From Bosea sp. ANAM02 (GTDB lineage: Bacteria > Pseudomonadota > Alphaproteobacteria > Rhizobiales > Beijerinckiaceae), in NCBI RefSeq assembly GCF_011764485.1, contig NZ_AP022848.1, forward strand, positions 1,392,001 through 1,456,000: DNA of 64,000 nt, read 5' to 3'. The notes under the pieces were generated by a model. It was not told the DNA's origin, did not search any database, and saw only the letters and a program-made list of their open reading frames with translations. The position numbers and the translations under genes are program-made. Positions 1 to 64,000 of this stretch are shown here, piece by piece. Positions within the stretch are counted from its first letter, which is position 1. Each line of letters begins with the position of its first letter.

Positions 1-267
1 CTCGCGCAGCCTTGCGCGGAAGACGCCCTGCAGGCTGGTGAAACCGTCGAAGCCGAGATGCTGGGCGAAGCGGATCAGCGTCGAGGGCTGGACGCCGGCC
101 GAGACCGCGATGCTGGCGGCGGTGCCGAAGGCGATCTCGTCGGGATTGTCGAGGGCATAGGCCGCGATCTGGGCGATGCGCTTGGGCAGGCTGTCACGCT
201 GGCCGAGGATCGATGCGCGCAATTCGTCGAAGTCGCGCGGCAGCTCCGCAACGGCGGTTTCGCTCAT
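1..267 (-). CDS. RpiR/MurR family transcriptional regulator (partial, C-terminus off the window)
   Basis: Only the first 89 codons are present; the gene runs off the left edge. The visible part is the N-terminal helix-turn-helix of the RpiR family: ILGQRDSLPKRIAQIA leads into a segment with VQPSTLIRFAQHLGF, the recognition-helix signature of HTH_6. The SIS sugar-phosphate-binding domain expected next is not in the window. The ATG at 267 is the only sensible start, although its ribosome site is weak. It lies downstream of and on the same strand as an SDR dehydrogenase and a TRAP transporter, separated from them by an inverted repeat, so it may control sugar or acid catabolism nearby. The ligand is unknown. 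Confidence 0.85.
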   Translation of the reverse strand, partial: MSETAVAELPRDFDELRASILGQRDSLPKRIAQIAAYALDNPDEIAFGTAASIAVSAGVQPSTLIRFAQHLGFDGFTSLQGVFRARLRE

Positions 268-379
268 TGAAGGTTTCCCGTTGCCGTCCCTGTTGCCGAC
301 TGTTCTGGCAGCGAAGCGGAAATGGAGCAAGCGTTCCAGAGGAGGAATGGACGGTCGATGATAGCGATACCGCCTCTCT

Positions 380-522
380 GTCATTCCGGGGCGGGCCGTA
401 GGCCCGAGCCCGGAATCCAGAACCGATGTCGTTCGAACAGGAAGCTTAGACGGTCCATTCCGTTCGGAGACGGTATCAGTTCTGGATTCCGGGCTCATCG
501 CTGCGCGATGCCCCGGAATGAC
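380..522. repeat. Intergenic inverted repeat, family A
   Basis: About 143 bp with long complementary ends. It opens GTCATTCCGGGGC and closes GCCCCGGAATGAC, with a second inner pair around CCGGAATCCAGAA and TTCTGGATTCCGG. It lies between the SDR stop and the RpiR start. Related copies are at 12925-13050 and 23667-23810. Confidence 0.85.
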
Positions 523-536
523 GAGGGGCGGCGCGG

Positions 537-1340
537 TTATCCCGGCAGGCCGGCGGTGCAGCTCTGGCCCCCATCCACCGGCAGGCAGACGCCCGTGATG
601 AACTTCGCCTCGTCCGAGGCCAGGAAGACGGCGGCGTTGGCAATGTCCCAGGCGGTGCCCATCCTGCCCATCGGCACCTGTGCGTCGCGGGCGGCGACCA
701 TCTCCTCGACGGAGGCATATTGCGAGGAGATCTGCCTGTAGATCAGCGGCGTGTCGATCAGGCCGGGCATGATGCAGTTCGCGCGGATGCCCTGCCTCGC
801 GTACTGCATCGCCAGCGCGACCGTCGCCTGGTTCACCGCCGCCTTGGTGGCGTAATAGGCGAAGTACGGATAGCCGGTCCAGCGGATGGCGGCGAGCGAG
901 GAGATGTTGACGATGGCGCCGCCGCCGCCCTTCAGCATCTCCGGGATGACCGCCTTGGCGCAGCGATAGACCGAGCCGAGATTGAGCTGGAGCGAGGCGT
1001 TGAACTGCTCCTCGGACAATTCGACCGGGCCGCCCATATGGGTGACGCCGACATTGTTGTGGAGGATGTCGAGCCGGCCGAAATGCCGGGCCGCCGCGGC
1101 GACGCAGGTGTCGACCGAGGCGAGATCGGTGACATCGGCTGCGAGCGCGAGAGCCTTGCCGCCTTCGCCGGCGATGATCGTGGCGGTCTCTTCGGCAGCC
1201 TCGCGGTTGAGGTCGATGCAGGCGACGCCGGCGCCCTCGCGGGCATAGGCGACAGCGGCGGCCTTGCCATTGCCCCAGCCGGGGCCGGAGGAGCCGGCGC
1301 CGAAGACGATGGCGATCTTGCCCTTCAGCCGGTCGGCCAT
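537..1340 (-). CDS. SDR family NAD(P)-dependent oxidoreductase
   Basis: Classical short-chain dehydrogenase of 267 residues. The N-terminal Rossmann fold has the glycine-rich turn GAGSSGPGWGNG. LDILHNNVG is the NNAG-like motif, INSS-type Ser appears in IVNISSLAA, and YYATK gives the catalytic Tyr and Lys. The C-terminal PVDGG element is typical of the family. I chose the ATG at 1340 because the protein then begins MADRLKGK, the usual SDR entry; the longer reading frame translates an intergenic repeat. It follows the TRAP binding protein on the same strand, so it probably oxidises or reduces the imported compound or an intermediate. Substrate unknown. Confidence 0.9.
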   Translation of the reverse strand: MADRLKGKIAIVFGAGSSGPGWGNGKAAAVAYAREGAGVACIDLNREAAEETATIIAGEGGKALALAADVTDLASVDTCVAAAARHFGRLDILHNNVGVTHMGGPVELSEEQFNASLQLNLGSVYRCAKAVIPEMLKGGGGAIVNISSLAAIRWTGYPYFAYYATKAAVNQATVALAMQYARQGIRANCIMPGLIDTPLIYRQISSQYASVEEMVAARDAQVPMGRMGTAWDIANAAVFLASDEAKFITGVCLPVDGGQSCTAGLPG

Positions 1341-1373
1341 GGTCGTCAGCCTCTCGATCAGAAATATACGCAG

Positions 1374-1472
1374 GTCATCCCGGACAAGCCGCGCGAGCGG
1401 CGCCGATCCGGGATCCATGCCTGAACCGTTCCGGCATGGATCCCGGGTCTCCCTCCGATCGCCCGGGATGAC
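1374..1472. repeat. Intergenic inverted repeat, family B
   Basis: Starts GTCATCCCGGACAAGCCGCG and ends CCCGGGATGAC, with an inner palindromic pair around GGGATCCATGCC and GGCATGGATCCC. It separates dctP from the SDR gene on the same strand. Close relatives are at 8217-8329, 26719-26819 and 50794-50881. Confidence 0.85.
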
Positions 1473-1494
1473 CCGCGCGTGTGGTCGGAGTGGA

Positions 1495-2514
1495 TCAGCT
1501 CAGCGAGCTGCCGACGGCCTTCTCCAGGATCGCCCAGGCTTCGTCGCCGTATTTCTTCTTCCACTCGGCGTAGAAGCCGGCCTTGCGCAGCGCGTCGCGG
1601 AAGGCGTCGGCCTTGGTCTCGTTGATCACCATGCCCTTGGATTGCAGCTCGCCCTGCAGGCCGGCATTGAGCTTGGCGACGTCGGTGCGCTCCAGCAACG
1701 CGGCGGCGTTGATGTTCTTGGCGACGATGGCGCGCAGGTCCTCCGGCAGACGCTCCCAGGCGCGGCGGTTGGCCAGGAACCAGAAGCCGTCCCACATGTG
1801 GTTGGTCAGCGAGAGGTATTTCTGCACCTCGAAGAGCTTGGCCGTCGAGATGATTGCGAGCGGGTTCTCCTGGCCGTCGACGATCTTGGTCTGCAGCGCG
1901 GTATAGACCTCGGCGAAGTTGATCGAGGCGGGGGCCGACTGGAAGGCGGTGAACATCGAGGTCCAGAGCGGCGAGACCGGCACGCGGATCTTGAAGCCCT
2001 TGAGGTCGTCGGGCGTGTTGACCGGACCCTTGGACGAGGTGATCTGGCGGAAGCCGTTGTCCCAGATCTTGTCCATGACGACGAGATTGGCCTTGCCGAT
2101 CTGGCCGCGGACGTAAGTCCCGAGCTCGCCGTCCATCGCCTTCCAGACCGCGTCGTAGTTCGGGAATGCGAAGCCGATGCCGGAGATCGAGGCGTTGGCG
2201 ACGAGCGTCGACAGGATCAGCGGCGAGAGCGTGAAGAACTCGACGCCGCCGGAGCGCACCTGGCTCAGCATATCGGTGTCGGAGCCGAGCTGGTTGTTCG
2301 GGAAGATCTGGATGTCGACGCGGCCCTTGGTCTCTTCCTTGATCTTCGCCATGGCCTCGCTGGCGCGGGTGTTCATCGGGTGCGCGACCGGCAGGTTGTT
2401 GGCGTATTTATAGGTGAACTCGGCGCTCTGGGCATTCGCCCGGCCGATATGGAAGGTGCCGATCGCGGAGGCGGCGGCTGTCGCCTGGAGCAGGGTGCGG
2501 CGCGAAATGGTCAT
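1495..2514 (-). CDS. TRAP transporter periplasmic substrate-binding protein, DctP family
   Basis: 339 residues, the usual DctP length. The N-terminus MTISRRTLLQ followed by an Ala-rich stretch ending GRANA looks like a Tat or Sec signal peptide, so the mature protein is periplasmic. Family marks include FPNNQLGSDTDML, the ligand-carboxylate region KGFKIRVPVSPLW, and EVYTALQTKIVDGQENP. An AGGAGA ribosome site lies just before the ATG. It follows the fused permease by 42 bp, so the two form one secondary Na+-linked uptake system. DctP proteins usually bind organic acids through a conserved Arg, here probably in KIRVP. The exact ligand cannot be read from sequence. Confidence 0.93.
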   Translation of the reverse strand: MTISRRTLLQATAAASAIGTFHIGRANAQSAEFTYKYANNLPVAHPMNTRASEAMAKIKEETKGRVDIQIFPNNQLGSDTDMLSQVRSGGVEFFTLSPLILSTLVANASISGIGFAFPNYDAVWKAMDGELGTYVRGQIGKANLVVMDKIWDNGFRQITSSKGPVNTPDDLKGFKIRVPVSPLWTSMFTAFQSAPASINFAEVYTALQTKIVDGQENPLAIISTAKLFEVQKYLSLTNHMWDGFWFLANRRAWERLPEDLRAIVAKNINAAALLERTDVAKLNAGLQGELQSKGMVINETKADAFRDALRKAGFYAEWKKKYGDEAWAILEKAVGSSLS

Positions 2515-2556
2515 GGGCGTTTCTCCTGAGGGATTTTTTGGTTTCTTGTCGTGAAC

Positions 2557-4425
2557 TTACAGCACCCAGGTCGAGAGACCGGGCACGAGGGCGATGACGA
2601 GAAGGCCGATCAGCAGGGCGACGAGATAGGGCCAGATCGCGCCCATCGCCTCGTCCGGAGAGACGTTGCCGATCTTGCAGGCGATGTAGAAGCCGATGCC
2701 GATCGGCGGCGTCATCAGGCCGATATTCATCGCGGTGACGACGACCATCGAATAATGGATGTCGTTGATGCCGAGATTCTTGGCGATCGGGAACATCAGC
2801 GGCGCCATCAGCACGATCGCGGGCAGGCCCTCGAGAACGCAGCCGAGAATCATGAAGACGACGATGGTCACCCCCATGAAGGTGAGCCAGCCGCCGGGCA
2901 GCCCGGCCATGAAGGTGGCGAGATCGCGGGCGAAGCCGGTCTGGGTCAGCGCCCAGGCCATCGCGAGCGCCGTGCCGAGGATCATCAGGATGGCGCCGGA
3001 GAGCGCCGCCGTCTCGACCAGCATCTGGTAGAACTTGCCCCAGCCGATGCCGCCATAGAGCACGATGCCGATGATCAGCGCATAGAGCACCGCGATGGTC
3101 GAGACCTCCGTCGCGGTGGCGACGCCTCCGCCGACCGCGGCGCGGATGATGAAGGGCAGGACGAGGGCGGGGCCGGCGATCAGGGCCGCCTTGCCGATGA
3201 CGGAGAAGGGCGCGCGGCGCACGTCCTTCATGTCCTCGGCCATCGCCTTCCAGCGTGCGAGGCCGGCGAGCGCGACGAGCAGCACGCCGGCGATGACGAA
3301 ACCGGCATTGAACAGGCCGGCGATCGAGACGCCGGCAACCGAGCCGAGCACGATCAGCACGATCGAGGGCGGCACGGTGTCGGCCATCGCCGCGCCGGTG
3401 GAGAGCAGCGCGATCAGGTCCTTGGGCTTGTAGCCGCGCCGCTTCATCTCGGGAAACAGCGCGGGGGCGACCGTCGCCATGTCCGAGACCTTCGAGCCCG
3501 AGATGCCCGAGACCAGGAAGAGCGAGCCGAGCAGGACATAGGACATGCCGGCGCGGACATGGCCCAGCATCGAGGCGAGGAAATCGACGATCGCCTTGCC
3601 CATGCCGGTGGCGTCGAGGATGCAGCCGAGCAGAACGAAGATCGGCACCGAGAGCAGGATGAGGCTCGACATGCCCTCGTCCATGCGCCCGATCATCACG
3701 ACCGTCGGCATGCTGGTCGAGAACATCAGGAAGCAGAGGGTTCCCAGCCCGAAGCAGAAGGTGATCGGCACGCCGCAGACGAGGCAGAGCACGACGACGC
3801 CGATCAGGAAGATCAGGATGTTGAGATAGCCGAGCGTCCTGAAGGTCGGCGTACCCAGCCAGAACAGGAGGCCGAGCCCGGCAATCAGGAGGGTCGCCAG
3901 CACCAGGTCGCGCGGGCGGGCGGTCTTGACCGCATAGCGCAATGCCAGCAGCAGCATCAGGACGATGCCCGTGGCGATGGCGGAGACGCGCCAGCTATTG
4001 GGAATGTTGAGCGCCGCGGAGGTGACGTAGCTCTCCTCGACCGCGTAATCGATCGCCGGATAGACCATGGCGGCGAGGAAGGCGGCGGCGGCCAGCAGGG
4101 CGAAGGTCTCGACGAAGCCGCGCAGCCATTGCGGCATCATGTTGACGAAGAGCGTGAGCCGCAGGTGCTCGTTGCGATCGATGGCGATGGCCGCGCCGAG
4201 CATCGCGAGCCAGATGAAGGAGATCGAGGCGACCTCGTCGACCCAGACGAAAGGCAGCGAGAAGACATAGCGCGAGGTCACGCCGAGCAGCAGCACGCAG
4301 ACGATGAAGGCGACGAGCGCGGCGGCGACGAACTCGACCGGGCGCATGATCGCCGAACCGGGACGGGCATCCGCGTTCTCGCTGAGGTTCTCGGGCAGCG
4401 TGAGCGTATCGACGACATCGACCAT
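2557..4425 (-). CDS. TRAP transporter permease, fused small and large subunits (DctQM)
   Basis: 622 residues. The first ~190 residues are a DctQ-like four-helix module (MRPVEFVAAALVAFIVCVLL, then WVDEVASISFIWLAMLGAA). The remaining ~430 are a DctM module with many membrane helices and signatures such as SGISGSKVSDMATVAPALFP, TVPPSIVLIVLGS and GLMTPPIGIGFYIACKIGN. Natural DctQM fusions are known in the family. It works with DctP downstream to import a substrate across the inner membrane. A short open reading frame with a strong ribosome site ends 9 bp before its ATG and may couple translation. The divergent IclR gene is the likely regulator. Confidence 0.93.
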   Translation of the reverse strand: MVDVVDTLTLPENLSENADARPGSAIMRPVEFVAAALVAFIVCVLLLGVTSRYVFSLPFVWVDEVASISFIWLAMLGAAIAIDRNEHLRLTLFVNMMPQWLRGFVETFALLAAAAFLAAMVYPAIDYAVEESYVTSAALNIPNSWRVSAIATGIVLMLLLALRYAVKTARPRDLVLATLLIAGLGLLFWLGTPTFRTLGYLNILIFLIGVVVLCLVCGVPITFCFGLGTLCFLMFSTSMPTVVMIGRMDEGMSSLILLSVPIFVLLGCILDATGMGKAIVDFLASMLGHVRAGMSYVLLGSLFLVSGISGSKVSDMATVAPALFPEMKRRGYKPKDLIALLSTGAAMADTVPPSIVLIVLGSVAGVSIAGLFNAGFVIAGVLLVALAGLARWKAMAEDMKDVRRAPFSVIGKAALIAGPALVLPFIIRAAVGGGVATATEVSTIAVLYALIIGIVLYGGIGWGKFYQMLVETAALSGAILMILGTALAMAWALTQTGFARDLATFMAGLPGGWLTFMGVTIVVFMILGCVLEGLPAIVLMAPLMFPIAKNLGINDIHYSMVVVTAMNIGLMTPPIGIGFYIACKIGNVSPDEAMGAIWPYLVALLIGLLVIALVPGLSTWVL

Positions 4426-4434
4426 GCGGCGGCC

Positions 4435-4491
4435 TCAGATGCCGGTCGCCAGGCGCAATACGCCCGCTGCGCAGAATAGGTCGAGGGCCAT
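4435..4491 (-). CDS. Possible 18-residue leader peptide ahead of dctQM
   Basis: A short ORF, MALDLFCAAGVLRLATGI, has a better Shine-Dalgarno (GGGAGGAACG directly before the ATG) than the permease gene it precedes. Its stop lies 9 bp upstream of the dctQM ATG. It could be a translational coupler, a leader peptide, or the residue of a lost gene. No homology can be judged at this length. The evidence is only the ribosome site and the position. Confidence 0.35.
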   Translation of the reverse strand: MALDLFCAAGVLRLATGI

Positions 4492-4603
4492 CGTTCCGTT
4501 CCTCCCTTCGCGCCGATCTTGTCGAGTTGTCGGCGTCGATTGCGGTCCACACTGTGAATAGCCGGGCAGCGGGACGGGCCGCAGATTACACGAGGGAAGC
4601 GGC

Positions 4604-4611
4604 ATTGCAAT
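4604..4611. promoter_or_regulatory. Candidate operator between dctQM and iclR
   Basis: A small perfect palindrome, ATTGCAAT, flanked by GCGGC and CCGC, sits in the divergent intergenic region about 50 bp before the IclR ATG. IclR regulators commonly bind short A/T-centred palindromes in such regions. This is suggestive only. Confidence 0.25.
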
Positions 4612-4659
4612 CCGCAAAGCGCCCATCTACGGTTGGGAGATAAGAATAAGGTCCATATC

Positions 4660-5547
4660 ATGGACTATCTGGAGGAGCGCTTGCCGCAGAATTCCGCGCC
4701 GGAAACCGGCTTGTCCGGCTCGCAGAGCGTCGACCGCGCTCTGGGGCTGCTCTCGCTGATCGGGCGGGAGCCGGCCGAAGGCCTGCCGCTCGGCGAGATC
4801 GTGTCGGGCAGCGGCCTCAACAAGCCGACGACGCGGCGACTGCTGCTGGCCTTGATGCGCGCGGGTCTCGTCGAGCAGGAGCCGCTGACGCGGCGCTATT
4901 GCCTGGGCGAGGAGGCTTTCGTGCTCGGCGTGCTGGCGGCGCGCCGCCACGGTCTGCTCGAGATTGCGATGGACGGTCTGCGCCGGCTCTCGGCCGAGAC
5001 GAAGGATACGAGTTTCCTGACGGTCCGGCGCGAGAATTATGCGATCTGCCTGCATCGCGAGGAGGGCACCTATCCTGTGCGCACCCATGCCCTGCAGGCA
5101 GGGGACCAGCATCCGCTCGGAGTCGGTGCCGGCTCGCTCGCCATGCTGGCGGCGCTGCCGGACGACGATGTGGACCGGGTGATCATGGCCAACGAGGCCG
5201 CGCTGCTGGCGCGCTATCCCGGCTTCGCGCCGGAGGCCTTGCGGGCCGATGTCGCCGCGACGCGCGCGCGCGGTTTCTCGCTCAATCCCGGCCGGCTCGT
5301 CGCCAGTTCATGGGGGATCGGGCGTGCCTTCCGCTATCCGGACGGGCGGGTCGCAGGTGCCCTCTCCATCGCCGCCATCGACAGCCGGATGGCGCCGGCT
5401 CGTCAGGCGGAGCTTGAACTGCCGCTGGCCCGCGAGGCCGAGCGGCTGGAAGCGCTGCTCAAGCAGATGTTCGTATCCAAGCGGAGCGCGCGGCCGATCC
5501 TGGCTGCTGGCCCGCGACCCATCGAGACAGGGAGAGCCGCAAGATGA
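4660..5547 (+). CDS. IclR family transcriptional regulator
   Basis: 295 residues from the ATG at 4660. A longer form from a TTG at 4633 is possible, but AAGG lies about 8 bases before the ATG. The N-terminal winged helix-turn-helix has SQSVDRALGLLSLIG and LNKPTTRRLLLALMRAGLV. The C-terminal IclR effector domain shows HPLGVGAGSLAMLAALP and SWGIGRAFRYPDGRVAGALS. The gene is divergent from the TRAP operon, and its stop overlaps the start of the CoA ligase (ATGA), so regulator and ligase are translated together. It probably senses the transported acid or its CoA ester; activator or repressor action cannot be told from sequence. Confidence 0.92.
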   Translation: MDYLEERLPQNSAPETGLSGSQSVDRALGLLSLIGREPAEGLPLGEIVSGSGLNKPTTRRLLLALMRAGLVEQEPLTRRYCLGEEAFVLGVLAARRHGLLEIAMDGLRRLSAETKDTSFLTVRRENYAICLHREEGTYPVRTHALQAGDQHPLGVGAGSLAMLAALPDDDVDRVIMANEAALLARYPGFAPEALRADVAATRARGFSLNPGRLVASSWGIGRAFRYPDGRVAGALSIAAIDSRMAPARQAELELPLAREAERLEALLKQMFVSKRSARPILAAGPRPIETGRAAR

Positions 5548-7178
5548 GCTCTGCAAAGGCCGCTCCGACCGGGGGCGTCGTGCCGATGACGCGGCGCGTG
5601 ATGAACCTCGCCCATATCGCAACGCAGAATGCGCGGCGCCTGCCCGCTCATCCGGCCTTCATCTGGGGCGAGAAGACGCTCGACTGGGCCGAGATCGATG
5701 CGCAGGCCTCCGCGCTGGCGGCGGGGTTGAAGGCGCGCGGCATCGGCAAGGGCGACCGCGTGCTCGTCCATTCCAAGAACTGCGACGCGATGTTCGTCTC
5801 GATGTTCGCGACCTTCCGGCTCGGCGCCGTCTGGGTGCCGACGAATTTCCGCCTGCTGCCGGACGAGGTCGCCTATCTCGCGACGGCTTCCGGCGCCAAG
5901 GGTTTCCTCTGCCATGGCGATTTTCCGGAACATGCGGCGGCGGTCGCTGCCGCCAACCCGGCGCCGGACTTCATCTGGCGGATCGGCGGGGATGCTTTCG
6001 GCGAGGACGAGGTCGGCGCGGTGATCGCGCGCCATCGCGGCGAAAGGATAGAGAACGCAGCCGTCGAGCATGACGATCCCTGCTGGTTCTTCTTCACCTC
6101 CGGCACGACCGGGCGTTCCAAGGCGGCGGTGCTGACCCATGGCCAGATGGGCTTCGTCATCACCAACCATCTCTGCGACCTCGTGCCCGGCTCGACCGAG
6201 AAGGACGCCTCGCTGGTGGTGGCGCCGCTCTCGCACGGCGCGGGCGTTCATCAGTTGATGATCTCGGCGCGCGGCGCGACCTCGATCCTGCTGCCGACCG
6301 AGCGCTTCGACATCGACGAGGCCTATCGCCTGATCGCGAAGCACCGGATCAGCAACATCTTCACCGTACCGACGATCCTGAAGATGCTGGTCGAGCATCC
6401 CGCCGTAGACAGCCATGATCATTCAAGCCTGCGCTACATCATCTACGCGGGCGCGCCGATGTATCGCGAGGACCAGAAGGCGGCGCTGAAAAAGCTCGGC
6501 AAGGTGATCGTGCAGTATTTCGGGCTGGGCGAGGTGACCGGCAACATCACAGTGCTGCCGCCGGCCCTCCACGAGGCCGAGGATGGCCCGAACGCCCGCA
6601 TCGGCACCTGCGGCTTCGAGCGCACCGGCATGCAGGTGCAGATCCAGGACGATGACGGGAAGGAGGTCGCGCCCGGCGTCCAGGGCGAGATCTGCGTGAT
6701 CGGGCCGGCCGTCTTCGCCGGCTATTACGACAATCCGGAAGCCAATGCGAAATCCTTCCGCGACGGCTGGTTCCGCACCGGCGATCTCGGCCATATGGAC
6801 GAGCAGGGCTTCGTCTACATCACCGGCCGCGCCTCGGACATGTACATCTCCGGCGGCTCGAACATCTATCCGCGCGAGATCGAGGAGAAGATCCTGACGC
6901 ATCCCGCGATCGCGGAGGTCGCGGTGCTCGGCGTGCCCGATCCGGTCTGGGGCGAGATCGGCATCGCGGTCTGCGTCAACCGGCCCGGCCAGCATGCGAC
7001 CGAAGCCGAGATCGCGGATTTCCTCGGGCCGAAGATCGCGCGCTACAAGATGCCGAAGCGTTTCCTGTTCTGGGAGGCCCTGCCGAAATCGGGCTATGGC
7101 AAGGTGCCCAAGCGCCTCGTCAAGGACGAGCTGGAAAAGCGCGGCGAACTCGACTTCCTGAAGGGGAAGGCGTCGTGA
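5544..7178 (+). CDS. AMP-binding acyl-CoA ligase (ANL superfamily)
   Basis: 544 residues. The phosphate loop FFTSGTTGRSKAA is near residue 182. FRTGDLGHMDEQGFVYITGR, with the adenylate-binding Asp, is near 410. The C-terminal domain ends with GYGKVPKRLVKDEL, where the catalytic Lys lies near residue 520. Family members activate a carboxylic acid to its acyl-AMP and then to the CoA thioester. Overlap with iclR and the adjacent TRAP operon suggest it activates the transported substrate, perhaps an aromatic or medium-chain acid. The substrate pocket cannot be assigned. A C-type inverted repeat follows before the next gene. Confidence 0.92.
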   Translation: MSSAKAAPTGGVVPMTRRVMNLAHIATQNARRLPAHPAFIWGEKTLDWAEIDAQASALAAGLKARGIGKGDRVLVHSKNCDAMFVSMFATFRLGAVWVPTNFRLLPDEVAYLATASGAKGFLCHGDFPEHAAAVAAANPAPDFIWRIGGDAFGEDEVGAVIARHRGERIENAAVEHDDPCWFFFTSGTTGRSKAAVLTHGQMGFVITNHLCDLVPGSTEKDASLVVAPLSHGAGVHQLMISARGATSILLPTERFDIDEAYRLIAKHRISNIFTVPTILKMLVEHPAVDSHDHSSLRYIIYAGAPMYREDQKAALKKLGKVIVQYFGLGEVTGNITVLPPALHEAEDGPNARIGTCGFERTGMQVQIQDDDGKEVAPGVQGEICVIGPAVFAGYYDNPEANAKSFRDGWFRTGDLGHMDEQGFVYITGRASDMYISGGSNIYPREIEEKILTHPAIAEVAVLGVPDPVWGEIGIAVCVNRPGQHATEAEIADFLGPKIARYKMPKRFLFWEALPKSGYGKVPKRLVKDELEKRGELDFLKGKAS

Positions 7179-7202
7179 CATTTCTTCTTCATCGAACCGC
7201 AG

Positions 7203-7316
7203 CCCTCATCCTGAGGAGCGGACGTAGTCCGCGTCTCGAAGGATGTTCCAGCCGGCTCCGGAGATATCTGAAGCATCCTTCGAGACGCCGCTTCGCGGCT
7301 CCTCAGGATGAGGGCT
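7203..7316. repeat. Intergenic inverted repeat, family C
   Basis: About 114 bp with ends CCCTCATCCTGAGGAGC and CTCAGGATGAGGGCT and an inner pair CGTCTCGAAGGATG and CATCCTTCGAGACG. Copies are at 19573-19687 and 57360-57473. It runs up to the start of the PPC-domain gene, so its right end lies in that gene's ribosome-binding region. Confidence 0.88.
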
Positions 7317-7319
7317 GAG

Positions 7320-8186
7320 ATGATGAGTGCATCTATGAGGCGCATCCAGCAGCCCGGCACCGGCACGCCCGAGCGCATCCAGTGGGTGGCATGCGGCGGG
7401 CGGGCCTTCTCTCTGACGCTGCCGGCCGGCATGCCGCTGCTGGAGGCGGTGAGGAGCGGTTTCGCGGCCGAGGGTTTCGTCTCCGGCGTGATGAATCTCG
7501 ACGGGCTCTCGCTCGCGCCCTTCGCCTATGTGATGCCGGCCTTGTCGAAGACGCCCGAACATGCCGCCTTCTACAGCGAGACCTTCCGGCCCAAAGACGG
7601 AGCGCGCATCGAGGTCGGCGCGATGACCTTCGGCCAGCGCGACGGGGCGCCGTTCTTTCATGCCCATGCGCTGTGGGTCGAGGGCGATGGCAAGCGCAGC
7701 GGCGGGCATATCCTGCCGGACGAGACGGTGGTTGCCGAGACGATCACGCTGCAAGCGGTCGGACTCGATGGTGCGGTGTTCACGGCCGAGCCGGACAGTG
7801 AGACGCATTTCAAGCTGTTCGGGCCGGTGGCAGGGGCATCTGGTGGAGCCGGCGAGGGGTGCTTCTATGCGCTACGTGTGAAGCCGAACGTCGATTTCTG
7901 CGGGGCGCTGGAAGCGTTCTGTGCTGAGCGCGGCATCCGCGAGGCGGTCATCCACGGCGGTGTCGGTTCGATCATCGGCGCGCGGTTCGTCGATGGCTGC
8001 GTAGTCGAGAATTTCGCGACGGAGGTTGCGATTACGGATGGGCGGGTCTTGGTCGGCGCAGGCGGCTTCGAAGCGACGATCAATGTCGCGCTGGTCGACT
8101 ATAGCGGCGCGTTGGCGAGCGGGAGGCTGAAGCGTGGCGACAATCCCGTGCTGATGACCTTCGAGTTGGTGCTGGAAGCGCGCTGA
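7320..8186 (+). CDS. Two-domain PPC (DUF296) protein
   Basis: 288 residues from the ATG at 7320; starts at 7323 and 7335 are possible, and the upstream ATG at 7308 lies inside a repeat. The first half is a PPC/DUF296 domain with the metal-site signature FFHAHALWVEGDG followed by SGGHI. The second half (from FYALRVKPNVDF) repeats the fold with IREAVIHGGVGSI, but its His ligands are replaced (TINVALVDYSG, ASGRL), so only the first domain should bind metal. Bacterial PPC proteins form trimers of uncertain function; plant versions are AT-hook nuclear proteins. The gene follows the CoA ligase on the same strand and may belong to the same pathway. Confidence 0.82.
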   Translation: MMSASMRRIQQPGTGTPERIQWVACGGRAFSLTLPAGMPLLEAVRSGFAAEGFVSGVMNLDGLSLAPFAYVMPALSKTPEHAAFYSETFRPKDGARIEVGAMTFGQRDGAPFFHAHALWVEGDGKRSGGHILPDETVVAETITLQAVGLDGAVFTAEPDSETHFKLFGPVAGASGGAGEGCFYALRVKPNVDFCGALEAFCAERGIREAVIHGGVGSIIGARFVDGCVVENFATEVAITDGRVLVGAGGFEATINVALVDYSGALASGRLKRGDNPVLMTFELVLEAR

Positions 8187-8216
8187 CGCGGCGCCGCATC
8201 AATTCAAAGGGGCGCA

Positions 8217-8329
8217 GTCATCCCGGACAAGCGGCTTCAGCCGCGCAGATCCGGGACCCATGCCGGAGCGCATCCGGAGTAGGTTCAGGCATGGATCCCG
8301 GGTCTACGCTTCGCTCCGCCCGGGATGAC
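8217..8329. repeat. Intergenic inverted repeat, family B
   Basis: Begins GTCATCCCGGACAAGCGGC and ends CCGCCCGGGATGAC, between the convergent PPC gene and the second CoA ligase. It could help terminate both transcripts. Confidence 0.85.
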
Positions 8330-8342
8330 AGGGAGGTTGAGT

Positions 8343-9968
8343 TTAACCGCCCCGCTGCTTCGCGATCTCCCGATTGCGTAGGTCCTTGCGCATGATCTTG
8401 CCGGTGGCCGTCAGCGGCAGCTCCGTCACGAACTCGACCTCGCGCGGGTATTGGTAGGCCGCCAGCCGGTCGCGCACGAAGGCCTGGATTTCGGTCGCCA
8501 GCTCCGCCGTCGGCGTCACGCCCGGCTTCGGCAGGACGAAGGCCTTGACGATCTCGGTGCGGACGGGATCGGGCACGCCGACGACCGCGACCATCAGTAC
8601 CGCCGGGTGGCGAATGATGCAGTCCTCGATATCGCCCGGTCCGATGCGGTAGGAGCCCGACGAGATGATGTCGTCGTCGCGGCCCTGGAACCAGAAATAG
8701 CCCTCCTCGTCGCGCGTGCCGCTGTCGCCGGTAACGAGCCAGTCGCCGATGAACTTGGCTGCGGTGGCCTCGGGCTGGTTCCAGTATTCCAGCATCATCA
8801 CCGGGTCGGGTCGAGCGACCGCGATCAGCCCCTGCTCGCCATCGGGCAGTTCGCGGCCTTCCGGAGAGATTACCGCGACGCGGTGGCCGGGCACGGCGCG
8901 GCCCATCGAGCCGGGCTTCACCGGGTAGAGGCCGGCGCAGTTGGCGACGAGGAGGTTCGCCTCGGTCTGGCCGTAGAACTCGTTGACCGGGAAGCCGAAG
9001 GTCTCGCAGCTCCAGTCGAGCATGTCGGCGCCGAGCGTCTCGCCGCCGGTGCCGATCGAGCGCATCGCATAGCCGAAGCGCCTGGGATTGCCGACCTGCC
9101 GCATCAGCTTGAGCGCCGTCGGCGGCAGGAAGGCGTTGCGCACCTTGTGCCGTGCCATCAGTGCGAAGGCGGCATCGGGATCGAATTTGCGGGCGCGGGA
9201 AGCCAGCACCGGCACGCCGCAATAGAGGCTGGGCAGGAGCACGTCGAGCAGGCCGCCGATCCAGGCCCAGTCGGCCGGTGTCCAGAACAGGTCGTGGGCT
9301 TGCGGGAAGAACTCCTGCGGCATCTGCACGCCGGGCAGATGGCCAAGCAGGACGCGATGGGCATGCAACGCGCCCTTCGGTTTCCCCGTCGTGCCGGAGG
9401 TGTAGATGATCACGGCCGGGTCGTCGGCGCGCGTATCGGCGGCGTTGAAGCGGTCGGAGGCCTTGGCCATCTCCGCCTCGAAATCGAGATGACCGGCGCC
9501 GCCGACGACGAAGATCTTGCGCAGGTTCGGCAGGGCGTCGCGGATCGCCTCGACCTTGCCGATATTCTCCGCATCGGTGACGAGCACGCTGGCGCCGCTA
9601 TGGCCGAGCCGATGCTCCAGCGCCTCCGGTCCGAACAGGATGAAGAGCGGCAGCGCGATGGCGCCCAGCTTGTAGGCGCCGAGATGGGCGATCGCGGTCT
9701 GCGGCGATTGCGGCAGCAGGATGCCGACGCGCTCGCCCGGGCCGATGCCGTGAGCGGCGAGCAGGTTGGCGAAGCGGTTCGACGCGCGGGACAATTCATT
9801 GAAGGAAAGCGTCGCGACCTTGCCTCCGTCCTCCTCGAAGATCAGCGCCGGCTTGCCCGAGCCATCCGCATGGGCATCCGAGCACGCCGTGCCGATATTG
9901 AAGCGCTCCGGGATGCGCCAGGCGAAGCGGCGCAGCGTGTCGTCATAGGTGGTGCCGCGTTCGAGCAT
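8343..9968 (-). CDS. AMP-binding acyl-CoA synthetase, acetyl/medium-chain type
   Basis: 541 residues. IIYTSGTTGKPKGALHAHR (about residues 186-204) is the ATP loop. FYGQTEANLLV is the adenine motif, followed by the hinge GYFWFQGRDDDIISSGSYRI and the catalytic Lys in TATGKIMRKDLR close to the C-terminus. The GSYRIGP hinge resembles acetyl-CoA and medium-chain acyl-CoA synthetases rather than FadD. It is convergent with the PPC gene and divergent from the toxin-antitoxin operon, with no obvious operon partner. The acid is unknown. Confidence 0.9.
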   Translation of the reverse strand: MLERGTTYDDTLRRFAWRIPERFNIGTACSDAHADGSGKPALIFEEDGGKVATLSFNELSRASNRFANLLAAHGIGPGERVGILLPQSPQTAIAHLGAYKLGAIALPLFILFGPEALEHRLGHSGASVLVTDAENIGKVEAIRDALPNLRKIFVVGGAGHLDFEAEMAKASDRFNAADTRADDPAVIIYTSGTTGKPKGALHAHRVLLGHLPGVQMPQEFFPQAHDLFWTPADWAWIGGLLDVLLPSLYCGVPVLASRARKFDPDAAFALMARHKVRNAFLPPTALKLMRQVGNPRRFGYAMRSIGTGGETLGADMLDWSCETFGFPVNEFYGQTEANLLVANCAGLYPVKPGSMGRAVPGHRVAVISPEGRELPDGEQGLIAVARPDPVMMLEYWNQPEATAAKFIGDWLVTGDSGTRDEEGYFWFQGRDDDIISSGSYRIGPGDIEDCIIRHPAVLMVAVVGVPDPVRTEIVKAFVLPKPGVTPTAELATEIQAFVRDRLAAYQYPREVEFVTELPLTATGKIMRKDLRNREIAKQRGG

Positions 9969-10102
9969 GTCCGGCCTCGGCCTGTTCGCAGAGGCCCGAT
10001 TAGGCGTGCGATGACCGGAACTGGCAAGCTGCGGGCAAACGCATCTGGTGTGGGAAGAAGGGCATCCTGCCGCAATGGAAGGGGTCGCCGCGGCCGTCGT
10101 CT

Positions 10103-10127
10103 CATGTTATACATTTTGTAGAACATG
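10103..10127. promoter_or_regulatory. 25-bp palindromic operator of the AbrB-Doc operon
   Basis: CATGTT-a-TACA-(5 nt)-TGTA-g-AACATG: ten of twelve arm positions match the reverse complement, the central part is A/T-rich, and the site lies 13 bp before the antitoxin ATG. It overlaps the only A/T-rich, promoter-like stretch in the vicinity. Antitoxins of this class usually repress their own operon by binding such a palindrome. Confidence 0.7.
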
Positions 10128-10140
10128 GAGGATCGAGGCG

Positions 10141-10401
10141 ATGAGCGAACTGAAGAAGGTCGAGGAGACCGAAGCAACCGTGCTGCAGATCCGCAAGATC
10201 GGCAATTCGCTCGGGCTGATCCTGCCGAAGGAGCTGCTGGCACAGCTCGGCTTCAGCGAAGGCGACAAGCTCGATATCGTGCGGCAGCCGGAGGGTGGCC
10301 TCAAGCTCCAGCGCCATGACGATCTGCATGCCCGCGGCATGGCGATCGCCCGCAAGTCCTTCAAGAAATACGCTGCCACCTATCGCGAGCTCGCCAAATG
10401 A
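10141..10401 (+). CDS. AbrB/MazE-type antitoxin
   Basis: 86 residues. The swapped-hairpin DNA-binding domain is at residues 12-58: VLQIRKIGNSLGLILPKELL then LGFSEGDKLDIV. A basic C-terminal tail (RGMAIARKSFKKYAATY) should be the toxin-neutralising segment. The ATG at 10141 has a GGAGG/GAGG site just upstream, and the longer frame has no support. Its stop overlaps the start of the Doc gene (ATGA), so antitoxin and toxin are translated in order. It probably dimerises and binds the palindrome at 10103-10127 to repress the operon. Confidence 0.92.
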   Translation: MSELKKVEETEATVLQIRKIGNSLGLILPKELLAQLGFSEGDKLDIVRQPEGGLKLQRHDDLHARGMAIARKSFKKYAATYRELAK

Positions 10402-10793
10402 GCGAGCCGCTTTGGGTAAGCGTCGAGCTTGCCCTGGACATCCATGCGGAGCAGCTCGCTCTATTCGGAGGGCCGGAAGGTGTTCGCGATCGCGGCCTGC
10501 TCGAATCTGCCTTGGCTCGCGCTCCGAACAAGTTCTCCTATGGCGAAACCAGCCTCGCGGCATTGGCTGCGGCCTATGCGTTCGATGTCGCCCGGAATCA
10601 ACCGTTCATCGACGGCAACAAGCGGGCGGCCTTCGCTTGCATGTTCGTTTTCCTTGGTTTGAACGGCATCGATTTCGATGTCGAGCCCGCGATGGCCGCC
10701 GCCGCAATCCTCGCGCTTGCTGCTGGCGAGGTCGAGGAGGACGGGCTGACGCGCTGGATCCGCGACAACTGGCCGAAGGATATGCCTGCATGA
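10398..10793 (+). CDS. doc: Doc/Fic-family toxin with Gln in place of the catalytic His
   Basis: 131 residues, the length of P1 Doc. The Fic core is at residues 65-80: ARNQPFIDGNKRAAFA, where the family motif is HPFxxGNKR. The general-base His is Gln68 (codon CAA). The nucleotide-binding Asp72, Gly73, Asn74, Lys75 and Arg76 are intact. Doc toxins phosphorylate EF-Tu; without His the activity may be lost, reduced or changed. The gene overlaps the antitoxin upstream and a BKACE gene downstream (ATGA in both cases), so toxin synthesis is tied to a metabolic operon. The family assignment is firm; activity is uncertain. Confidence 0.88.
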   Translation: MSEPLWVSVELALDIHAEQLALFGGPEGVRDRGLLESALARAPNKFSYGETSLAALAAAYAFDVARNQPFIDGNKRAAFACMFVFLGLNGIDFDVEPAMAAAAILALAAGEVEEDGLTRWIRDNWPKDMPA

Positions 10794-11686
10794 CCAAGCC
10801 GATCTGGGTCGAAGCCGCGATCAACGGCCCCTGGGGCAAGGAGCGCCAGCCCGGCATTCCGATCAGTATTCCGGATATCGTCGCCGATGGCATCGCCGCC
10901 GTGGAGGCGGGCGCGGCGATCGTGCATCTGCATGTCTACGACATGGCGACGGGGCGGCAGCGCGACGACTGGGAACTTTATGCGCAGGCGATCGAGGGCA
11001 TCCGGGCCAGGGTCGATGCCATCGTCTATCCGACCATCCCGATCCTCGGTTCCGGCTATGCCGGCGACATGATCGGGTCGGGCCGCTACACCCATCTGGA
11101 GGAACTGGCGAAGCGCGGGCTTGCCGAATGGGGCGTGCTCGATCCTGGTTCCTGCAACTGGACGACCTTCGCCGGCATTCCGCAGGGCGAGGCCGGCTTC
11201 ATCTACCAGAATCCCGGCGAGCATATCCGCGAGGGGATGGAGGTGGCGCAGCGACACAAGGTCCATCCGAGCTACGCGATCTACGAGCCCGGCTTCACGC
11301 GGCTCGGAGCGGCGCTGGCCAAGGCCTATCCGGGCATGCCGATGCCGATCTACCGGCTGATGTTCTCGGATGCTTTCGCCTGGGGCTTTCCGCCGCGCGA
11401 ATGGGCGCTGGAGGCGCATCTCAGGCTGCTGGCCGAGGATGCGCCGGAGGCACCGGTGATGATAGCCGGGCTCGGCGTCGATCTCTCCGATCTCATCGGC
11501 CCGGCCGTGGCGCGGGGCGTCCATGTCCGTGGCGGGCTGGAGGATGCGCCTTTCGGCTGCGACAAGACCAATCGTGAATTGATCGCGGATACCGTCCGCC
11601 GGGTCGAGGCTGCCGGCGGAAAGCCTGCCAGCGCGGCCGAGGTGCGGGACTGGCTGTCGCGGCTAGGGAAGGGAGAGGCGCGGTGA
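10790..11686 (+). CDS. BKACE family beta-keto acid cleavage enzyme (DUF849)
   Basis: 298 residues from an ATG that overlaps the Doc stop. BKACE enzymes condense a beta-keto acid with acetyl-CoA to give acetoacetate and a new CoA ester, using Zn2+ in a TIM barrel. Visible marks are the N-terminal VEAAINGPWGKE, the zinc motif AAIVHLHVYDMATG (two His), WGVLDPGSCNW, and the C-terminal PVMIAGLGVDLSDL and HVRGGLEDAPFGC. It overlaps peptidase T by GTGA, so all four genes from the antitoxin onward are probably one transcript. The keto acid cannot be predicted without modelling the pocket. Confidence 0.88.
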   Translation: MTKPIWVEAAINGPWGKERQPGIPISIPDIVADGIAAVEAGAAIVHLHVYDMATGRQRDDWELYAQAIEGIRARVDAIVYPTIPILGSGYAGDMIGSGRYTHLEELAKRGLAEWGVLDPGSCNWTTFAGIPQGEAGFIYQNPGEHIREGMEVAQRHKVHPSYAIYEPGFTRLGAALAKAYPGMPMPIYRLMFSDAFAWGFPPREWALEAHLRLLAEDAPEAPVMIAGLGVDLSDLIGPAVARGVHVRGGLEDAPFGCDKTNRELIADTVRRVEAAGGKPASAAEVRDWLSRLGKGEAR

Positions 11687-12912
11687 GCGTGCGTGACAAA
11701 CTGCTCGAACGGTTCCTGCGCTATGTCGCGATCGAGAGCCAGAGCGACATGAAGGCGACGCGCCTGCCGAGCACACCGGGCCAGCAGGTTCTGGCGGAGC
11801 TGCTCGCGGAGGAGCTGCGCGCACTCGGGCTGGAGAACATCGTCATCGACGACCATGCCACGGTGACGGCGCTGAAGCGCGGCACCAAGCCCGGCGCGCC
11901 GCGCATCGGCTTCATCGCCCATGTCGATACGGTCGATGTCGGCCTGTCGCCGGTGGTCAAGGCGCAGGTGCTGCGCTTCACGGGCGACGATCTTTGCCTC
12001 AATGCCGAGAAGGACATCTGGCTGCGCGTCGCCGAGCACCCGGAGATCGCCCCCTACAAGGGCAACGAGATCGTCTTCAGCGACGGCACCAGCGTGCTCG
12101 GCGCCGACAACAAGGCGGCGGTCGCGATCGTGATGACGCTGCTGGCGGAACTGCGTCCCGTGGACGAGCATGGCGACATCCTGGTCGCCTTCGTGCCGGA
12201 CGAGGAGATCGGCCTGCGCGGCGCCAAGGCGCTCGACCTCGCCCGGTTCGACTGCGATTTCGCCTATACGATCGACAGTTGCGAGGTCGGCGAGGTCGTC
12301 TGGGAGAATTTCAACGCCGCCATGGCCGAAATCGTCTTCACGGGCGTCACCGCCCATCCGATGTCGGCCAAGGGCGTTCTGGTGAACCCGATCCTGATGG
12401 CGCAGGACTACATGGCCGCCTTCGACCGAGCGCAGACGCCGGAGAACACGGCCGGCCGCGAGGGCTATACCTGGTTCGTCGAACTCGTCGCCAATGCGGC
12501 CGAGGCGGTGCTCAGGGCCAATATCCGCGATTTCGACAAGGCGTCCTTCGAAGCGCGCAAGCGTCGGATCGGCGAGGTCGCGGCCGAGATCGCCAAGCGC
12601 TATCCGACCGGGCGCGTCACCTCGGAGGTGACGGATGTCTACGGCAATATCGCCGACAGTCTTGGCGAAGACCGGCGCTCGGTCGATCTGCTGATGGCGA
12701 CGCTTGCCGAGTTGCAGATCGCGCCGAAGCTGATCCCGATGCGGGGCGGCACGGACGGCGCGGCCCTCTCGGCACGCGGTCTGCCGACGCCGAATTTCTT
12801 CACCGGCGCGCATAATTTCCACTCGCGCTTCGAGTTCCTGCCGCTGCCGGCCTTCGAGACCTCCTATGAGGTGGCGCGGCGCATCTGCCTGCTGGCGGGG
12901 CAGGGCGCCTAG
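11683..12912 (+). CDS. pepT: Peptidase T (tripeptide aminopeptidase), M20 family
   Basis: 409 residues from a GTG that overlaps the BKACE stop. Metal ligands and catalytic residues of M20 peptidases can be seen: HVDTVD (His ligand and catalytic Asp), GADNKAAVA (bridging Asp), VPDEEIG (catalytic Glu and metal Glu), TIDSCEVGEVVWENFN, and the late His in GAHNFHSRFEF. The protein is cytoplasmic and removes N-terminal residues from tripeptides. It differs slightly from canonical PepT (AHVDT rather than HMDT; DSC rather than DGG), so related substrates are possible. It is followed by a family A repeat. Confidence 0.88.
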   Translation: MSVRDKLLERFLRYVAIESQSDMKATRLPSTPGQQVLAELLAEELRALGLENIVIDDHATVTALKRGTKPGAPRIGFIAHVDTVDVGLSPVVKAQVLRFTGDDLCLNAEKDIWLRVAEHPEIAPYKGNEIVFSDGTSVLGADNKAAVAIVMTLLAELRPVDEHGDILVAFVPDEEIGLRGAKALDLARFDCDFAYTIDSCEVGEVVWENFNAAMAEIVFTGVTAHPMSAKGVLVNPILMAQDYMAAFDRAQTPENTAGREGYTWFVELVANAAEAVLRANIRDFDKASFEARKRRIGEVAAEIAKRYPTGRVTSEVTDVYGNIADSLGEDRRSVDLLMATLAELQIAPKLIPMRGGTDGAALSARGLPTPNFFTGAHNFHSRFEFLPLPAFETSYEVARRICLLAGQGA

Positions 12913-12924
12913 CGCCGTACGGCT

Positions 12925-13050
12925 GTCATTCCGGGGCGCCCGAAGGGCGAACCCGGAACCCACGACCGGATGAGCGGCCTGCAACGAGGCATCGAACGTC
13001 CCGCCAGTCGTGGTTTCCGGGTTCTTCGCTGTGCGAAGCCCCCGAATGAC
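12925..13050. repeat. Intergenic inverted repeat, family A
   Basis: Starts GTCATTCCGGGGCGCCC, ends CCCCGAATGAC, inner arms CCGGAACCCACGA and CGTGGTTTCCGG. It lies between pepT and the ABC1 kinase gene, both on the plus strand. Confidence 0.82.
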
Positions 13051-13139
13051 AAGGAAGCACGTAGCGCGGCTTGTCGCATTGGCGTGCGGCTTACCGGCGC
13101 CTACATGAGGTGGGCAGGAACAGCGAAAGCACGATCCGC

Positions 13140-14507
13140 ATGTCCGAACGCGACGCCGAAGCCAACCGATTCTCCGCCCGCGCTGCACGCTATGCCCGTG
13201 TCGGCGCCAATGTCGGCGGGGTCGCGGCCCGGATCGCGGGCGCCCGGCTCTTCGGCGTCGAGGGGCGCGACGCCACCAATGCCGAGGCGCTGGCCAAGGC
13301 GCTGGGTGGGCTGAAAGGCCCGATCATGAAGGTGGCGCAGCTCGTCGCCACCATCCCCGACGTCGTGCCGCCGGAATACGCCGCCGAACTGCAGAAGCTG
13401 CAATCGCAGGCGCCGCCGATGGGCGCCGCCTTCGTCAAGCGGCGGATGATGGCGGAACTCGGCGCCAACTGGCGCGAGCGCTTCGGCGCCTTCGACCTGA
13501 AGCCGGCAGCGGCCGCCTCATTGGGGCAGGTGCATCGTGCGACGACGCTGGATGGCGCGGCGCTCGCCTGCAAGCTGCAATATCCTGACATGGAATCGGC
13601 GGTGGAGGCCGATATCGCGCAGCTCGAAGTGCTGTTCTCGCTGCACCGGCGCATGGGCGCGGTGATCGACACGACCGAGATCGCCAAGGAGATCGGCGCG
13701 CGCGTTCGCGAGGAGCTGGACTACCGGCGCGAGGCCAAGCATGCCGCGCTCTACCAGGCTATGCTGTCGGACACGCCGGAGGTGCGCGTGCCGGCGCTGG
13801 AGCCGGCTTTGTCGACGCGCCGGCTCCTGACCATGCACTGGCTGGAGGGCAGCCCGATCCTCTCGCACAAGCAGGACGGGCAGGTGGTGCGCGACCGGAT
13901 CTCGACCGCGATGTTCAAGGCGTGGTGGCGCCCGTTCAGCCATCACGGCGTCATCCATGGCGATCCGCATCTCGGAAATTACACCGTGTTCTCGGAGGGC
14001 GGCGAGCCGGAGGGCATCAACCTGCTCGACTATGGCTGCATCCGCATCTTCCCGGAGAGCTTCGTCGGCGGCGTGGTCGATCTCTACAAGGGCCTGCGCG
14101 ACGGCGAGGAGGCCCGCGTCGTCCATGCCTACGAGACCTGGGGCTTCAAGGGGCTGACCAAGGACCTCGTCGATACCCTGAACATCTGGGCGCGCTTCAT
14201 CTACGGGCCCTTGCTGGAGGATCGGGTCAGGCGCATCGCCGAGGATGTCAGCCCGGCCGAATACGGCCGCAAGCAGGCTTTCCAGGTGCATCAGGCGCTG
14301 AAGGCGCGCGGGCCGGTGACGGTGCCGCGCGAGTTCGTCTTCATGGACCGCGCCGCGATCGGGCTCGGCGGCGTCTTCCTCCATCTCGACGCCGAATTGA
14401 ACTTTCACCGTTTGTTCGAGGCGGAGATCGAGGGATTTTCGGTGGAGCGCGTCGCCGAAAGGCAAGGCGCCGCGCTGGTCGCGGCAGGACTGAAGCCGGC
14501 AGGCTGA
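13140..14507 (+). CDS. ABC1/UbiB-family atypical protein kinase
   Basis: 455 residues from the ATG at 13140; an upstream ATG at 13071 would add 23 residues partly encoded near a repeat. Visible elements are the family N-terminal motif MKVAQLVATIP (KxAQ where UbiB has KxGQ), the Ala-rich loop AAAASLGQVHRA, the ATP-binding Lys in ALACKLQYP, EELDYRREA, and the catalytic and metal motifs IHGDPHLGNY and LLDYGC. UbiB relatives support coenzyme Q synthesis, but this subgroup has not been tied to a reaction, so I do not call it ubiB. It has no obvious operon partner. Confidence 0.87.
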   Translation: MSERDAEANRFSARAARYARVGANVGGVAARIAGARLFGVEGRDATNAEALAKALGGLKGPIMKVAQLVATIPDVVPPEYAAELQKLQSQAPPMGAAFVKRRMMAELGANWRERFGAFDLKPAAAASLGQVHRATTLDGAALACKLQYPDMESAVEADIAQLEVLFSLHRRMGAVIDTTEIAKEIGARVREELDYRREAKHAALYQAMLSDTPEVRVPALEPALSTRRLLTMHWLEGSPILSHKQDGQVVRDRISTAMFKAWWRPFSHHGVIHGDPHLGNYTVFSEGGEPEGINLLDYGCIRIFPESFVGGVVDLYKGLRDGEEARVVHAYETWGFKGLTKDLVDTLNIWARFIYGPLLEDRVRRIAEDVSPAEYGRKQAFQVHQALKARGPVTVPREFVFMDRAAIGLGGVFLHLDAELNFHRLFEAEIEGFSVERVAERQGAALVAAGLKPAG

Positions 14508-14625
14508 CGCGCGAGGCGAGGCTCCGGCGTCCCGCTCCACGGTTGCTGCAAGCTGCCGCGTTGCCCGTGCGTCGCGGGTGCGCTACAGGGCTTGCAGAGA
14601 CTTCGTCTTTTTCAGGATCGAGACC

Positions 14626-14910
14626 ATGGCCGACCACGCCCATCATGCCGACGCCCCCGCGATGGACTATCCCGAGCATGAGCGGACCTATACCGGCTTC
14701 ATTCATTTCGCCGAGGTCGGAACGGTCGCCTGCCTCGCCATCGTCGCGGCGCTCGCCGTCGGCGGCACCAAGCATGCCTGGGGTACGGCGCTGATCGGCA
14801 CGCTGCTCGCCGTTCTCGGCACCGGCGTCGGCATCGCCGCTCCTTCGATCGGCTGGCGCGCGCCGCTCGTCTCGCTCGTGCTGATGCTGCTCGCGCTGCT
14901 GCTGCTCTGA
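14626..14910 (+). CDS. aa3-type cytochrome c oxidase subunit IV-like protein
   Basis: 94 residues. The first third has the short family signature MDYPEHERTYTGF followed by a membrane helix (AEVGTVACLAIVAALAV). Two more hydrophobic stretches follow, so the protein is longer than the single-helix ~50-residue CoxIV known from alphaproteobacteria. Its likely role is a small accessory subunit of the aa3 oxidase in the inner membrane. The His-rich start (MADHAHHAD) is common in this group. The ATG at 14626 fits the conserved beginning; a weak GGATCGAGA site precedes it. No other oxidase gene is nearby. Confidence 0.8.
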   Translation: MADHAHHADAPAMDYPEHERTYTGFIHFAEVGTVACLAIVAALAVGGTKHAWGTALIGTLLAVLGTGVGIAAPSIGWRAPLVSLVLMLLALLLL

Positions 14911-15054
14911 CCGTTTTTCGGTAGCGGCCCGCAAGCCCTGCCCACCCGCGCGTTGTCGCCCCGGCCGAAAGGCGCGGGGCGAAATCGCGTCTGGTGACAT
15001 GGCGGCGGTCGCCGTTGCCGGTCGGCGTACGATTTTACAGTCTGCCAGCCGGGG

Positions 15055-15318
15055 TCAGGCCGGCAGGATCAGGCAGCCGAAGCGCCAGCCGTTCGACCAG
15101 CGGACCTCGGCGCGCACCTCGCCGCGCTCGGGCAGTTCGACGGTGACGATCGAGCCGACGAGGACGGTCTCCTCCGCCTCGGCCATGAAGCCCGCATCCG
15201 AGATATTGCCGAGCCGGGCGAAAAGCTCGCGCCCGGCATGGTCGACCACGGTGATGTCGGCCGTGCACTCCCAGCGCGCCGGACGGTCGACGTGCTTGTG
15301 CTCTGTCGCTGCCATCAT
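15055..15318 (-). CDS. PilZ-like domain protein
   Basis: 87 residues from the ATG at 15318, chosen because AAGGGGG lies about 9 bases upstream; an ATG at 15339 would add 7 residues. The protein has the beta-barrel pattern of short PilZ proteins: RPARWECTADITVVD, LGNISDAGFMAEAEE (matching the D/NxSxxG motif) and VRWSNGWRFGCLIL. PilZ domains bind cyclic di-GMP, usually through RxxxR plus D/NxSxxG. The Arg pair is not clear here, so binding is uncertain. Nothing nearby suggests a process. Confidence 0.65.
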   Translation of the reverse strand: MMAATEHKHVDRPARWECTADITVVDHAGRELFARLGNISDAGFMAEAEETVLVGSIVTVELPERGEVRAEVRWSNGWRFGCLILPA

Positions 15319-15473
15319 CAGTGCATGCCCCCTTGCCATTGTGCGGCCAAGATTGGCGCAAGAGCTTTCGGTCGGCTTAAAGGCGGCATGAGAGTTGTCC
15401 GGACCTGATGTTTCAGGCCCGGAAATCGGTTCTTTCTGGCGCCGCAGGGTGATCTCGGGACGAAACGGCGGGC

Positions 15474-16343
15474 ATGTATCGCATCTTCAAGGTTCTCGTC
15501 CTGGGCTGCGCCCTGGCCTATCTCGGCGTGCTGGCGACGCTCTATCTCAGGCAGCGCGAGATGATGTATCCGCGTGATCCGGCGCGGGCCGAGATCGGCT
15601 CGGCCGGGCTGGCCGCCGCCGAGGAGGCCGGCGTGACCACCGCCGATGGCGAACGGCTCGTCGCCTGGGTGGTGCCGCCGCGCGCCGGCAAGCCGGTCGT
15701 GCTCTATTTCCACGGCAATGCCGGCAATCTCGGGCGGGCCGGACGGATCGAGCGCTTCCGGGCGCTGACCGAGGATGGCACCGGGCTCTTCGCGATCAGC
15801 TATCGCGGCTATGGCGGCTCCACGGGCCTGCCCAGCGAGGAAGGGCTGCTGCAGGATGCGCGGGCGGCCTATGGCGCGGCGGCGGCGCGTTTCGGCGCGG
15901 GAAAGCTGATCGGCTATGGCGAGTCGCTGGGTACCGGCGTGGTGCTGAAGCTGGCGGCCGAGGTGCCGCTCCAGGCTGTGGTGCTGGAAGCGCCCTATCG
16001 CTCGACGCTCTCCGTGGCGCAGGGCATATATCCCTATCTGCCGCTCAGTCTGGTGATGCTGGACCAGTTCCGTTCGGACGCGCTGATCGGCCGGGTCCGG
16101 GCGCCGCTGCTCTTCCTGCATGGCGAGCGCGACCAGGTCATCCCCTTCGCGCAGGGACAGCAGCTCTACGACCTCGCGAACGAGCCCAAGCGCTTCCTGC
16201 GCTTCCCGTCCGGGCGGCATTCGGACCTGCCGCGCCACGGATCGCTCGGCGAGGTCCGGCGTTTCCTCGCGGAGATCGCTTCAGGGGGCGTCGTCGCGGC
16301 GGAAAGCCGGACGATCGGGGAGGGCGCGGCTTCGCGCCCCTGA
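15474..16343 (+). CDS. Membrane-anchored alpha/beta hydrolase (BEM46/ABHD13-like)
   Basis: 289 residues. Residues 5-25 form an N-terminal hydrophobic anchor (FKVLVLGCALAYLGVLATLYL). The hydrolase fold follows: oxyanion motif YFHGNAGN, nucleophile elbow GYGESLGTG (Ser), acid HGERDQVIPF (Asp) and His in GRHSDLPRHG. The arrangement matches the BEM46-like serine hydrolases. It probably acts in the periplasm or at the inner membrane on an unknown ester or lipid. It is convergent with the TPR lipoprotein gene, 20 bp apart. Confidence 0.87.
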   Translation: MYRIFKVLVLGCALAYLGVLATLYLRQREMMYPRDPARAEIGSAGLAAAEEAGVTTADGERLVAWVVPPRAGKPVVLYFHGNAGNLGRAGRIERFRALTEDGTGLFAISYRGYGGSTGLPSEEGLLQDARAAYGAAAARFGAGKLIGYGESLGTGVVLKLAAEVPLQAVVLEAPYRSTLSVAQGIYPYLPLSLVMLDQFRSDALIGRVRAPLLFLHGERDQVIPFAQGQQLYDLANEPKRFLRFPSGRHSDLPRHGSLGEVRRFLAEIASGGVVAAESRTIGEGAASRP

Positions 16344-16363
16344 TGGGGGCTCCCGAAGCCCGG

Positions 16364-17224
16364 TCAGCTCCGGAAGAAGCCGCCGCCGCCGAGGCGCGAG
16401 GAGCCGGCACGGGCGGTGGCGTTGTTGCCGTCGAGCGCCAGCGCCCTCTGATAGGCTTCGGAGGCTTCCGCCTTCTTGCCGAGCTTCTCGAAGGCGAAGC
16501 CGCGGCCGGCCCAGGCATCGGCATTGCGGTTGTCGACATTCAGCGCCGCGGTGAAATCTTCCTGCGCGGATTCGTATTTGCCGAGCGCGTTCAGGCTCTG
16601 GCCGCGTGCGATATAGGGCGGGGCGGTGTAGGGATTGCGGTCGATCACCGAATCGAAATCGGTGACGGCGTGCTGATGCTGGCCTTCCTTCTGGTAGACG
16701 AGGCCGCGGGCATGGAAGGCTTCCGCCGATTCGGGGTTGAGCCGGATCGCGGTGTTGAGATCGGCCAGCGCCTGCTGGCTGTTGCCCTGCTGGCGCAGCA
16801 GGTTGGCGCGGGCGATATAGGCCGGCGCGTAGTTCGGATTGGCGGTGGTGGCGCGATTGAAATCGGCGAGCGCCGAATCGGCGCGGCCGCTCTGGCGCAG
16901 CGCCAGGCCGCGATTCGTGTACGCGGAGGCGAGATTCGGATCGAGCTGGACAGCTTTGGTGAAATCCCCGATCGCATCCGAGAAGCGGCCGACGCGGGCA
17001 TAGGCCGCGCCGCGGGTGTTATAGGCGCCCGGGTCGCTCGGGTTGCGGGCGATGACGTCGCTCAGCGAGCTGATATTGACGCTGGCATCGGCGGCGTCAC
17101 GCGTGTCGAGCTCGGCGACCGCGGGCTGGGAGCCGAGATTGGAGACGGTGTCGCAACCCGCGAGCGCCAGCGCGATGCCGGCTGCGGCCAACCAGTTACT
17201 GCCTCGGATCATGCTCTGCCTCAT
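16364..17224 (-). CDS. TPR-repeat lipoprotein
   Basis: 286 residues. The signal peptide ends in the lipobox LALAGC with Cys24, so it is a lipoprotein. From about residue 55 it is a run of tetratricopeptide repeats, with units such as PGAYNTRGAAYARVGRFSDA, LASAYTNRGLALRQSGRAD and AEAFHARGLVYQKEGQHQH. Such proteins act as scaffolds in envelope complexes; NlpI is a comparable enterobacterial example, but orthology is not claimed. It is monocistronic as far as can be seen. Confidence 0.88.
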   Translation of the reverse strand: MRQSMIRGSNWLAAAGIALALAGCDTVSNLGSQPAVAELDTRDAADASVNISSLSDVIARNPSDPGAYNTRGAAYARVGRFSDAIGDFTKAVQLDPNLASAYTNRGLALRQSGRADSALADFNRATTANPNYAPAYIARANLLRQQGNSQQALADLNTAIRLNPESAEAFHARGLVYQKEGQHQHAVTDFDSVIDRNPYTAPPYIARGQSLNALGKYESAQEDFTAALNVDNRNADAWAGRGFAFEKLGKKAEASEAYQRALALDGNNATARAGSSRLGGGGFFRS

Positions 17225-17425
17225 CGGTTCCGTGCTTCGCCTGCCGCGATGCCCCCGGCGCCCGGAGATGACGGACCTTTCGGTCGCCGCGGACTGATCG
17301 CGCTCCCCAACCGACAGCGCCTGCCGGAGAGAAAACGCCCGAAACCCGCCAAAACTTGGTTAACGCCGCTGAAAAGACGACGCGCCCGGAGCGGGCTCCA
17401 GGCGCGAAACGCTATCGGCCCTGTT

Positions 17426-17447
17426 GGCGGCCCTTCACGGGGCCGCC
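17426..17447 (-). terminator. Stem-loop downstream of rpsU (weak terminator)
   Basis: A perfect GGCGGCCC / GGGCCGCC-type stem lies about 11 bp after the rpsU stop. There is no following U-run on the minus strand, so it is either Rho-dependent or a 3'-end stabiliser. Confidence 0.4.
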
Positions 17448-17457
17448 CGAGAGGGAA

Positions 17458-17691
17458 TCAGGGGCGCTTGGGCTTCACCGGCGCAGGCAGGAGGCCTTCG
17501 CGCTGGAGCTTCTTGCGCTGGAGCTTGCGGGCGCGGCGGACGGCCTCGGCCGACTCGCGGGCGCGCTTCTCGGAAGGCTTCTCGTAATGACCACGAAGCT
17601 TCATCTCACGGAAGATGCCCTCGCGCTGCATCTTCTTCTTGAGGGCGCGGAGCGCCTGATCGACATTGTTGTCGCGAACGAGAACCTGCAC
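17458..17691 (-). CDS. rpsU: 30S ribosomal protein S21
   Basis: 77 residues, with the S21 pattern [20 protein letters not shown] and the basic C-terminus with [17 protein letters not shown]. It is a small-subunit protein that helps initiation through the mRNA-16S pairing. The conserved start QVLVRDN fixes the ATG at 17691. It stands alone between a TPR lipoprotein gene and purK. Confidence 0.97.
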
Positions 17692-17860
17692 GTGAAACGT
17701 CCGTCCTTAAGCGGTTGATCCAGAAATGAGGGCCGGCGGTAAGGCAGAGCCCACCGCGCGAAGATGGGTGCGGATAGCAGAATTCATTTCGCCTGTCCAC
17801 GCCGCGATCCCTTGAAAATGCGGGGCCGCATGCAGTTCGGACATAGGAGGGGCCGGGCTC

Positions 17861-18967
17861 TCACGCGCGCTCGTCGGTGACGCGGGTGACATGGCCCATC
17901 TTGCGGCCCGGACGGGCGTCGCGCTTGCCGTAGAGATGCAGATGCGCGCCGGGCTCGGCCAGCAATTCGCGCCAGCGCAGCGCGCTCGCGCCGATCAGAT
18001 TCTCCATCTCGACACGGCCGCGCCGCGCGGTCGAGCCGAGCGGGAAGCCGCAGACGGCGCGGACATGCTGGTGGAACTGCGAGGTCTCAGCACCTTCGCT
18101 GGTCCAGTGCCCGGAATTATGGACGCGCGGGGCGATCTCGTTGACGACGACGCGTTCGGCGAGGCCGTCCTCCGCTTCCAGCACGAACATCTCGACGGCG
18201 AAGACGCCGACATAGCCGAGTGCCTCGCCGATGCGGCGGGCGGCGTCGATCGCCTGCAGAGCGGCGCCTTCCGAGAGCTGCGCGGGGATGCGCGTATAGG
18301 CGAGGATGTGGTCGCGATGCTCGTTCTCGCAGACGTCGAAGGCGGCGAAGGAGCCGTCGAGCCCGCGTGCCGCCACGACCGAGACCTCGCGCACGAAGGA
18401 GACGAAACCTTCGAGGATCGCCGGAAAGCGGCCGATCGCCTCATGCGCCTCGGCGAGGTCGCTGCCCGGCGCGATCTTCACCTGGCCCTTGCCGTCATAG
18501 CCGAAGCGGCGGGTCTTCAGGACCGAGGGGCGGCCGAGTTCGGCGGCGGCCGATTCGAGATCGGCGAGGGTATCGACGGCGCGGAACGGCGCGACGGCGA
18601 GCCCGAGCTCGGAGACGAAGCGCTTCTCGCTGAGCCGGTCCTGCGTCACCGCCAGGGCACGGGCGCCGGGATGGAGCGGCACGCGCGCCGCGAGGAAGGC
18701 GGCGGTGGCGGCCGGGACATTCTCGAACTCGTAGGTCACGACATCGACGGCGTCGGCGAAGCGGGCGAGCGCCTCCTGATCCTCGTATTCCGCGACGGTG
18801 TGACGCGCCGCGACGTCGAAGGCCGGGCTATCGACCTCGGGCGCGAAGATATGGCAGCGGATGCCGAGATCGGCGGCGGCGAGCGCCATCATCCGGGCGA
18901 GCTGCCCGCCGCCGAGGATGCCGAGCATGGCGCCGGGCGCGAGGCCGGTCGGAACGGGCGGGTTCAT
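17861..18967 (-). CDS. purK: 5-(carboxyamino)imidazole ribonucleotide synthase
   Basis: 368 residues. PurK carboxylates AIR to N5-CAIR with ATP and bicarbonate in purine synthesis. It has the N-terminal ATP-grasp pre-domain [28 protein letters not shown], the ATP-binding lid [23 protein letters not shown], and the metal-binding end [16 protein letters not shown]. Its ATG overlaps the purE stop (ATGA), the usual coupled pair. The two products act consecutively. The length matches the family. Confidence 0.97.
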
Positions 18968-19464
18968 GCGTCGTCCCGGCTGGGGCGCTCGGCGATGCCG
19001 GCGCTCTGGCGGGCGCGATAGGCGTCGAGCCGTTCGGCGAGCGCGCTGTCGGAGAGTGCGAGCACCGCGGCGGCCAGCAGTGCGGCGTTGACCGCGCCGG
19101 CCCGGCCGATGGCGAGCGTGCCGACGGGAATGCCGGCGGGCATCTGCACGATCGAGAGCAGGCTGTCCTGGCCCGATAGAGCCTTGGATTCGACGGGGAC
19201 GCCGAAGACCGGCAGCGGCGTCAGCGAGGCCGTCATGCCCGGAAGATGCGCCGCGCCGCCGGCTCCGGCGATGATGACCTTGAAGCCCTCGGCCTTCGCG
19301 CCCCTGGCGAAGTCGAAGAGCCGCTCCGGCGTGCGATGGGCCGAGACGATGCGGGCATCATAGGGGATGGCGAGCGCTTCGAGCGCCTCGGCCGCATGAC
19401 GCATCGTCGCCCAGTCGGACTGGCTGCCCATGATGATGGCGACGGGGGGGCTGCTGGCTGCCAT
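18964..19464 (-). CDS. purE: 5-(carboxyamino)imidazole ribonucleotide mutase
   Basis: 166 residues. The class I PurE signatures are present: [14 protein letters not shown] at the N-terminus, [26 protein letters not shown] and [19 protein letters not shown]. The enzyme moves the carboxylate from N5-CAIR to C4 to give CAIR. It overlaps purK by four bases and is the first gene of the pair. A family C repeat lies upstream of its promoter region. Confidence 0.97.
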
Positions 19465-19572
19465 GGAATGCGCTCGGGCTCGGCTCCGGAAGCGCGCGAT
19501 CTAGACCGGTCGATGCCGGGTAAGCAAGGGCGAATCGGCGTCAGGCAAGGTAATCGCATCCGGTTTTCGAGT

Positions 19573-19687
19573 CCTCATCCTGAGGCGCGGACCACAGGTC
19601 GGCGTCTCGAAGGATGTTCCATATGTCTCGCGAGCCTCCTGGGGCATCCTTCGAGACGCCGCTGTGCGGCCCCTCGGGACGAGGGCT
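19573..19687. repeat. Intergenic inverted repeat, family C
   Basis: Ends CCTCATCCTGAGGCGCGGAC and CGGGACGAGGGCT, inner pair GGCGTCTCGAAGGATG and CATCCTTCGAGACGCC. It lies between the DUF465 gene and purE, both on the minus strand. It is somewhat more diverged than the copies at 7203 and 57360. Confidence 0.85.
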
Positions 19688-19708
19688 CGGAGGACAAATG
19701 GACCTGCC

Positions 19709-19933
19709 TCAGGCGATGATGTCGGGCGTCAGCGCGTCCTCGATCTGGGAGATGCGGTCCTTGAGGTAGAGCTTGCGCTTCTTCAGGCGCTGGACCTGGA
19801 CCTGATTGATCGAGCCGACGCGCTCCAGCGCGTCGATGGCGCTGTCGAGGTCGCGATGCTCCTCGCGCAGGCGTGCGAGTTCGGACGTGAAGGTCTCGAC
19901 CTCTTCCGGGCTGAGCTCGAATCCCATGGGCAT
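19709..19933 (-). CDS. YdcH family (DUF465) protein
   Basis: 74 residues from the ATG at 19933, with AAGGCG about 8 bases upstream; the ATG at 19927 is possible. It is a short helical hairpin with LARLREEHRDLDSAIDALE and VQRLKKRKLYLKDRISQIED, the DUF465 pattern of basic residues near the end. Function is unknown in the family. A second DUF465 protein is divergently encoded 220 bp away. Confidence 0.85.
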   Translation of the reverse strand: MPMGFELSPEEVETFTSELARLREEHRDLDSAIDALERVGSINQVQVQRLKKRKLYLKDRISQIEDALTPDIIA

Positions 19934-20156
19934 CTCATCATCGCCTTGATCGGGGGCGACTATGCGCGTGCCGCCCGGCGCCCTGCAAGTGCAGGCGAGG
20001 CGGCTCCGACATGGGGAAGCCATCTATTCACGGCTTTCCGGAAACGGACCGGTCACGATCACAGAATCTCATGAATGCCGTGTGACGGCGCGGGGAAGAC
20101 GTGAAGCCGGCTCTATGTCAGATTGGTTGTGTCAACCGCTCATCAGGAGGATCCAG

Positions 20157-20345
20157 ATGTCGTTGCAGACCCGTCTTGCGGAACTCGAGCGCAAGCACCG
20201 TCAGCTCGAAGATGCCATCGCCCAGGCTGTGGCCAGTCCGTCTTCGAGCGACCTCAGCCTCGCCGAGCTGAAGCGGAAGAAGTTGCAACTGAAGGATGAG
20301 ATCGAGCGCGTCCGGATGACCATGCCGGAGCGAACCTTGCATTGA
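20157..20345 (+). CDS. YdcH family (DUF465) protein
   Basis: 62 residues with a perfect AGGAGG ribosome site 6 bases before the ATG at 20157, which rules out the longer frame. LAELERKHRQLEDAIAQAV and LAELKRKKLQLKDEIERVR make the characteristic two-helix, charged coiled-coil hairpin. Paralogous to the DUF465 protein on the opposite strand at 19709-19933. Function unknown. A strong intrinsic terminator follows. Confidence 0.85.
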   Translation: MSLQTRLAELERKHRQLEDAIAQAVASPSSSDLSLAELKRKKLQLKDEIERVRMTMPERTLH

Positions 20346-20390
20346 GCCTGCGGGCCTATCGGCCCGTCGAATGCTATGCCGATGCGGATT

Positions 20391-20416
20391 AACCGGCCCG
20401 AAAGGGCCGGTTTTTC
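20391..20416 (+). terminator. Rho-independent terminator after the DUF465 gene
   Basis: AACCGGCCC-GAAA-GGGCCGGTT, a stem with a GAAA tetraloop followed by a U-run, 45 bp after the stop. Confidence 0.88.
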
Positions 20417-20526
20417 GTTGGCGGCATGCCGAACAGCACGACCGTCAACGGATTGACACAAAGCGGCGGGAACTTCTGCCGCGATGACCGGTTCAGGCCG
20501 GGCGCGCATTGCGAGGGGAGGCAGCC

Positions 20527-20787
20527 ATGGGCATCGTCTGGACCATCATCATCGGTTTCATCGCCGGCGTCGTCGCCAAGTTCATCACACCAGGTTCGAA
20601 CGAGCCGTCCGGCTTCATCCTGACGACGATCCTCGGCATCATCGGCGCCTTCGTCGCGACCTGGCTCGGGCAGTCGCTCGGCTGGTACGCACCGGGCGAG
20701 GGTGCCGGGCTGATCGGCGCCGTCGTCGGCGCGATCATCGTTCTGGTCGTCTGGGGTGCGATCAGCGGCCGCAACCGCGCGGCCTGA
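20527..20787 (+). CDS. GlsB/YeaQ/YmgE family stress-response membrane protein
   Basis: 86 residues with three hydrophobic helices and the family pattern IIIGFIAGVVAKFITPG, ILTTILGIIGAFVATWLG and GLIGAVVGAIIVLVVWG. It has a strong GGGGAGG ribosome site. YeaQ-like transglycosylase-associated proteins are induced by stress in several bacteria; the mechanism is unknown. It is followed 34 bp later by the YidB-like gene on the same strand and may be co-transcribed with it. Confidence 0.9.
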   Translation: MGIVWTIIIGFIAGVVAKFITPGSNEPSGFILTTILGIIGAFVATWLGQSLGWYAPGEGAGLIGAVVGAIIVLVVWGAISGRNRAA

Positions 20788-20821
20788 AGGTGACCTTCCC
20801 TTCCCATATGGAGTGACCGCC

Positions 20822-21328
20822 GTGAGTGACGACAACAGCAGCAGCGGCTTTCCGTCCCTGACCGCCCTGCTCGGGCTCCTCGCCGTCGCCGGCTACCAGA
20901 ACCGCGACAAGATCGCGGAATGGCTGGGCGGGCGCGGCCAGTCGGAACCGGGTCAGATTCCCGCTCCGCAGCCGGGCCAGGCCGGTGCCACGCCGCAGGG
21001 CGACGGGGGCGGGCTTCTCGGTGGCCTCGGCGGCCTTTTCGGCGCCGGTGGCATCGGCAGCGTGCTCAATGGCGGGCTCGGCGAACTCTCCGACCGGTTC
21101 AGGCAGGCCGGGCAGGGCGACAAGGTCGATTCCTGGGTGCAGCACGGGCCGAACCAGAATGTCGCGCCCGACGATCTGGAACAGGCGCTTGGCCCGCAGG
21201 TGATCGACACGATCGCGCGCCGCACCGGCCTGTCGCGGGACGAACTGCTCGACCGGCTGTCGCAGGTGCTGCCGGAAGCCGTCGATCGCTTCACGCCGAA
21301 CGGGCGGATCGACCGCGCCGGGGCCTGA
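20822..21328 (+). CDS. YidB family (DUF937) protein
   Basis: 168 residues from a GTG at 20822 preceded by GGAG. After a short N-terminus there is a Gly/Pro-rich linker (GGGLLGGLGGLFGAGGIG) and then the DUF937 core with WVQHGPNQNVAPDDLEQALG and the helical TIARRTGLSRDELLDRLSQVLP. The family is widespread and of unknown function. It is probably in one transcript with the GlsB-type gene. Confidence 0.85.
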   Translation: MSDDNSSSGFPSLTALLGLLAVAGYQNRDKIAEWLGGRGQSEPGQIPAPQPGQAGATPQGDGGGLLGGLGGLFGAGGIGSVLNGGLGELSDRFRQAGQGDKVDSWVQHGPNQNVAPDDLEQALGPQVIDTIARRTGLSRDELLDRLSQVLPEAVDRFTPNGRIDRAGA

Positions 21329-21388
21329 CGAGCGCCTAACGGGCCGGCGGGTCGCTTAAGCTGCGCGGGCTCATTTCCGAACTATGGA

Positions 21389-21742
21389 TCAGAGCTTGCC
21401 CTCGTCGACCAGCGACATGACATCGATGAATTCCCGCTTTGCGGTAAAGCGGCAGCGGAACGGCTTCTTGCCTTCCGTGCCCTTGTCAGCGGTGCCGTCG
21501 ATGCTGAAGCTGCCGTCGGCAGCGGTCTTGGTCGCGCCGGTCTTGATGTAGAGCGGGCGCACGCCGTACTGGCCGGACGCCTCGCCGCGGCAATAGGCAG
21601 CCATGTTTCCAGGCGTCAGCGGCGCGCTCGATGCGGCCGGCATCGCCGGGGCCGAAGCGGCGGGTGGCGGTGGCGGCGCCGCCGTTTGAACGCAGCCGGC
21701 GAGCAAAGGCGACGTCAAGGCTGCAATCAACAGAACTTTCAT
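21389..21742 (-). CDS. Putative lipoprotein of unknown function
   Basis: 117 residues. The signal peptide MKVLLIAALTSPLLAGC has a lipobox LAGC with Cys17, then a Pro/Ala linker to residue ~40. The folded part is small and has two Cys (AYCRGEASGQYG and PFRCRFTAKREF) that could form a disulfide. I do not recognise a family with certainty. It is monocistronic and convergent with the YidB-like gene, with no functional clue from neighbours. Confidence 0.7.
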   Translation of the reverse strand: MKVLLIAALTSPLLAGCVQTAAPPPPPAASAPAMPAASSAPLTPGNMAAYCRGEASGQYGVRPLYIKTGATKTAADGSFSIDGTADKGTEGKKPFRCRFTAKREFIDVMSLVDEGKL

Positions 21743-21919
21743 GCTGGCCTCCCCAATGAGACGACTCTGGTGGTCGATGCGTTGTCAGCCGCGTTTCACG
21801 CGGCGCTGATCGATCGCTCGATCGATGCCAGCGCGTATCGGCTGCCCCTTACTCTTTTCCCGTCTTCGATCGATGTCAAAGAAACCGTTCGGCGCCCGCT
21901 GTCGCGGCCACCGACAGCT

Positions 21920-23548
21920 TCACAGTGCCCGCGCCATCTCGCGCAGGCGGAATTTCTGGATCTTGCCGGTCGAGGTTTTCGGCACCTCGGCGAAGACGAT
22001 GGTGCGCGGGCATTTGAACGCGGCAAGATGCTCGCGGCACCAGGCGAAGATCTCGGCTTCGGTCGCGGTCTTGCCCGGCTTCAGTTCGATGAAGGCGCAG
22101 GGCGTCTCGCCCCATTTCTCGTCGGGGCGGGCGACCACGGCGGCGGCCTGCACGGCCGGGTGCTTGTAAAGCGCGTCCTCGACCTCGATCGAGGAAATGT
22201 TCTCGCCGCCTGAGATGATGATGTCCTTCGAGCGGTCCTTGAGCTGGATATAGCCGTCGGGGTAACGCACGCCGAGATCGCCGGTATGGAACCAGCCGCC
22301 GGCGAAGGCGGCTTCCGTCGACTTGCGGTTGCCGAGATAGCCTTTCATCACGACATTGCCGCGCATCATCACCTCGCCGAGCGTCTGGCCGTCGCGCGGG
22401 ACGGGCTGCATCGTCTCGGGATCGAGCACGTCGAGCCCTTCGAGCGCCGGATAGCGCACGCCCTGGCGGGCCTTCTTGGCGGCCTGCTCGGCCGGCGAGA
22501 GGGCGTTCCAGTCGTCGTTCCAGTCGTTGACGACGGAGGGGCCGTAGCACTCGGTCAGCCCGTAGAGATGCGTCACCTCGAAGCCGGCCTGCTTCATGCC
22601 GGCGAGCACGGCCTCGGGCGGCGGGGCGGCGGCGGTGAAGAAGGAGACCGTCTGCGGGAAGTCGCGCCGCTCCTCGGGCGGCGCGTTGAGCAGCGTCGAC
22701 ATCACGATCGGCGCGCCGCAGAGATGGGTGACGCCATGGTCGGCGAGCGCGTCGTACATCGCCCTGGCGCGAACCTGGCGCAGGCAGACATGGGTGCCGG
22801 CGACGATCGAGATGGTCCAGGGGAAGCACCAGCCGTTGCAGTGGAACATGGGCAGCGTCCAGAGATAGACCGGGTGCCGGCCCATATTGCCGGTGATGAC
22901 GTTCGAGGTCGCCAGCAGGTTGGCGCCGCGATGATGGTAGACCACGCCCTTGGGATCGCCGGTGGTGCCGGAGGTGTAGTTCAGCGCGATAGCGTCCCAC
23001 TCGTCTCCCGGCATCAGCCAGTCGAAATCGGGATCGCCGGAGGCGACGAGTTCCTCGTATTCGATCTGGCCCAGTCGTTCGCCCGGGCCGTCATAGACGG
23101 GATCGTCATAGTCGATGACGATCGGTTTCGCCTTGCAGAGCGCGAGTGCCTCCCTGATCGTCTTCGAGAACTCCCGATCCGTGATCAGCACCTTCGCACC
23201 GCCATGGTCGAGCGAGAAGGCGATGATCGCCGCGTCGAGCCGTGTGTTCAGCGTATTGAGCACGGCGCCGGCCATCGGCACCCCGTAATGGCATTCGAGC
23301 ATGGCCGGCGTGTTCGGCAGCATGGCCGCGACGGTGTCGTTCTTGCTGACGCCGTGCTTCGCCAGTGCCGAGGCGAGGCGGCGCGAGCGGGCATAGAACT
23401 CGGCATAGGAGCGGCGCAAAGACCCGTGGATGATCGCGGTGCGGTCCGGGAAAACCGAGGCCGCGCGCTCCAGGAAGGCGAGCGGCGTCAGCGGCTGGTA
23501 ATTCGCCGGGTTGCGGTCGAGATCGGTATCATAGGCCGAACGGGTCAT
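21920..23548 (-). CDS. AMP-binding acyl-CoA synthetase (FadD/DmdB-like)
   Basis: 542 residues from the ATG at 23548, which has AGGAAGG at the right distance; an upstream ATG at 23566 is less supported. ALNYTSGTTGDPKGVVYHHR is the ATP loop, TLPMFHCNGWCFPW and THLYGLTECYGP are acyl-CoA synthetase signatures, and KTSTGKIQKFRLRE carries the catalytic Lys. These motifs place it with proteins annotated as long-chain or 3-methylmercaptopropionyl-CoA ligases. Substrate is not decidable here. It is flanked by a family A repeat on its upstream side. Confidence 0.9.
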   Translation of the reverse strand: MTRSAYDTDLDRNPANYQPLTPLAFLERAASVFPDRTAIIHGSLRRSYAEFYARSRRLASALAKHGVSKNDTVAAMLPNTPAMLECHYGVPMAGAVLNTLNTRLDAAIIAFSLDHGGAKVLITDREFSKTIREALALCKAKPIVIDYDDPVYDGPGERLGQIEYEELVASGDPDFDWLMPGDEWDAIALNYTSGTTGDPKGVVYHHRGANLLATSNVITGNMGRHPVYLWTLPMFHCNGWCFPWTISIVAGTHVCLRQVRARAMYDALADHGVTHLCGAPIVMSTLLNAPPEERRDFPQTVSFFTAAAPPPEAVLAGMKQAGFEVTHLYGLTECYGPSVVNDWNDDWNALSPAEQAAKKARQGVRYPALEGLDVLDPETMQPVPRDGQTLGEVMMRGNVVMKGYLGNRKSTEAAFAGGWFHTGDLGVRYPDGYIQLKDRSKDIIISGGENISSIEVEDALYKHPAVQAAAVVARPDEKWGETPCAFIELKPGKTATEAEIFAWCREHLAAFKCPRTIVFAEVPKTSTGKIQKFRLREMARAL

Positions 23549-23666
23549 CGGGAGCCTTCCTCGCAAGCGCAGAAAGCCTTAGCGGCTGGCGCCTGCCTGC
23601 GTAATCCATCCCTTTTTCCGATGCGGCGCAATCGGGCGGGCCACCGGGTTTCTCCGAAACCGCCAC

Positions 23667-23810
23667 GTCATTCCGGGGCAGGCCGCAGGCCTGAGCCCGG
23701 AATCCAGAGCCGATGCGGCTTTTCATGAGCAGCGGATCGGCCGATAGCTTTTCTCAGAGGGCATCGGCTCTGGATTCCGGGCTCATCGCTGCGCGACGCC
23801 CCGGAATGAC
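23667..23810. repeat. Intergenic inverted repeat, family A
   Basis: Starts GTCATTCCGGGGCAGGCC and ends GACGCCCCGGAATGAC; the inner arms CCGGAATCCAGAGCCGATG and CATCGGCTCTGGATTCCGG are nearly perfect. It lies between two minus-strand genes and is the closest match to the copy at 380-522. Confidence 0.87.
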
Positions 23811-23821
23811 GGTGTGATTCT

Positions 23822-24586
23822 TCAGCCGAGAAGATGCAGGCCGCGCAGGCCGTCATAGACGAGCTTGGCGCCGACCAGCAGCAGGAGCCAGTAGATGATT
23901 CCGTAGAAGCGCTCGGGCGGCACGCGCCGGACCAGCCAGACCCCGGCGAAGGTCGCGGCGACCGCGAAGGGCAGCAGCGCGGCGGAGGCCAGCAGGTTCT
24001 GGCCGTTGAGCTGGCCGAGGGCGAGATAGGGCACGAGCTTGACCAGATTCATCGCGGCGAAGAAGACCGCGCCGGTGCCGACGAAGACGGCGGGCTTCAG
24101 CTTCTGTGGCATGACATAGATCTGGAAGGGGGGGCCGCCGGCATGGGCGACCATGCTGGTGAAGCCGCAGAAGAAGCCCCAGAGGCTGCCGGCGCTCCAG
24201 TTCGCCTGTGTGGCGACCGTGGGCTTTTTGCCGTCGCTCAGCATGCGGCGCAAAGCGAAGCCGACCGAGATCAGGCCGACGGCGAGCACGACGGCCGCAT
24301 CCGAAACCTTCGCCGCCAGCAGATAGCCCATGAGGATGCCGAGCAGGGCGCCCGGCGCCAGCGTTGCGAGATTGCGGCGATCGAAATCGCGCCGGTACGA
24401 CCAGACCGAGACGACATCCTGCGCGATCAGCAGCGGCAGCATGATCGCTGCGGCCGTCACCGGCGAGACGACCAGCGCCATCAGGGGCAGCGAGAGCAGG
24501 CCGATCCCGGAAAAGCCGCCCTTGGCCAGCCCGGTCAGGACGACGGCCGGCACCATGGCGGCGAAGAAGAGCGGGTCGAAGGGCAT
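23822..24586 (-). CDS. TauE/SafE family sulfite exporter-like membrane protein
   Basis: 254 residues, nearly all hydrophobic, with seven to eight predicted helices and the TauE/SafE marks VVLTGLAKGGFSGIG near the N-terminus and FCGFTSMVAHAGGPPFQIYV in the middle, where the Gly-Pro pair is conserved. The family exports sulfite, sulfoacetate or other organic anions. No sulfur gene is nearby. A second TauE/SafE protein is encoded at 62036-62815. Confidence 0.88.
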   Translation of the reverse strand: MPFDPLFFAAMVPAVVLTGLAKGGFSGIGLLSLPLMALVVSPVTAAAIMLPLLIAQDVVSVWSYRRDFDRRNLATLAPGALLGILMGYLLAAKVSDAAVVLAVGLISVGFALRRMLSDGKKPTVATQANWSAGSLWGFFCGFTSMVAHAGGPPFQIYVMPQKLKPAVFVGTGAVFFAAMNLVKLVPYLALGQLNGQNLLASAALLPFAVAATFAGVWLVRRVPPERFYGIIYWLLLLVGAKLVYDGLRGLHLLG

Positions 24587-24758
24587 GTGGTACTGCGTCG
24601 CAGGGCCGGGAAATGCAGGGCGGGATCGGCGAAAGTCTTAAGGCGGCGCGCTTGCGCTGGGCGCGGGGAAGAGCGCAGGGTTCGCGCAAAACCAGCCCCG
24701 CCATCGCCGGCTCGCTACGGGGCTTTAGGATGAAACCCGGCGCAGAGGAACGCTTCCG

Positions 24759-26690
24759 ATGAATGGCTCCCATGCGGCGTCCGCCCGCTCCGAAGGCTAT
24801 CGCGAGACCTATGCCCGTTGGCAGGCCGATCCGGACGCCTATTGGCTCGACATGGCCAGGGCGATCGACTGGATCAAGCCGCCCGAGAAGGCCTTCGATC
24901 CGACTGCGGGCATCTATGGCCGCTGGTTTCCGGATGCGACCTGCAACACCTGCTTCAACGCGCTCGACCGGCATGTCCGCGACGGGCGTGGCGAGCAGGT
25001 CGCCCTGATCCATGACAGCCCGGTCACCGGCACGAAGACGCGCTACACCTATGCTGAGATGCTGGAGGAGGTCGCGACGCTCGCCGCCGTCCTGCATGAT
25101 CTCGGCGTCGGCAAGGGCGACCGTGTCCTGATCTACATGCCGATGGTGCCGGAGGCGGCCTTCGCCATGCTCGCCTGCGCGCGGATCGGCGCGGTGCATT
25201 CGGTGGTGTTCGGCGGATTCGCGGCCAAGGAACTGGCGACGCGCATCGACGATGCCGAGCCCAAGGTCATCCTGACCGCGACCTGCGGCATCGAGCCGAC
25301 GCGCGTGGTCGAATACAAGCCGCTGCTCGACGGCGCGATCGAGATGGCCCGGCACAAGCCGCAGACCTGCGTCGTGCTGCAGCGGCCCCAGGCCGATGCC
25401 TCGATGCATGTCACCCGCGACAGGAACTGGCGCACGCTGGTCGCCGCCGCCAAGGCCGCCGGGCGCAAGGCGGAGTGCGTCGAGGTCGCCGCGACGGACC
25501 CGCTTTACATCCTCTACACCTCCGGCACGACGGGTAAGCCCAAGGGCGTGGTGCGCGACAATGGCGGGCACATGGTCGTGCTCAAGGCGACGATGGACCA
25601 GCTCTTCGATGTCGGGCCGGGCGAGGTGATCTTCTGCGCCTCCGATGTCGGCTGGGTCGTCGGCCACGGCTATATCGTCTACGCGCCGTTGATCCAGGGC
25701 GCGACCAGCGTGCTCTACGAGGGCAAGCCGGTCGGCACGCCCGACCCCGGCGCGTTCTGGCGGGTGATCGCCGAGCATGGCGCCAAGGTGCTGTTCACGG
25801 CCCCGACCGCTTTCCGCGCCATCCGCAAGGAGGACCCGGAGGGCAAATATCTCGCCGGTCACGACCTCTCGCGCTTCCGGGCGCTGTTCCTCGCCGGCGA
25901 GCGGGCCGATCCCGAGACGCTGAAATGGGCCGAGGAAATGCTCAAGGTGCCCGTGATCGACCATTGGTGGCAGACCGAGAGCGGCTCGCCGATCGTCGGC
26001 GACCCCTTGGGGTTGGGCCTGCTGCCGGTGAAGCATGGCTCGCCGACCGTGCCGCTGCCGGGCTGGGACGTGCAGTGCCTCGACGAGGGCGGGCGGCCGG
26101 TCGAGGCCGGCAAGATGGGCGCGATCGTGCTGAAGCTGCCGCTGCCGCCGGGTGCTCTCCCGACGCTCTGGAAAGACGATGCGCGCTTCAGGGAAGCGTA
26201 TCTCGCGACCTATCCGGGCTTTTACAACACCTCGGATGCCGGGTTCATCGATGCGGACGGCTATGTCTTCATCATGGGCCGCACCGACGACATCATCAAC
26301 GTCGCCGGACACCGGCTCTCGACCGGCGGCATGGAGGAGGTGCTGGCGGCGCATCCGGCCGTGGCGGAATGCGCGGTCGTCGGCATCCGCGACGCGCTCA
26401 AGGGCGAACAGCCCTGTGGCTTCGTGGTGCTGAAGGCCGGCGCGACCATGACGCCCGAGCAGGTCGAGAAGGAGCTCGTCGCGCTGGTGCGCGAGCGGAT
26501 CGGGCCAGTGGCGGCCTTCAAGCTGGCGCTGACGGTCGCGCGATTGCCGAAGACGCGCTCGGGCAAGATTCTCAGGGCGACGATGAAGAAGATCGCCGAT
26601 GGCGAGGATTACGCCGTGCCGGCGACGATCGAGGACGTCGCGGTGCTCGGCGAGATCGACACGGCGCTGAAGGGCAGGGGGATCGGGTAG
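24759..26690 (+). CDS. prpE: Propionate-CoA ligase
   Basis: 643 residues. It has the acetyl-CoA synthetase N-terminal cap (WQADPDAYWLDMARAIDW), ATP loop YTSGTTGKPKGVVRDNGGH, VGHGYIVYAPL, DHWWQTESGSPI, the hinge FIMGRTDDIINVAGHRLSTG and catalytic Lys in KTRSGKILRATMKKIADGE. The VRDNGGH and WWQTESG variants are typical of PrpE rather than Acs. It makes propionyl-CoA in the cytoplasm; the C-terminal Lys is the usual site of inactivating acetylation. It stands alone, with a family B repeat after it. Confidence 0.92.
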   Translation: MNGSHAASARSEGYRETYARWQADPDAYWLDMARAIDWIKPPEKAFDPTAGIYGRWFPDATCNTCFNALDRHVRDGRGEQVALIHDSPVTGTKTRYTYAEMLEEVATLAAVLHDLGVGKGDRVLIYMPMVPEAAFAMLACARIGAVHSVVFGGFAAKELATRIDDAEPKVILTATCGIEPTRVVEYKPLLDGAIEMARHKPQTCVVLQRPQADASMHVTRDRNWRTLVAAAKAAGRKAECVEVAATDPLYILYTSGTTGKPKGVVRDNGGHMVVLKATMDQLFDVGPGEVIFCASDVGWVVGHGYIVYAPLIQGATSVLYEGKPVGTPDPGAFWRVIAEHGAKVLFTAPTAFRAIRKEDPEGKYLAGHDLSRFRALFLAGERADPETLKWAEEMLKVPVIDHWWQTESGSPIVGDPLGLGLLPVKHGSPTVPLPGWDVQCLDEGGRPVEAGKMGAIVLKLPLPPGALPTLWKDDARFREAYLATYPGFYNTSDAGFIDADGYVFIMGRTDDIINVAGHRLSTGGMEEVLAAHPAVAECAVVGIRDALKGEQPCGFVVLKAGATMTPEQVEKELVALVRERIGPVAAFKLALTVARLPKTRSGKILRATMKKIADGEDYAVPATIEDVAVLGEIDTALKGRGIG

Positions 26691-26718
26691 GCTCTACCCC
26701 CTACCGCCACCCCGCAAG

Positions 26719-26819
26719 GTCATCCCGGGCGGAGCGCAGCGCAGACCCGGGATCCATTCCGGAACGGTTCAGGCATGGATCCCGGATCGGCGCCGCTGAC
26801 GCGGCTTGTCCGGGATGAC
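26719..26819. repeat. Intergenic inverted repeat, family B
   Basis: Opens GTCATCCCGGGCGGAGC and closes GACAAGCC-complement then CCGGGATGAC. It lies between the convergent prpE and trcR genes. Confidence 0.85.
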
Positions 26820-26847
26820 GGTGTTGTGGGGTAGAGGCTAGAGAGCC

Positions 26848-27579
26848 TCAGCCCTCGTCGTCCTCGTCCTCGGCCGGGCGCTTGAGCTGCTTCAGCTTGG
26901 CGAAGACGGAATCGACGTCGATCGCGGCCTCCTCCTCGCGCTTCGGCCGGCTCATGTCGGCGAAGGGCTGGCTCTCGCTGGGCTTCGGCTCCGGCGCGGT
27001 CGCTTCCTCGACGGTCAGCAGGGTCGAACCGGCCTCGGCGAGCGCGGCCGGGCGGTCCTTGGCGGCGCGGCCGACCTCGAAATCGAGATCGATCTGCGAG
27101 CACAGGCCGAGGCTGACCGGGTCGATCGGGGTGAGCTGCTGGGCGTTCCAGTGGGTGCGGTCACGGATCTGCGCGATGGTCGACTTTGTCGTGCCGATCA
27201 GGCGGATGATCTGCGCGTCCTTGAGCTCGGGATGGTTGCGCAGCAGCCAGAGGATGGCGTTCGGACGGTCCTGGCGCTTCGAGACCGGAGTGTAGCGCGG
27301 GCCCTTGGTGCGCTTGATCTCCGGCACCTTCACCTTGCGCTCGGCGAGCTTGAGGTGATGGTTCGGGTTCTTGGCGGCGCGCTCAAGCTCCTCGCGGGTG
27401 AGCTGGCCAGAGGTGATCGGGTCGAGGCCCTTGATGCCGGCGGCGACTTCGCCGTCCGCGATGCCGCGCACTTCGAGCGGGTGCAGCTTGCAGAACTCGG
27501 CGATCTGCTCGAAGGTCAACGAGGTGTTCTCGACCAGCCAGACCGCGGTGGCCTTGGGCATCAGCGGGGTTTGTGACAC
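26848..27579 (-). CDS. trcR: Cell-cycle transcriptional regulator TrcR (DUF1013)
   Basis: 243 residues from a GTG at 27579 with AGGAG 8 bases upstream; the longer frame from 27693 has no ribosome site. Conserved N-terminal core: MPKATAVWLVENTSLTFEQI, FCKLHPLEVRGIADGEVA and LIGTTKSTIAQIRDRTHWNA, the last resembling a helix-turn-helix. An acidic C-terminus ends DEDDEG. The DUF1013 family is known as TrcR, an alphaproteobacterial cell-cycle regulator; its exact targets are not well defined. It is convergent with prpE. Confidence 0.85.
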   Translation of the reverse strand: MSQTPLMPKATAVWLVENTSLTFEQIAEFCKLHPLEVRGIADGEVAAGIKGLDPITSGQLTREELERAAKNPNHHLKLAERKVKVPEIKRTKGPRYTPVSKRQDRPNAILWLLRNHPELKDAQIIRLIGTTKSTIAQIRDRTHWNAQQLTPIDPVSLGLCSQIDLDFEVGRAAKDRPAALAEAGSTLLTVEEATAPEPKPSESQPFADMSRPKREEEAAIDVDSVFAKLKQLKRPAEDEDDEG

Positions 27580-27787
27580 GGGACGGTCTCCTCTTCGCCT
27601 TCGCGCCGCCGCTCGCAGGGGCTCCAAAAGGCAGGGTCGCGGACAATAGCTCTCATGCGCCGACCGGCCTCCCCGGCCGGCCATCCAAATCATCGACGAT
27701 GAGCAGGATGGCGCGCCTTATAGGCGAGGGCGGGGCAGGTGTCCATGAAAAGCGTGTGATTGCGGTGGCGTGCTCGCGAACGTTTTC

Positions 27788-27850
27788 GTCATGCCGGGAC
27801 TGACCGCAGGCCCCAACCCGGGACCCATGAACGCGACTCCGTTCCAGCTC
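27788..27850. repeat. Truncated half of a GTCAT-type repeat
   Basis: GTCATGCCGGGACTGACC followed by CAACCCGGGACCCATGA resembles the left half of the B-like elements, but the right half ending ATGAC is missing. A family D element begins immediately at 27851, as if it had inserted here or replaced the rest. Confidence 0.6.
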
Positions 27851-27941
27851 GTCATGCTCGCCCTTGTGGCGAGCATCCACGTCGTGAACACGACGTTCGA
27901 TCGGCGAAGACGTGGATGGTCGGGACAAGCCCGACCATGAC
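27851..27941. repeat. Intergenic inverted repeat, family D
   Basis: GTCATGCTCGCCCTTGTGGC at the left, GGACAAGCCCGACCATGAC at the right, with an inner pair CATCCACGTC and GACGTGGATG. A second copy, nearly identical outside its centre, is at 41034-41124. Confidence 0.88.
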
Positions 27942-27953
27942 GGCGTGGGGCCT

Positions 27954-28952
27954 TCACACCGTCAGCACGATCTTGCCGATATGGGCGCTCGACTCCATCA
28001 GGCGATGGGCCTCGGCCGCCTGCGCCAGCGGGAAGGTCGCGTGGATCAGCGGCTTGCAGCGGCCGGACTCCAGCAGCGGCCAGACCTTGGCATGCAGCTC
28101 GGCGGCGATGGCGGCCTTCTCGGGCACGGTGCGCGGGCGAAGCGTCGAGCCGGTATGGGTCAGGCGCTTCAGCATCAGGCGGCTGAAATTGACCGTGGCC
28201 TTGGGCCCATTGAGGAAGGCGATCTGGACGATGCGGCCCTGATCGGCGGCGAGCTCGTAATTGCGGTCGATATAGTCGCCGCCGACCATGTCGAGGATCA
28301 GGTCGGTGCCGCGACCGCCGGTCATGGCCTTCGCGGCCGCGACGAAATCCTCGCTGCGGTAGTTGATGGCGTGGTCGGCGCCGAGCTCAAGGCAGGCGGC
28401 GCATTTGTCGTCCGAGCCGGCGGTCGCAATCACGGTCGCGCCGAAGGCTTTGGCGAGCTGGATCGCCGTGGTGCCGATGCCGGACGAACCGCCATGGACG
28501 AGGAAGCTCTCGCCGGCCTGCAGGCGGCCGCGCTGGAAGACATTGGTCCAGACCGTGAAGAAGGTCTCCGGGATCGCGCCGGCTTCGGTGAGCGTCAGGC
28601 CCTGGGGGGCGGGCAGGGCGTTACTCTCGTCGACCACGGCATATTCGGCATAGCCGCCACCGGCGACGAGCGCGCAGACCGTGGAGCCGATCGCGAAGCG
28701 ATTGGCGCCTTCGCCCTGGGCCACCGCCGTGCCGGCGAATTCGAGGCCGGGAATGTCCGAGGCTCCGGGCGGAGGATTGTAGCCACCCTGGCGCTGCAGG
28801 ACGTCGGGGCGGTTGACGCCGGCGGCAGCGATGGCGACGAGGATCTGGCCGGGGCCGGGCTTCGGCACCGGGCGCGTTTCCGGCCTGAGGACTTCGGGAC
28901 CGCCGGGCGCCGCCATGCCGATCGCCGTCATCGTCTCGGGAATGGTCGTCAT
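27954..28952 (-). CDS. NAD(P)H quinone oxidoreductase, PIG3 family
   Basis: 332 residues from the ATG at 28952, with GAGG upstream. It is a zinc-independent member of the MDR superfamily: LVAIAAAGVNRPDVLQRQG, PGLEFAGTAVAQG, the nucleotide-binding HGGSSGIGTTAIQLAKAFG, and RGTDLILDMVGGDYIDRN are PIG3 signatures. The structural-zinc Cys cluster of alcohol dehydrogenases is absent. It probably reduces quinones or activated alkenes with NADPH. It is divergent from DUF1192-rcdA with 91 bp between. Confidence 0.9.
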   Translation of the reverse strand: MTTIPETMTAIGMAAPGGPEVLRPETRPVPKPGPGQILVAIAAAGVNRPDVLQRQGGYNPPPGASDIPGLEFAGTAVAQGEGANRFAIGSTVCALVAGGGYAEYAVVDESNALPAPQGLTLTEAGAIPETFFTVWTNVFQRGRLQAGESFLVHGGSSGIGTTAIQLAKAFGATVIATAGSDDKCAACLELGADHAINYRSEDFVAAAKAMTGGRGTDLILDMVGGDYIDRNYELAADQGRIVQIAFLNGPKATVNFSRLMLKRLTHTGSTLRPRTVPEKAAIAAELHAKVWPLLESGRCKPLIHATFPLAQAAEAHRLMESSAHIGKIVLTV

Positions 28953-29043
28953 GCGTCTCGTCCTCGATTGGTGCGTCGCAGCGTGACTGCGGTCGAAACT
29001 TGGGTAGCGTGCCGCGCGCAGTTTGAGCAGATGCGAGGCCGCC

Positions 29044-29244
29044 ATGTCGATATTCCCGGAGGACGACCGCCCCAAGCCGAAGAGTGTGCATGAGATCGGG
29101 CAGGACCTGTCGGTGCTGTCGCTGGCCGAGATCGACGAGCGCATCGCGGCGCTCAAGACCGAGATCGAGCGGCTGATCGAGACGCGGGCGCGCAAGGACG
29201 CCTCGCGCTCGGCGGCGGACGCGTTCTTCCGCAAGCCCGCCTGA
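29044..29244 (+). CDS. DUF1192 family protein
   Basis: 66 residues from the ATG at 29044 preceded by GAGG. It contains DRPKPKSVHEIGQDLSVLSL and IDERIAALKTEIERLIET, a conserved motif followed by a short helix, as in DUF1192. The family is restricted to alphaproteobacteria and unassigned. A hairpin follows the stop. Confidence 0.87.
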   Translation: MSIFPEDDRPKPKSVHEIGQDLSVLSLAEIDERIAALKTEIERLIETRARKDASRSAADAFFRKPA

Positions 29245-29260
29245 AAAAGCGTCAAAAAGA

Positions 29261-29281
29261 AACGCCCGTTTACCGGGCGTT
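29261..29281 (+). terminator. Stem-loop after the DUF1192 gene
   Basis: AACGCCCG-TTTAC-CGGGCGTT, 16 bp after the stop. The U-run is poor (AATGATT), so it could be a weak terminator for DUF1192 or the 5' boundary of the RNA downstream. Confidence 0.5.
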
Positions 29282-29289
29282 AATGATTC

Positions 29290-29399
29290 CAAAGTATGAA
29301 TCGCATCATCCAGTTTGTCTGGATGTCGAGTGGCTCCTGCCCACTCTGTTTGACGCCTCCCTGTTGACCTTCGAGCCGCCTTTGGCGGCTCTTTTTTTG
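29290..29399 (+). ncRNA. Candidate trans-acting small RNA, AbcR/alpha-r15-like
   Basis: Three stem-loops follow one another in a gene-free stretch. They are CATCCAG-TTTGT-CTGGATG (29307-29325), GAGTGG-CTCCTGC-CCACTC (29328-29346) and a terminator GAGCCGCC-TTT-GGCGGCTC with seven U (29373-29398). The second loop exposes CUCC, and the single-stranded linker before the terminator carries CCUCCCUGUUGACC. Both can pair with Shine-Dalgarno sequences. This layout, size (~110 nt) and the two CU-rich anti-SD sites resemble the AbcR (alpha-r15) family that represses transporter mRNAs in Rhizobiales. Family membership is from memory and unconfirmed. No promoter motif was found, so the 5' end is a guess. 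Confidence 0.6.
29373..29399 (+). terminator. Strong Rho-independent terminator of the candidate small RNA
   Basis: An eight-base-pair GC-rich stem with a UUU loop, followed by seven U. It points to the plus strand only, since the minus strand lacks a U-run. Confidence 0.92.
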
Positions 29400-29481
29400 T
29401 CCGCACGTTCCCTTGCGTAGGCTGGTCGGCTCAATCTTGTGGAGCCGCCTGCCTTGTTGTCGCCACAGCGGTTTAGCCTCG

Positions 29482-29492
29482 TTAAGGTTAAC
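29482..29492. promoter_or_regulatory. Candidate CtrA-like half-sites upstream of rcdA
   Basis: TTAAGGTTAAC contains two TTAA motifs. The CtrA consensus is TTAA-N7-TTAA, so spacing is wrong for a full site. rcdA is CtrA-linked in Caulobacter. Weak evidence. Confidence 0.2.
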
Positions 29493-29602
29493 GGCACCTT
29501 ACCGGCGCTGGAAACCATGATCGGCGCTATCCTTGCGACATCGGCGGGCATATCCGTGACGCGTTCCAGAGGCGCACGGGTTTGTGCCGATGGGAGACAC
29601 CA

Positions 29603-30133
29603 ATGAACGACGCCCAGTTGCTCGATCCGCAGACGGAAGAGGGCGCGATTTCCTTTGCACGGGGTTTCGTGCGCTCCGAGGCCTTCATGCTGCTGTTTCG
29701 CGAGGGAATGGGACTGGTCGAGGAAACGGCCGGCTATCTCGACGGGGACGGGCGCAAGGACGCTGCCGCCCTGCCGCGCGATGCCTCGCTCAGCTATGCC
29801 ACCGAGAGCATGCGTCTGACGACGCGCCTGATGCAGATCGCCTCCTGGCTGCTGGTGCAGCGCGCCGTGGCGGAAGGCGAGCTCACCGCCGAGCAGGCCC
29901 GCACCGAGCACAACAAGGTCAAGATCGGCGACCCGATGGCGCCGCCGGCCGAGCATGTCGTGGCGCAACTGCCGGAGCGTTTGCGCGACCTGATGGCCCA
30001 TTCCTTCCGCCTGCAGGAACGCATCCGCCACCTCGAAGGCCAGATGTCGGGCGCGGCGCCGGTTCGAACGAACGTGAATCCCGTCCTGAACCAGCTTGCC
30101 AGCCTCGAGGCCCGGCTGGGCTTCGGGCGGTAA
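29603..30133 (+). CDS. rcdA: Protease adaptor RcdA (DUF1465)
   Basis: 176 residues from the ATG at 29603. The DUF1465/RcdA core is a helical bundle: EGAISFARGFVRSEAFMLLF, GLVEETAGYLDGDGRKDAAA and TTRLMQIASWLLVQRAVAEG. In Caulobacter RcdA links CpdR, PopA and ClpXP to degrade CtrA and other substrates. Ends with an alpha-helix and disordered tail. A bidirectional terminator lies between it and rpmE. Confidence 0.85.
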   Translation: MNDAQLLDPQTEEGAISFARGFVRSEAFMLLFREGMGLVEETAGYLDGDGRKDAAALPRDASLSYATESMRLTTRLMQIASWLLVQRAVAEGELTAEQARTEHNKVKIGDPMAPPAEHVVAQLPERLRDLMAHSFRLQERIRHLEGQMSGAAPVRTNVNPVLNQLASLEARLGFGR

Positions 30134-30156
30134 GCGGTCTTCTCGAAGAGACAGCC

Positions 30157-30249
30157 GTCATTCTCGGGCGAGGCGCAGCGCAGACCCGGGAATCTCATGG
30201 CGAAAAGGCGCTGGTTTCCGTCATGCCCGGGTCAGGCCCCGGGCATGAC
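30157..30249. repeat. Intergenic inverted repeat, B-related
   Basis: Begins GTCATTCTCGGGCGAGGC, contains an inner palindrome GTCATGCCCGGGTCAGGC / CCCGGGCATGAC at its right end, and ends GGGCATGAC. It looks like two elements fused. It lies downstream of rcdA. Confidence 0.75.
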
Positions 30250-30285
30250 GGCAAGAATGTCTGACCAGCAAGGAAGCCCAAAACG

Positions 30286-30316
30286 AAAAACCCGGCCGCA
30301 AGGCCGGGTTTTCTTG
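30286..30316. terminator. Bidirectional terminator between rcdA and rpmE
   Basis: AAAACCCGGCC-GCAA-GGCCGGGTTTT, with U-rich tails on both strands. It serves both the plus-strand rcdA and the minus-strand rpmE transcripts. Confidence 0.88.
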
Positions 30317-30354
30317 TTCGAGATCGATGACGGCGGCGCCGGAGCGCCGCAGCA

Positions 30355-30591
30355 TCACTTCTTGCCGATGGCGCCGATGCCGCTGAAGCGCGAGGTGAAG
30401 CGCGAGACGCGGCCGCCGCGGTCCATCAACTGCTGGGAGCCGCCGGTCCAGGCCGGGTGGGTCTTGGGGTCGATGTCAAGGTTCAGCGTGTCGCCTTCCT
30501 TGCCGTAGGTCGAGCGGGTGGCATATTCGGAGCCATCGGTCATGACGACCTTGATGGTGTGATAATCGGGGTGGATGCCGGCCTTGGCCAT
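30355..30591 (-). CDS. rpmE: 50S ribosomal protein L31
   Basis: 78 residues from the ATG at 30591, where the protein starts [20 protein letters not shown]; the longer frame is spurious. L31 signatures include [16 protein letters not shown] and [11 protein letters not shown]. There are no Cys ligands, so it is the zinc-free type, which does not depend on zinc supply. It is convergent with rcdA and divergent from an ABC exporter gene. Confidence 0.97.
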
Positions 30592-30859
30592 GACGAAGTC
30601 CTCGGAGCTACAAAAACGGGCGCATCGACAAGCAGGCGAGCCTGCCCGGCCCGTCGAAAGAATTCGGATGAGCCTGTCGTGAAGTCGCGTGCACATATCG
30701 CAGCCGGCGCCTCAGCGCAAGCACAACGCGCCTTCCGGGCCTCGCCCTGCGGCGTTGCGTCGTTTGCCAAGCCGGGTCCGATGGGCTTCACGAGGGCGAG
30801 ATTGAGATTGTTCGAAAGCGCGCCTGCGGTGCGCGCGCGGGAAGCGGGAGTGCCGGTGC

Positions 30860-32638
30860 GTGGCCGAAGCTGAGAAGAACGACAAGAAGGCCAGACCCGA
30901 TTTCCGCTCGCTCGCGACCTTCTGGCCCTATGCGCGGGCGCAGAAGCGGCGGATCGCTCTGGCACTGGTCGCCCTGATCGTCGCCTCGCTGGCGACACTT
31001 GCGCTGCCGCTGGCAGTCCGCCGCGTCATCGATGTCGGCTTCGCCGGCGGCGAGCGGCAACTCGCCGACAGCTATTTCATCCTGTTGATCGGCGTGGTCG
31101 GCGTGCTCGCGCTGGCGAGCTCGGCGCGATTCTATCTCGTCATGACGGTGGGCGAGCGCATCGTCGCCTCGCTGCGCGCCGATGTCTTCCGCCACCTGAC
31201 GCGGTTGGAGCCGGCCTTCTTCGATTCGAGCCGGGCGGGCGACCTCGTCTCGCGACTCACCGCCGACACCACGCAGATCAAGTCGACCTTCGCCTCGACC
31301 GCCTCGATCGCGCTGCGCAACGCCATCATGGCGCTGGGCGCACTGGCGATGATGGTGGCGACGAGCCCGAGGCTCTCGGCGATCGTCATCGGCGTGATCC
31401 CGCTGATCGTGATACCGCTGGTCCTGTCCGGGCGCTCGGTCCGGCGGCGCTCGCGGGCGGCGCAGGACCGGCTGGCGGACGCCTCGGCCTTCGCGGCCGA
31501 GGCGGTCGGCGCCATCCGGACGATGCAGTCCTTCGGCGCCGGGCGCCAGACCTCGGCGCGGTTCGAGACGGCCTCCGACGATGCCTACGGGGCCTCGCGG
31601 GAGGCGACGGCCTCGCGCGCGCTGCTCTCGGGGGTGGCGATCTTCCTGGTCAGCGCCAGCGTGGTCTGCGTGCTCTGGGTCGGCGCGACCGAGGTGTTCG
31701 ACGGGCGGATGAGCGGCGGGCGGCTGTCGCAGTTCATCCTCTATGCGGTGCTGGCTGCCAGCTCGCTCGGCCAGCTTTCCGAGGTCTATGGCGATATCAG
31801 CGCCGCTGCCGGCGCCTCCAGCCGGCTCGGCGAGATTCTGGCGCTGAAGCCGGCCATCGCCGCTCCGCCGCATCCCAAGCCGATGCCGAAGCCTTCGCTC
31901 GGCGAACTGGCCTTCGAGAACGTCTCGTTCAGCTACCCCGGCCGCGTCGGGCCGGCGCTGTCGAACCTGAACTTCGCGGTGCGGCCGGGCGAGCGCATCG
32001 CGCTGGTCGGCCCGTCGGGCGCCGGCAAGAGCACGGTGCTGCAACTGGCGCTGCGCTTCTACGATCCGCAGGACGGGCGCGTCGTCGTCGACGGCGTCGC
32101 GGGGCCCGAGGCCGATCCGGAGGTCTGGCGCGAGCGTTTCGCATTGGTGCCGCAGGAGCCGACGGTGTTCGGCGTCTCGGTGCGCGACAATATCGCCTAT
32201 GGCCGGCCAGGCGCCTCGCAGGGTGAGGTCGAGGCTGCGGCGAGGCTCGCGGCGGCCGACGAGTTCATCCGCGCTCTTCCCGAAGGCTACGAGACGGTGG
32301 TCGGCGAACGCGGCGTGACGCTCTCGGGCGGGCAGCGCCAGCGCCTCGCCATCGCGCGGGCGATCCTGAAGGACGCGCCGATCCTGCTGCTCGACGAGGC
32401 GACCTCGGCGCTCGATTCCGAAAGCGAACGGGCGGTGCAGGATGCGCTCGATCGCCTGATGCAGGGCCGGACCACGCTGGTGGTGGCGCATCGGCTGGCG
32501 ACCATCCTCTCGGCCGATCGCATCCTCGTCATGGAGGACGGGCGCATCGTCGAGGACGGCAGCCATGCCGAGCTCAAGGCGCGCGGCGGGCTCTATGCGC
32601 GGCTGGCGGCGCTGCAGTTCGGGCTGGAGACGGCGTGA
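30860..32638 (+). CDS. ABC exporter, fused membrane and ATPase domains
   Basis: 592 residues from a GTG at 30860, a typical half-exporter. Six helices occupy roughly residues 25-310. The ATPase domain starts near 345: GELAFENVSFSYPG, Walker A GPSGAGKST, Q-loop VPQEPTVF, signature LSGGQRQRLAIARA, Walker B ILLLDEATSALD, and switch His VVAHR. It works as a homodimer and most resembles MsbA/lipid-type exporters, but the cargo is not known. The next gene, a c-type cytochrome, is on the other strand. Confidence 0.92.
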   Translation: MAEAEKNDKKARPDFRSLATFWPYARAQKRRIALALVALIVASLATLALPLAVRRVIDVGFAGGERQLADSYFILLIGVVGVLALASSARFYLVMTVGERIVASLRADVFRHLTRLEPAFFDSSRAGDLVSRLTADTTQIKSTFASTASIALRNAIMALGALAMMVATSPRLSAIVIGVIPLIVIPLVLSGRSVRRRSRAAQDRLADASAFAAEAVGAIRTMQSFGAGRQTSARFETASDDAYGASREATASRALLSGVAIFLVSASVVCVLWVGATEVFDGRMSGGRLSQFILYAVLAASSLGQLSEVYGDISAAAGASSRLGEILALKPAIAAPPHPKPMPKPSLGELAFENVSFSYPGRVGPALSNLNFAVRPGERIALVGPSGAGKSTVLQLALRFYDPQDGRVVVDGVAGPEADPEVWRERFALVPQEPTVFGVSVRDNIAYGRPGASQGEVEAAARLAAADEFIRALPEGYETVVGERGVTLSGGQRQRLAIARAILKDAPILLLDEATSALDSESERAVQDALDRLMQGRTTLVVAHRLATILSADRILVMEDGRIVEDGSHAELKARGGLYARLAALQFGLETA

Positions 32639-32645
32639 GGTCCCT

Positions 32646-32957
32646 TCAGCGCGGCGGCAGCGCTGCGTAATAGGCCGAAACCGCGGCGATTTCGGCGACC
32701 GACATCGCGCGCGCCATGTAGCGCATCTCCTTGTGGACGCGCTTGCCGGAACGGAAAGCCATCATCTGATTGTAGAGATACCGCTCGTTCTGGCCTGCCA
32801 GATGCGGCACTTCGGTATCGCGTGCAATGCCGTCCATGCCATGGCAGGCGGCGCATTCCTCGACCGTGGATCGCCGCGGTTCGGCTTGCGGCGACAGGGC
32901 GTGCATCACCAGAAAAGCCATCGCAAGCGGCATGCGCATCCGATCGGGCCGTGGCAT
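32646..32957 (-). CDS. Small c-type cytochrome
   Basis: 103 residues. A signal-like segment (RMPLAMAFLVMHALSP) is followed by the haem-binding CAACH motif and the class I pattern VPHLAGQNERYLYNQMMAFRS, which leads to the distal Met in MRYMARAMSVAEIAAVSAYY. It probably shuttles electrons in the periplasm. It lies 4 bp after the MotB-like gene on the same strand, so the three genes may be one operon. Its partner is unknown. Confidence 0.85.
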   Translation of the reverse strand: MPRPDRMRMPLAMAFLVMHALSPQAEPRRSTVEECAACHGMDGIARDTEVPHLAGQNERYLYNQMMAFRSGKRVHKEMRYMARAMSVAEIAAVSAYYAALPPR

Positions 32958-32961
32958 CGCC

Positions 32962-33981
32962 TCACCGCTCCGTGATCTTGAACTCGATGCGGCGGTTGCG
33001 GCGGTGGGCCTCGTCGGTATTGGCGACGTCGAGCGGCTGGTATTCGCCGAAGCCGGTCGCGGCGACGCGGTCCGTCGGGAGGCCGCGCGAGATCAGATAT
33101 TCGACCACGGCGATCGCGCGGGCCGAGGAGAGATACCAGTTCGAAGGGAACTGTGCCGACCGGATAGGGCGGTTGTCGGTATGGCCGTCGACGCGCAGGA
33201 TCCATGGCAGGTCAGGCGGCATCTCGTTGCCGAGATCGAGCAGGATGGTCGCGAGCTTGTCGAGCTCGCTCTTGCCTTCCGGCTTCAGCACGGCCTGGCC
33301 GGCATCGAAGAAGACCTCGGACTGGAAAACGAAGCGGTCACCGACGACGCGGATATCGGGTCGCGTGCCGAGCACCTGCCGCAGGCGGCCGAAGAAGTCG
33401 GAGCGATAGCGCGCCAGCTCCTGCACGCGCTGGGCCAGCGCGACGTTGAGGCGCGAGCCGAGCTCGGCGATGCGGGCCTGCGAATCCTTGTCCTTGGCCT
33501 CGGAGGCGGCGAGCGCCTCCTCCAGCGCCGCGAGCTGGCGGCGCATGGCCTGGATCTGCTGGTTGACGAGATCGACCGTCGCTTGGGCGCGGGCGGAGAG
33601 CTGCTTCTCGGCGTCGAGCGCCCTCTGCGATTCGGCGAGCCGCGCATTGGCATTGCTGCCCTGCTGGATGTCGATCAGGCCCTGCAGGCGGCTGCGCTCG
33701 CCCTGTGCCTGCGCGAGCGTCGATTGCATGAGCTGGAGGCTCTCCTGCGCCTGCCGGTTGGAGGAGCGCTCGAGAGCGAGCAGGTCGGTCAGTTCGGAAA
33801 TCTGCTTGTTGAGGCGCTCCAGCGCGGTGTCCTTGCCTGTCAATTCCTGCGAGAGGAAGAACTGGCCGAGCACGAAGACGGTGAGCAGGAAGACGATGCC
33901 GATCAGCATCGTCGAGAGCGCGTCGACGAAGCCGGGCCAGAAATTCTGTTCCTCGCGGCGATGGGCGCGGGAGAGGGCCAT
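32962..33981 (-). CDS. MotB/OmpA-like peptidoglycan-binding protein
   Basis: 339 residues. A single N-terminal helix carries an Asp at the MotB plug position (FWPGFVDALSTMLIGIVFLL, Asp20). A long coiled coil occupies about residues 45-175, and an OmpA-type peptidoglycan-binding domain ends with LRVDGHTDNRPI and RNRRIEFKI. It pairs with the MotA-like channel just upstream. Such pairs form proton- or sodium-driven motors or stator-like assemblies, as in Mot, Tol and Zorya systems. No flagellar gene is nearby, so the role is not motility by context. Confidence 0.88.
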   Translation of the reverse strand: MALSRAHRREEQNFWPGFVDALSTMLIGIVFLLTVFVLGQFFLSQELTGKDTALERLNKQISELTDLLALERSSNRQAQESLQLMQSTLAQAQGERSRLQGLIDIQQGSNANARLAESQRALDAEKQLSARAQATVDLVNQQIQAMRRQLAALEEALAASEAKDKDSQARIAELGSRLNVALAQRVQELARYRSDFFGRLRQVLGTRPDIRVVGDRFVFQSEVFFDAGQAVLKPEGKSELDKLATILLDLGNEMPPDLPWILRVDGHTDNRPIRSAQFPSNWYLSSARAIAVVEYLISRGLPTDRVAATGFGEYQPLDVANTDEAHRRNRRIEFKITER

Positions 33982-34010
33982 CGGTCAGGTTCCTGCTCTG
34001 TCCGGCGCCA

Positions 34011-35021
34011 TCATGGCTCGGTGATCTGGTCGGCGGTAAGGCGGTCGATCAGGCGCTTCAGGTCCTTCTCGCGGGCGGCCTGCGCCTCGACCCAGTCGCG
34101 GATCATCTGCTGCTCGGAGCGCATGTGCTGGACGAGGCCCTGGATGCCCTCGGCCAGGTTGGAGAGGGCCTGGGTCGCGGCGCGATTGTTGGAGGCGCCA
34201 TCGGCCATCGCCGCGCTGAGCTGCTCGAAACGGTCGGCCAGCGGATTCCCGGGGCCAAGCAAGGTGGCGGGTGCCTCGGCCGTGCCGGTGCGGCTGCCGA
34301 GCCAGCTCTCGACCTCGTTGCGAAAGCGGCGCTGCGCCTGGCCGACCTGGAGGTCGAGGAAGCCGAGGATCAGCGAGCCGGCGATGCCGAAGAGCGAGGA
34401 CGAGAAGGACAGACCCATGCCGGCGAGCGGGGCGGAGAGGCCGGCCTTCAATTCGTCGAAAAGCACGCCGGCCTCCGCGCCGGTGCGCAGCGACTTGATG
34501 ACGGTGCCGACCGAGCCGACCGTGTCGAGCAGGCCCCAGAAAGTGCCGAGCAGGCCGAGGAAGACGAGCAGGCCGCTGAGATAGCGCAAGACCTCGCGCC
34601 CGTCGTCGAGCCTGACGGCGATGGATTCGAGGACGGAAACGGCCTGGGCGGGGGCGAGCGTGCCGCGCTCCAGAGCGGGCAGGACCGAGCCCATCGGGGC
34701 GATGACCTGTCCGCGGCGGAGCTCCGCTGCGGCGGGATCGGCGGCGAGGTTCGTCGCGGCGCGCGCCTCGCTGTGGAGGCGCCAGAGCTCGCGCAGGGCG
34801 ATCAGGCAGCCGACGAGCAGAGCGCCGAGGATGAGGCCGTTCAGCCCCGGATTGGTCATGAAGGCCTGGATCAGCCCGGCCTGCAGGATGTAGCCGAGGA
34901 AACCGATCAGGGCGAGGAAGAGGACCGCGCGGATGACGAAACGGAGCGGCCTGGAGAAGCGGACCTGCGTCCGCGCGGTTGCGGCCGTTTCCGGCTCGGC
35001 CGCGAAATCCTCAATCGCCAT
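34011..35021 (-). CDS. MotA/TolQ/ExbB-like proton channel protein
   Basis: 336 residues. Four membrane helices are visible: RFVIRAVLFLALIGFLGYIL (about 27-47), a second around 60-77, a third around 147-172 with LLVFLGLLGTFWGLLDTVGS (the conserved proton-path region), and a fourth around 200-222. A cytoplasmic helical tail from about 265 is rich in Gln and Arg. It lies 29 bp before the MotB-like gene. Annotated relatives in Rhizobiales are called MotA, but it is distinct from the TolQ of this window. Confidence 0.85.
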   Translation of the reverse strand: MAIEDFAAEPETAATARTQVRFSRPLRFVIRAVLFLALIGFLGYILQAGLIQAFMTNPGLNGLILGALLVGCLIALRELWRLHSEARAATNLAADPAAAELRRGQVIAPMGSVLPALERGTLAPAQAVSVLESIAVRLDDGREVLRYLSGLLVFLGLLGTFWGLLDTVGSVGTVIKSLRTGAEAGVLFDELKAGLSAPLAGMGLSFSSSLFGIAGSLILGFLDLQVGQAQRRFRNEVESWLGSRTGTAEAPATLLGPGNPLADRFEQLSAAMADGASNNRAATQALSNLAEGIQGLVQHMRSEQQMIRDWVEAQAAREKDLKRLIDRLTADQITEP

Positions 35022-35120
35022 GCGTCGTCTTCCGTTCGCCTCGGAGTGCGGGGAGGACTGTCGCCTCCCGCGCCGCCGGGATCAAGCACGAAAGAGCAAC
35101 AGTTTCGTCGCTATCGGGTT

Positions 35121-35912
35121 TCAGGCGGCTGCCGTTTTCAGTGCGGCGCCGAGCGCGCGCTCGCCGGCCTCGTTGCCGCAGATGATGTCCTTCGCGCTGG
35201 TCATCGGCTTGCCGTCGAGCGTGCCGAACGTGCCGCCGGCCTCGCGGATCAGCACGGCACCGGCCGCGAAATCCCAGGTGTTGAGGCCGCGCTCCCAATA
35301 GGCGTCCATGCGGCCGGCGGCGACATAGGCGATGTCGAGCGCGGCCGAGCCCATGCGGCGGACATTGGCGAAGCGCGGCATCACGGCGGCGAGCTCGCGC
35401 AGGAACTGGCCATGGCCGCCCTTGCCGATATGCGGGATGCCGGTGCCGATCAGCATGTCGGCCGGCTCGTTGCGGCCGGAGACGCGCAGGCGGCGGTTGT
35501 TGACATAGGCGCCCTTGCCCTTCTCGGCCATGAACATCTCGTCCTTGGCGGCGTCGTAGACCACACCGGCGATGAACTGATTGTCGCGCTCCAGCGCGAC
35601 CGAGATGTTCCAGTGCGGGATGCCGCGCAGGAAGTTGTGGGTGCCGTCTAGCGGGTCGATATGCCAGCGATTGCTCTCGTCGGTGCCGTGGACGACGCCG
35701 CTTTCCTCCATGACGAAGCCATAGCCGGGACGGGCCTTCTCCAGGGCCTCCCGCAGAATCTGCTCCGCCTTGTGATCGGCCTTGGAGACGAAGTCGCCGG
35801 GGCCCTTGGCGAGGACCTGCAGGTTCTCGACCTCGCCGAAGTCGCGCTTCAACGAACGGGACGCCTTCATCACGGCGTCGGTCATCACGGTCATCAGGGG
35901 GGAGCGGATCAT
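35121..35912 (-). CDS. Inositol monophosphatase family protein
   Basis: 263 residues. Metal and catalytic motifs of the IMPase fold are present: FVMEESG, the DPLDGTHNFLRG loop with the DPxDGT signature, and WDFAAGAVLI. It dephosphorylates inositol phosphate or related sugar phosphates in the cytoplasm. The ATG at 35912 gives the family's usual start (MIRSPLMTVMTDAVMKASRS). No operon partner is evident. Confidence 0.93.
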   Translation of the reverse strand: MIRSPLMTVMTDAVMKASRSLKRDFGEVENLQVLAKGPGDFVSKADHKAEQILREALEKARPGYGFVMEESGVVHGTDESNRWHIDPLDGTHNFLRGIPHWNISVALERDNQFIAGVVYDAAKDEMFMAEKGKGAYVNNRRLRVSGRNEPADMLIGTGIPHIGKGGHGQFLRELAAVMPRFANVRRMGSAALDIAYVAAGRMDAYWERGLNTWDFAAGAVLIREAGGTFGTLDGKPMTSAKDIICGNEAGERALGAALKTAAA

Positions 35913-36004
35913 CGAAAACCTCTTGCGCGCCGGGACGACGCGATGAGCCAGCGGCGCAAGCCTTGCGCCCGGCGAAATTTAGTGAGCCGTCACTTGCGCG
36001 GGTC

Positions 36005-36922
36005 TTAGGGCGCCGTCAAGACGGCGCTGTTGATCCGGCCGGCAGCCATGCGGGCGGCGCGGGCCTGCTGCTCGGGCTTGAGGCGCTCGAACAGGTCGTC
36101 CAGCGCGGCGTCCTTGAGACCCTGCGAGCGAGCTGCGAGATGCCAGGCGGCGGCCTCGATGGTATCGGGCGCGATCCCGAGCCCGAACTGGTAGAGCTTG
36201 GCCAGACGGTTCTGGGCGATCGGGTTGCCCTGCCAGGCGGCGCGCCGGAACAGGCTGGCGGCGGCGGCCTCGTTCTTCTCCACACCGGTGCCGTTGAACA
36301 GCATGATGGCGTATTCGACTTCGCCCGGCACATTGCCCGCCACTGATGCCTGCTTCATCCAGCGGGCTGCGACTTCCTCGCTCGCCGGCATGCCGCGTCC
36401 CTGCTTGGCGAGCACGCCGAGCGCATACATCGCGTCGCCGACCTGCGCCTTCGCCGCGATCTCGAGGCAGGCGACGGCGCGCTTGTCGTCTTCCTCGCGG
36501 TTCGCCGCGAGCAGGGCGATGGCGAGATTGTAGTTGGCGGCCGGGTGGCCGGCGGCGGCGGCCTTTTCCAGCAAGGCGCCGCCGCGGGCCGGATCGCGCT
36601 TGCCGCTCTTGTCGTCGAGCAACTGGGTCGCGAGCGCGAAGGCGGCGTTGATGTCGCCGCGCGCCTCGGCCCGCTCGTACCATTCCGTCGCGACCTTCTG
36701 GTCGGGCGGCACGCCGAGGCCCTGGCGATAGAGCTCGCCGACCAGCGTCATGGCGGCGGCGTCGCTGCTGTCCGCCTCGATGCGCTTGAGGGCCTCGGCC
36801 AAGGCGCGACGATAATGGCCGGCCTGATAGGCGCCATAGGCCATGTCCGGCACAGGCGCCGCAACGGCCGGGCCGGCGAGCAGGGCGCCGGCGAGCAGCA
36901 TGAGCCCGGCCAGGCGCTTCAT
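36005..36922 (-). CDS. SEL1-like repeat protein
   Basis: 305 residues from the ATG at 36922, which overlaps the ThiE-like stop (ATGA). A signal peptide (MKRLAGLMLLAGALLAGPAVA) is followed by SEL1-type repeats from about residue 50, with units such as AMTLVGELYRQGLGVPPDQK, ARWMKQASVAGNVPGEVEYA and LAKLYQFGLGIAPDT. Exported SEL1 proteins act in envelope signalling or exopolysaccharide processes. Overlap with the ThiE-like and BenE-like genes suggests a shared transcript, but the functions do not obviously connect. Confidence 0.85.
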   Translation of the reverse strand: MKRLAGLMLLAGALLAGPAVAAPVPDMAYGAYQAGHYRRALAEALKRIEADSSDAAAMTLVGELYRQGLGVPPDQKVATEWYERAEARGDINAAFALATQLLDDKSGKRDPARGGALLEKAAAAGHPAANYNLAIALLAANREEDDKRAVACLEIAAKAQVGDAMYALGVLAKQGRGMPASEEVAARWMKQASVAGNVPGEVEYAIMLFNGTGVEKNEAAAASLFRRAAWQGNPIAQNRLAKLYQFGLGIAPDTIEAAAWHLAARSQGLKDAALDDLFERLKPEQQARAARMAAGRINSAVLTAP

Positions 36923-37572
36923 CGCGCCGCCTTCCGCGCGGCGCAGGCGGCGGTTGCGGCATTGGCCTGCTCGACCAAAGCGCGAATATCCTGGCCATCC
37001 TCGAAGGCCCAGGCGCCCAGCGCGACGAATTCCGCGCCGGTCTCGACCAGAGCCGGGATGGATTCCGCGTCGGGCGCATAGGCGACGCAAGGGGTCTCGA
37101 AGATCTCGGCCCACCAGCCCGCGCGCTCGACCACGGCCGCCAGCGGCGGCAGCGAGCCGTCCGGGCGCGGCTCGCCGAACATCACGTAATCGACGCCGGC
37201 CTCGCCGGCATCCATCGCGTCATGGCGGGCGCGCAGGCCGCCGATGCCGATGATGCGCTCGCTCTTCAGGCTGGAGCGGGCCTCGGCGATCGCGGCCGGG
37301 CCGCCCGTCAGGTGGACGCCGTCGGCGCCGCCGCGCGCGGCGACGAGGGCGTTGTCCTCGACGACGAGCGCGACGTTGTTGGCCTGGACCGGGCCGGCGA
37401 GGCGCTTGACGCGCTCGATCCGGCTACGGTCGTCGCCGGGCGTCAGGCGCAGCAGCACGGCGGCGACATCGCCGCCGGCCATGGCCTGCATCAGGCGAAA
37501 GGCCATGGCCTCCGCGTCCGCGACGGGAGGGGTGACGAGCATCAGGCGGGTGGAGAAAGGTTGTGTGGTCAT
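36919..37572 (-). CDS. ThiE/TenI-like thiamine phosphate synthase family protein
   Basis: 217 residues, a TIM-barrel related to ThiE. MLVTPPVADAEAMA opens it, GADGVHLTGG is the phosphate-binding region, and GIGGLRARHDAMDAGEAG and DYVMFGEPRPDG follow. In genuine ThiE the last element is DYLGVGPIFPTxTK; here it is replaced, and the TK dyad is missing. It could therefore be a TenI-like or non-canonical member rather than a true thiamine phosphate synthase. It is bracketed by ATGA overlaps with benE and the SEL1 gene. Call the family, not the reaction. Confidence 0.7.
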   Translation of the reverse strand: MTTQPFSTRLMLVTPPVADAEAMAFRLMQAMAGGDVAAVLLRLTPGDDRSRIERVKRLAGPVQANNVALVVEDNALVAARGGADGVHLTGGPAAIAEARSSLKSERIIGIGGLRARHDAMDAGEAGVDYVMFGEPRPDGSLPPLAAVVERAGWWAEIFETPCVAYAPDAESIPALVETGAEFVALGAWAFEDGQDIRALVEQANAATAACAARKAAR

Positions 37573-38783
37573 GATCGGCTGCGCAAACGGCCCGCAGCGA
37601 AGTCCAATGTCAAGACCGCAAGACCGGCAACGAGGCTCCAGAAGGCCGAGCCGATGCCGAAAAGCGAAAGGCTGGAGGCGGCGACGGCGAAGGTGACGAC
37701 GGCGGCGAAGCGCTCCCTGTCCGAGGCCATGGCCTGCCCGAGCGCGCCTGTCAGCGAGCCGACGAGGCCCAGGCCCGCGACCGCGACGATGAGGGCCTTG
37801 GGCAGAGCCAGCAGCAGCGCGATCAGCAGGCCGGTGCAGGCGGCGACGACGAAATAGGCGAATCCATAGAGCACGCCGGCCTTCCAGCGCTGGGCCGGAT
37901 CGGGATGGGTGTCGCCGCCGGTGCAGATCGAGGCCGAAATCGCGGCCATGTTGGTCATATGCGCGCCGAACGGGGCGGTGAGCAGCGAGGTCAGGCCCGT
38001 CACGAACAGCGAGGGGGCGGTCGGCGGATTGTAGCCGGCGGCGCGCAGCACGGCGAAGCCCGGCAGGTTCTGGGCGGCCATGGTGACGAGATAGAGCGGG
38101 ACGCCGATGCCGAGCATGGCGGGAATATCGAAGCGCGGCGTGACGAATTCGAGGCCGCTCAGCGTCATGGCTCCGGCAGGCCAGTGCGCAAGCCCGCCAA
38201 GAAAGCTGATCGCGATTCCGGCGACCAGCGCCGCGATGACCCCGAGGAAAGGGTTGATCAATCGCGCCACCAGGAAGACGGCGAGCAGCGGCAGGACGAG
38301 GCCGGGCGAGAGCCGCATCTCGTCGAAGACCGCGACGACGAAGCGGAAGATGACGCCGGCGAGCATGGCGGCAGCAACTGGCATCGGGATGCGCTCGATC
38401 AGCCTGCCGAGCGGGCGGAAGGCGGCGGTCAGCATCATCAGCACCGCGGCGACGAGGAAGGCGCCGACGGCGGAGGCCATGTCGAAGCCTGTAACGGCCG
38501 CGATCAGGGCTGCGCCCGGCGTCGACCAGGCGCAGATCATCGGCATGCGGTAGCGCCATGACAGGAAGAGGCTGGAAGCGCCGGTGGCGAGGCAGAGCGC
38601 GGCGATCCAGGAAATGGTCTGGCCGTGCGTGGCGCCCAGCGCCTGCGCGGCCTGCAGTATGACGGCGACGGAAGCGGCGAAGCCGACGAAGACCGCGACC
38701 AGGGCGGAGAAGACGATCGACATGGTGCGGGAAGCCGGCTGGGACGGGAGCAAGCCTGCGTTGAACCAGAAATCGCGGCGCAC
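37569..38783 (-). CDS. benE: Benzoate/H+ symporter, BenE family
   Basis: 404 residues, about 11-12 membrane helices. It carries the BenE pattern with STPGAALIAA, ICTGGDTHPDP and GLVGSLTGALGQAM. Such proteins import aromatic carboxylates with protons. It overlaps the ThiE-like gene by ATGA. It is divergent from phoX; the intervening region has a Pho box, so its expression could also respond to phosphate. No ring-cleavage gene is nearby. Confidence 0.88.
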   Translation of the reverse strand: MRRDFWFNAGLLPSQPASRTMSIVFSALVAVFVGFAASVAVILQAAQALGATHGQTISWIAALCLATGASSLFLSWRYRMPMICAWSTPGAALIAAVTGFDMASAVGAFLVAAVLMMLTAAFRPLGRLIERIPMPVAAAMLAGVIFRFVVAVFDEMRLSPGLVLPLLAVFLVARLINPFLGVIAALVAGIAISFLGGLAHWPAGAMTLSGLEFVTPRFDIPAMLGIGVPLYLVTMAAQNLPGFAVLRAAGYNPPTAPSLFVTGLTSLLTAPFGAHMTNMAAISASICTGGDTHPDPAQRWKAGVLYGFAYFVVAACTGLLIALLLALPKALIVAVAGLGLVGSLTGALGQAMASDRERFAAVVTFAVAASSLSLFGIGSAFWSLVAGLAVLTLDFAAGRLRSRS

Positions 38784-38859
38784 GAAAAGGGTGGCGGGTG
38801 CAGGGCCGGCCCAACCTGATGCGCGGAGCCTGCCCCGGAACGGCCCGTCGGGGACGGTG

Positions 38860-38877
38860 ATGTCATGCGGCTGTCAA
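38860..38877. promoter_or_regulatory. Pho box between benE and phoX
   Basis: ATGTCAT-GCGG-CTGTCAA, two TGTCA repeats 11 bp apart, differing from the PhoB consensus CTGTCAT-N4-CTGTCAC in one base per half. It lies 52 bp before the phoX ATG and 77 bp from the benE start, oriented for phoX. Confidence 0.75.
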
Positions 38878-38928
38878 AGCCTAAGTCTAGCTGCGCATTA
38901 TTCCAATCCGAAGCGATCGGGGCAGACC

Positions 38929-40929
38929 ATGCGCGACGACGAATACGAATCCACCTTCGGCGCCAGCATGCTGGAGCATGAGGATGCCGAGCCGCGAAAC
39001 CCGACCGACAACCCGACCATGGGCGAGCTGATCTCGCAGCGCTTCTCGCGGCGCGGACTGCTCAAAGGCGCGCTCGCCGTCTCTGCGATCTCGGCGACGG
39101 TCGGCACGCTGGCGCTGGAAAGCGCTGCCGAGGCGCAGGCGCAGGGCGCGAAATCCGCCTTCTCCTTCAAGGAGGTCGAGGTCGGTGTCGATGCCGATCA
39201 CCATGTCGCCGATGGCTACGAGGCGCAGGTGCTGCTGCGCTGGGGCGATCCGCTGACGGCGGATGCGCCGGCCTTCGATCCGGCGAAGCAGAGCGCGGAC
39301 GCTCAAAGCAAGCAGTTCGGCTACAACAACGACTTCGTCGGCTATGTGCCGATGACGGGCGTCGCCGATCCCTCCGCGCATGGTTTGCTCTTCGTCAATC
39401 ACGAATACACCAACCCGCATCTGATGTTTCCTGGCGTCGTCGAGATGAAGGACGGCAAGCCCGTCATGAAGAACGCGACGCCGGAGCGCTTCGCGATCGA
39501 GGCGATGGCGCATGGCGCGACGGTCGCGGAAATCCGCAGGACCGGCAATCAATGGGCGCTGGTCAAGGATTCCAAATATAATCGCCGCATCACCGTGGCG
39601 ACGCAGATGCAGCTCTCGGGACCGGTCGCGGGCCATGAGCGCGTGCGGACCAGGGCCGATGCCACGGGCCGCAAGGTGCTGGGCACGCTCAACAACTGCT
39701 CGGGCGCGCTGACGCCCTGGGGCACCTTCGTCTCGGGCGAGGAGAACTTCCACGGCTATTTCTCCGGCAAGCTGCCCGAGGGCCATCGCGAAGAGGCGAA
39801 CTACAAGCGCCTCGCCGTGCCGTCCTCACCCTATGCCTGGGGCCGCTTCGAGGAGCGCTTTGACCTTGCCAAGGAACCGAACGAAGCCAACCGCTTCGGC
39901 TGGGTGGTCGAGGTCGACCCGTTCGATCCGAACTCGGTGCCGAAGAAGCGCACCGCGCTCGGCCGCTTCAAGCATGAGGGCGCCGACATGATCGTCGCCA
40001 GGGACGGGCGCGTGGCCGTCTATCTCGGCGACGACGAGCGCTTCGACTATGTCTACAAATTCGTCACGGACGGTCGTTTCGACCCGACTAATCGCGCCAG
40101 CAATCTCGACCTGCTCGATGCCGGCACGTTGTATGTCGCGAAATTCGCGGCCGACGGCACGCATGAATGGCTGCCGCTGATCTTCGGGCAGGGGCCTCTG
40201 ACGGCGGCCAACGGCTTCCAGAACCAGGCGGACGTGCTGATCGAAGCGCGGCGTGCCGGCGACCTGCTCGGCGCGACCAAGATGGACCGGCCGGAGGACA
40301 TCACGCCGAACCCGGTAACGGGGCGCGTCTATGTGATGCTGACCAACAATACCAGCCGCAAGGACGAGCAAGTCGACGCCGCCAATCCGCGTGCCAAGAA
40401 CGCCTTCGGCCACATCATCGAGATCGCCGAGGCCGATGGCGACCACACCGCGACCAAGGGGCGCTGGGAGATCCTGCTGACATGCGGCGACCCTTCCGTC
40501 GCGGCGGTCGGCGCGAGCTTTTCGACAGAGACGACGAAGAACGGCTGGTTCGGCATGCCCGACAATGCCGTGGTCGATTCCGCCGGGCGGCTCTGGGTCG
40601 CGACCGATGGTAACGGCATCGACGTGACCGGACGCACCGACGGGCTCTGGGCCGTCGATACCGAGGGCGGGGCGCGCCGGACCTCGAAGCTGTTCTACCG
40701 CGTGCCGCATGGCGCGGAGCTTTGCGGGCCCTGCTTCACGCCGGACGACACCACGGCCTTCGTCGCCGTGCAGCATCCCGGCGATGACGGCCCGGACTGG
40801 CCGGAATTCGGCCGCCGCTCTTATTACGAGGACCTCTCGACCCGCTGGCCGGATTTCAAGCCGGACATGCCGGTGCGACCCTCCGTGGTGGCGATCACTC
40901 GAAAGGGCGGGGGGAAGATCGGGGTGTGA
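38929..40929 (+). CDS. phoX: PhoX-family alkaline phosphatase (DUF839)
   Basis: 666 residues from the ATG at 38929. The Tat motif SRRGLLKGALAVSAISAT lies near residues 40-58, so it is exported folded. DUF839 marks include LLFVNHEYTNPHLMFPG, NNCSGALTPWGTFVSGEE, YKRLAVPSSPYAWGRFEE and RPEDITPNPVTGRVYV. PhoX enzymes use Fe3+ and Ca2+ to hydrolyse phosphate esters in the periplasm. The Pho box upstream supports induction under phosphate limitation. It is followed by an intrinsic terminator. Confidence 0.9.
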   Translation: MRDDEYESTFGASMLEHEDAEPRNPTDNPTMGELISQRFSRRGLLKGALAVSAISATVGTLALESAAEAQAQGAKSAFSFKEVEVGVDADHHVADGYEAQVLLRWGDPLTADAPAFDPAKQSADAQSKQFGYNNDFVGYVPMTGVADPSAHGLLFVNHEYTNPHLMFPGVVEMKDGKPVMKNATPERFAIEAMAHGATVAEIRRTGNQWALVKDSKYNRRITVATQMQLSGPVAGHERVRTRADATGRKVLGTLNNCSGALTPWGTFVSGEENFHGYFSGKLPEGHREEANYKRLAVPSSPYAWGRFEERFDLAKEPNEANRFGWVVEVDPFDPNSVPKKRTALGRFKHEGADMIVARDGRVAVYLGDDERFDYVYKFVTDGRFDPTNRASNLDLLDAGTLYVAKFAADGTHEWLPLIFGQGPLTAANGFQNQADVLIEARRAGDLLGATKMDRPEDITPNPVTGRVYVMLTNNTSRKDEQVDAANPRAKNAFGHIIEIAEADGDHTATKGRWEILLTCGDPSVAAVGASFSTETTKNGWFGMPDNAVVDSAGRLWVATDGNGIDVTGRTDGLWAVDTEGGARRTSKLFYRVPHGAELCGPCFTPDDTTAFVAVQHPGDDGPDWPEFGRRSYYEDLSTRWPDFKPDMPVRPSVVAITRKGGGKIGV

Positions 40930-40975
40930 ACGAAGCCGACATGGCCGGGCTTGACCCGACCATCTCTTGAACGAG

Positions 40976-41004
40976 AAAGGCCCGGCATCGCTGCCGGGCC
41001 TTTT
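40976..41004. terminator. Bidirectional terminator between phoX and fba
   Basis: AAAGGCCCGGCA-TCGC-TGCCGGGCCTTTT, about 47 bp after the phoX stop. Its A- and U-rich edges let it act on both convergent transcripts. Confidence 0.85.
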
Positions 41005-41033
41005 GGCTTATCGGGAGCCGAGCCGTTCGTGCC

Positions 41034-41124
41034 GTCATGCTCGCCCTTGTGGCGAGCATCCACGTCTTGAACACGATGCTTGCGGAACGAAGACGTGGAT
41101 GGTCGGGACAAGCCCGACCATGAC
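41034..41124. repeat. Intergenic inverted repeat, family D
   Basis: Same outer ends as the copy at 27851-27941 (GTCATGCTCGCCC and GCCCGACCATGAC), with a few differences in the centre. It lies between the phoX terminator and the fba stop codon. Confidence 0.87.
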
Positions 41125-41145
41125 GGATCGCTGTTGCGACTGGCT

Positions 41146-42228
41146 TTACGCCGCCTTCTTGGCGCCGAAGGTCGGGTCGAGCTCGCCCTTGGCGTAGCGC
41201 TTGGCCATCTCGGCCAGCGTAATGACGCGCTTGATCTTCGAGGCCTGGCCGGCGGTGTTGAACTCCTCAAGGCGCTGCTTGCAGAGCTTGGTCATCGCCT
41301 CCATGGCGGGCTTCAGATACTTGCGCGGATCGAACTCGCCGGGGTTCTCCGACAGGATCTTGCGGATCTGGCCGGTCATCGCCATGCGGTTGTCGGTGTC
41401 GATGTTGATCTTGCGCACGCCGTGCTTAATGCCGCGCTGGATCTCCTCGACCGGCACGCCCCAGGTCTGGGGCATCTTGCCGCCATACTGGTTGATGACG
41501 TCCTGGAGGTCCTGCGGGACCGAGGACGAGCCGTGCATGACGAGATGCGTGTTCGGCAGCAGCTTGTGGATCGCCTCGATGACATGCATCGCGAGGATCG
41601 CGCCGTCGGGCTTGCGGGTGAACTTGTAGGCGCCGTGCGAAGTGCCCATGGCGATGGCGAGCGCGTCGACCTTGGTCTCGGCGACGAACTTCACCGCTTC
41701 GTCCGGGTTGGTCAGCAGCTGGTCGTGGCTGAGCTTGCCCTCGAAGCCGTGGCCGTCCTCCTTCTCGCCCTCGCCGGATTCCAGCGAGCCGAGAACGCCG
41801 AGCTCGCCCTCGACCGAGATGCCGCCGAGATGAGCCATGTCGGTGACGGTTTTGGTGACGCCGACATTGTAGTCCCAGTCGCCCGGCGTCTTGCCGTCGG
41901 CCTTGAGTGAGCCGTCCATCATGACGGAGGTGAAGCCGGCCTGGATCGCGGTCATGCAGGTCGCCGGCTCGTTGCCGTGGTCGAGATGCACGCAGACCGG
42001 GATGTGCGGATAAATCTCGGTGACGGCGTCCATCATGTGCTTGAGCATGATGTCGTTGGCGTAGGAGCGGGCGCCGCGCGAGGCCTGGATGATCACCGGC
42101 GCGTCGGTCGCGTCGGCCGCCGCCATGATCGCCAGCGCCTGCTCCATGTTGTTGATGTTGAAGGCGGGCACACCGTAGTCGTTCTCGGCGGCATGATCGA
42201 GCAACTGGCGAAGCGTGATGCGGGCCAC
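41146..42228 (-). CDS. fba: Class II fructose-bisphosphate aldolase
   Basis: 360 residues, zinc-dependent class II, of the subtype found with Calvin-cycle genes. HLDHGNEP provides Zn ligands, [20 protein letters not shown] and [11 protein letters not shown] are conserved, and [12 protein letters not shown] binds substrate phosphate. It interconverts fructose-1,6-bisphosphate with the triose phosphates. It is the last gene of the minus-strand cluster with tkt, gap and pgk; 143 bp separate it from pgk, so it may have its own promoter. Confidence 0.96.
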
Positions 42229-42371
42229 GATGGCACTCCCCTTTGGTTCATCGGTCTGAGGGTGGATTTAGTGTGTCAGCGTCGGCCGCGCAAAGCGAAA
42301 CTGGCAAAAATCTTAAAGCTCGAGCCGCCGCTCCGTTGCCGAAGCGGCCAGCTAGGTTGCCTATCCGGCGG

Positions 42372-43565
42372 TCACGCCTTCCGGAGCGCCTCGACGCCGG
42401 GCAGGGCCTTGCCCTCCATCCATTCGAGGAAGGCGCCGCCGGCGGTCGAGACATAGGAGAGGTCGTCGGCGACGCCGGCATGGTTCATCGCCGCGACGGT
42501 ATCGCCACCGCCGGCGACCGCGACCAACTCACCCGCCTTGACGCGCCTGGCCGCGGCCTTGGCGACGGCGACCGTCGCGGTGTCGAAGGGCGGCAGTTCG
42601 AAGGCGCCGAAGGGGCCGTTCCAGACCAGCGTCCTGACCTTGTCGAGGCGCAGCACGACATCGGCGGCGCTGAGCGGGCCGGCATCGAGGATCATCTCGT
42701 CGGCGCCGACCTCGCCGACCGGCACGACGCGATGGCCGGGATGAGCCTTGAATTCGCGCGCGACCAGCGCATCGACCGGCAGCAGGATCTCGCAGCCGGC
42801 GGCCTTGGCCTTCTCCTCGATCTCGCGGGCGGTGCCGACGAGGTCATGCTCGCAGAGCGACTTGCCGACATCGACGCCGCGCGCCGCGAGGAAGGTGTTG
42901 GCCATGCCGCCGCCGATGGCGAGGATGTCGACCTTCTTCACGAGGTTGCCGAGCAGGTCGAGCTTGGTCGAGACCTTGGCGCCGCCGACGATCGCCATGA
43001 CCGGACGGGCGGGATTGTCGAGGCCTGCCGAGAGGGCTTCGAGCTCCGCCTGCATGGTGCGCCCGGCATAGGCCGGCAGGACATGGGCGAGGCCCTCGGT
43101 CGAGGCATGCGCCCTGTGGGCGGCCGAGAAGGCGTCGTTGACATAGAGATCGCCATTCGCGGCCAGCGCCTTCACGAACTCCGGGTCGTTCTTCTCGTCG
43201 CCGGCGTGGAAGCGGGTGTTCTCCAGCAGCAGCACGTCGCCGTTCTTCGCGGCCGTCAGCGCCCTGGCGACATCGTCGCCGATGCAGTCGTCGACGAAGG
43301 TGACGGGGCGGCCGAGAGCCTCGGTGAGCGCCGGCACTACCTGGCGCAGGCTGTTCTTGTCGTCGCGGCCCTTCGGGCGGCCGAAATGCGCGAGCAGTAC
43401 GACCTTGCCGCCCTTGTCGGCGATCTCGCGGATCGTCGGCAGGATGCGGTCGATGCGGGTGGTGTCGCTGACCTTGCCGTCTTCCATGGGAACGTTGAGG
43501 TCGACGCGGACAAGCACGCGCTTCGCCGCGAGATCGGCGTCATCGAGGGTGCGGAAGGCAGTCAT
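42372..43565 (-). CDS. pgk: Phosphoglycerate kinase
   Basis: 397 residues. [17 protein letters not shown] opens the substrate site, [10 protein letters not shown] and [14 protein letters not shown] follow, [13 protein letters not shown] is the N-domain phosphate loop, and [13 protein letters not shown] with the final [15 protein letters not shown] makes the nucleotide site. It transfers phosphate between 1,3-bisphosphoglycerate and ADP. It is 9 bp from the glycolipid-binding protein gene on the same strand, so likely co-transcribed with it. Confidence 0.97.
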
Positions 43566-43574
43566 CGGGCTCTC

Positions 43575-44147
43575 TTATCGAATGCGTTCGAACAGGCTTG
43601 GATAATCGACGACGAGGCCGTCCTCGTCGACGGGCAATTCGGCCTCGAAGCTGCCATCGGCCGCCTGATAGCGGAACAGGCGCGGGGCCAGGCAGGTATA
43701 GGTCTGCCGGTCGATGGTCGGCACGAAATCGTCGAAGGGGATGTAGAGCATCGTGAAGCTGCGGCTCTGGCCGATCTCCCAGCGCTCCCGCCGGATCGGC
43801 AGGGTGTTGGTGAAGGGCGAGCCCTGCAGGTCGATGTCGATGCAGTCATCGAAGGCGGGCAGGGCTGTGCCGGCGGCATCATGCCAGCGGCCGGCACGGC
43901 GCTCCATGGCGAGGCGGCGGCCATCGGTCGTCGCGATGGCGAAGCCGGCGACCGCGAAATCCGCCGTGCAGTCGATGCGGTAGGAGACGCCATAGGGCGA
44001 ATCTCCGCGCTCGCCGATGACCACGGCCTCGGCGCGGACGCCCGATTGCGTCGTGACCAGCGTCAGATGCTCCAGTCCGACGCCCTCGACCGGCCGCCAG
44101 CGCAGGCTGCGCGGCACGGCCAGAAGGGCGGCGTCCCGAAAGCTCAT
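43575..44147 (-). CDS. Putative glycolipid-binding family protein
   Basis: 190 residues matching the Glycolipid_bind family (PF06475). The key region near the middle is CIDIDLQGSPFTNTLPIRRE, and LPVDEDGLVVDYPSLFERIR ends the protein. The family name is from one characterised relative, so the ligand here is uncertain. It is sandwiched between pgk and a small membrane protein, with its start overlapping the latter's stop (ATGA). Its place inside a glycolytic operon is unusual. Confidence 0.82.
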   Translation of the reverse strand: MSFRDAALLAVPRSLRWRPVEGVGLEHLTLVTTQSGVRAEAVVIGERGDSPYGVSYRIDCTADFAVAGFAIATTDGRRLAMERRAGRWHDAAGTALPAFDDCIDIDLQGSPFTNTLPIRRERWEIGQSRSFTMLYIPFDDFVPTIDRQTYTCLAPRLFRYQAADGSFEAELPVDEDGLVVDYPSLFERIR

Positions 44148-44602
44148 CGGGCGAGCAGGCCTCCGAACAGGCCGGGCACGCCGAATTTCAGCACGAGGAT
44201 GGTGAGGATCACGGTCAGCACGGCGGTGACGATCGCGGTCATGAACAGCGTGCCGGCGCGCGGCGTCGCATCGACGCGGTTGCGGAGCGCGGTGATCTCG
44301 CCGCGGATCGCCGCGAAATCCATGGTGCCGGCTGCGGCGTCGACCTTGTGGGCGCTGCGCTCCAGCGAGGCTTCGGCGCGGGTCAGCACGGCCTCGTAGC
44401 GGGCGAATTTCTCCTCGATGCGCGCCGCCTTCTCCTCGATGCGGGAGAGCTGGTCGAGCTTGCGCGGCTCGGCGACGGGCGCGGCAGTCTCAGCCGCGGC
44501 AGGTGCGGTCGCCACGAGCGTGGGGCCGGATGCGGGGGGCGGCGACGCGACGGGCGGCTCGTTGTTCGCCGGGGTCACGACGGTCGGCTCGATCTTGGCC
44601 AT
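44144..44602 (-). CDS. Single-pass membrane protein with coiled coil
   Basis: 152 residues from the ATG at 44602, with GGAG upstream. The N-terminal 55 residues are Pro/Ala-rich and disordered. A coiled coil follows at about 58-112 (LSRIEEKAARIEEKFARYEA) and one C-terminal helix with GTLFMTAIVTAVLTVILTIL near 125-150. No family was recognised. Overlap with the glycolipid-binding protein gene implies shared translation. Its function is unknown. Confidence 0.75.
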   Translation of the reverse strand: MAKIEPTVVTPANNEPPVASPPPASGPTLVATAPAAAETAAPVAEPRKLDQLSRIEEKAARIEEKFARYEAVLTRAEASLERSAHKVDAAAGTMDFAAIRGEITALRNRVDATPRAGTLFMTAIVTAVLTVILTILVLKFGVPGLFGGLLAR

Positions 44603-44703
44603 AGGCGCTCCGTAGCTGGGAGATGTCGGGCGAGGTCGGGCCTTGGCAGCGCGGCCTCGCATTGATGTGTCATGCCCTCAGACAAGGGCAGAAAGGTGAT
44701 CGA

Positions 44704-45714
<1,011 letters not shown>

Positions 45715-45770
45715 GTCTTCCTCTCCTTCGCCGAGCAAACGGCCTAAGCCGTCGCTATCCACGCGGGCAA

Positions 45771-45791
45771 TTCGGCCAAAGCATGGCCGAA
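45771..45791. promoter_or_regulatory. Inverted repeat between tkt and gap
   Basis: TTCGGCCA-AAGCA-TGGCCGAA is a perfect 8-bp stem, and GCCTGC-GTCAA-GCAGGC follows at 45822-45838 near the tkt stop. It could be an operator of the gap operon or a 3' structure of tkt. No U-run supports a terminator. Confidence 0.4.
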
Positions 45792-45840
45792 CGCAAGATG
45801 TCTTTCGGGAATATCAGCCCTGCCTGCGTCAAGCAGGCCC

Positions 45841-47838
45841 TCAGGCGTTGTGCTGCTTCATCGCGGCGTCGGCGATCGCCTCCGCCGTGATGCCGAAATG
45901 CTTGTAGACCTCCTTGTAGGGGCCGCTGGCGCCGAAGGAGTTCATGCCGATGAAGGTGCCGTCATGGCCGATCACGGCATCCCAGCCGAAGCGCACGCCG
46001 GCCTCGATGGCGATCTTGACCGGGGCGGAGCCGATGACCTGAGCCTGCGTAGCCTCGTCCTGCTCGAGGAAGAGCTCGAGCGAGGGCACGGACACGACGC
46101 GGGCGGGGACGCCCTTCTCGGCCAAGAGCTTGCGCGCGGCGACGGCGAGTTCGACCTCGGAGCCCGAAGCGAAGAGCGAGACCTGGGCCTTGCCGCCCTC
46201 GGCCGCCAGCAGCTCGTAGGCGCCGGTGGCCGAGCGGTTCTTCGCGGTGGCGTCTGTGCGGAGCTGCGGCAGGTTCTGGCGCGAGAGCGCGAGGACGGTC
46301 GGGCCGTCGGTGCGCTCCAGCGCCGCCTGCCAGGCTTCTGCGGTCTCGATCGTGTCGGCCGGGCGGAAGACACGCATGTTCGGCATGGCGCGGAGCGAGG
46401 CGACCTGCTCGACCGGCTGGTGGGTCGGGCCGTCCTCGCCGAGGCCGATCGAGTCGTGGGTCATGACGTAGACGACCGGCAGGCTCATCAGCGCGGCCAG
46501 GCGCATCGAGGGGCGGGCATAGTCGGCGAAGACCAGGAAGGTGCCGCCGCCGGTGCGGAAGCCGCCATGCAGCGTGATGCCGTTCATCGCGGCGGCCATG
46601 CCGTGCTCGCGGATGCCGTAGCGGACATAGCGGCCCTTCGGGGTCTTCGGGGTGAAGTCCTCGGCGGCCTTGGTGCGGGTGTTGTTGGACGGGGTCAGGT
46701 CGGCCGAGCCCATCACCAGTTCCGGCATGATCGGGGTGATGGCTTCGAGCGCCAGTTCCGAGGCTTTGCGGGTGGCGACGGCCTGCGGCGCGGCGATCAG
46801 CGCCTTCTTGTGGGCGAGGATCGCCTTGTCGAGCTTGGCCGGGACGGTGTGGGCGAGGCGGCGGTCGAACTCGCCGCGCTTGCGCTCGGAGAGGGCGGCG
46901 AAGCGCTCGCTCCAGTCCTTATGGGCGGCGGCGCCGGCGGCGCCGGCGGCGCGCCAGGCCTTGAGCACATCGGCCGCGACCTCGAAGGCGCCACCGGTGA
47001 TGCCGAGCTTCTGCTTGGCGGCGGCGAGTTCCTCGGCGCCGAGCGGCTCGCCATGGGCCTTGGAGGTGCCGGCCTTCTTCGGGGCGCCGAAGCCGATCAC
47101 CGTCTTGCAGGCGATCATGGTCGGCTTGTTCGACTTCCGGGCCCGGTTGATCGCGGCTTCGATCGCCTCGGGATCATGGCCGTCGACGCGCTCGGAGCGC
47201 CAGCCGCAAGCCTTGAAGCGCGCGACCTGGTCGACATTGTCGGTGATCGAGAGCGGGCCGTCGATCGAGATGCCGTTATCGTCCCAGAGCACGATCAGCT
47301 TGCTGAGCTTCTGGTGGCCGGCAAGCGCGATCGCCTCCTGGCTGATGCCCTCCATCAGGTCGCCGTCGGACGCCAATACATAGGTGTGGTGATCGACGAC
47401 CTTCCTGCCGAACTCGGCGGCGAGCATGCGCTCGGCCATCGCCATGCCGACGGCGGTGGCCAGGCCCTGGCCGAGCGGGCCGGTGGTGGTCTCGACGCCG
47501 GCGGTCATGAAGTTCTCGGGGTGGCCGGGGGTCTTCGACTCGAGCTGGCGGAAGGCCTTGAGGTCGTCGAGCTGCATGCCGGGCGCGCCGGTGAGATAGA
47601 GCAGGGCGTAGAGCAGCATCGAGCCATGGCCGGCGGAGAGCACGAAGCGGTCGCGATCCGGCCAGCGCGGATCGGCGGCGTCATACTTCATCACGCGGGT
47701 GAACAGCACGGCGGCGATGTCGGCGGCGCCCATCGGCAGGCCGGGATGGCCGGATTTGGCTTTCTCGACGCCATCCATCGCCAGGCCGCGGATGGCATTG
47801 GCGAGCTTGTCGTGCTGGGCGCGGTCGATGGTGGTCAT
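45841..47838 (-). CDS. tkt: Transketolase
   Basis: 665 residues. The thiamine-diphosphate fold has the pattern [46 protein letters not shown] (ThDP-binding GDG), [15 protein letters not shown] and [19 protein letters not shown]. It transfers two-carbon units in the pentose phosphate and possibly Calvin pathways. It is the first gene of the minus-strand cluster, with a 343-bp divergent region to zapA's operon. Confidence 0.97.
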
Positions 47839-48181
47839 GATGATCTCACAGGGCTCCGTCGGACGGGCGGAAGGACCGGGCCGGCCTGCGCGACAGCGGG
47901 CCGGCGAGGGGAGGGCAATGTTGCAGCCGCTTTCGGCGGGCTTGGAAAGGACGGGTGGATTAGGCCCGGCCCTCCCTGCGAGTCAATTCGCGAAACCCTG
48001 CTTTCAGGGTCGCAGGCACCGCTTTCGCGCGGTTTTCCGCAGATGGCGCGTCAGCCCCGCCCGGCAAGCCGTTGCAAGAACATGTTTACAGGCTGCGAGA
48101 GCGATTCCTGTTTTCCGGCGTTGTGCTGTAAATTAAGGCACGAATCGTGTGAGCCGGCTTCGGTCTGAAAGGAGAGCGACG
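47839..48181. other. Divergent intergenic region tkt / DUF4164-zapA
   Basis: 343 bp without a gene. It should hold the tkt promoter on the left and the DUF4164-zapA promoter on the right. An A/T-rich TGTAAATTAAGG (about 48126-48137) is a possible promoter element for the latter. Two GANTC sites are present, but this is not enough to claim methylation control. Confidence 0.6.
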
Positions 48182-48493
48182 GTGGCGAGCCTGATGCTGG
48201 ACAATGCCTTGGCGCGTCTCGATACCGCGCTCGGGCAATTGGAGGCGGCGGCGCGGCGGCGGGTCGAGGCTGAGCGTGGACGTGGCAACCTCGAAACCGA
48301 ACTCGCCCTGATGCAGGACGACCGGGCGCGGCTGGCGGCCGAGCTCGACGGCGCGATGGCGCGTCTCGGCCAGGTCGAGACGGCGGCTGCCGATGTCGAC
48401 CAGCGGCTGGAGCGGGCGATGAACGTCGTCGGCGCGGTGATCGCGCGTGTCGAGGGGCAGCAGCCGCCGGAACCCGAGGCCAATCAAAGCTAG
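48182..48493 (+). CDS. DUF4164 family coiled-coil protein
   Basis: 103 residues from a GTG at 48182 with AAGGAG at the best spacing. It is one long coiled coil (LDTALGQLEAAARRRVEAER and LDGAMARLGQVETAAADVDQ). DUF4164 proteins accompany zapA in Rhizobiales. It lies 19 bp before zapA and is presumably co-expressed; its role may be in division or as a ZapA partner. Confidence 0.85.
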   Translation: MASLMLDNALARLDTALGQLEAAARRRVEAERGRGNLETELALMQDDRARLAAELDGAMARLGQVETAAADVDQRLERAMNVVGAVIARVEGQQPPEPEANQS

Positions 48494-48512
48494 AACGAGG
48501 ACTGGAGTTCGG

Positions 48513-48881
48513 ATGCCGCAAGTCAACGTCATGATTTCCGGGAAGGCCTATCGCATGGCCTGCGGGGAGGGCGAGGAAGCCCATCTCGAAGGGCTCGCCC
48601 GGTTCTATGACGAGAAGATCGGCGAGATGCGGCAGGCCTTCGGCGAGATCGGCGACATGCGGCTGCATGTCATGGCGGCGCTGATGGTGGCCGACGAAGT
48701 TCACGAACTGAAGCAGCGATTGGCGAAGCTGGAAGCCGATCTCGCGGCGACGCAGGGCAATGCCGGAGCCGCCGACCAACGACTTGGCGAGATCGAGGAC
48801 CGGGCGGCGGAAGCGCTGGTCGCGGCGGCCGAACGGATCGAGGGCGTGGCACGGAGTTTGATCCCGACCGCGGTGGGGTGA
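48513..48881 (+). CDS. zapA: Cell division protein ZapA
   Basis: 122 residues from the ATG at 48513. QVNVMISGKAYRMACGEGEE and LEGLARFYDEKIGEMRQAFG are ZapA hallmarks, followed by the dimerisation helix HVMAALMVADEVHELKQRLA. ZapA bundles FtsZ at the division ring. The 6S RNA gene often found after zapA in alphaproteobacteria was not recognised here; the downstream region holds a repeat and a terminator. Confidence 0.93.
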   Translation: MPQVNVMISGKAYRMACGEGEEAHLEGLARFYDEKIGEMRQAFGEIGDMRLHVMAALMVADEVHELKQRLAKLEADLAATQGNAGAADQRLGEIEDRAAEALVAAAERIEGVARSLIPTAVG

Positions 48882-48894
48882 GGAAGAAACAGGC

Positions 48895-49018
48895 GTCATG
48901 CTCGGGCCTGACCCGAGCATCTCTTGCCGGAAGACGCTCATCGCAATGACGGTGAAGGTTCCGGTGCGACCCCGCGATGAGATTCTCGGGTCTGCGCTTC
49001 GCTCTGCCCGAGAATGAC
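48895..49018. repeat. Intergenic inverted repeat, B-related
   Basis: Starts GTCATGCTCGGGCCTGACC and ends TGCCCGAGAATGAC. It lies between zapA and its terminator. Its closest relative is at 62824-62919. Confidence 0.8.
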
Positions 49019-49034
49019 GGCTGCGGACAATGAA

Positions 49035-49075
49035 GAAGGCCCCGGATGTAGCCATCCGGGGCCTTCATTTTTTTC
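49035..49075 (+). terminator. Rho-independent terminator after zapA
   Basis: GAAGGCCCCGGATG-TAGC-CATCCGGGGCCTTC followed by a U-run; a very stable stem, strongest on the plus strand. Confidence 0.92.
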
Positions 49076-49087
49076 TTTACGATCGGA

Positions 49088-49609
49088 TCAGACGCCGGGC
49101 GCGCCGCCGGCACCATCCAGCACCGTGACGGAGCGGCGGTTCTGCGACCAGCAGGAGATGTCGTTGCAGACGGCGACCGGGCGCTCCTTGCCGTAGGAGA
49201 TGGTGCGCATGCGCTGAGCCGGGATGCCACGCGAGGCGAGGTAGTCGCGCACGGTCTGGGCGCGGCGGGCGCCGAGCGAATAGTTGTACTCGCGGGTGCC
49301 GCGCTCGTCGGCGTGCCCCTCGACGGTGAAGGTGTAGCGCGGATAGCGCTGCAGCCACTGGGCCTGCTTGTCGAGGGTCGAGACGGCCGTCGAGGTCAGG
49401 TCGGTCGAGTCGGTTTCGAAGAAGACGCGGTCGCCGACATTCACGACGAAATCCTGCGCGCTGCCGGGCGTGGCGGCGCCGCCGGCACCGAAGCCCGAAC
49501 CGTTCGCGTCGGCATTCTGATCCTTGGCGCAGGCACCGAGCGCGAGCGTGGCGGCGATGGCGGCGGCGAAACGGACGGCACGGCCGCGGGGAACGAGAGT
49601 GGTCAACAT
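49088..49609 (-). CDS. pal: Peptidoglycan-associated lipoprotein
   Basis: 173 residues. Lipobox LALGAC (Cys27). The OmpA domain (about 60-165) has VFFETDSTDLTSTAVSTLDK, VEGHADERGTREYNYSLG and the alpha-type NDISCWSQNRRSVTVL end. It anchors the Tol complex to peptidoglycan at the outer membrane. tolB lies upstream on the same strand, but a class II aldolase gene on the other strand is between them, so pal likely has its own promoter. Confidence 0.96.
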   Translation of the reverse strand: MLTTLVPRGRAVRFAAAIAATLALGACAKDQNADANGSGFGAGGAATPGSAQDFVVNVGDRVFFETDSTDLTSTAVSTLDKQAQWLQRYPRYTFTVEGHADERGTREYNYSLGARRAQTVRDYLASRGIPAQRMRTISYGKERPVAVCNDISCWSQNRRSVTVLDGAGGAPGV

Positions 49610-49936
49610 GGCTGGACTCCGGGCAAACGAATTTTGTGGCGGCGCACTTCGAGGAGGGCTTCGCGATGCCTCATCAATGAAGCGTCAACCTAAACGAGAC
49701 CTTGCCAAATCAGGGCGAAGTGGCGGCATTGCGGCTTATGGTTAACCAATTATGGCAAAAGGCATTTCCTGGCGGAGCTGTGATGCGGTTGCCACATCGG
49801 CGCCGGGCGCGTGAAAAAAGCTTGCGATTCGCTTCGGCAATTGCAGCGCCTGTTTCGTGCTGCCAGTTCTATCTTCGTGCCGGTGCCGGCTCGATCCTTG
49901 CTTGGCATCCCTCCATTCATTCGACCGGAGACCGCG
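49610..49936. other. Intergenic region pal / class II aldolase
   Basis: 327 bp, gene-free. The palindrome TGGTTAACCA (49739-49748) within an A/T-rich stretch is a candidate site for the pal promoter. Otherwise nothing is recognised. Confidence 0.55.
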
Positions 49937-50737
49937 ATGGCCCATTCCCTCAAGTCCGGCGCTGCGAGCGTGACGCCGTTTCGTGGTCCCAACCAGCCCG
50001 ATCTCGAATCCGAGATCGTCTGGGAGGCGCGCCGGGACCTCGCCGCGACTTTCCGGATGGCGGCGCGCTACGGCTTCGAGGAGGGGATCTGCAACCATTT
50101 CTCGGCGCTCGTGCCGGGGCATGACGACCTGTTCATCGTCAATCCCTATGGCTGGGCGTTTCGCGAGCTGACGGCGTCGAAGCTGCTGATCTGCGACTTC
50201 CACGGCAATGTCGTCTCGGGCGAGGGGCAGCCGGAGGCGACCGCCTTCTACATTCACGCCCGCATCCATAAGAACGTCCCGCGCGCCAAGGTCGCGTTCC
50301 ATACCCACATGCCCTATGCGACGGCGCTGTCGATGACCGAGGGCGATCCGCTGATCTTCGCCGGCCAGACGGCGCTGAAGTTCTACGGCCGCACGGCGAT
50401 TGACCGCGATTATAACGGGCTGGCTCTGGACGAGCGCGAGGGCGACCGGATCGCGGCTGCGGTCGGCGATGCCGATATCGTCTTCATGAAGCATCATGGC
50501 GTCATGGTGCTCGGGCCGAACATCGCCGAGGCCTGGGACGACCTCTATTACCTGGAGCGGGCCTGCGAGGTGCAGGCGCTGGCGCTCGCGACGCGACGCG
50601 AGGTCAAGCCGGTGAAGCCCGAGATCGCGGAAGCCGCCTATCGCCAGATGCGCGAGGGCGATCCGGAATCGGCGCGGCTGCACCTCGCCTCGATCCGCCG
50701 GCAGCTCGACGCGGAGGAACCGGTCTATCGCGATTGA
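49937..50737 (+). CDS. Class II aldolase/adducin family protein
   Basis: 266 residues from the ATG at 49937 (CCGGAG upstream); the upstream ATG is not supported. Class II aldolase marks are EGICNHFSALVPG, the conserved NPYGWAFRELTASKLL, the zinc ligands in FHTHMPYATALS and KHHGVMVLG. Substrate class (sugar-phosphate aldol or decarboxylation) is not determinable. It is on the opposite strand inside the tol-pal region and seems an insertion. Confidence 0.88.
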   Translation: MAHSLKSGAASVTPFRGPNQPDLESEIVWEARRDLAATFRMAARYGFEEGICNHFSALVPGHDDLFIVNPYGWAFRELTASKLLICDFHGNVVSGEGQPEATAFYIHARIHKNVPRAKVAFHTHMPYATALSMTEGDPLIFAGQTALKFYGRTAIDRDYNGLALDEREGDRIAAAVGDADIVFMKHHGVMVLGPNIAEAWDDLYYLERACEVQALALATRREVKPVKPEIAEAAYRQMREGDPESARLHLASIRRQLDAEEPVYRD

Positions 50738-50793
50738 GCGGGTCGGGTCGCCAGCAAGCAAAGGCCGCCCGGATTTGCTGTACGGCGTTTCGC

Positions 50794-50881
50794 GTCATCC
50801 CGGACGGAGCGAAGCGTAGATCCGGGAGTCCTCATGAGGCTCGGCGCTTTACGATGGATCCCGGGGCAAGCCCGGGATGAC
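50794..50881. repeat. Intergenic inverted repeat, family B
   Basis: GTCATCCCGGACGGAGCG to GCCCGGGATGAC, between the class II aldolase and tolB (convergent). Confidence 0.83.
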
Positions 50882-50909
50882 GAAGCGGTTCCGAGGAAGA
50901 TTCGCTTGC

Positions 50910-52256
50910 TCAGCGCTGGCCGCTGAGCAAAGGCGACCAGGTCGGGTCGGAGGCGAAGGCCGGGGTCGGCACGGGCACCTCGACGCGGCCGGTGATGTCC
51001 ACCATGTACAGCTTGCCGCCGGACTGGCCGCCCGGATCGCGGAAGAACATCAGGTACTGGCCGTTCGGGGCCCAGTTCGGGGCTTCGTTGTGGAAGCCCT
51101 CGGTCAGGATGCGCTCGCCCGAGCCGTCCGGCCGCATCACGCCGATGGCGAAGCCGCCGCCGCCCTGGCGCGTGAAGGCGATGAGGTCGCCGCGCGGTGA
51201 CCAGGATGGCTGCGAGTAGCGGCCCTGCCCGAAGGAAATGCGCTGAGCCTCGCCGCCGCCGGCCGACATCACATAGAGCTGCTGCTGGCCGCCGCGGTCG
51301 CTCTCGAAGACGATGCGCGAGCCGTCCGGAGCATAGGAAGGCGAGGTGTCGATCGCCGCCGTCGAGGTCAGGCGCATCGTGGTGCGGGAGCCGATATCGA
51401 TGGCGTAGAGATTGGCGTTGCCGCCCTGCTGCAGCGAGAGCACGACGCGCTGGCCGTTGGGCGCAAAGCGCGGGCTCGAGCTCATGTCGGGGAAGTTGCC
51501 GACGATCTGGCGCTGTCCGGTCTCGATGTTCAGGACCTGCACGCGGGGCTGCTCGCCCTGGCGCTGGGTCATGAAGGTCACGTCCTGCGAGACCGGCGAA
51601 TAGCGCGGCGTCACCACCGAGACGTCGCCATTGGTGAGGTAGCGCACATTGGCGCCGTCCTGGTCCATGATGGCGAGGCGCTTGCGGCGCGTTTCCTTCG
51701 GGCCGGATTCGTCGACGAAGACGACGCGGGTATCGAAGAAGCCGCCGAGGCCGGTGACCTTCGAGAAGATCGCATCCGAGATGATGTGGCCGACGCGGCG
51801 GGTGTTGCTCGGGTCGGTGAAATATTGCTGGCCGTCGGTCTGGGTGCCGGTCGCGACGTCCCAGAGCCGGAACTCGGCGCGGATGCGGCCGGCCTCGCGC
51901 GCGACGCGGCCGGTGACGAGGGCCTGCACGCCCGCCGCCTTCCAGGCGTCGAAGCGGGGCGCGGCATCGAAGGGCGGGTTCGCTTCCGGGAAGCGGCCCT
52001 TGTCGATGGGCGTGAAATAGCCGCAGCGCTTCAGGTTGTTGGTGATGACGCCGGAGACCAGCACGCCGCCTTCGCCGCCGAAATCGGCGATGGCGATCGG
52101 CATCGGCTGGAAGGCACCGCCGCGCAGGTCGATGACGAGCTCGGCCCTGGCGGCGGCCGGCACGAGCAGCGCCGCGCCGGCGGTGGCGAGAAGGCGGCGG
52201 CGCGTGGGCGCGGCCGCGAGGAGGGGAAGGGGAGTGTGGTCGATCATCGGGGTCAC
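50910..52256 (-). CDS. tolB: Tol-Pal system beta-propeller protein TolB
   Basis: 448 residues from a GTG that overlaps the tolA stop (GTGA); an ATG at 52247 is an alternative. The signal peptide ([20 protein letters not shown]) exports it to the periplasm. The N-terminal domain has [20 protein letters not shown]; the propeller carries WD-like blades such as [20 protein letters not shown] and [15 protein letters not shown]. It links Pal to TolA in outer-membrane constriction during division. Confidence 0.96.
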
Positions 52257-53461
52257 ATAACGTCCCTGGCGTCGAAATTGACGACGACATCACGCCAGTC
52301 GTCGTAATAGGAGGCGAATTGAGCCGGGATGCGCAGCGGTGCGCAGCGGCGGGTGGCGGTCAGCGCCGAAGCGGCGGCGACGCGGAAAAGCGGGTCGGAG
52401 GATGAGTTGATCACCCCGGGCTGGCCGATCAGCGAGCCGTCGGTGTTGAGCTTCATCCGCACGGACGGCACGACATTGCTGTTGCCATGGGCATTGGCCA
52501 GCGCGATCGGCACGTTCCAGCATTTCAGGAGCTGATCTTGGATGATCCCGATGAGCTGGGACCTGAGCGAGGGGCTGAGCTTCTGCGACGTGCCGCGTTC
52601 GGTGCCGAGCGAGGCGGTGCGGTTGACCTGCGGCGCCGATGACCCCGAAGATTGCGCCTTCTCCTTCGACTGGAGCAGCTTGGCGATGTCGTTGGCGTTG
52701 AAGTTCTTGGCGATCTCCGCCTCCTTCTTCGCCTTGGCCTCGGCCTCCTGCTTCGCCTTCGCCTCGGCGGCGAGCTTGGCCTTCTCGACGGCCTCGGCCT
52801 TCGCCCTGGCGGCGGCCTCGGCCTTTTCCTTAGCGGCCTTCTCGGCTTCCGCCTTGGCGAGCGCCTCGGCCTTGGCCTTGGCATCGGCAGCGCGCTTGGC
52901 GGCCTGGGCGTCGGCTTCCGCCTTGGCCTTGGCGGCGGCCTTCGCCTCCTCATCGGCCTTCTTCGCCTTGGAGGCGAGTTCGGCCTCTTCGGCGAGCCTG
53001 GCCTGTTCCTCGCGCTTCTGCTCGGCCTCGCGCGCGGCGGCGGCCTCGCTCTTCTGCGGCGGCTGCTTGGCGGGCTCGGGCGGCTTGGCCTCGGGCTTCG
53101 GCGGCTCGGCCGGGCGGGCCGGCGGCGGGGGCGTCGTGGCGTTGTTCTCGGCGGTCTTCAGTTCGAGCGGGCGAGAGGGCGGGGCCGGGGCATCGGCCTT
53201 GGCCTCGCCGGCTTCCTTGCGCTCGACCATCTCGGACTGGCGCTCGGCGCGCGGGGTCGGCTGGGCCTGGACCTTCTCGGCGCTGCGCTCGCCGCGCGTC
53301 ACCTGGTTCAGCGCATTGGGATCGACCAGCTCGACGGCGATCGCCTCCTCGTGCTCCGGCAGCGGCGCGGGCGACGAGAACGCCAGCAGCCCTGCGACGA
53401 GGAACGTCACGTGGCCGAGCGCCGACACCAGCATGCCAGGTTCGGAGGTCGAAAGCTTCAC
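52253..53461 (-). CDS. tolA: Cell envelope integrity protein TolA
   Basis: 402 residues. One N-terminal membrane helix ([16 protein letters not shown]), then a Pro/Glu-rich part, then a very long Lys/Ala/Glu helix (about 130-260, [16 protein letters not shown] and similar), and a C-terminal TolA domain from about 300 ([20 protein letters not shown]). It spans the periplasm and couples the TolQR motor to TolB-Pal. Overlaps tolB by GTGA. Confidence 0.95.
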
Positions 53462-53490
53462 GCCCTGAACGTCCTTACTCTCAATAACCT

Positions 53491-53943
53491 TCAGCGGCCC
53501 GCCGGCTCGGTGACGAGCGCGACCCGCTTGAAGCCGGCGGCGGTGATGGTCGACATCACCGAGGCGACGCGGCCGTAATCGACCTGCCTGTCGCCGCGAA
53601 CATAGATGCGCTCGTCGAAGCCCTGCCTGGCCAGGCCCTGGAGCTTGGCGACCAGGTCGGGCTCCAGCGTCGGCTCGTCCTGCAGGAAGATCTGGCCCTT
53701 GCTGTCGATGGCGATCGTCAGAGGCTTCTGATCGACATTGATCGGCTTGGCGCCGGTCTGCGGCAGGTCGAGCGGGACGCCGGTCGCGATCAGCGGCGCG
53801 GCGACCATGAAGATGATGAGCAACACCAGCATGACGTCGATGAACGGCGTCATGTTGATCTCGGCGATGGCGCCGTGGCGGCGCCCGCGCCGGCCCCGGC
53901 GGCCGGAACCGCCCTTTGCGCCCGAAGCGGCTGACATACCCAT
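53491..53943 (-). CDS. tolR: Tol-Pal system protein TolR
   Basis: 150 residues from the ATG at 53943, with GAGGG near the end of tolQ. A Gly/Arg-rich start is followed by AEINMTPFIDVMLVLLIIFM, which holds the essential Asp in the membrane helix. The periplasmic domain is typical of ExbD/TolR. It forms the motor with TolQ. Confidence 0.95.
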   Translation of the reverse strand: MGMSAASGAKGGSGRRGRRGRRHGAIAEINMTPFIDVMLVLLIIFMVAAPLIATGVPLDLPQTGAKPINVDQKPLTIAIDSKGQIFLQDEPTLEPDLVAKLQGLARQGFDERIYVRGDRQVDYGRVASVMSTITAAGFKRVALVTEPAGR

Positions 53944-53953
53944 CGTCAGGCCC

Positions 53954-54664
53954 TCACGCCGCCATGCGCTCGTCGATCTGCCGCGACAGGATCGCGGAGA
54001 ACTCGTCGGCAAAGGCTTCGAGCCGCCCCTGCGCCTTGGCGACCTCGGCCTGGAGCTTGTTGTAGGCCATCAGCGCGGGGATCGCGGCGAAGAGGCCGAT
54101 CGCCGTGGCGAAGAGCGCCTCGGCGATGCCGGGCGCGACGACCGCCAGCGAGGAATTCTTGGAGACCGCGATGGCGGTGAATGAGGTCATGATGCCCCAA
54201 ACCGTGCCGAACAGGCCGATGAAGGGAGCGGCCGAGGCAATTGTCGAGAGCACGAGAAGCTTCGATTCGAGGCGTTCCGTCTCGCGCTGGATGGTGACGT
54301 CGAGCACCTTGTCGATGCGCTGCGAGAGGCTGGCGACGGAGCGGCCGCCATTCTCGAAGGAGCGCTTCCATTCGCGCATCGCCGCGACGAAGACGGCGGC
54401 CATGTCGTTGACCGGCTTGCTGGCGAGGTCGCGATACAGCTCCTCGAGCGAGCGTCCGGACCAGAACACCTCCTCGAACGCGTCCATGTCGCGGCGCGTG
54501 CGCCGGTAGAGCAGGGTCTTGTCGACGATGATCGACCAGCACCAGACCGAGGCGCCGATCAGGCCCATCATGACCAGCTTGACGACGATATGGGCGTGCC
54601 AGAACAGCGTCCAGAACGACATGTCGATCTGCGGCGCGGCCTGCGCGACGTCGGCGGGGTTCAT
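53954..54664 (-). CDS. tolQ: Tol-Pal system protein TolQ
   Basis: 236 residues. Three helices: around 22-44 ([20 protein letters not shown]), around 140-160 ([17 protein letters not shown]) and around 177-195. The [10 protein letters not shown] proton-path motif is canonical. It leads the tolQRAB set; its upstream region is 421 bp long. Confidence 0.96.
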
Positions 54665-55085
54665 CCTGTCATCCTTCTCACCCAGGCGGTACGGCCGACG
54701 CTGGACATCTCAAGGCGCCAGCCCCGGCCCAAACCCCGCCGCTCGCGTCGCGGGAGACCCACGCCGCCGCCCGATCCGCGATCCGGGGAAATGCCGTATC
54801 CCTCCAATCGCGCGTGAATCCGGCGAAAGATGGGCCGAAACGGGGTTTCCCACGGAACGCATGCTCCGGACCGAGTTAAGCTCCCGGCAAGGTTAATGTC
54901 GGGTATACGTCGGGGTCGGGAGGCACGCGGTTTCGGGAGGCTGGCGAGTCATTGCCTTGCTCCCCGAAACGCCGCGAGCCCGAAGGCGGCGCGCTGGAAC
55001 CAGGCCGCGAAAACAGAGCGCTTGACAGAAAATTTCAATTTGCAGATCTGTACGGGCCTTCGCGACAGGAAGGCCAATAAAGATC
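54665..55085. other. Divergent intergenic region tolQ / cysteine hydrolase candidate
   Basis: 421 bp with no gene. The left half is ordinary GC-rich sequence that should hold the tolQ promoter. The right end is unusually A/T-rich (TTGACAGAAAATTTCAATTTG from 55022), giving a -35-like TTGACA; no clear -10 follows at 17 bp. Confidence 0.6.
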
Positions 55086-56021
55086 ATGACTTATTTTCCG
55101 TATGTGGGCTCCGGTCCCTATTGCTACGCCAATTCATTTTCGATGATGTTCGGAGAGGCGTCTTTGTCTCCTGCCGTCATTGAATTCGCGACGGGAAGTC
55201 CTTTCGGCATGCAATTGCATGGCGGAGCGATGCCATTCTTCGATCCCTATGGCTGGACGCCGGAAGCGGGTTTCGAGGACGCGCTCGCCGCCATGGGCTG
55301 GACCTCTGTCGTGACGCGCGGCGGCAGCGAGGACGAGGCGCTTGCCCGGCTGACGGAAGCTCTTGCCGAGGGGCCGGTCTGGGTCGGTCCGCTCGAAATG
55401 GGCCATCTGCGGCATCAGCCGGGCATGCACGGCGCAATCGGCGCCGATCATTATGTCGTCGTGCTCGCGTTGTGCGACGGCATGGTCGAAATGCACGATC
55501 CGCAAGGCTATCCGCATGCGACCTTGCCGCTCGCCGATTTCATGGCAGCGTGGCGCGGCGAGACGGTGGATTACGGCGAGCCCTTCACGATGCGGACGGG
55601 CTTCCGGCGCATCGAGGCCGTGGCGGAGGAGGACGCGATCCGGCGAGCGCTTCCCGCCGGTATTCGCTGGCTCGCCATGGACCGGAACCTGCAGCCGCCG
55701 GCGGGAACGCTCGGCAACGAGGCGGCGGCGCTCGCCTTGGCGGAGCGGGTCACGGCCGGCTGCGACGACGAGCTCAGGGGCCATTTCATCCATTTCGCGG
55801 TGCGCGTCGGCGCACGGCGCGCTGCCGATGCCGCGCGTTGCCTGGCCCGGATCGGGCTCGACGAAGCTGCCGGGATCATGGGACGTCAGGCACGATCGAT
55901 CGGCGCCCTGCAATACCCGCTGGTTACTCGGGAGGACGCGGCCGCCGCCGCTCACCTGAGAGCGCTGGCGCCGACCTATCGCGAATTGCTCGCGGTGCTG
56001 GAGCCTGCCGCCGTTTCATAG
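55086..56021 (+). CDS. Papain-like cysteine hydrolase candidate (BtrH N-terminal/C39-like)
   Basis: 311 residues. Cys13 lies in YCYANSFSMM, a typical N-terminal nucleophile of papain-like folds. His122 (GADHYVVV) and Asp138 (MHDPQGYP) fit the rest of a Cys-His-Asp triad, as in BtrH N-terminal and peptidase C39 domains. A helical C-terminal half (residues 180-311) is of unknown type. No signal peptide. It stands alone, with an A/T-rich promoter region, between tolQ and DUF2852. BtrH relatives transfer acyl groups in antibiotic synthesis; there is no such cluster here. Function unknown. Confidence 0.6.
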   Translation: MTYFPYVGSGPYCYANSFSMMFGEASLSPAVIEFATGSPFGMQLHGGAMPFFDPYGWTPEAGFEDALAAMGWTSVVTRGGSEDEALARLTEALAEGPVWVGPLEMGHLRHQPGMHGAIGADHYVVVLALCDGMVEMHDPQGYPHATLPLADFMAAWRGETVDYGEPFTMRTGFRRIEAVAEEDAIRRALPAGIRWLAMDRNLQPPAGTLGNEAAALALAERVTAGCDDELRGHFIHFAVRVGARRAADAARCLARIGLDEAAGIMGRQARSIGALQYPLVTREDAAAAAHLRALAPTYRELLAVLEPAAVS

Positions 56022-56041
56022 CGAGGCGATCGCCAGCCAAG

Positions 56042-56069
56042 AAAAAGCCCGCCCCAGTGAGGGGCGGGC
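56042..56069 (-). terminator. Rho-independent terminator of the DUF2852 gene
   Basis: GCCCGCCCC-AGTGA-GGGGCGGGC with a U-run on the minus strand (AAAAA on the plus strand), about 22 bp after the DUF2852 stop. Confidence 0.85.
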
Positions 56070-56091
56070 CTGTCCTGATCGAACCGACGGG

Positions 56092-56553
56092 TCAGGCCGC
56101 GTCGGGCTGGGCCGGGCTGTTGGCCGGCGGGTTGTTGCGGCGCTCGTTCATGAATTGATCGAACTCGGCCTTGTCGCGGGCCATGCGCAGGCGGCCCAGG
56201 AAGTCGTGAAACTCGCGCTGCTCGTCCTCGAGCCGGCGCAGCGTCTCTTCGCGATACTCGTCGAAGGCGCGGTTGCCGCTTGTCGGGCCGCCGCGGCCAC
56301 CCCAACCACCGAAGCCGCCGCCGAAACGACCCTCGCGGCCGGTCATGCGCTCGCGCAGGCGGTCCATCTTGCCCTGCAGGCGGTTCATCCGGTGCTCGTA
56401 CCGGTCTCCGGCATATCCACAACCCATGCGTCCACTCCAGAAAAGAAAGGCCAGGGTCGCAAGACCCAACGGCCAGAACAGGATGAAGCCGAGAACCGCG
56501 AAGGCGATCCAGGCACCCCTCCCATATTCATCCAGCTTCTCGACGATCGGCAT
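56092..56553 (-). CDS. DUF2852 family membrane protein
   Basis: 153 residues. One helix near the N-terminus (WIAFAVLGFILFWPLGLATLA), then a Gly-rich, charged tail with EYREETLRRLEDEQREFHDF and LRMARDKAEFDQFMNERR, the conserved DUF2852 end. Function unknown; common in Rhizobiales. Divergent or neighbour of the TetR gene, 93 bp apart on the same strand. Confidence 0.87.
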   Translation of the reverse strand: MPIVEKLDEYGRGAWIAFAVLGFILFWPLGLATLAFLFWSGRMGCGYAGDRYEHRMNRLQGKMDRLRERMTGREGRFGGGFGGWGGRGGPTSGNRAFDEYREETLRRLEDEQREFHDFLGRLRMARDKAEFDQFMNERRNNPPANSPAQPDAA

Positions 56554-56646
56554 TGCTCCCTCACTGAACCAACGTGAATGTAAATCACATTTACATAGAT
56601 GCTCCCGACCCTGCCGCTTGTCAAGAAGCCGGTCTGCGGAAATGAA

Positions 56647-57303
56647 TCAGCCGGGCGTAGAGGGGCCGTTGCGGCCGATGCCGAGGCCCTGGAGATAGAT
56701 CAGCATGCCGGCTTCCAGCAGCTCGGCGGCCGACATCGGCAGGGGGCGCCGCCCGCCATCGGCGCGGCCGAACAGGGCGGCGACGCCATGCGACATCGCC
56801 CAGACATGCAGGGCCATCATCAGGGCGGGCGGGCGCTTGCCCTGCGGCAATTGTGCGATCAGCGCCTCGGAGGCCTGGCGCAGGCCGGCGAAGGCGCGGT
56901 CTGCCGCGGCGCGCAGTTCCGGGCTGGCATCGAGCGGCACGCCGGCCTCGAACATTGCCGAATAATAGGCGGGCTCGTCATGGGCGAAGGTCAGATAGGC
57001 GCGGCCGAGCCGGTGGAAGGCGGTCTCGGGATCGGGCCTGCCCTGGTCCCAGGCGCGCGACAGGGCCGCCTCGAAAGCCTGGAAGCCACGCGCGGCGACA
57101 TCGGCCAGGAGCTCGTCGCGGTCGCGGAAATGGCGGTACGGCGCAGCAGGACTGACGCCGGCCATGCGCGCCGCCTCGGCGAAGGTGAAGCCGTTCGGGC
57201 CCTTCTCGCCGATCAGCCCGAGCGCGGCCTTCACCAGCTCCTCCTTGAGGTTGCCGTGGTGATAGCCGCGGGGTGTCTCGGGGCGGTCGCGCTTCCAGCT
57301 CAT
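56647..57303 (-). CDS. TetR/AcrR family transcriptional regulator
   Basis: 218 residues. The N-terminal domain has RGYHHGNLKEELVKAALGLI, FTFAEAARMAGVSPAAPYRHFRDRDELLA (the recognition helix region). The C-terminal part resembles the WHG-type domain with AMSHGVAALFGRADG. It binds DNA as a dimer and represses genes until a ligand binds. No palindromic operator was spotted. The nearest candidate target is DUF2852 or itself. Confidence 0.87.
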   Translation of the reverse strand: MSWKRDRPETPRGYHHGNLKEELVKAALGLIGEKGPNGFTFAEAARMAGVSPAAPYRHFRDRDELLADVAARGFQAFEAALSRAWDQGRPDPETAFHRLGRAYLTFAHDEPAYYSAMFEAGVPLDASPELRAAADRAFAGLRQASEALIAQLPQGKRPPALMMALHVWAMSHGVAALFGRADGGRRPLPMSAAELLEAGMLIYLQGLGIGRNGPSTPG

Positions 57304-57359
57304 GTAAGGAGCGCTAACATGCGGGTGGGCTTGCGTCGACTGTCAGGCGCAACAACAAG

Positions 57360-57473
57360 CCCTCATCCTGAGGAGCAAGCAAAGCTTGCGTCTCGAAGGA
57401 TGCTCCAGATGGTTCCGAAGCCACCGGGAACATCCTTCGAGACAGCCCTTCGGGCTTCCTCAGGATGAGGGCT
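57360..57473. repeat. Intergenic inverted repeat, family C
   Basis: CCCTCATCCTGAGGAGCAAG and CCTCAGGATGAGGGCT at the ends, with GTCTCGAAGGATG and CATCCTTCGAGAC inside. It lies between the ybgC stop and the TetR start. Confidence 0.87.
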
Positions 57474-57490
57474 TCGGGTGACCGATCTTC

Positions 57491-57895
57491 TCACGCGTCG
57501 AGCATCAGGCGCTTGCGCAGGCCGTCGGGAATGCGCCGGGCGCGTCCGCCGCCGACGCAGGCGACCATGACCTGCGCCGTGATCAGCACATCCTCGCCCC
57601 GCAGCACGCGCTGTTCGAGGTCCATCGTGGCGCCACGGGCCGCGATCGAGCGGGTCTCGACCGTCAGCAGGTCATCCATCATGGCCGGCCGCAGGAAATC
57701 GATCGTCATCCTGCGCACCGCGAAGCCGAGCGCCGTCTCGCCGTCGAAGAGCTCCCGCTGCTCGACGCCGAGCGCGCGGATCAGCTCGGTGCGACCGCGT
57801 TCCATGAAGCGAAGATAGGAGGCGTGATAGACAACGCCGGAGAAATCAGTGTCCTCGTAATAGACGCGGACCTCGATGCGATGGACCTTGCTCAT
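57491..57895 (-). CDS. ybgC: Acyl-CoA thioesterase YbgC
   Basis: 134 residues from the ATG at 57895. It has the hot-dog fold pattern VYYEDTDFSGVVYHASYLRFMERGR with the catalytic Asp in EDTDF. It hydrolyses acyl-CoA and is usually the first gene of the tol-pal operon. Here the tolQ gene is 2.8 kb away, separated by the hydrolase candidate, DUF2852 and TetR genes, and a repeat. Confidence 0.92.
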   Translation of the reverse strand: MSKVHRIEVRVYYEDTDFSGVVYHASYLRFMERGRTELIRALGVEQRELFDGETALGFAVRRMTIDFLRPAMMDDLLTVETRSIAARGATMDLEQRVLRGEDVLITAQVMVACVGGGRARRIPDGLRKRLMLDA

Positions 57896-58022
57896 GGCGC
57901 TCCGGAGCGGTTTCGAACGGCTGAAGCTGCCATAAACCAGGAGATGCGGCTTCGGAAAGGCTGGAACTGCTCTGCCGGAACAGCGTTCCCGATGGCGTGA
58001 TCTCAACAAGGGAGGACCTGTC

Positions 58023-58535
58023 ATGGCGCAATCCAGCAAGGCGACCGCGAGGCTGCTCGACAAGGCCGAGGCCGATCTCGTCGCCAGCACTCAGCGCGGG
58101 GCGATCGGTGCGCTCCCGGACGATGCGTTGCGCGACCTCGCCGGCAAGCTGCGCGAGCGCCGCGACAAGGCGCGCGAGGGAGCGCGGCGCCAGAAGCGCG
58201 AGATGCGCGGCAAGGCCGAGCCGAAGGGCGCCAAGGCGGCGACCGACAACACTGGCACCAAGGCGAAGGCCGATGCGCTGACGGCGGCGCTGAAGCGTGT
58301 CGGTGCCGAGCGGACGCGCCGCGAGGAGAAGGCAAAGCTGCCAAGCCAGCGCAGCCTCGCGCGCAAGGCGCTCGCTCTCAAGCAGCGGCAGCTTGCGGCC
58401 GAGCGGCCCGCCAGTCGGACCGCGAGCAAGGGCATGCGCCCGGTCGAGAATCCGAAAGCGGGCAAATCCGGCGCGCTGAAGGATGCCGGGGCCCGGCCGG
58501 CGATGATGCGATCGAAGATCGCCCGGCAGTCGTAG
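58023..58535 (+). CDS. Basic Lys/Arg/Ala-rich protein of unknown function
   Basis: 170 residues with a GGGAGGA ribosome site. It is mostly low-complexity and positively charged from about residue 38 (RRDKAREGARRQKREMRGK, AKADALTAALKRVGAER, RSLARKALALKQRQLAAER). The start resembles a small helical domain. Composition suggests nucleic-acid binding, as in histone H1-like proteins, but no domain was recognised. It is divergent from ybgC. Confidence 0.7.
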   Translation: MAQSSKATARLLDKAEADLVASTQRGAIGALPDDALRDLAGKLRERRDKAREGARRQKREMRGKAEPKGAKAATDNTGTKAKADALTAALKRVGAERTRREEKAKLPSQRSLARKALALKQRQLAAERPASRTASKGMRPVENPKAGKSGALKDAGARPAMMRSKIARQS

Positions 58536-58558
58536 CGGCAATCCAGCCCTGCAGGCAC

Positions 58559-59089
58559 TCAGCGCTTGCAGGGCTTGCCCATGAAGGAACCGCAGTCATA
58601 GGGCTTCGACAGCTCGGCGCGGACGGAGTAATCCTTGCCCTCGAAGCGGTTGACGATGTCGTCGATGCGCCAGCCGCCGCCTTCCTCGACCATGCGGAAG
58701 CGCACCGTGACCGGCTGCTTGAAGCTGCGGAAGGCGGCACTGACCAGGGCACGGCCGTTTGTGGGCTTCTCGACGATGGCGACCTTGAGGTTCTTCACCT
58801 CGCCGTCCTGGCCGTTGATGAAGGGATCGGCGCCGATATGGCCGATCTCGCCGGCCTCGTCCTGATAGAGGTCGTCGCGGGCAAAGAGCGCTGCGAGGCT
58901 CCTGCTCATCAGCCTGTCGCGATGTGGCGGGCGCCAGGGCGGTTCGCCCGAGGCGGCCAGCGTCTTCACCGTGATCGCATAGGCATCCTTCACCGGTCCG
59001 TCCGGCGTGGTATCGGCAGCGGATGCGGCGCCGGCGCCGAGCAGGCCGATCGCGAGCAAAGCCGATGCGGCGAAGCGGGAGGCTGACAT
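58559..59089 (-). CDS. Secreted protein with NTF2-like (DUF3828-type) domain
   Basis: 176 residues. The signal peptide ends at GAASAADTT. The mature part has LMSRSLAALFARDDLYQDEA, IGADPFINGQDGEVKNLKVA and WRIDDIVNRFEGKDYSVR, similar to DUF3828 proteins. The last 15 residues contain two Cys (DCGSFMGKPC) that may pair. Periplasmic, function unknown. The match to DUF3828 is from pattern, not search. Confidence 0.65.
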   Translation of the reverse strand: MSASRFAASALLAIGLLGAGAASAADTTPDGPVKDAYAITVKTLAASGEPPWRPPHRDRLMSRSLAALFARDDLYQDEAGEIGHIGADPFINGQDGEVKNLKVAIVEKPTNGRALVSAAFRSFKQPVTVRFRMVEEGGGWRIDDIVNRFEGKDYSVRAELSKPYDCGSFMGKPCKR

Positions 59090-59177
59090 GCGTGGGCTCC
59101 GAAAGCGAACGATCCGATGCGATCAAGCGGGAAGGATGCGAGGCTTGCATCCTTCATATGCGGGACGATGATCCGGC

Positions 59178-60230
59178 CTATTCGCCATCCTCGTCGCTGC
59201 CGAACAGGCCGAACTGCGCGGTCTCGCGCGAGGGCTCGGGCATGCCGAGATGGCGGAAGGCGTGCGGCGTGAGCAGGCGCCCGCGCGGGGTGCGCTGGAT
59301 GAAGCCCTGCTGCAGCAGGAAGGGCTCGATGATCTCCTCGATCGCGTCGCGCGGCTCGGAGAGGGAGGCGGCGATGGTCTCGATCCCGACCGGGCCACCG
59401 CCGAAATTGACCGCCACCGTAGTGAGATAGCGCCGGTCCATCTGGTCGAGGCCGATGGCGTCGACATCGAGCAGCGAGAGCGCCTTGTCGGCGACCTTGC
59501 GGGTGACGATCGGGTCGCCGTCGACGATGGCGAAGTCGCGCACGCGGCGGAGCAGGCGCCCGGCGATGCGCGGCGTGCCGCGGGAGCGCTTGGCGATCTC
59601 ATTGGCGCCGTCGTCCGACATTGGCACGCCGAGCACGCGGGCGCCGCGCGCGACGATGCCCTGCAATTCCTCGACCGTGTAGAATTGCAGGCGGATCGGG
59701 ATGCCGAAGCGATCGCGCAGCGGCGTGGTCAGGAGGCCGGCGCGGGTGGTGGCGCCGACGAGCGTGAACTTGGGCAGGTCGATCTTGACCGAGCGCGCCG
59801 CCGGGCCTTCGCCGATGATCAGGTCGAGCTGGTAGTCCTCCATCGCTGGATAGAGGATTTCCTCGACCGCCGGGTTCAGGCGGTGGATCTCGTCGATGAA
59901 GAGCACGTCGCGCTCTTCGAGATTGGTGAGCTGGGCGGCGAGGTCCCCGGCCTTGGCGATGACCGGGCCGGAGGTCGAGCGGAAATTGACGCCGAGCTCG
60001 CGCGACACGATCTGCGCCAGCGTCGTCTTGCCGAGGCCGGGCGGGCCGACGAAGAGCACATGGTCGAGCGCGTCGCCGCGGGTTCTGGCAGCATTGATGA
60101 AAACTTGCAGATTCGCGCGCGCCGCCGCCTGGCCGGTGAAATCGGCGAGCGACAACGGACGCAGCGAGGTCTCGCTGTCGTCGTCGCGGCGTTCGGCCGT
60201 CATCAGGCTGGAGCGCTTGGGTTCGCTCAC
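59178..60230 (-). CDS. ruvB: Holliday junction DNA helicase RuvB
   Basis: 350 residues. Walker [17 protein letters not shown], Walker [14 protein letters not shown], sensor [19 protein letters not shown] and the C-terminal wing ([20 protein letters not shown]) are canonical. Drives branch migration as hexameric ATPase with RuvA. The start overlaps the GNAT stop (ATGA). Confidence 0.98.
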
Positions 60231-60718
60231 AGCGCGATCTCCAGCTCGATGGCGTCGTGGATCGGAATGTCCTTGTACCCCGTCTTGATGATATCAGGCA
60301 CGACCGAGCGATAGGCGTCGATCGCTTCGAGATAAAGCCCCGAGAGGCGAAAGCCACGGCGCTGGTAGAAGGTCATGCCCGGCATGTTGTCATTGGTCAG
60401 CATCGCCTTGAGCGTCCTGGCACCGGCCTTGCGCGCCGCGAAGATGACGGCGTCGAGCATCCGGATCGCGACGCCTTCGCCGGGCCTGAGCGAGTGGAGC
60501 GCGCAGAGATAGGCATTTTCGCCCCGGAGCGTCCAGCTCGCCAGCGCGGCCGTGCGGCCGGAAGGTTCGTAGAGGCCGAGCGCGTCGATCTCGGCGACGT
60601 CATAGACGTGCAGGTCGATCATCATGCTCTGCGAGCCCCAGCTCGCCAGCATGATGCGGCAGAGCTCGGTCTTGTCGGTGACGACGCGCAATTGAAGCTC
60701 GTCTGGCTCCTCGCTCAC
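60227..60718 (-). CDS. GNAT-like N-acetyltransferase between ruvA and ruvB
   Basis: 163 residues from a GTG that overlaps the ruvA stop (GTGA). It ends over the ruvB start. The GNAT pattern is moderate: [20 protein letters not shown] (motif A-like, [11 protein letters not shown]) and [19 protein letters not shown] (motif B-like). Tight overlap on both sides shows it is translated as part of the ruv operon. Substrate unknown; a link to repair is inferred from position only. Confidence 0.8.
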
Positions 60719-61332
60719 TTCGCCAGTTCCTTCAGGCCCAGCTTGATCAACTGGGCCGTGCCGGCACCATCGCCGGCGGTCTTGGCGGCAGCAGCCACGG
60801 CGGCGACCGCCTGCGCCTGAGGATAGCCGAGATTGGCGAGCGCCGACACGGCGTCGGCGATCGGCTGCGGCAGCTTCCGGTCCTCTAGCGCGCCGGAGAG
60901 CTGCACGACGCCCGGATCGATATGGCCGAAGGCCGGGGCCTTGTCCTTGAGTTCGGCGCAGAGGCGCTGCGCGAGCTTCGGGCCGACGCCGGGTGCGCGG
61001 GCGATCGCGGCCTTGTCGTTGGTGGTGATGGCGGTGGCGAGCGCGCCGGGATCGAGCGTCGAGAGGATCGCGAGCGCGACCTTGGCGCCGACGCCCTGCA
61101 CGACCTGCATCAGGCGGAACCAGTCGCGCTCGACATCGGACATGAAGCCGTAGAGGCGGATCGCGTCCTCGCGGACATGGGTCTCGATCGAGAGCGCGGC
61201 CGCCTCGCCCGGCTGGGGCAGGCGCTGGAGCGTGCGCGCCGAGCACTGCACGACATAGCCGACGCCCTGGACGTCGATGATGACGTGGTCCTCGCCATAG
61301 GAATCGATCAGGCCCTTGAGCTTGCCGATCAT
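60715..61332 (-). CDS. ruvA: Holliday junction DNA helicase RuvA
   Basis: 205 residues. [19 protein letters not shown] starts the OB-fold; the helix-hairpin-helix region is [15 protein letters not shown] and [19 protein letters not shown]; a C-terminal RuvB-binding domain ends [11 protein letters not shown]. It binds the junction as tetramer. Follows ruvC by 25 bp. Confidence 0.98.
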
Positions 61333-61357
61333 CGTCTCGTTCCCTCGGCCGTCTTCA

Positions 61358-61873
61358 TCAACCCGCCACGCGCATCTGTGCGACCAGCGCCTTCATGCCG
61401 CGATGCTGGGCATGGCAGATCGCGACGGCGAGCGCGTCCGCGGCATCGGCCGAGGAGGTCTCGGCCTTGGGCAGCAGCACGCGGATCATCGCCTGGACCT
61501 GCTTCTTGTCGGCATGGCCGACGCCGACCACGGTCTTCTTGACGAGATTGGCGGCGTATTCCGCGACATCGAGCCCGGCGAGCGCCGGCACGACCAGCGC
61601 GATGCCGCGGGCCTGGCCAAGCTTCAGCGCCGATTGCGGGTCGCGGTTGATGAAGGTCTCTTCCACGGCGGCCTCATGCGGGCGATGCGCGGCGAGGACC
61701 TTGTTCAGGCCTTCGTGCAATTGCCGCAGGCGCTCGCCGAGCGAGAGGGTGCCGTCGCTCTCGATGCAGCCGCAGGCGACGAAGGAGAGCTTGCTGCCTT
61801 CCGAAATCACGATGCCCCAGCCGGTTTTGCGGAGGCCGGGATCGATGCCGAGGATGCGAATCGGAGGAGCCAT
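61358..61873 (-). CDS. ruvC: Crossover junction endodeoxyribonuclease RuvC
   Basis: 171 residues. Catalytic acids: Asp in [13 protein letters not shown], Glu in [20 protein letters not shown], and later Asp in [14 protein letters not shown]. It resolves junctions made by RuvAB. First gene of the ruvC-ruvA-GNAT-ruvB set. Confidence 0.97.
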
Positions 61874-62035
61874 GATGCCTGCAAACTAGCGGATGTTTCG
61901 GATTTGTCCCGCGTCGAGACGCGGGCAGGTTCGGGCTGGATGAATTCCCCTGATCGATGACATCAAAAAGGAAAGTTGTTCTTGCCGCCGGCCTGCGGGC
62001 ATGGTTCGCAGCATCTTTCGTCTCCGGCCGGCTCC

Positions 62036-62815
62036 ATGTCCTCGATCCTGTCTTCCTTCATGCCGGGCGTCAGCGCCGACGGCATCGCCGTTCTGCTGGC
62101 CGCGACGCTGCTCGGCGGGCTGGTCCGCGGCTTCACGGGCTTCGGTTTCGCCATGGTGTTCATGCCGCTGGCCTCGGTCGTGCTCGGACCGGTCGCGGCG
62201 CTCGGCCTGATCTGGTTCATCGACCTGCCTTTCGCGCTGCCGATCGCGGCGCGCAGCGCCAGGACGGCCGAATGGCGCGAGATCCTGCCGCTGCTGCTGA
62301 CGGCGACTTTGGCACTGCCGGCCGGCATCTGGCTGCTGATCTGGCTCGATCGCGAGACGATGCGCTGGGTGCTGGCCTCGCTCGTGCTGATCGCGGTCGG
62401 GCTGATGGCGTCGGGCTGGCGCTATCACGGGCGACCGACGATCACGCTCTCGCTCGGCGTCGGGGCCCTGTCGGGGCTGTTCAACGGCATGGCCTCGATC
62501 GGCGGCATGCCGCTCGCGGTGTTCTGGCTCGGTGCGCAACGCAACGACCGGCACAAGACGCGGGCCAATCTGCAGACCTTCTTCGGCGTCTCGACGCTGA
62601 TCAGCGGCGCGGTCCTGTGGTCGAAGGGGATTCTGACGCTCGGCGCGCTGACGATGGCGGTTCCGCTCTTCGCGGTCTACGGCGCCGGGCTCTGGGCCGG
62701 CACGCATGGCTTCCGGCTGGCCTCGGAGGAGACGTTCCGGCGCGGGGCCTATCTGGTGATCTTCCTCAGCGCGTTGATCAGCCTGCCGCTGTGGGATGTC
62801 GTGATCGGGCGGTGA
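62036..62815 (+). CDS. TauE/SafE family membrane protein
   Basis: 259 residues from the ATG at 62036 (weak ribosome site). About eight helices; LLGGLVRGFTGFGFAMVFMP is the typical TauE/SafE N-terminal motif and LFNGMASIGGMPLAVFW the mid one. Putative exporter of sulfite-like or organic anions. Sequence is quite different from the paralogue at 23822-24586. Confidence 0.87.
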   Translation: MSSILSSFMPGVSADGIAVLLAATLLGGLVRGFTGFGFAMVFMPLASVVLGPVAALGLIWFIDLPFALPIAARSARTAEWREILPLLLTATLALPAGIWLLIWLDRETMRWVLASLVLIAVGLMASGWRYHGRPTITLSLGVGALSGLFNGMASIGGMPLAVFWLGAQRNDRHKTRANLQTFFGVSTLISGAVLWSKGILTLGALTMAVPLFAVYGAGLWAGTHGFRLASEETFRRGAYLVIFLSALISLPLWDVVIGR

Positions 62816-62823
62816 CGGAGATC

Positions 62824-62919
62824 GTCATGCCCGGGCTTGACCCGGGCATCTCAGGACGAAAGGGCGCCTCTTCCTGTGAGAGATTCCCGGGTCTGCGCTT
62901 CGCTTCGCCCGAGAATGAC
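62824..62919. repeat. Intergenic inverted repeat, B-related
   Basis: GTCATGCCCGGGCTTGACCC to CGCCCGAGAATGAC, between convergent tauE-like and yebC-like genes. Confidence 0.82.
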
Positions 62920-62930
62920 GTGTTTCAAGA

Positions 62931-63677
62931 TCAGGCGCTGAGCTTGGCCATGATGTCGTCGGCAATCTCGAAATTGGCGAAGACGTTCTGGACGTCGTCG
63001 TCGTTGTCGAGGGCTTCCATCAGACGCATCATCGAGCCGGCCTTCTCCTCATCGAGCGGGGCGGTCGTGGTCGGGCGCCAGACGGGCTTGGCCGAGGCGG
63101 GAGCGCCGAGCGAAGCTTCCAGTGCCTTGGAAACCTCGTTCAGCGCGTCGAAGGCGCATAGGATGGTGTGGCCGTTCTCGTCCGAGATCACGTCGTCTGC
63201 GCCGGCCTCGATCGCGGCTTCCATCAGCTTGTCGGCATCGCCCGCCTCCGGCGGATAGCTGATCTCGCCGACGCGGTTGAACATGAAGGACACGGAATTG
63301 CTTTCGCCGAGCGCGCCGCCCGACTTGGTGAAATAGGAGCGCACGGCGGAGGCGGTGCGGTTGCGGTTGTCGGTCAGCGCCTCGACGATGACGGCGGCGC
63401 CGCCCGGGCCGTAGCCCTCGTAGCGGACCTCGTCATAATTGTCGCCTTCGCCGCCGGCGGCCTTGTTGATGGCGCGCTGGATATTGTCCTTCGGCATGTT
63501 CTCGGCGCGCGCGGCAAGCACGGCCATGCGCAGGCGCGGGTTCATGTTCGGGTCGGGCATGCCCATCTTGGCGGCGACGGTGATCTCGCGGGCCAGTTTC
63601 GAGAACAGCTTGGAGCGCACGGCATCCTGCTTGCCCTTGCGGTGCATGATGTTCTTGAACTGTGAATGGCCGGCCAT
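62931..63677 (-). CDS. YebC/PmpR family DNA-binding regulator
   Basis: 248 residues from the ATG at 63677 ([20 protein letters not shown]), the invariant family start; the longer frame is spurious. [20 protein letters not shown] and [23 protein letters not shown] are conserved. YebC proteins act in gene control and, as shown for some members, in relieving ribosome stalling. It lies some 1 kb from ruvC, near which yebC is often found. Confidence 0.95.
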
Positions 63678-63899
63678 GGGAACTCGCTGCCCTTTGATGA
63701 GATGGAACCATGGAATATTGCCTGCGGTGCGCACCACAGGCGATCGGTCGGCCTTATAGGCGCCGGTTTCCGCGGCAGGCAAGCGCCTGTCGTCGGTCAC
63801 GGCCCGAATCGGAGTGAACAGGACGTTAAGTCATTCTTTGCCACGGCGCGGCATGATGGCTTCACCCGCCACGCCGTCCTCCTCAAAGCCTGCGAAGCC
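63678..63899. other. Intergenic region right of yebC
   Basis: 222 bp with the yebC promoter region on the left and no gene recognised until a possible GTG start at 63900. Confidence 0.5.
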
Positions 63900-64000
63900 G
63901 TGACATCCAATTCCATCGCCGCGCAGGAACATCGATTCCGCGCATTCCGGATATTCGACGAGGACATCGTTCTTCTCGGTTCGCTCTCGGACTTCGCTCG
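63900..64000 (+). CDS. Possible 5' end of an unidentified gene (partial)
   Basis: A GTG at 63900 opens a frame with high GC3 reading VTSNSIAAQEHRFRAFRIF then DEDIVLLGSLSDFA to the window end. There is no clear Shine-Dalgarno, and the true start could be elsewhere. Too short to identify a family. Confidence 0.35.
   Translation, partial: MTSNSIAAQEHRFRAFRIFDEDIVLLGSLSDFA

Follow-up and report, generated by a model that had tools for sequence, protein, structure and literature searches.

The locus described here lies on the plus strand of a Bosea-type genome, between a gene coding for a DUF1192 protein and rcdA (DUF1465). All coordinates refer to the window, that is, to the whole 64,000-nucleotide stretch of DNA from Bosea sp. 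ANAM02 that was analysed, and the features are collected in Table 1. The three named RcdA proteins nearest to the one encoded in the window are all from Bosea (92-94% identical). A gene of the cell-cycle regulator family TrcR (PF06242) is located close to rcdA, at 26851-27693 on the minus strand, and is also found near the element in several relatives. The initial annotation of this DNA had proposed a conserved small RNA (sRNA) that adjoins a cell-cycle gene, a description borne out by the neighbours DUF1192 and rcdA. The span given for it, 29290..29399, holds for the hairpins and the terminator, but its start at 29290 probably falls within the promoter. A 45-codon open reading frame (ORF) over the locus was considered as a gene for a small protein and rejected; 6/12 Bosea-type relatives lack its ATG, and frame shifts occur in some.

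Table 1. Features of the interval between DUF1192 and rcdA (window coordinates)
Feature	Position	Strand	Basis
DUF1192 gene, upstream neighbour	29044..29244	+	PF06698, 81.1 bits
CtrA-type box TTTA-N7-TTAA, predicted to overlap the -35 region	29269..29283	+	conserved in relatives
GATTC-N8-GAATC, two GANTC (CcrM-type) sites overlapping the -10	29285..29302	+	window and 12/12 Bosea-type relatives
Predicted -10, TATGAA, 11 nt after the box	29295..29300	+	TATNA-like columns in 44 thinned promoters
Putative sRNA, BjrC1505 family, about 93 nt	29306..29398	+	RF02356 match and fold; start predicted from the -10
Hairpin 1	29307..29325	+	fold; 3/4 counted pairs change on both sides
Hairpin 2, CUCCUG at the loop (29334-29339)	29328..29346	+	fold; nearly invariant
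Weak hairpin presenting CCUCCC (29356-29361), seed CCUCCCUGUU	29350..29367	+	fold; nearly invariant
Intrinsic terminator	29373..29398	+	3/6 counted pairs change on both sides
Second, weaker box TTAA-N7-TTAC, presumed rcdA promoter	29488..29502	+	pattern in 17/77 downstream stretches
rcdA (DUF1465), downstream neighbour	29603..30133	+	PF07323, 183.4 bits

At gathering cut-offs, the only match of any Rfam family in the window was BjrC1505 (RF02356), which covers 29262-29398 with 94.9 bits (cut-off 50) and model positions 1-140, so that the element matches the whole model. A genome search found the element as a single copy. Within the order, 245/297 genomes have an RF02356 match at E 0.001 and 212/297 one over the cut-off, and in a class-wide draw 25/240 genomes had a match, two of them from the window's own family. 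A weak match to ar35 (RF02346) was also seen in the window's genome (L001 1501-1620, 34.2 bits, cut-off 45). The initial annotation had assigned the element to the AbcR (alpha-r15) class. Its view of a conserved sRNA with anti-Shine-Dalgarno (aSD) sequences and AbcR-like anatomy stands, but the membership does not, as the element belongs to RF02356, and the covariance search for alpha-r15 and alpha-r14 that it had proposed returned neither family among 11 matches up to E 10. No function of BjrC1505 was found in the literature, in which the family is named only as a table entry, and in the open-access full-text literature that was searched we found no link of any sRNA to the rcdA locus or of BjrC1505 to CtrA.

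The predicted transcript (29306-29398) has a folding energy of -36.5 kcal/mol; its shuffles average -21.15 (z -5.26), and 0/200 of them were as good. The successive hairpins that had been read from the letters were recovered at 29307-29398 on the plus strand, with covariation in hairpin 1, and so was the terminator, with 8 pairs, of which 7 are G-C, followed by seven T. CU-rich aSD sequences in a loop and a linker had been noted as well, and both are present, as CUCCUG in hairpin 2 and as CCUCCC; the latter, in what had been read as the linker, is presented by a weak hairpin. For the conservation analysis, 38 copies (set A2) were thinned from 86 loci chosen by the core motif. In these, standard pairs make up 97.4% of the pair cells and 6/22 pairs have changes in both partners (mean of 1.3 in shuffles; reached by 0/500); for further pair types, one of five covariation measures, 39/500 shuffles reach the observed value. 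The covariation is confined to hairpin 1 and the terminator, with three pairs each. Hairpins 2 and 3 hardly vary and therefore give no covariation evidence. All 38 copies agree in the letters of the two aSD stretches, an invariance that is partly due to the choice of the set, because the loci were picked by that motif; the core motif does vary in copies found by the covariance model. Conservation of the terminator only, which would have spoken against the sRNA, is ruled out, since both the sequence ahead of the terminator and hairpin 1 are conserved as well.

In an alignment with 12 Bosea-type loci, conservation outside DUF1192 starts at TTAA-N7-TTAA. ChIP-seq in Hyphomonas is reported to give TTAA-N7-TTAAC as the consensus for CtrA (PMC7200025). 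As a TATNA-like -10 stands 11 nt beyond the box, the transcript probably starts at about 29306. Because the box and this -10 place the start there, the first ~45 positions of RF02356 are probably promoter, and in this the Rfam model would differ from the element: these positions contain the TTTA-N7-TTAA box, and 14 non-standard pairing marks fall within them in the window, versus 4 in the rest. An Rfam model that seemingly includes promoter DNA would mislead structure and target predictions. The GATTC-N8-GAATC pair occurs in the 38-copy set only in the 5 Bosea-type rows, and a single GANTC near TTAA was seen in 11/68 other named loci.

The box pattern TTWA-N7-TTAA was found in 37/38 thinned copies, 22 of them with the strict form, where it should be noted that 16/38 are Rfam hits and that the Rfam model itself includes the box. 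Other spacers (0 to 15) gave 0 to 8 of the 38 copies, and composition-matched shuffles had the box in 0.275 copies on average and in no more than 3. A set without Rfam-model bias was obtained by fetching 80 named loci via the RcdA protein and searching them with a covariance model of the transcript alone, R1. An R1 match upstream of rcdA was present in 77/80 of these loci (20/77 of these copies helped to build R1), and L182, one of the three without a copy, has only 37 bases upstream of the match. Among the 77 copies, 71 have the pattern, 39 of them in the strict form, and the six misses show, by eye, a box with one substitution each. The background in the same loci, mostly coding DNA, was 3 in 924,154 strand-bases, and no other TTWA-N7-TTAA occurs in the window on either strand. 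Two observations count against the box. In 42 further copies, many of them from other orders, the pattern is present in only 24 (five of 47 rows were left out: L088, which is a second copy of the L064 place, L106 with E 0.068, and three weak extra hits). In addition, the window's own box has TTTA rather than TTAA in one half; a TTAA-N7-TTAA-type box as in the CtrA regulon does stand at the promoter, but it is one position off the strict form. Judged from the sequence, the element is a genuine sRNA that belongs to a known family other than AbcR, and what is newly noticed here is a strongly conserved CtrA-type promoter box.

The neighbourhood is conserved as well. Each of the 30 best Rfam loci has rcdA downstream of the element and on its strand, and DUF1192 was found upstream in 27 of them. 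Among 20 genomes without an Rfam match that were looked at, 13 have rcdA; in nine of these 13, R1 detected a copy upstream of rcdA that is diverged and in part weak (E 6e-8 to 1e-3), and the other four have no copy even by R1. Seven genomes (G064, G100, G159, G045, G085, G003 and G054) have neither a DUF1465 match (E 0.001) nor a BjrC1505 match, and rcdA and BjrC1505 may have been lost together in them. Two tandem copies of the element were seen in L097, at 31-127 and 224-326 (R1 35.3 and 46.7 bits).

We consider it likely that the element is a CtrA-activated, trans-acting aSD sRNA of the BjrC1505 family with its own promoter, which represses mRNAs with a strong Shine-Dalgarno sequence. Through a CtrA box overlapping the -35 region of this promoter, CtrA would turn the sRNA on when its own level is high during the cell cycle. 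The sRNA would then expose its two aSD sequences, CUCCUG and CCUCCCUGUU, and cover the ribosome-binding site of mRNAs with a strong Shine-Dalgarno sequence, leading to translational repression. This last step is suggested because the related sRNAs AbcR1/2 and SisA act by such motifs, and the sRNA would adjoin rcdA because both belong to the CtrA circuit. Computed support comes from the family, the structure, the conserved box and the neighbourhood; we infer that the sRNA is transcribed and where it starts, that CtrA binds and acts as an activator and not as a repressor, and what the sRNA targets. The element is a good candidate for a cell-cycle-controlled aSD sRNA of the Hyphomicrobiales, and with the conserved CtrA box BjrC1505 gains, in much of the order, a candidate regulator and so a position in the cell cycle that can be tested.

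Such an sRNA could also provide a possible answer to a published puzzle. In the S. meliloti ChIP-seq data of Pini et al., CtrA is reported as bound at the rcdA promoter region, and in the same report rcdA is given as unchanged on CtrA depletion (PMC4433202). A CtrA-driven sRNA at this place would explain why CtrA is bound at rcdA without an effect on rcdA. Upstream of rcdA, CtrA motifs have also been described in S. meliloti (PMC3616915) and in agrobacteria, in which rcdA is described as having more than one start site (PMC10469942). The DUF1192-rcdA gap of S. meliloti and Shinella contains a box, hairpins, CUCCCUGUU and a terminator. These two copies score 27.2 and 31.7 bits with RF02356, below the cut-off, and have E-values of 7e-6 and 1e-6 with R1 (for 13.8 kb). 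Both species have a second perfect box nearer to rcdA, and the S. meliloti CtrA ChIP peak may be there instead. A 3.7-Mb record labelled as S. meliloti plasmid pSymB (L266, CP090106.1) carries rpmE, rcdA and tandem ar15 copies and looks like the chromosome. In L266 coordinates, the sRNA box is at 1165-1179 and the second box at 1339-1353. More tentatively, and with somewhat less than even confidence, we speculate that a CtrA-driven aSD sRNA beside rcdA is an old alphaproteobacterial cell-cycle part that damps many mRNAs with a strong Shine-Dalgarno sequence, that the adjacent RcdA later helps to remove CtrA, and that the promoter of this sRNA accounts for all or part of the S. meliloti CtrA peak at rcdA.

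With regard to targets, the 10-nt complement of the seed CCUCCCUGUU stands before an ATG at 36 distinct sites in 12 genomes (38 rows, two counted twice), compared to 20 sites for a permuted Shine-Dalgarno control. Solute-binding proteins are encoded downstream of 11/36 of these sites and of 6 of the 20 control sites; ORFs too short to scan, two in the test and one in the control, were counted as not solute-binding. The share of solute-binding proteins is equal in test and control, and this crude test therefore shows no specific preference for transporter mRNAs. That the seed complement is commoner than the permuted one (36 versus 20) is weak evidence only. The three seed sites in the window's genome lie before a DsrE-like gene, a short-chain dehydrogenase gene and a gene for a solute-binding protein.

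An alternative is that the same sRNA is made without CtrA control, from a box that is a relic or belongs to another regulator, and that the RNA is constitutive or under stress control. We regard this as unlikely, although it is the most probable of the alternatives; related aSD sRNAs do use other factors, AbcR1 being described as dependent on LsrB and AbcR2 on RpoH1 (PMC8844928). Against it stands the pattern of conservation, in which the half-sites and the 7-nt spacer length are kept while the spacer sequence drifts. The information content amounts to 1.85 bits per column in the box versus 0.35 in the spacer and 0.09 in the flank, where the box columns are high by selection because the 44 rows were thinned from the 71 rows that have the box. 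The binding of CtrA at the S. meliloti rcdA promoter region argues in the same direction, as does the company that the motif keeps elsewhere in the window's genome. The strict form TTAAC-N6-TTAA has 19 strand matches there, corresponding to 13 sites, and a reversed control has 6. ORFs were scanned beside 8 of the 13 sites, and five of these sites adjoin an MCP and a GGDEF gene, a GGDEF-EAL gene, ddl, fliL and a gene of the flagellar rod; at the remaining three, the neighbours code for a lytic transglycolase, a methyltransferase and an extensin-like protein. We take this gene set to resemble the CtrA regulon, and the flagellar, chemotaxis and ddl genes thus marked by the same motif speak for CtrA rather than for another regulator.

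Next in probability, and also unlikely, is that the element acts as an rcdA leader. CtrA would then start a long rcdA transcript that mostly ends at the terminator, read-through would set the level of RcdA, and the short RNA would be an attenuation product. The position before rcdA, kept in nearly all of the RcdA-fetched loci, fits such a leader, and rcdA is among the agrobacterial genes reported to have more than one start site (PMC10469942). In some genomes outside the order, however, the element and its box follow DUF1192 but precede other genes, for instance an enzyme gene of PF01053 (Cys/Met metabolism; L087 and L089) or an EamA gene (L100); rcdA was not found within about 1.5 kb in these loci, in which very diverged or farther genes are possible. 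An element that stands before genes other than rcdA speaks against a mere rcdA leader. In addition, 17/77 downstream stretches carry a separate box (TTAA-N7-TTA[AC]; other spacers of 3 to 11 gave 0 to 2), and no alternative antiterminator fold was seen in an unsystematic look.

Processing of the sRNA out of the DUF1192 mRNA, as its 3' end, is very unlikely: DUF1192 does end about 60 nt before the predicted start, but a conserved box and -10 lie between its stop codon and hairpin 1, and in L091 the gap from DUF1192 to the element is far longer. That the element is an AbcR (alpha-r15, RF02345) sRNA can be practically dismissed, although it shares loop and linker aSD sequences with AbcR1/2, since 29150-29480 gives no ar15 match up to E 10, while the tandem copies of S. 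meliloti, our positive control, score 110.2 and 106.5 bits, and since the neighbours are DUF1192 and rcdA and not lsrB. The best ar15 score in the window's genome, 28.3 bits, lies at another place and below the cut-off of 40; an earlier ar15 genome search was silent in all its controls too and is alone no demonstration of absence.

The element was also compared with known systems. AbcR1 and AbcR2 are described with a first aSD motif in the 5' hairpin loop and a second one between the stem-loops (PMC8844928); the element likewise has a loop and a linker aSD motif, which is a property and not proof of kinship. AbcR sRNAs are further characterised by Hfq binding and by transporter mRNAs as targets. 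AbcR is encoded next to lsrB, in tandem in S. meliloti, in contrast to the single copy of the element by DUF1192 and rcdA. The alpha-r8 sRNAs (MmgR, SisA-D) resemble the element in having an aSD seed with CCUCCCU before the terminator, and SisA is reported to repress through its seed (PMC12559287). There are weak cross-matches both ways, by RF00519 (suhB) on the element with 25.1 bits, below the cut-off of 41, and by R1 on suhB loci. The alpha-r8/MmgR 10-mer UUUCCUCCCU differs from GACGCCUCCCUGUU in the window, with the CCUCCCU core common to both. Unlike the element, 0/30 suhB loci have DUF1192 or rcdA nearby and 0/30 have the box upstream (spacers 5 to 9), and both suhB-type (RF00519) and BjrC1505-type sRNAs coexist in the window's genome. 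By these comparisons, orthology with MmgR/suhB is rejected as membership; the shared seed remains.

GsrN, a general-stress sRNA, was considered since its paper names Bradyrhizobium, and was rejected; its homologues outside the Caulobacteraceae are described there as placed by nearness to phyR-ecfG (PMC5869019). EcpR1 of S. meliloti is, like the element, a conserved Rhizobiales sRNA tied to the cell cycle, but it is reported to lie downstream of divK-pleD, to carry the loop UCCGCCGCAUCU and to be stress-induced (PMC4414408), and with the element at DUF1192-rcdA an identity of the two was rejected. CcnA of Caulobacter, likened here by description only, differs in being 182 nt long, in lying in the replication origin and in acting on ctrA and gcrA, according to its report (PMC8959179). 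The same report presumes that CtrA activates CcnA through a box near -23, and the box of the BjrC1505 element would accordingly have a close counterpart there, with a predicted position of -24.
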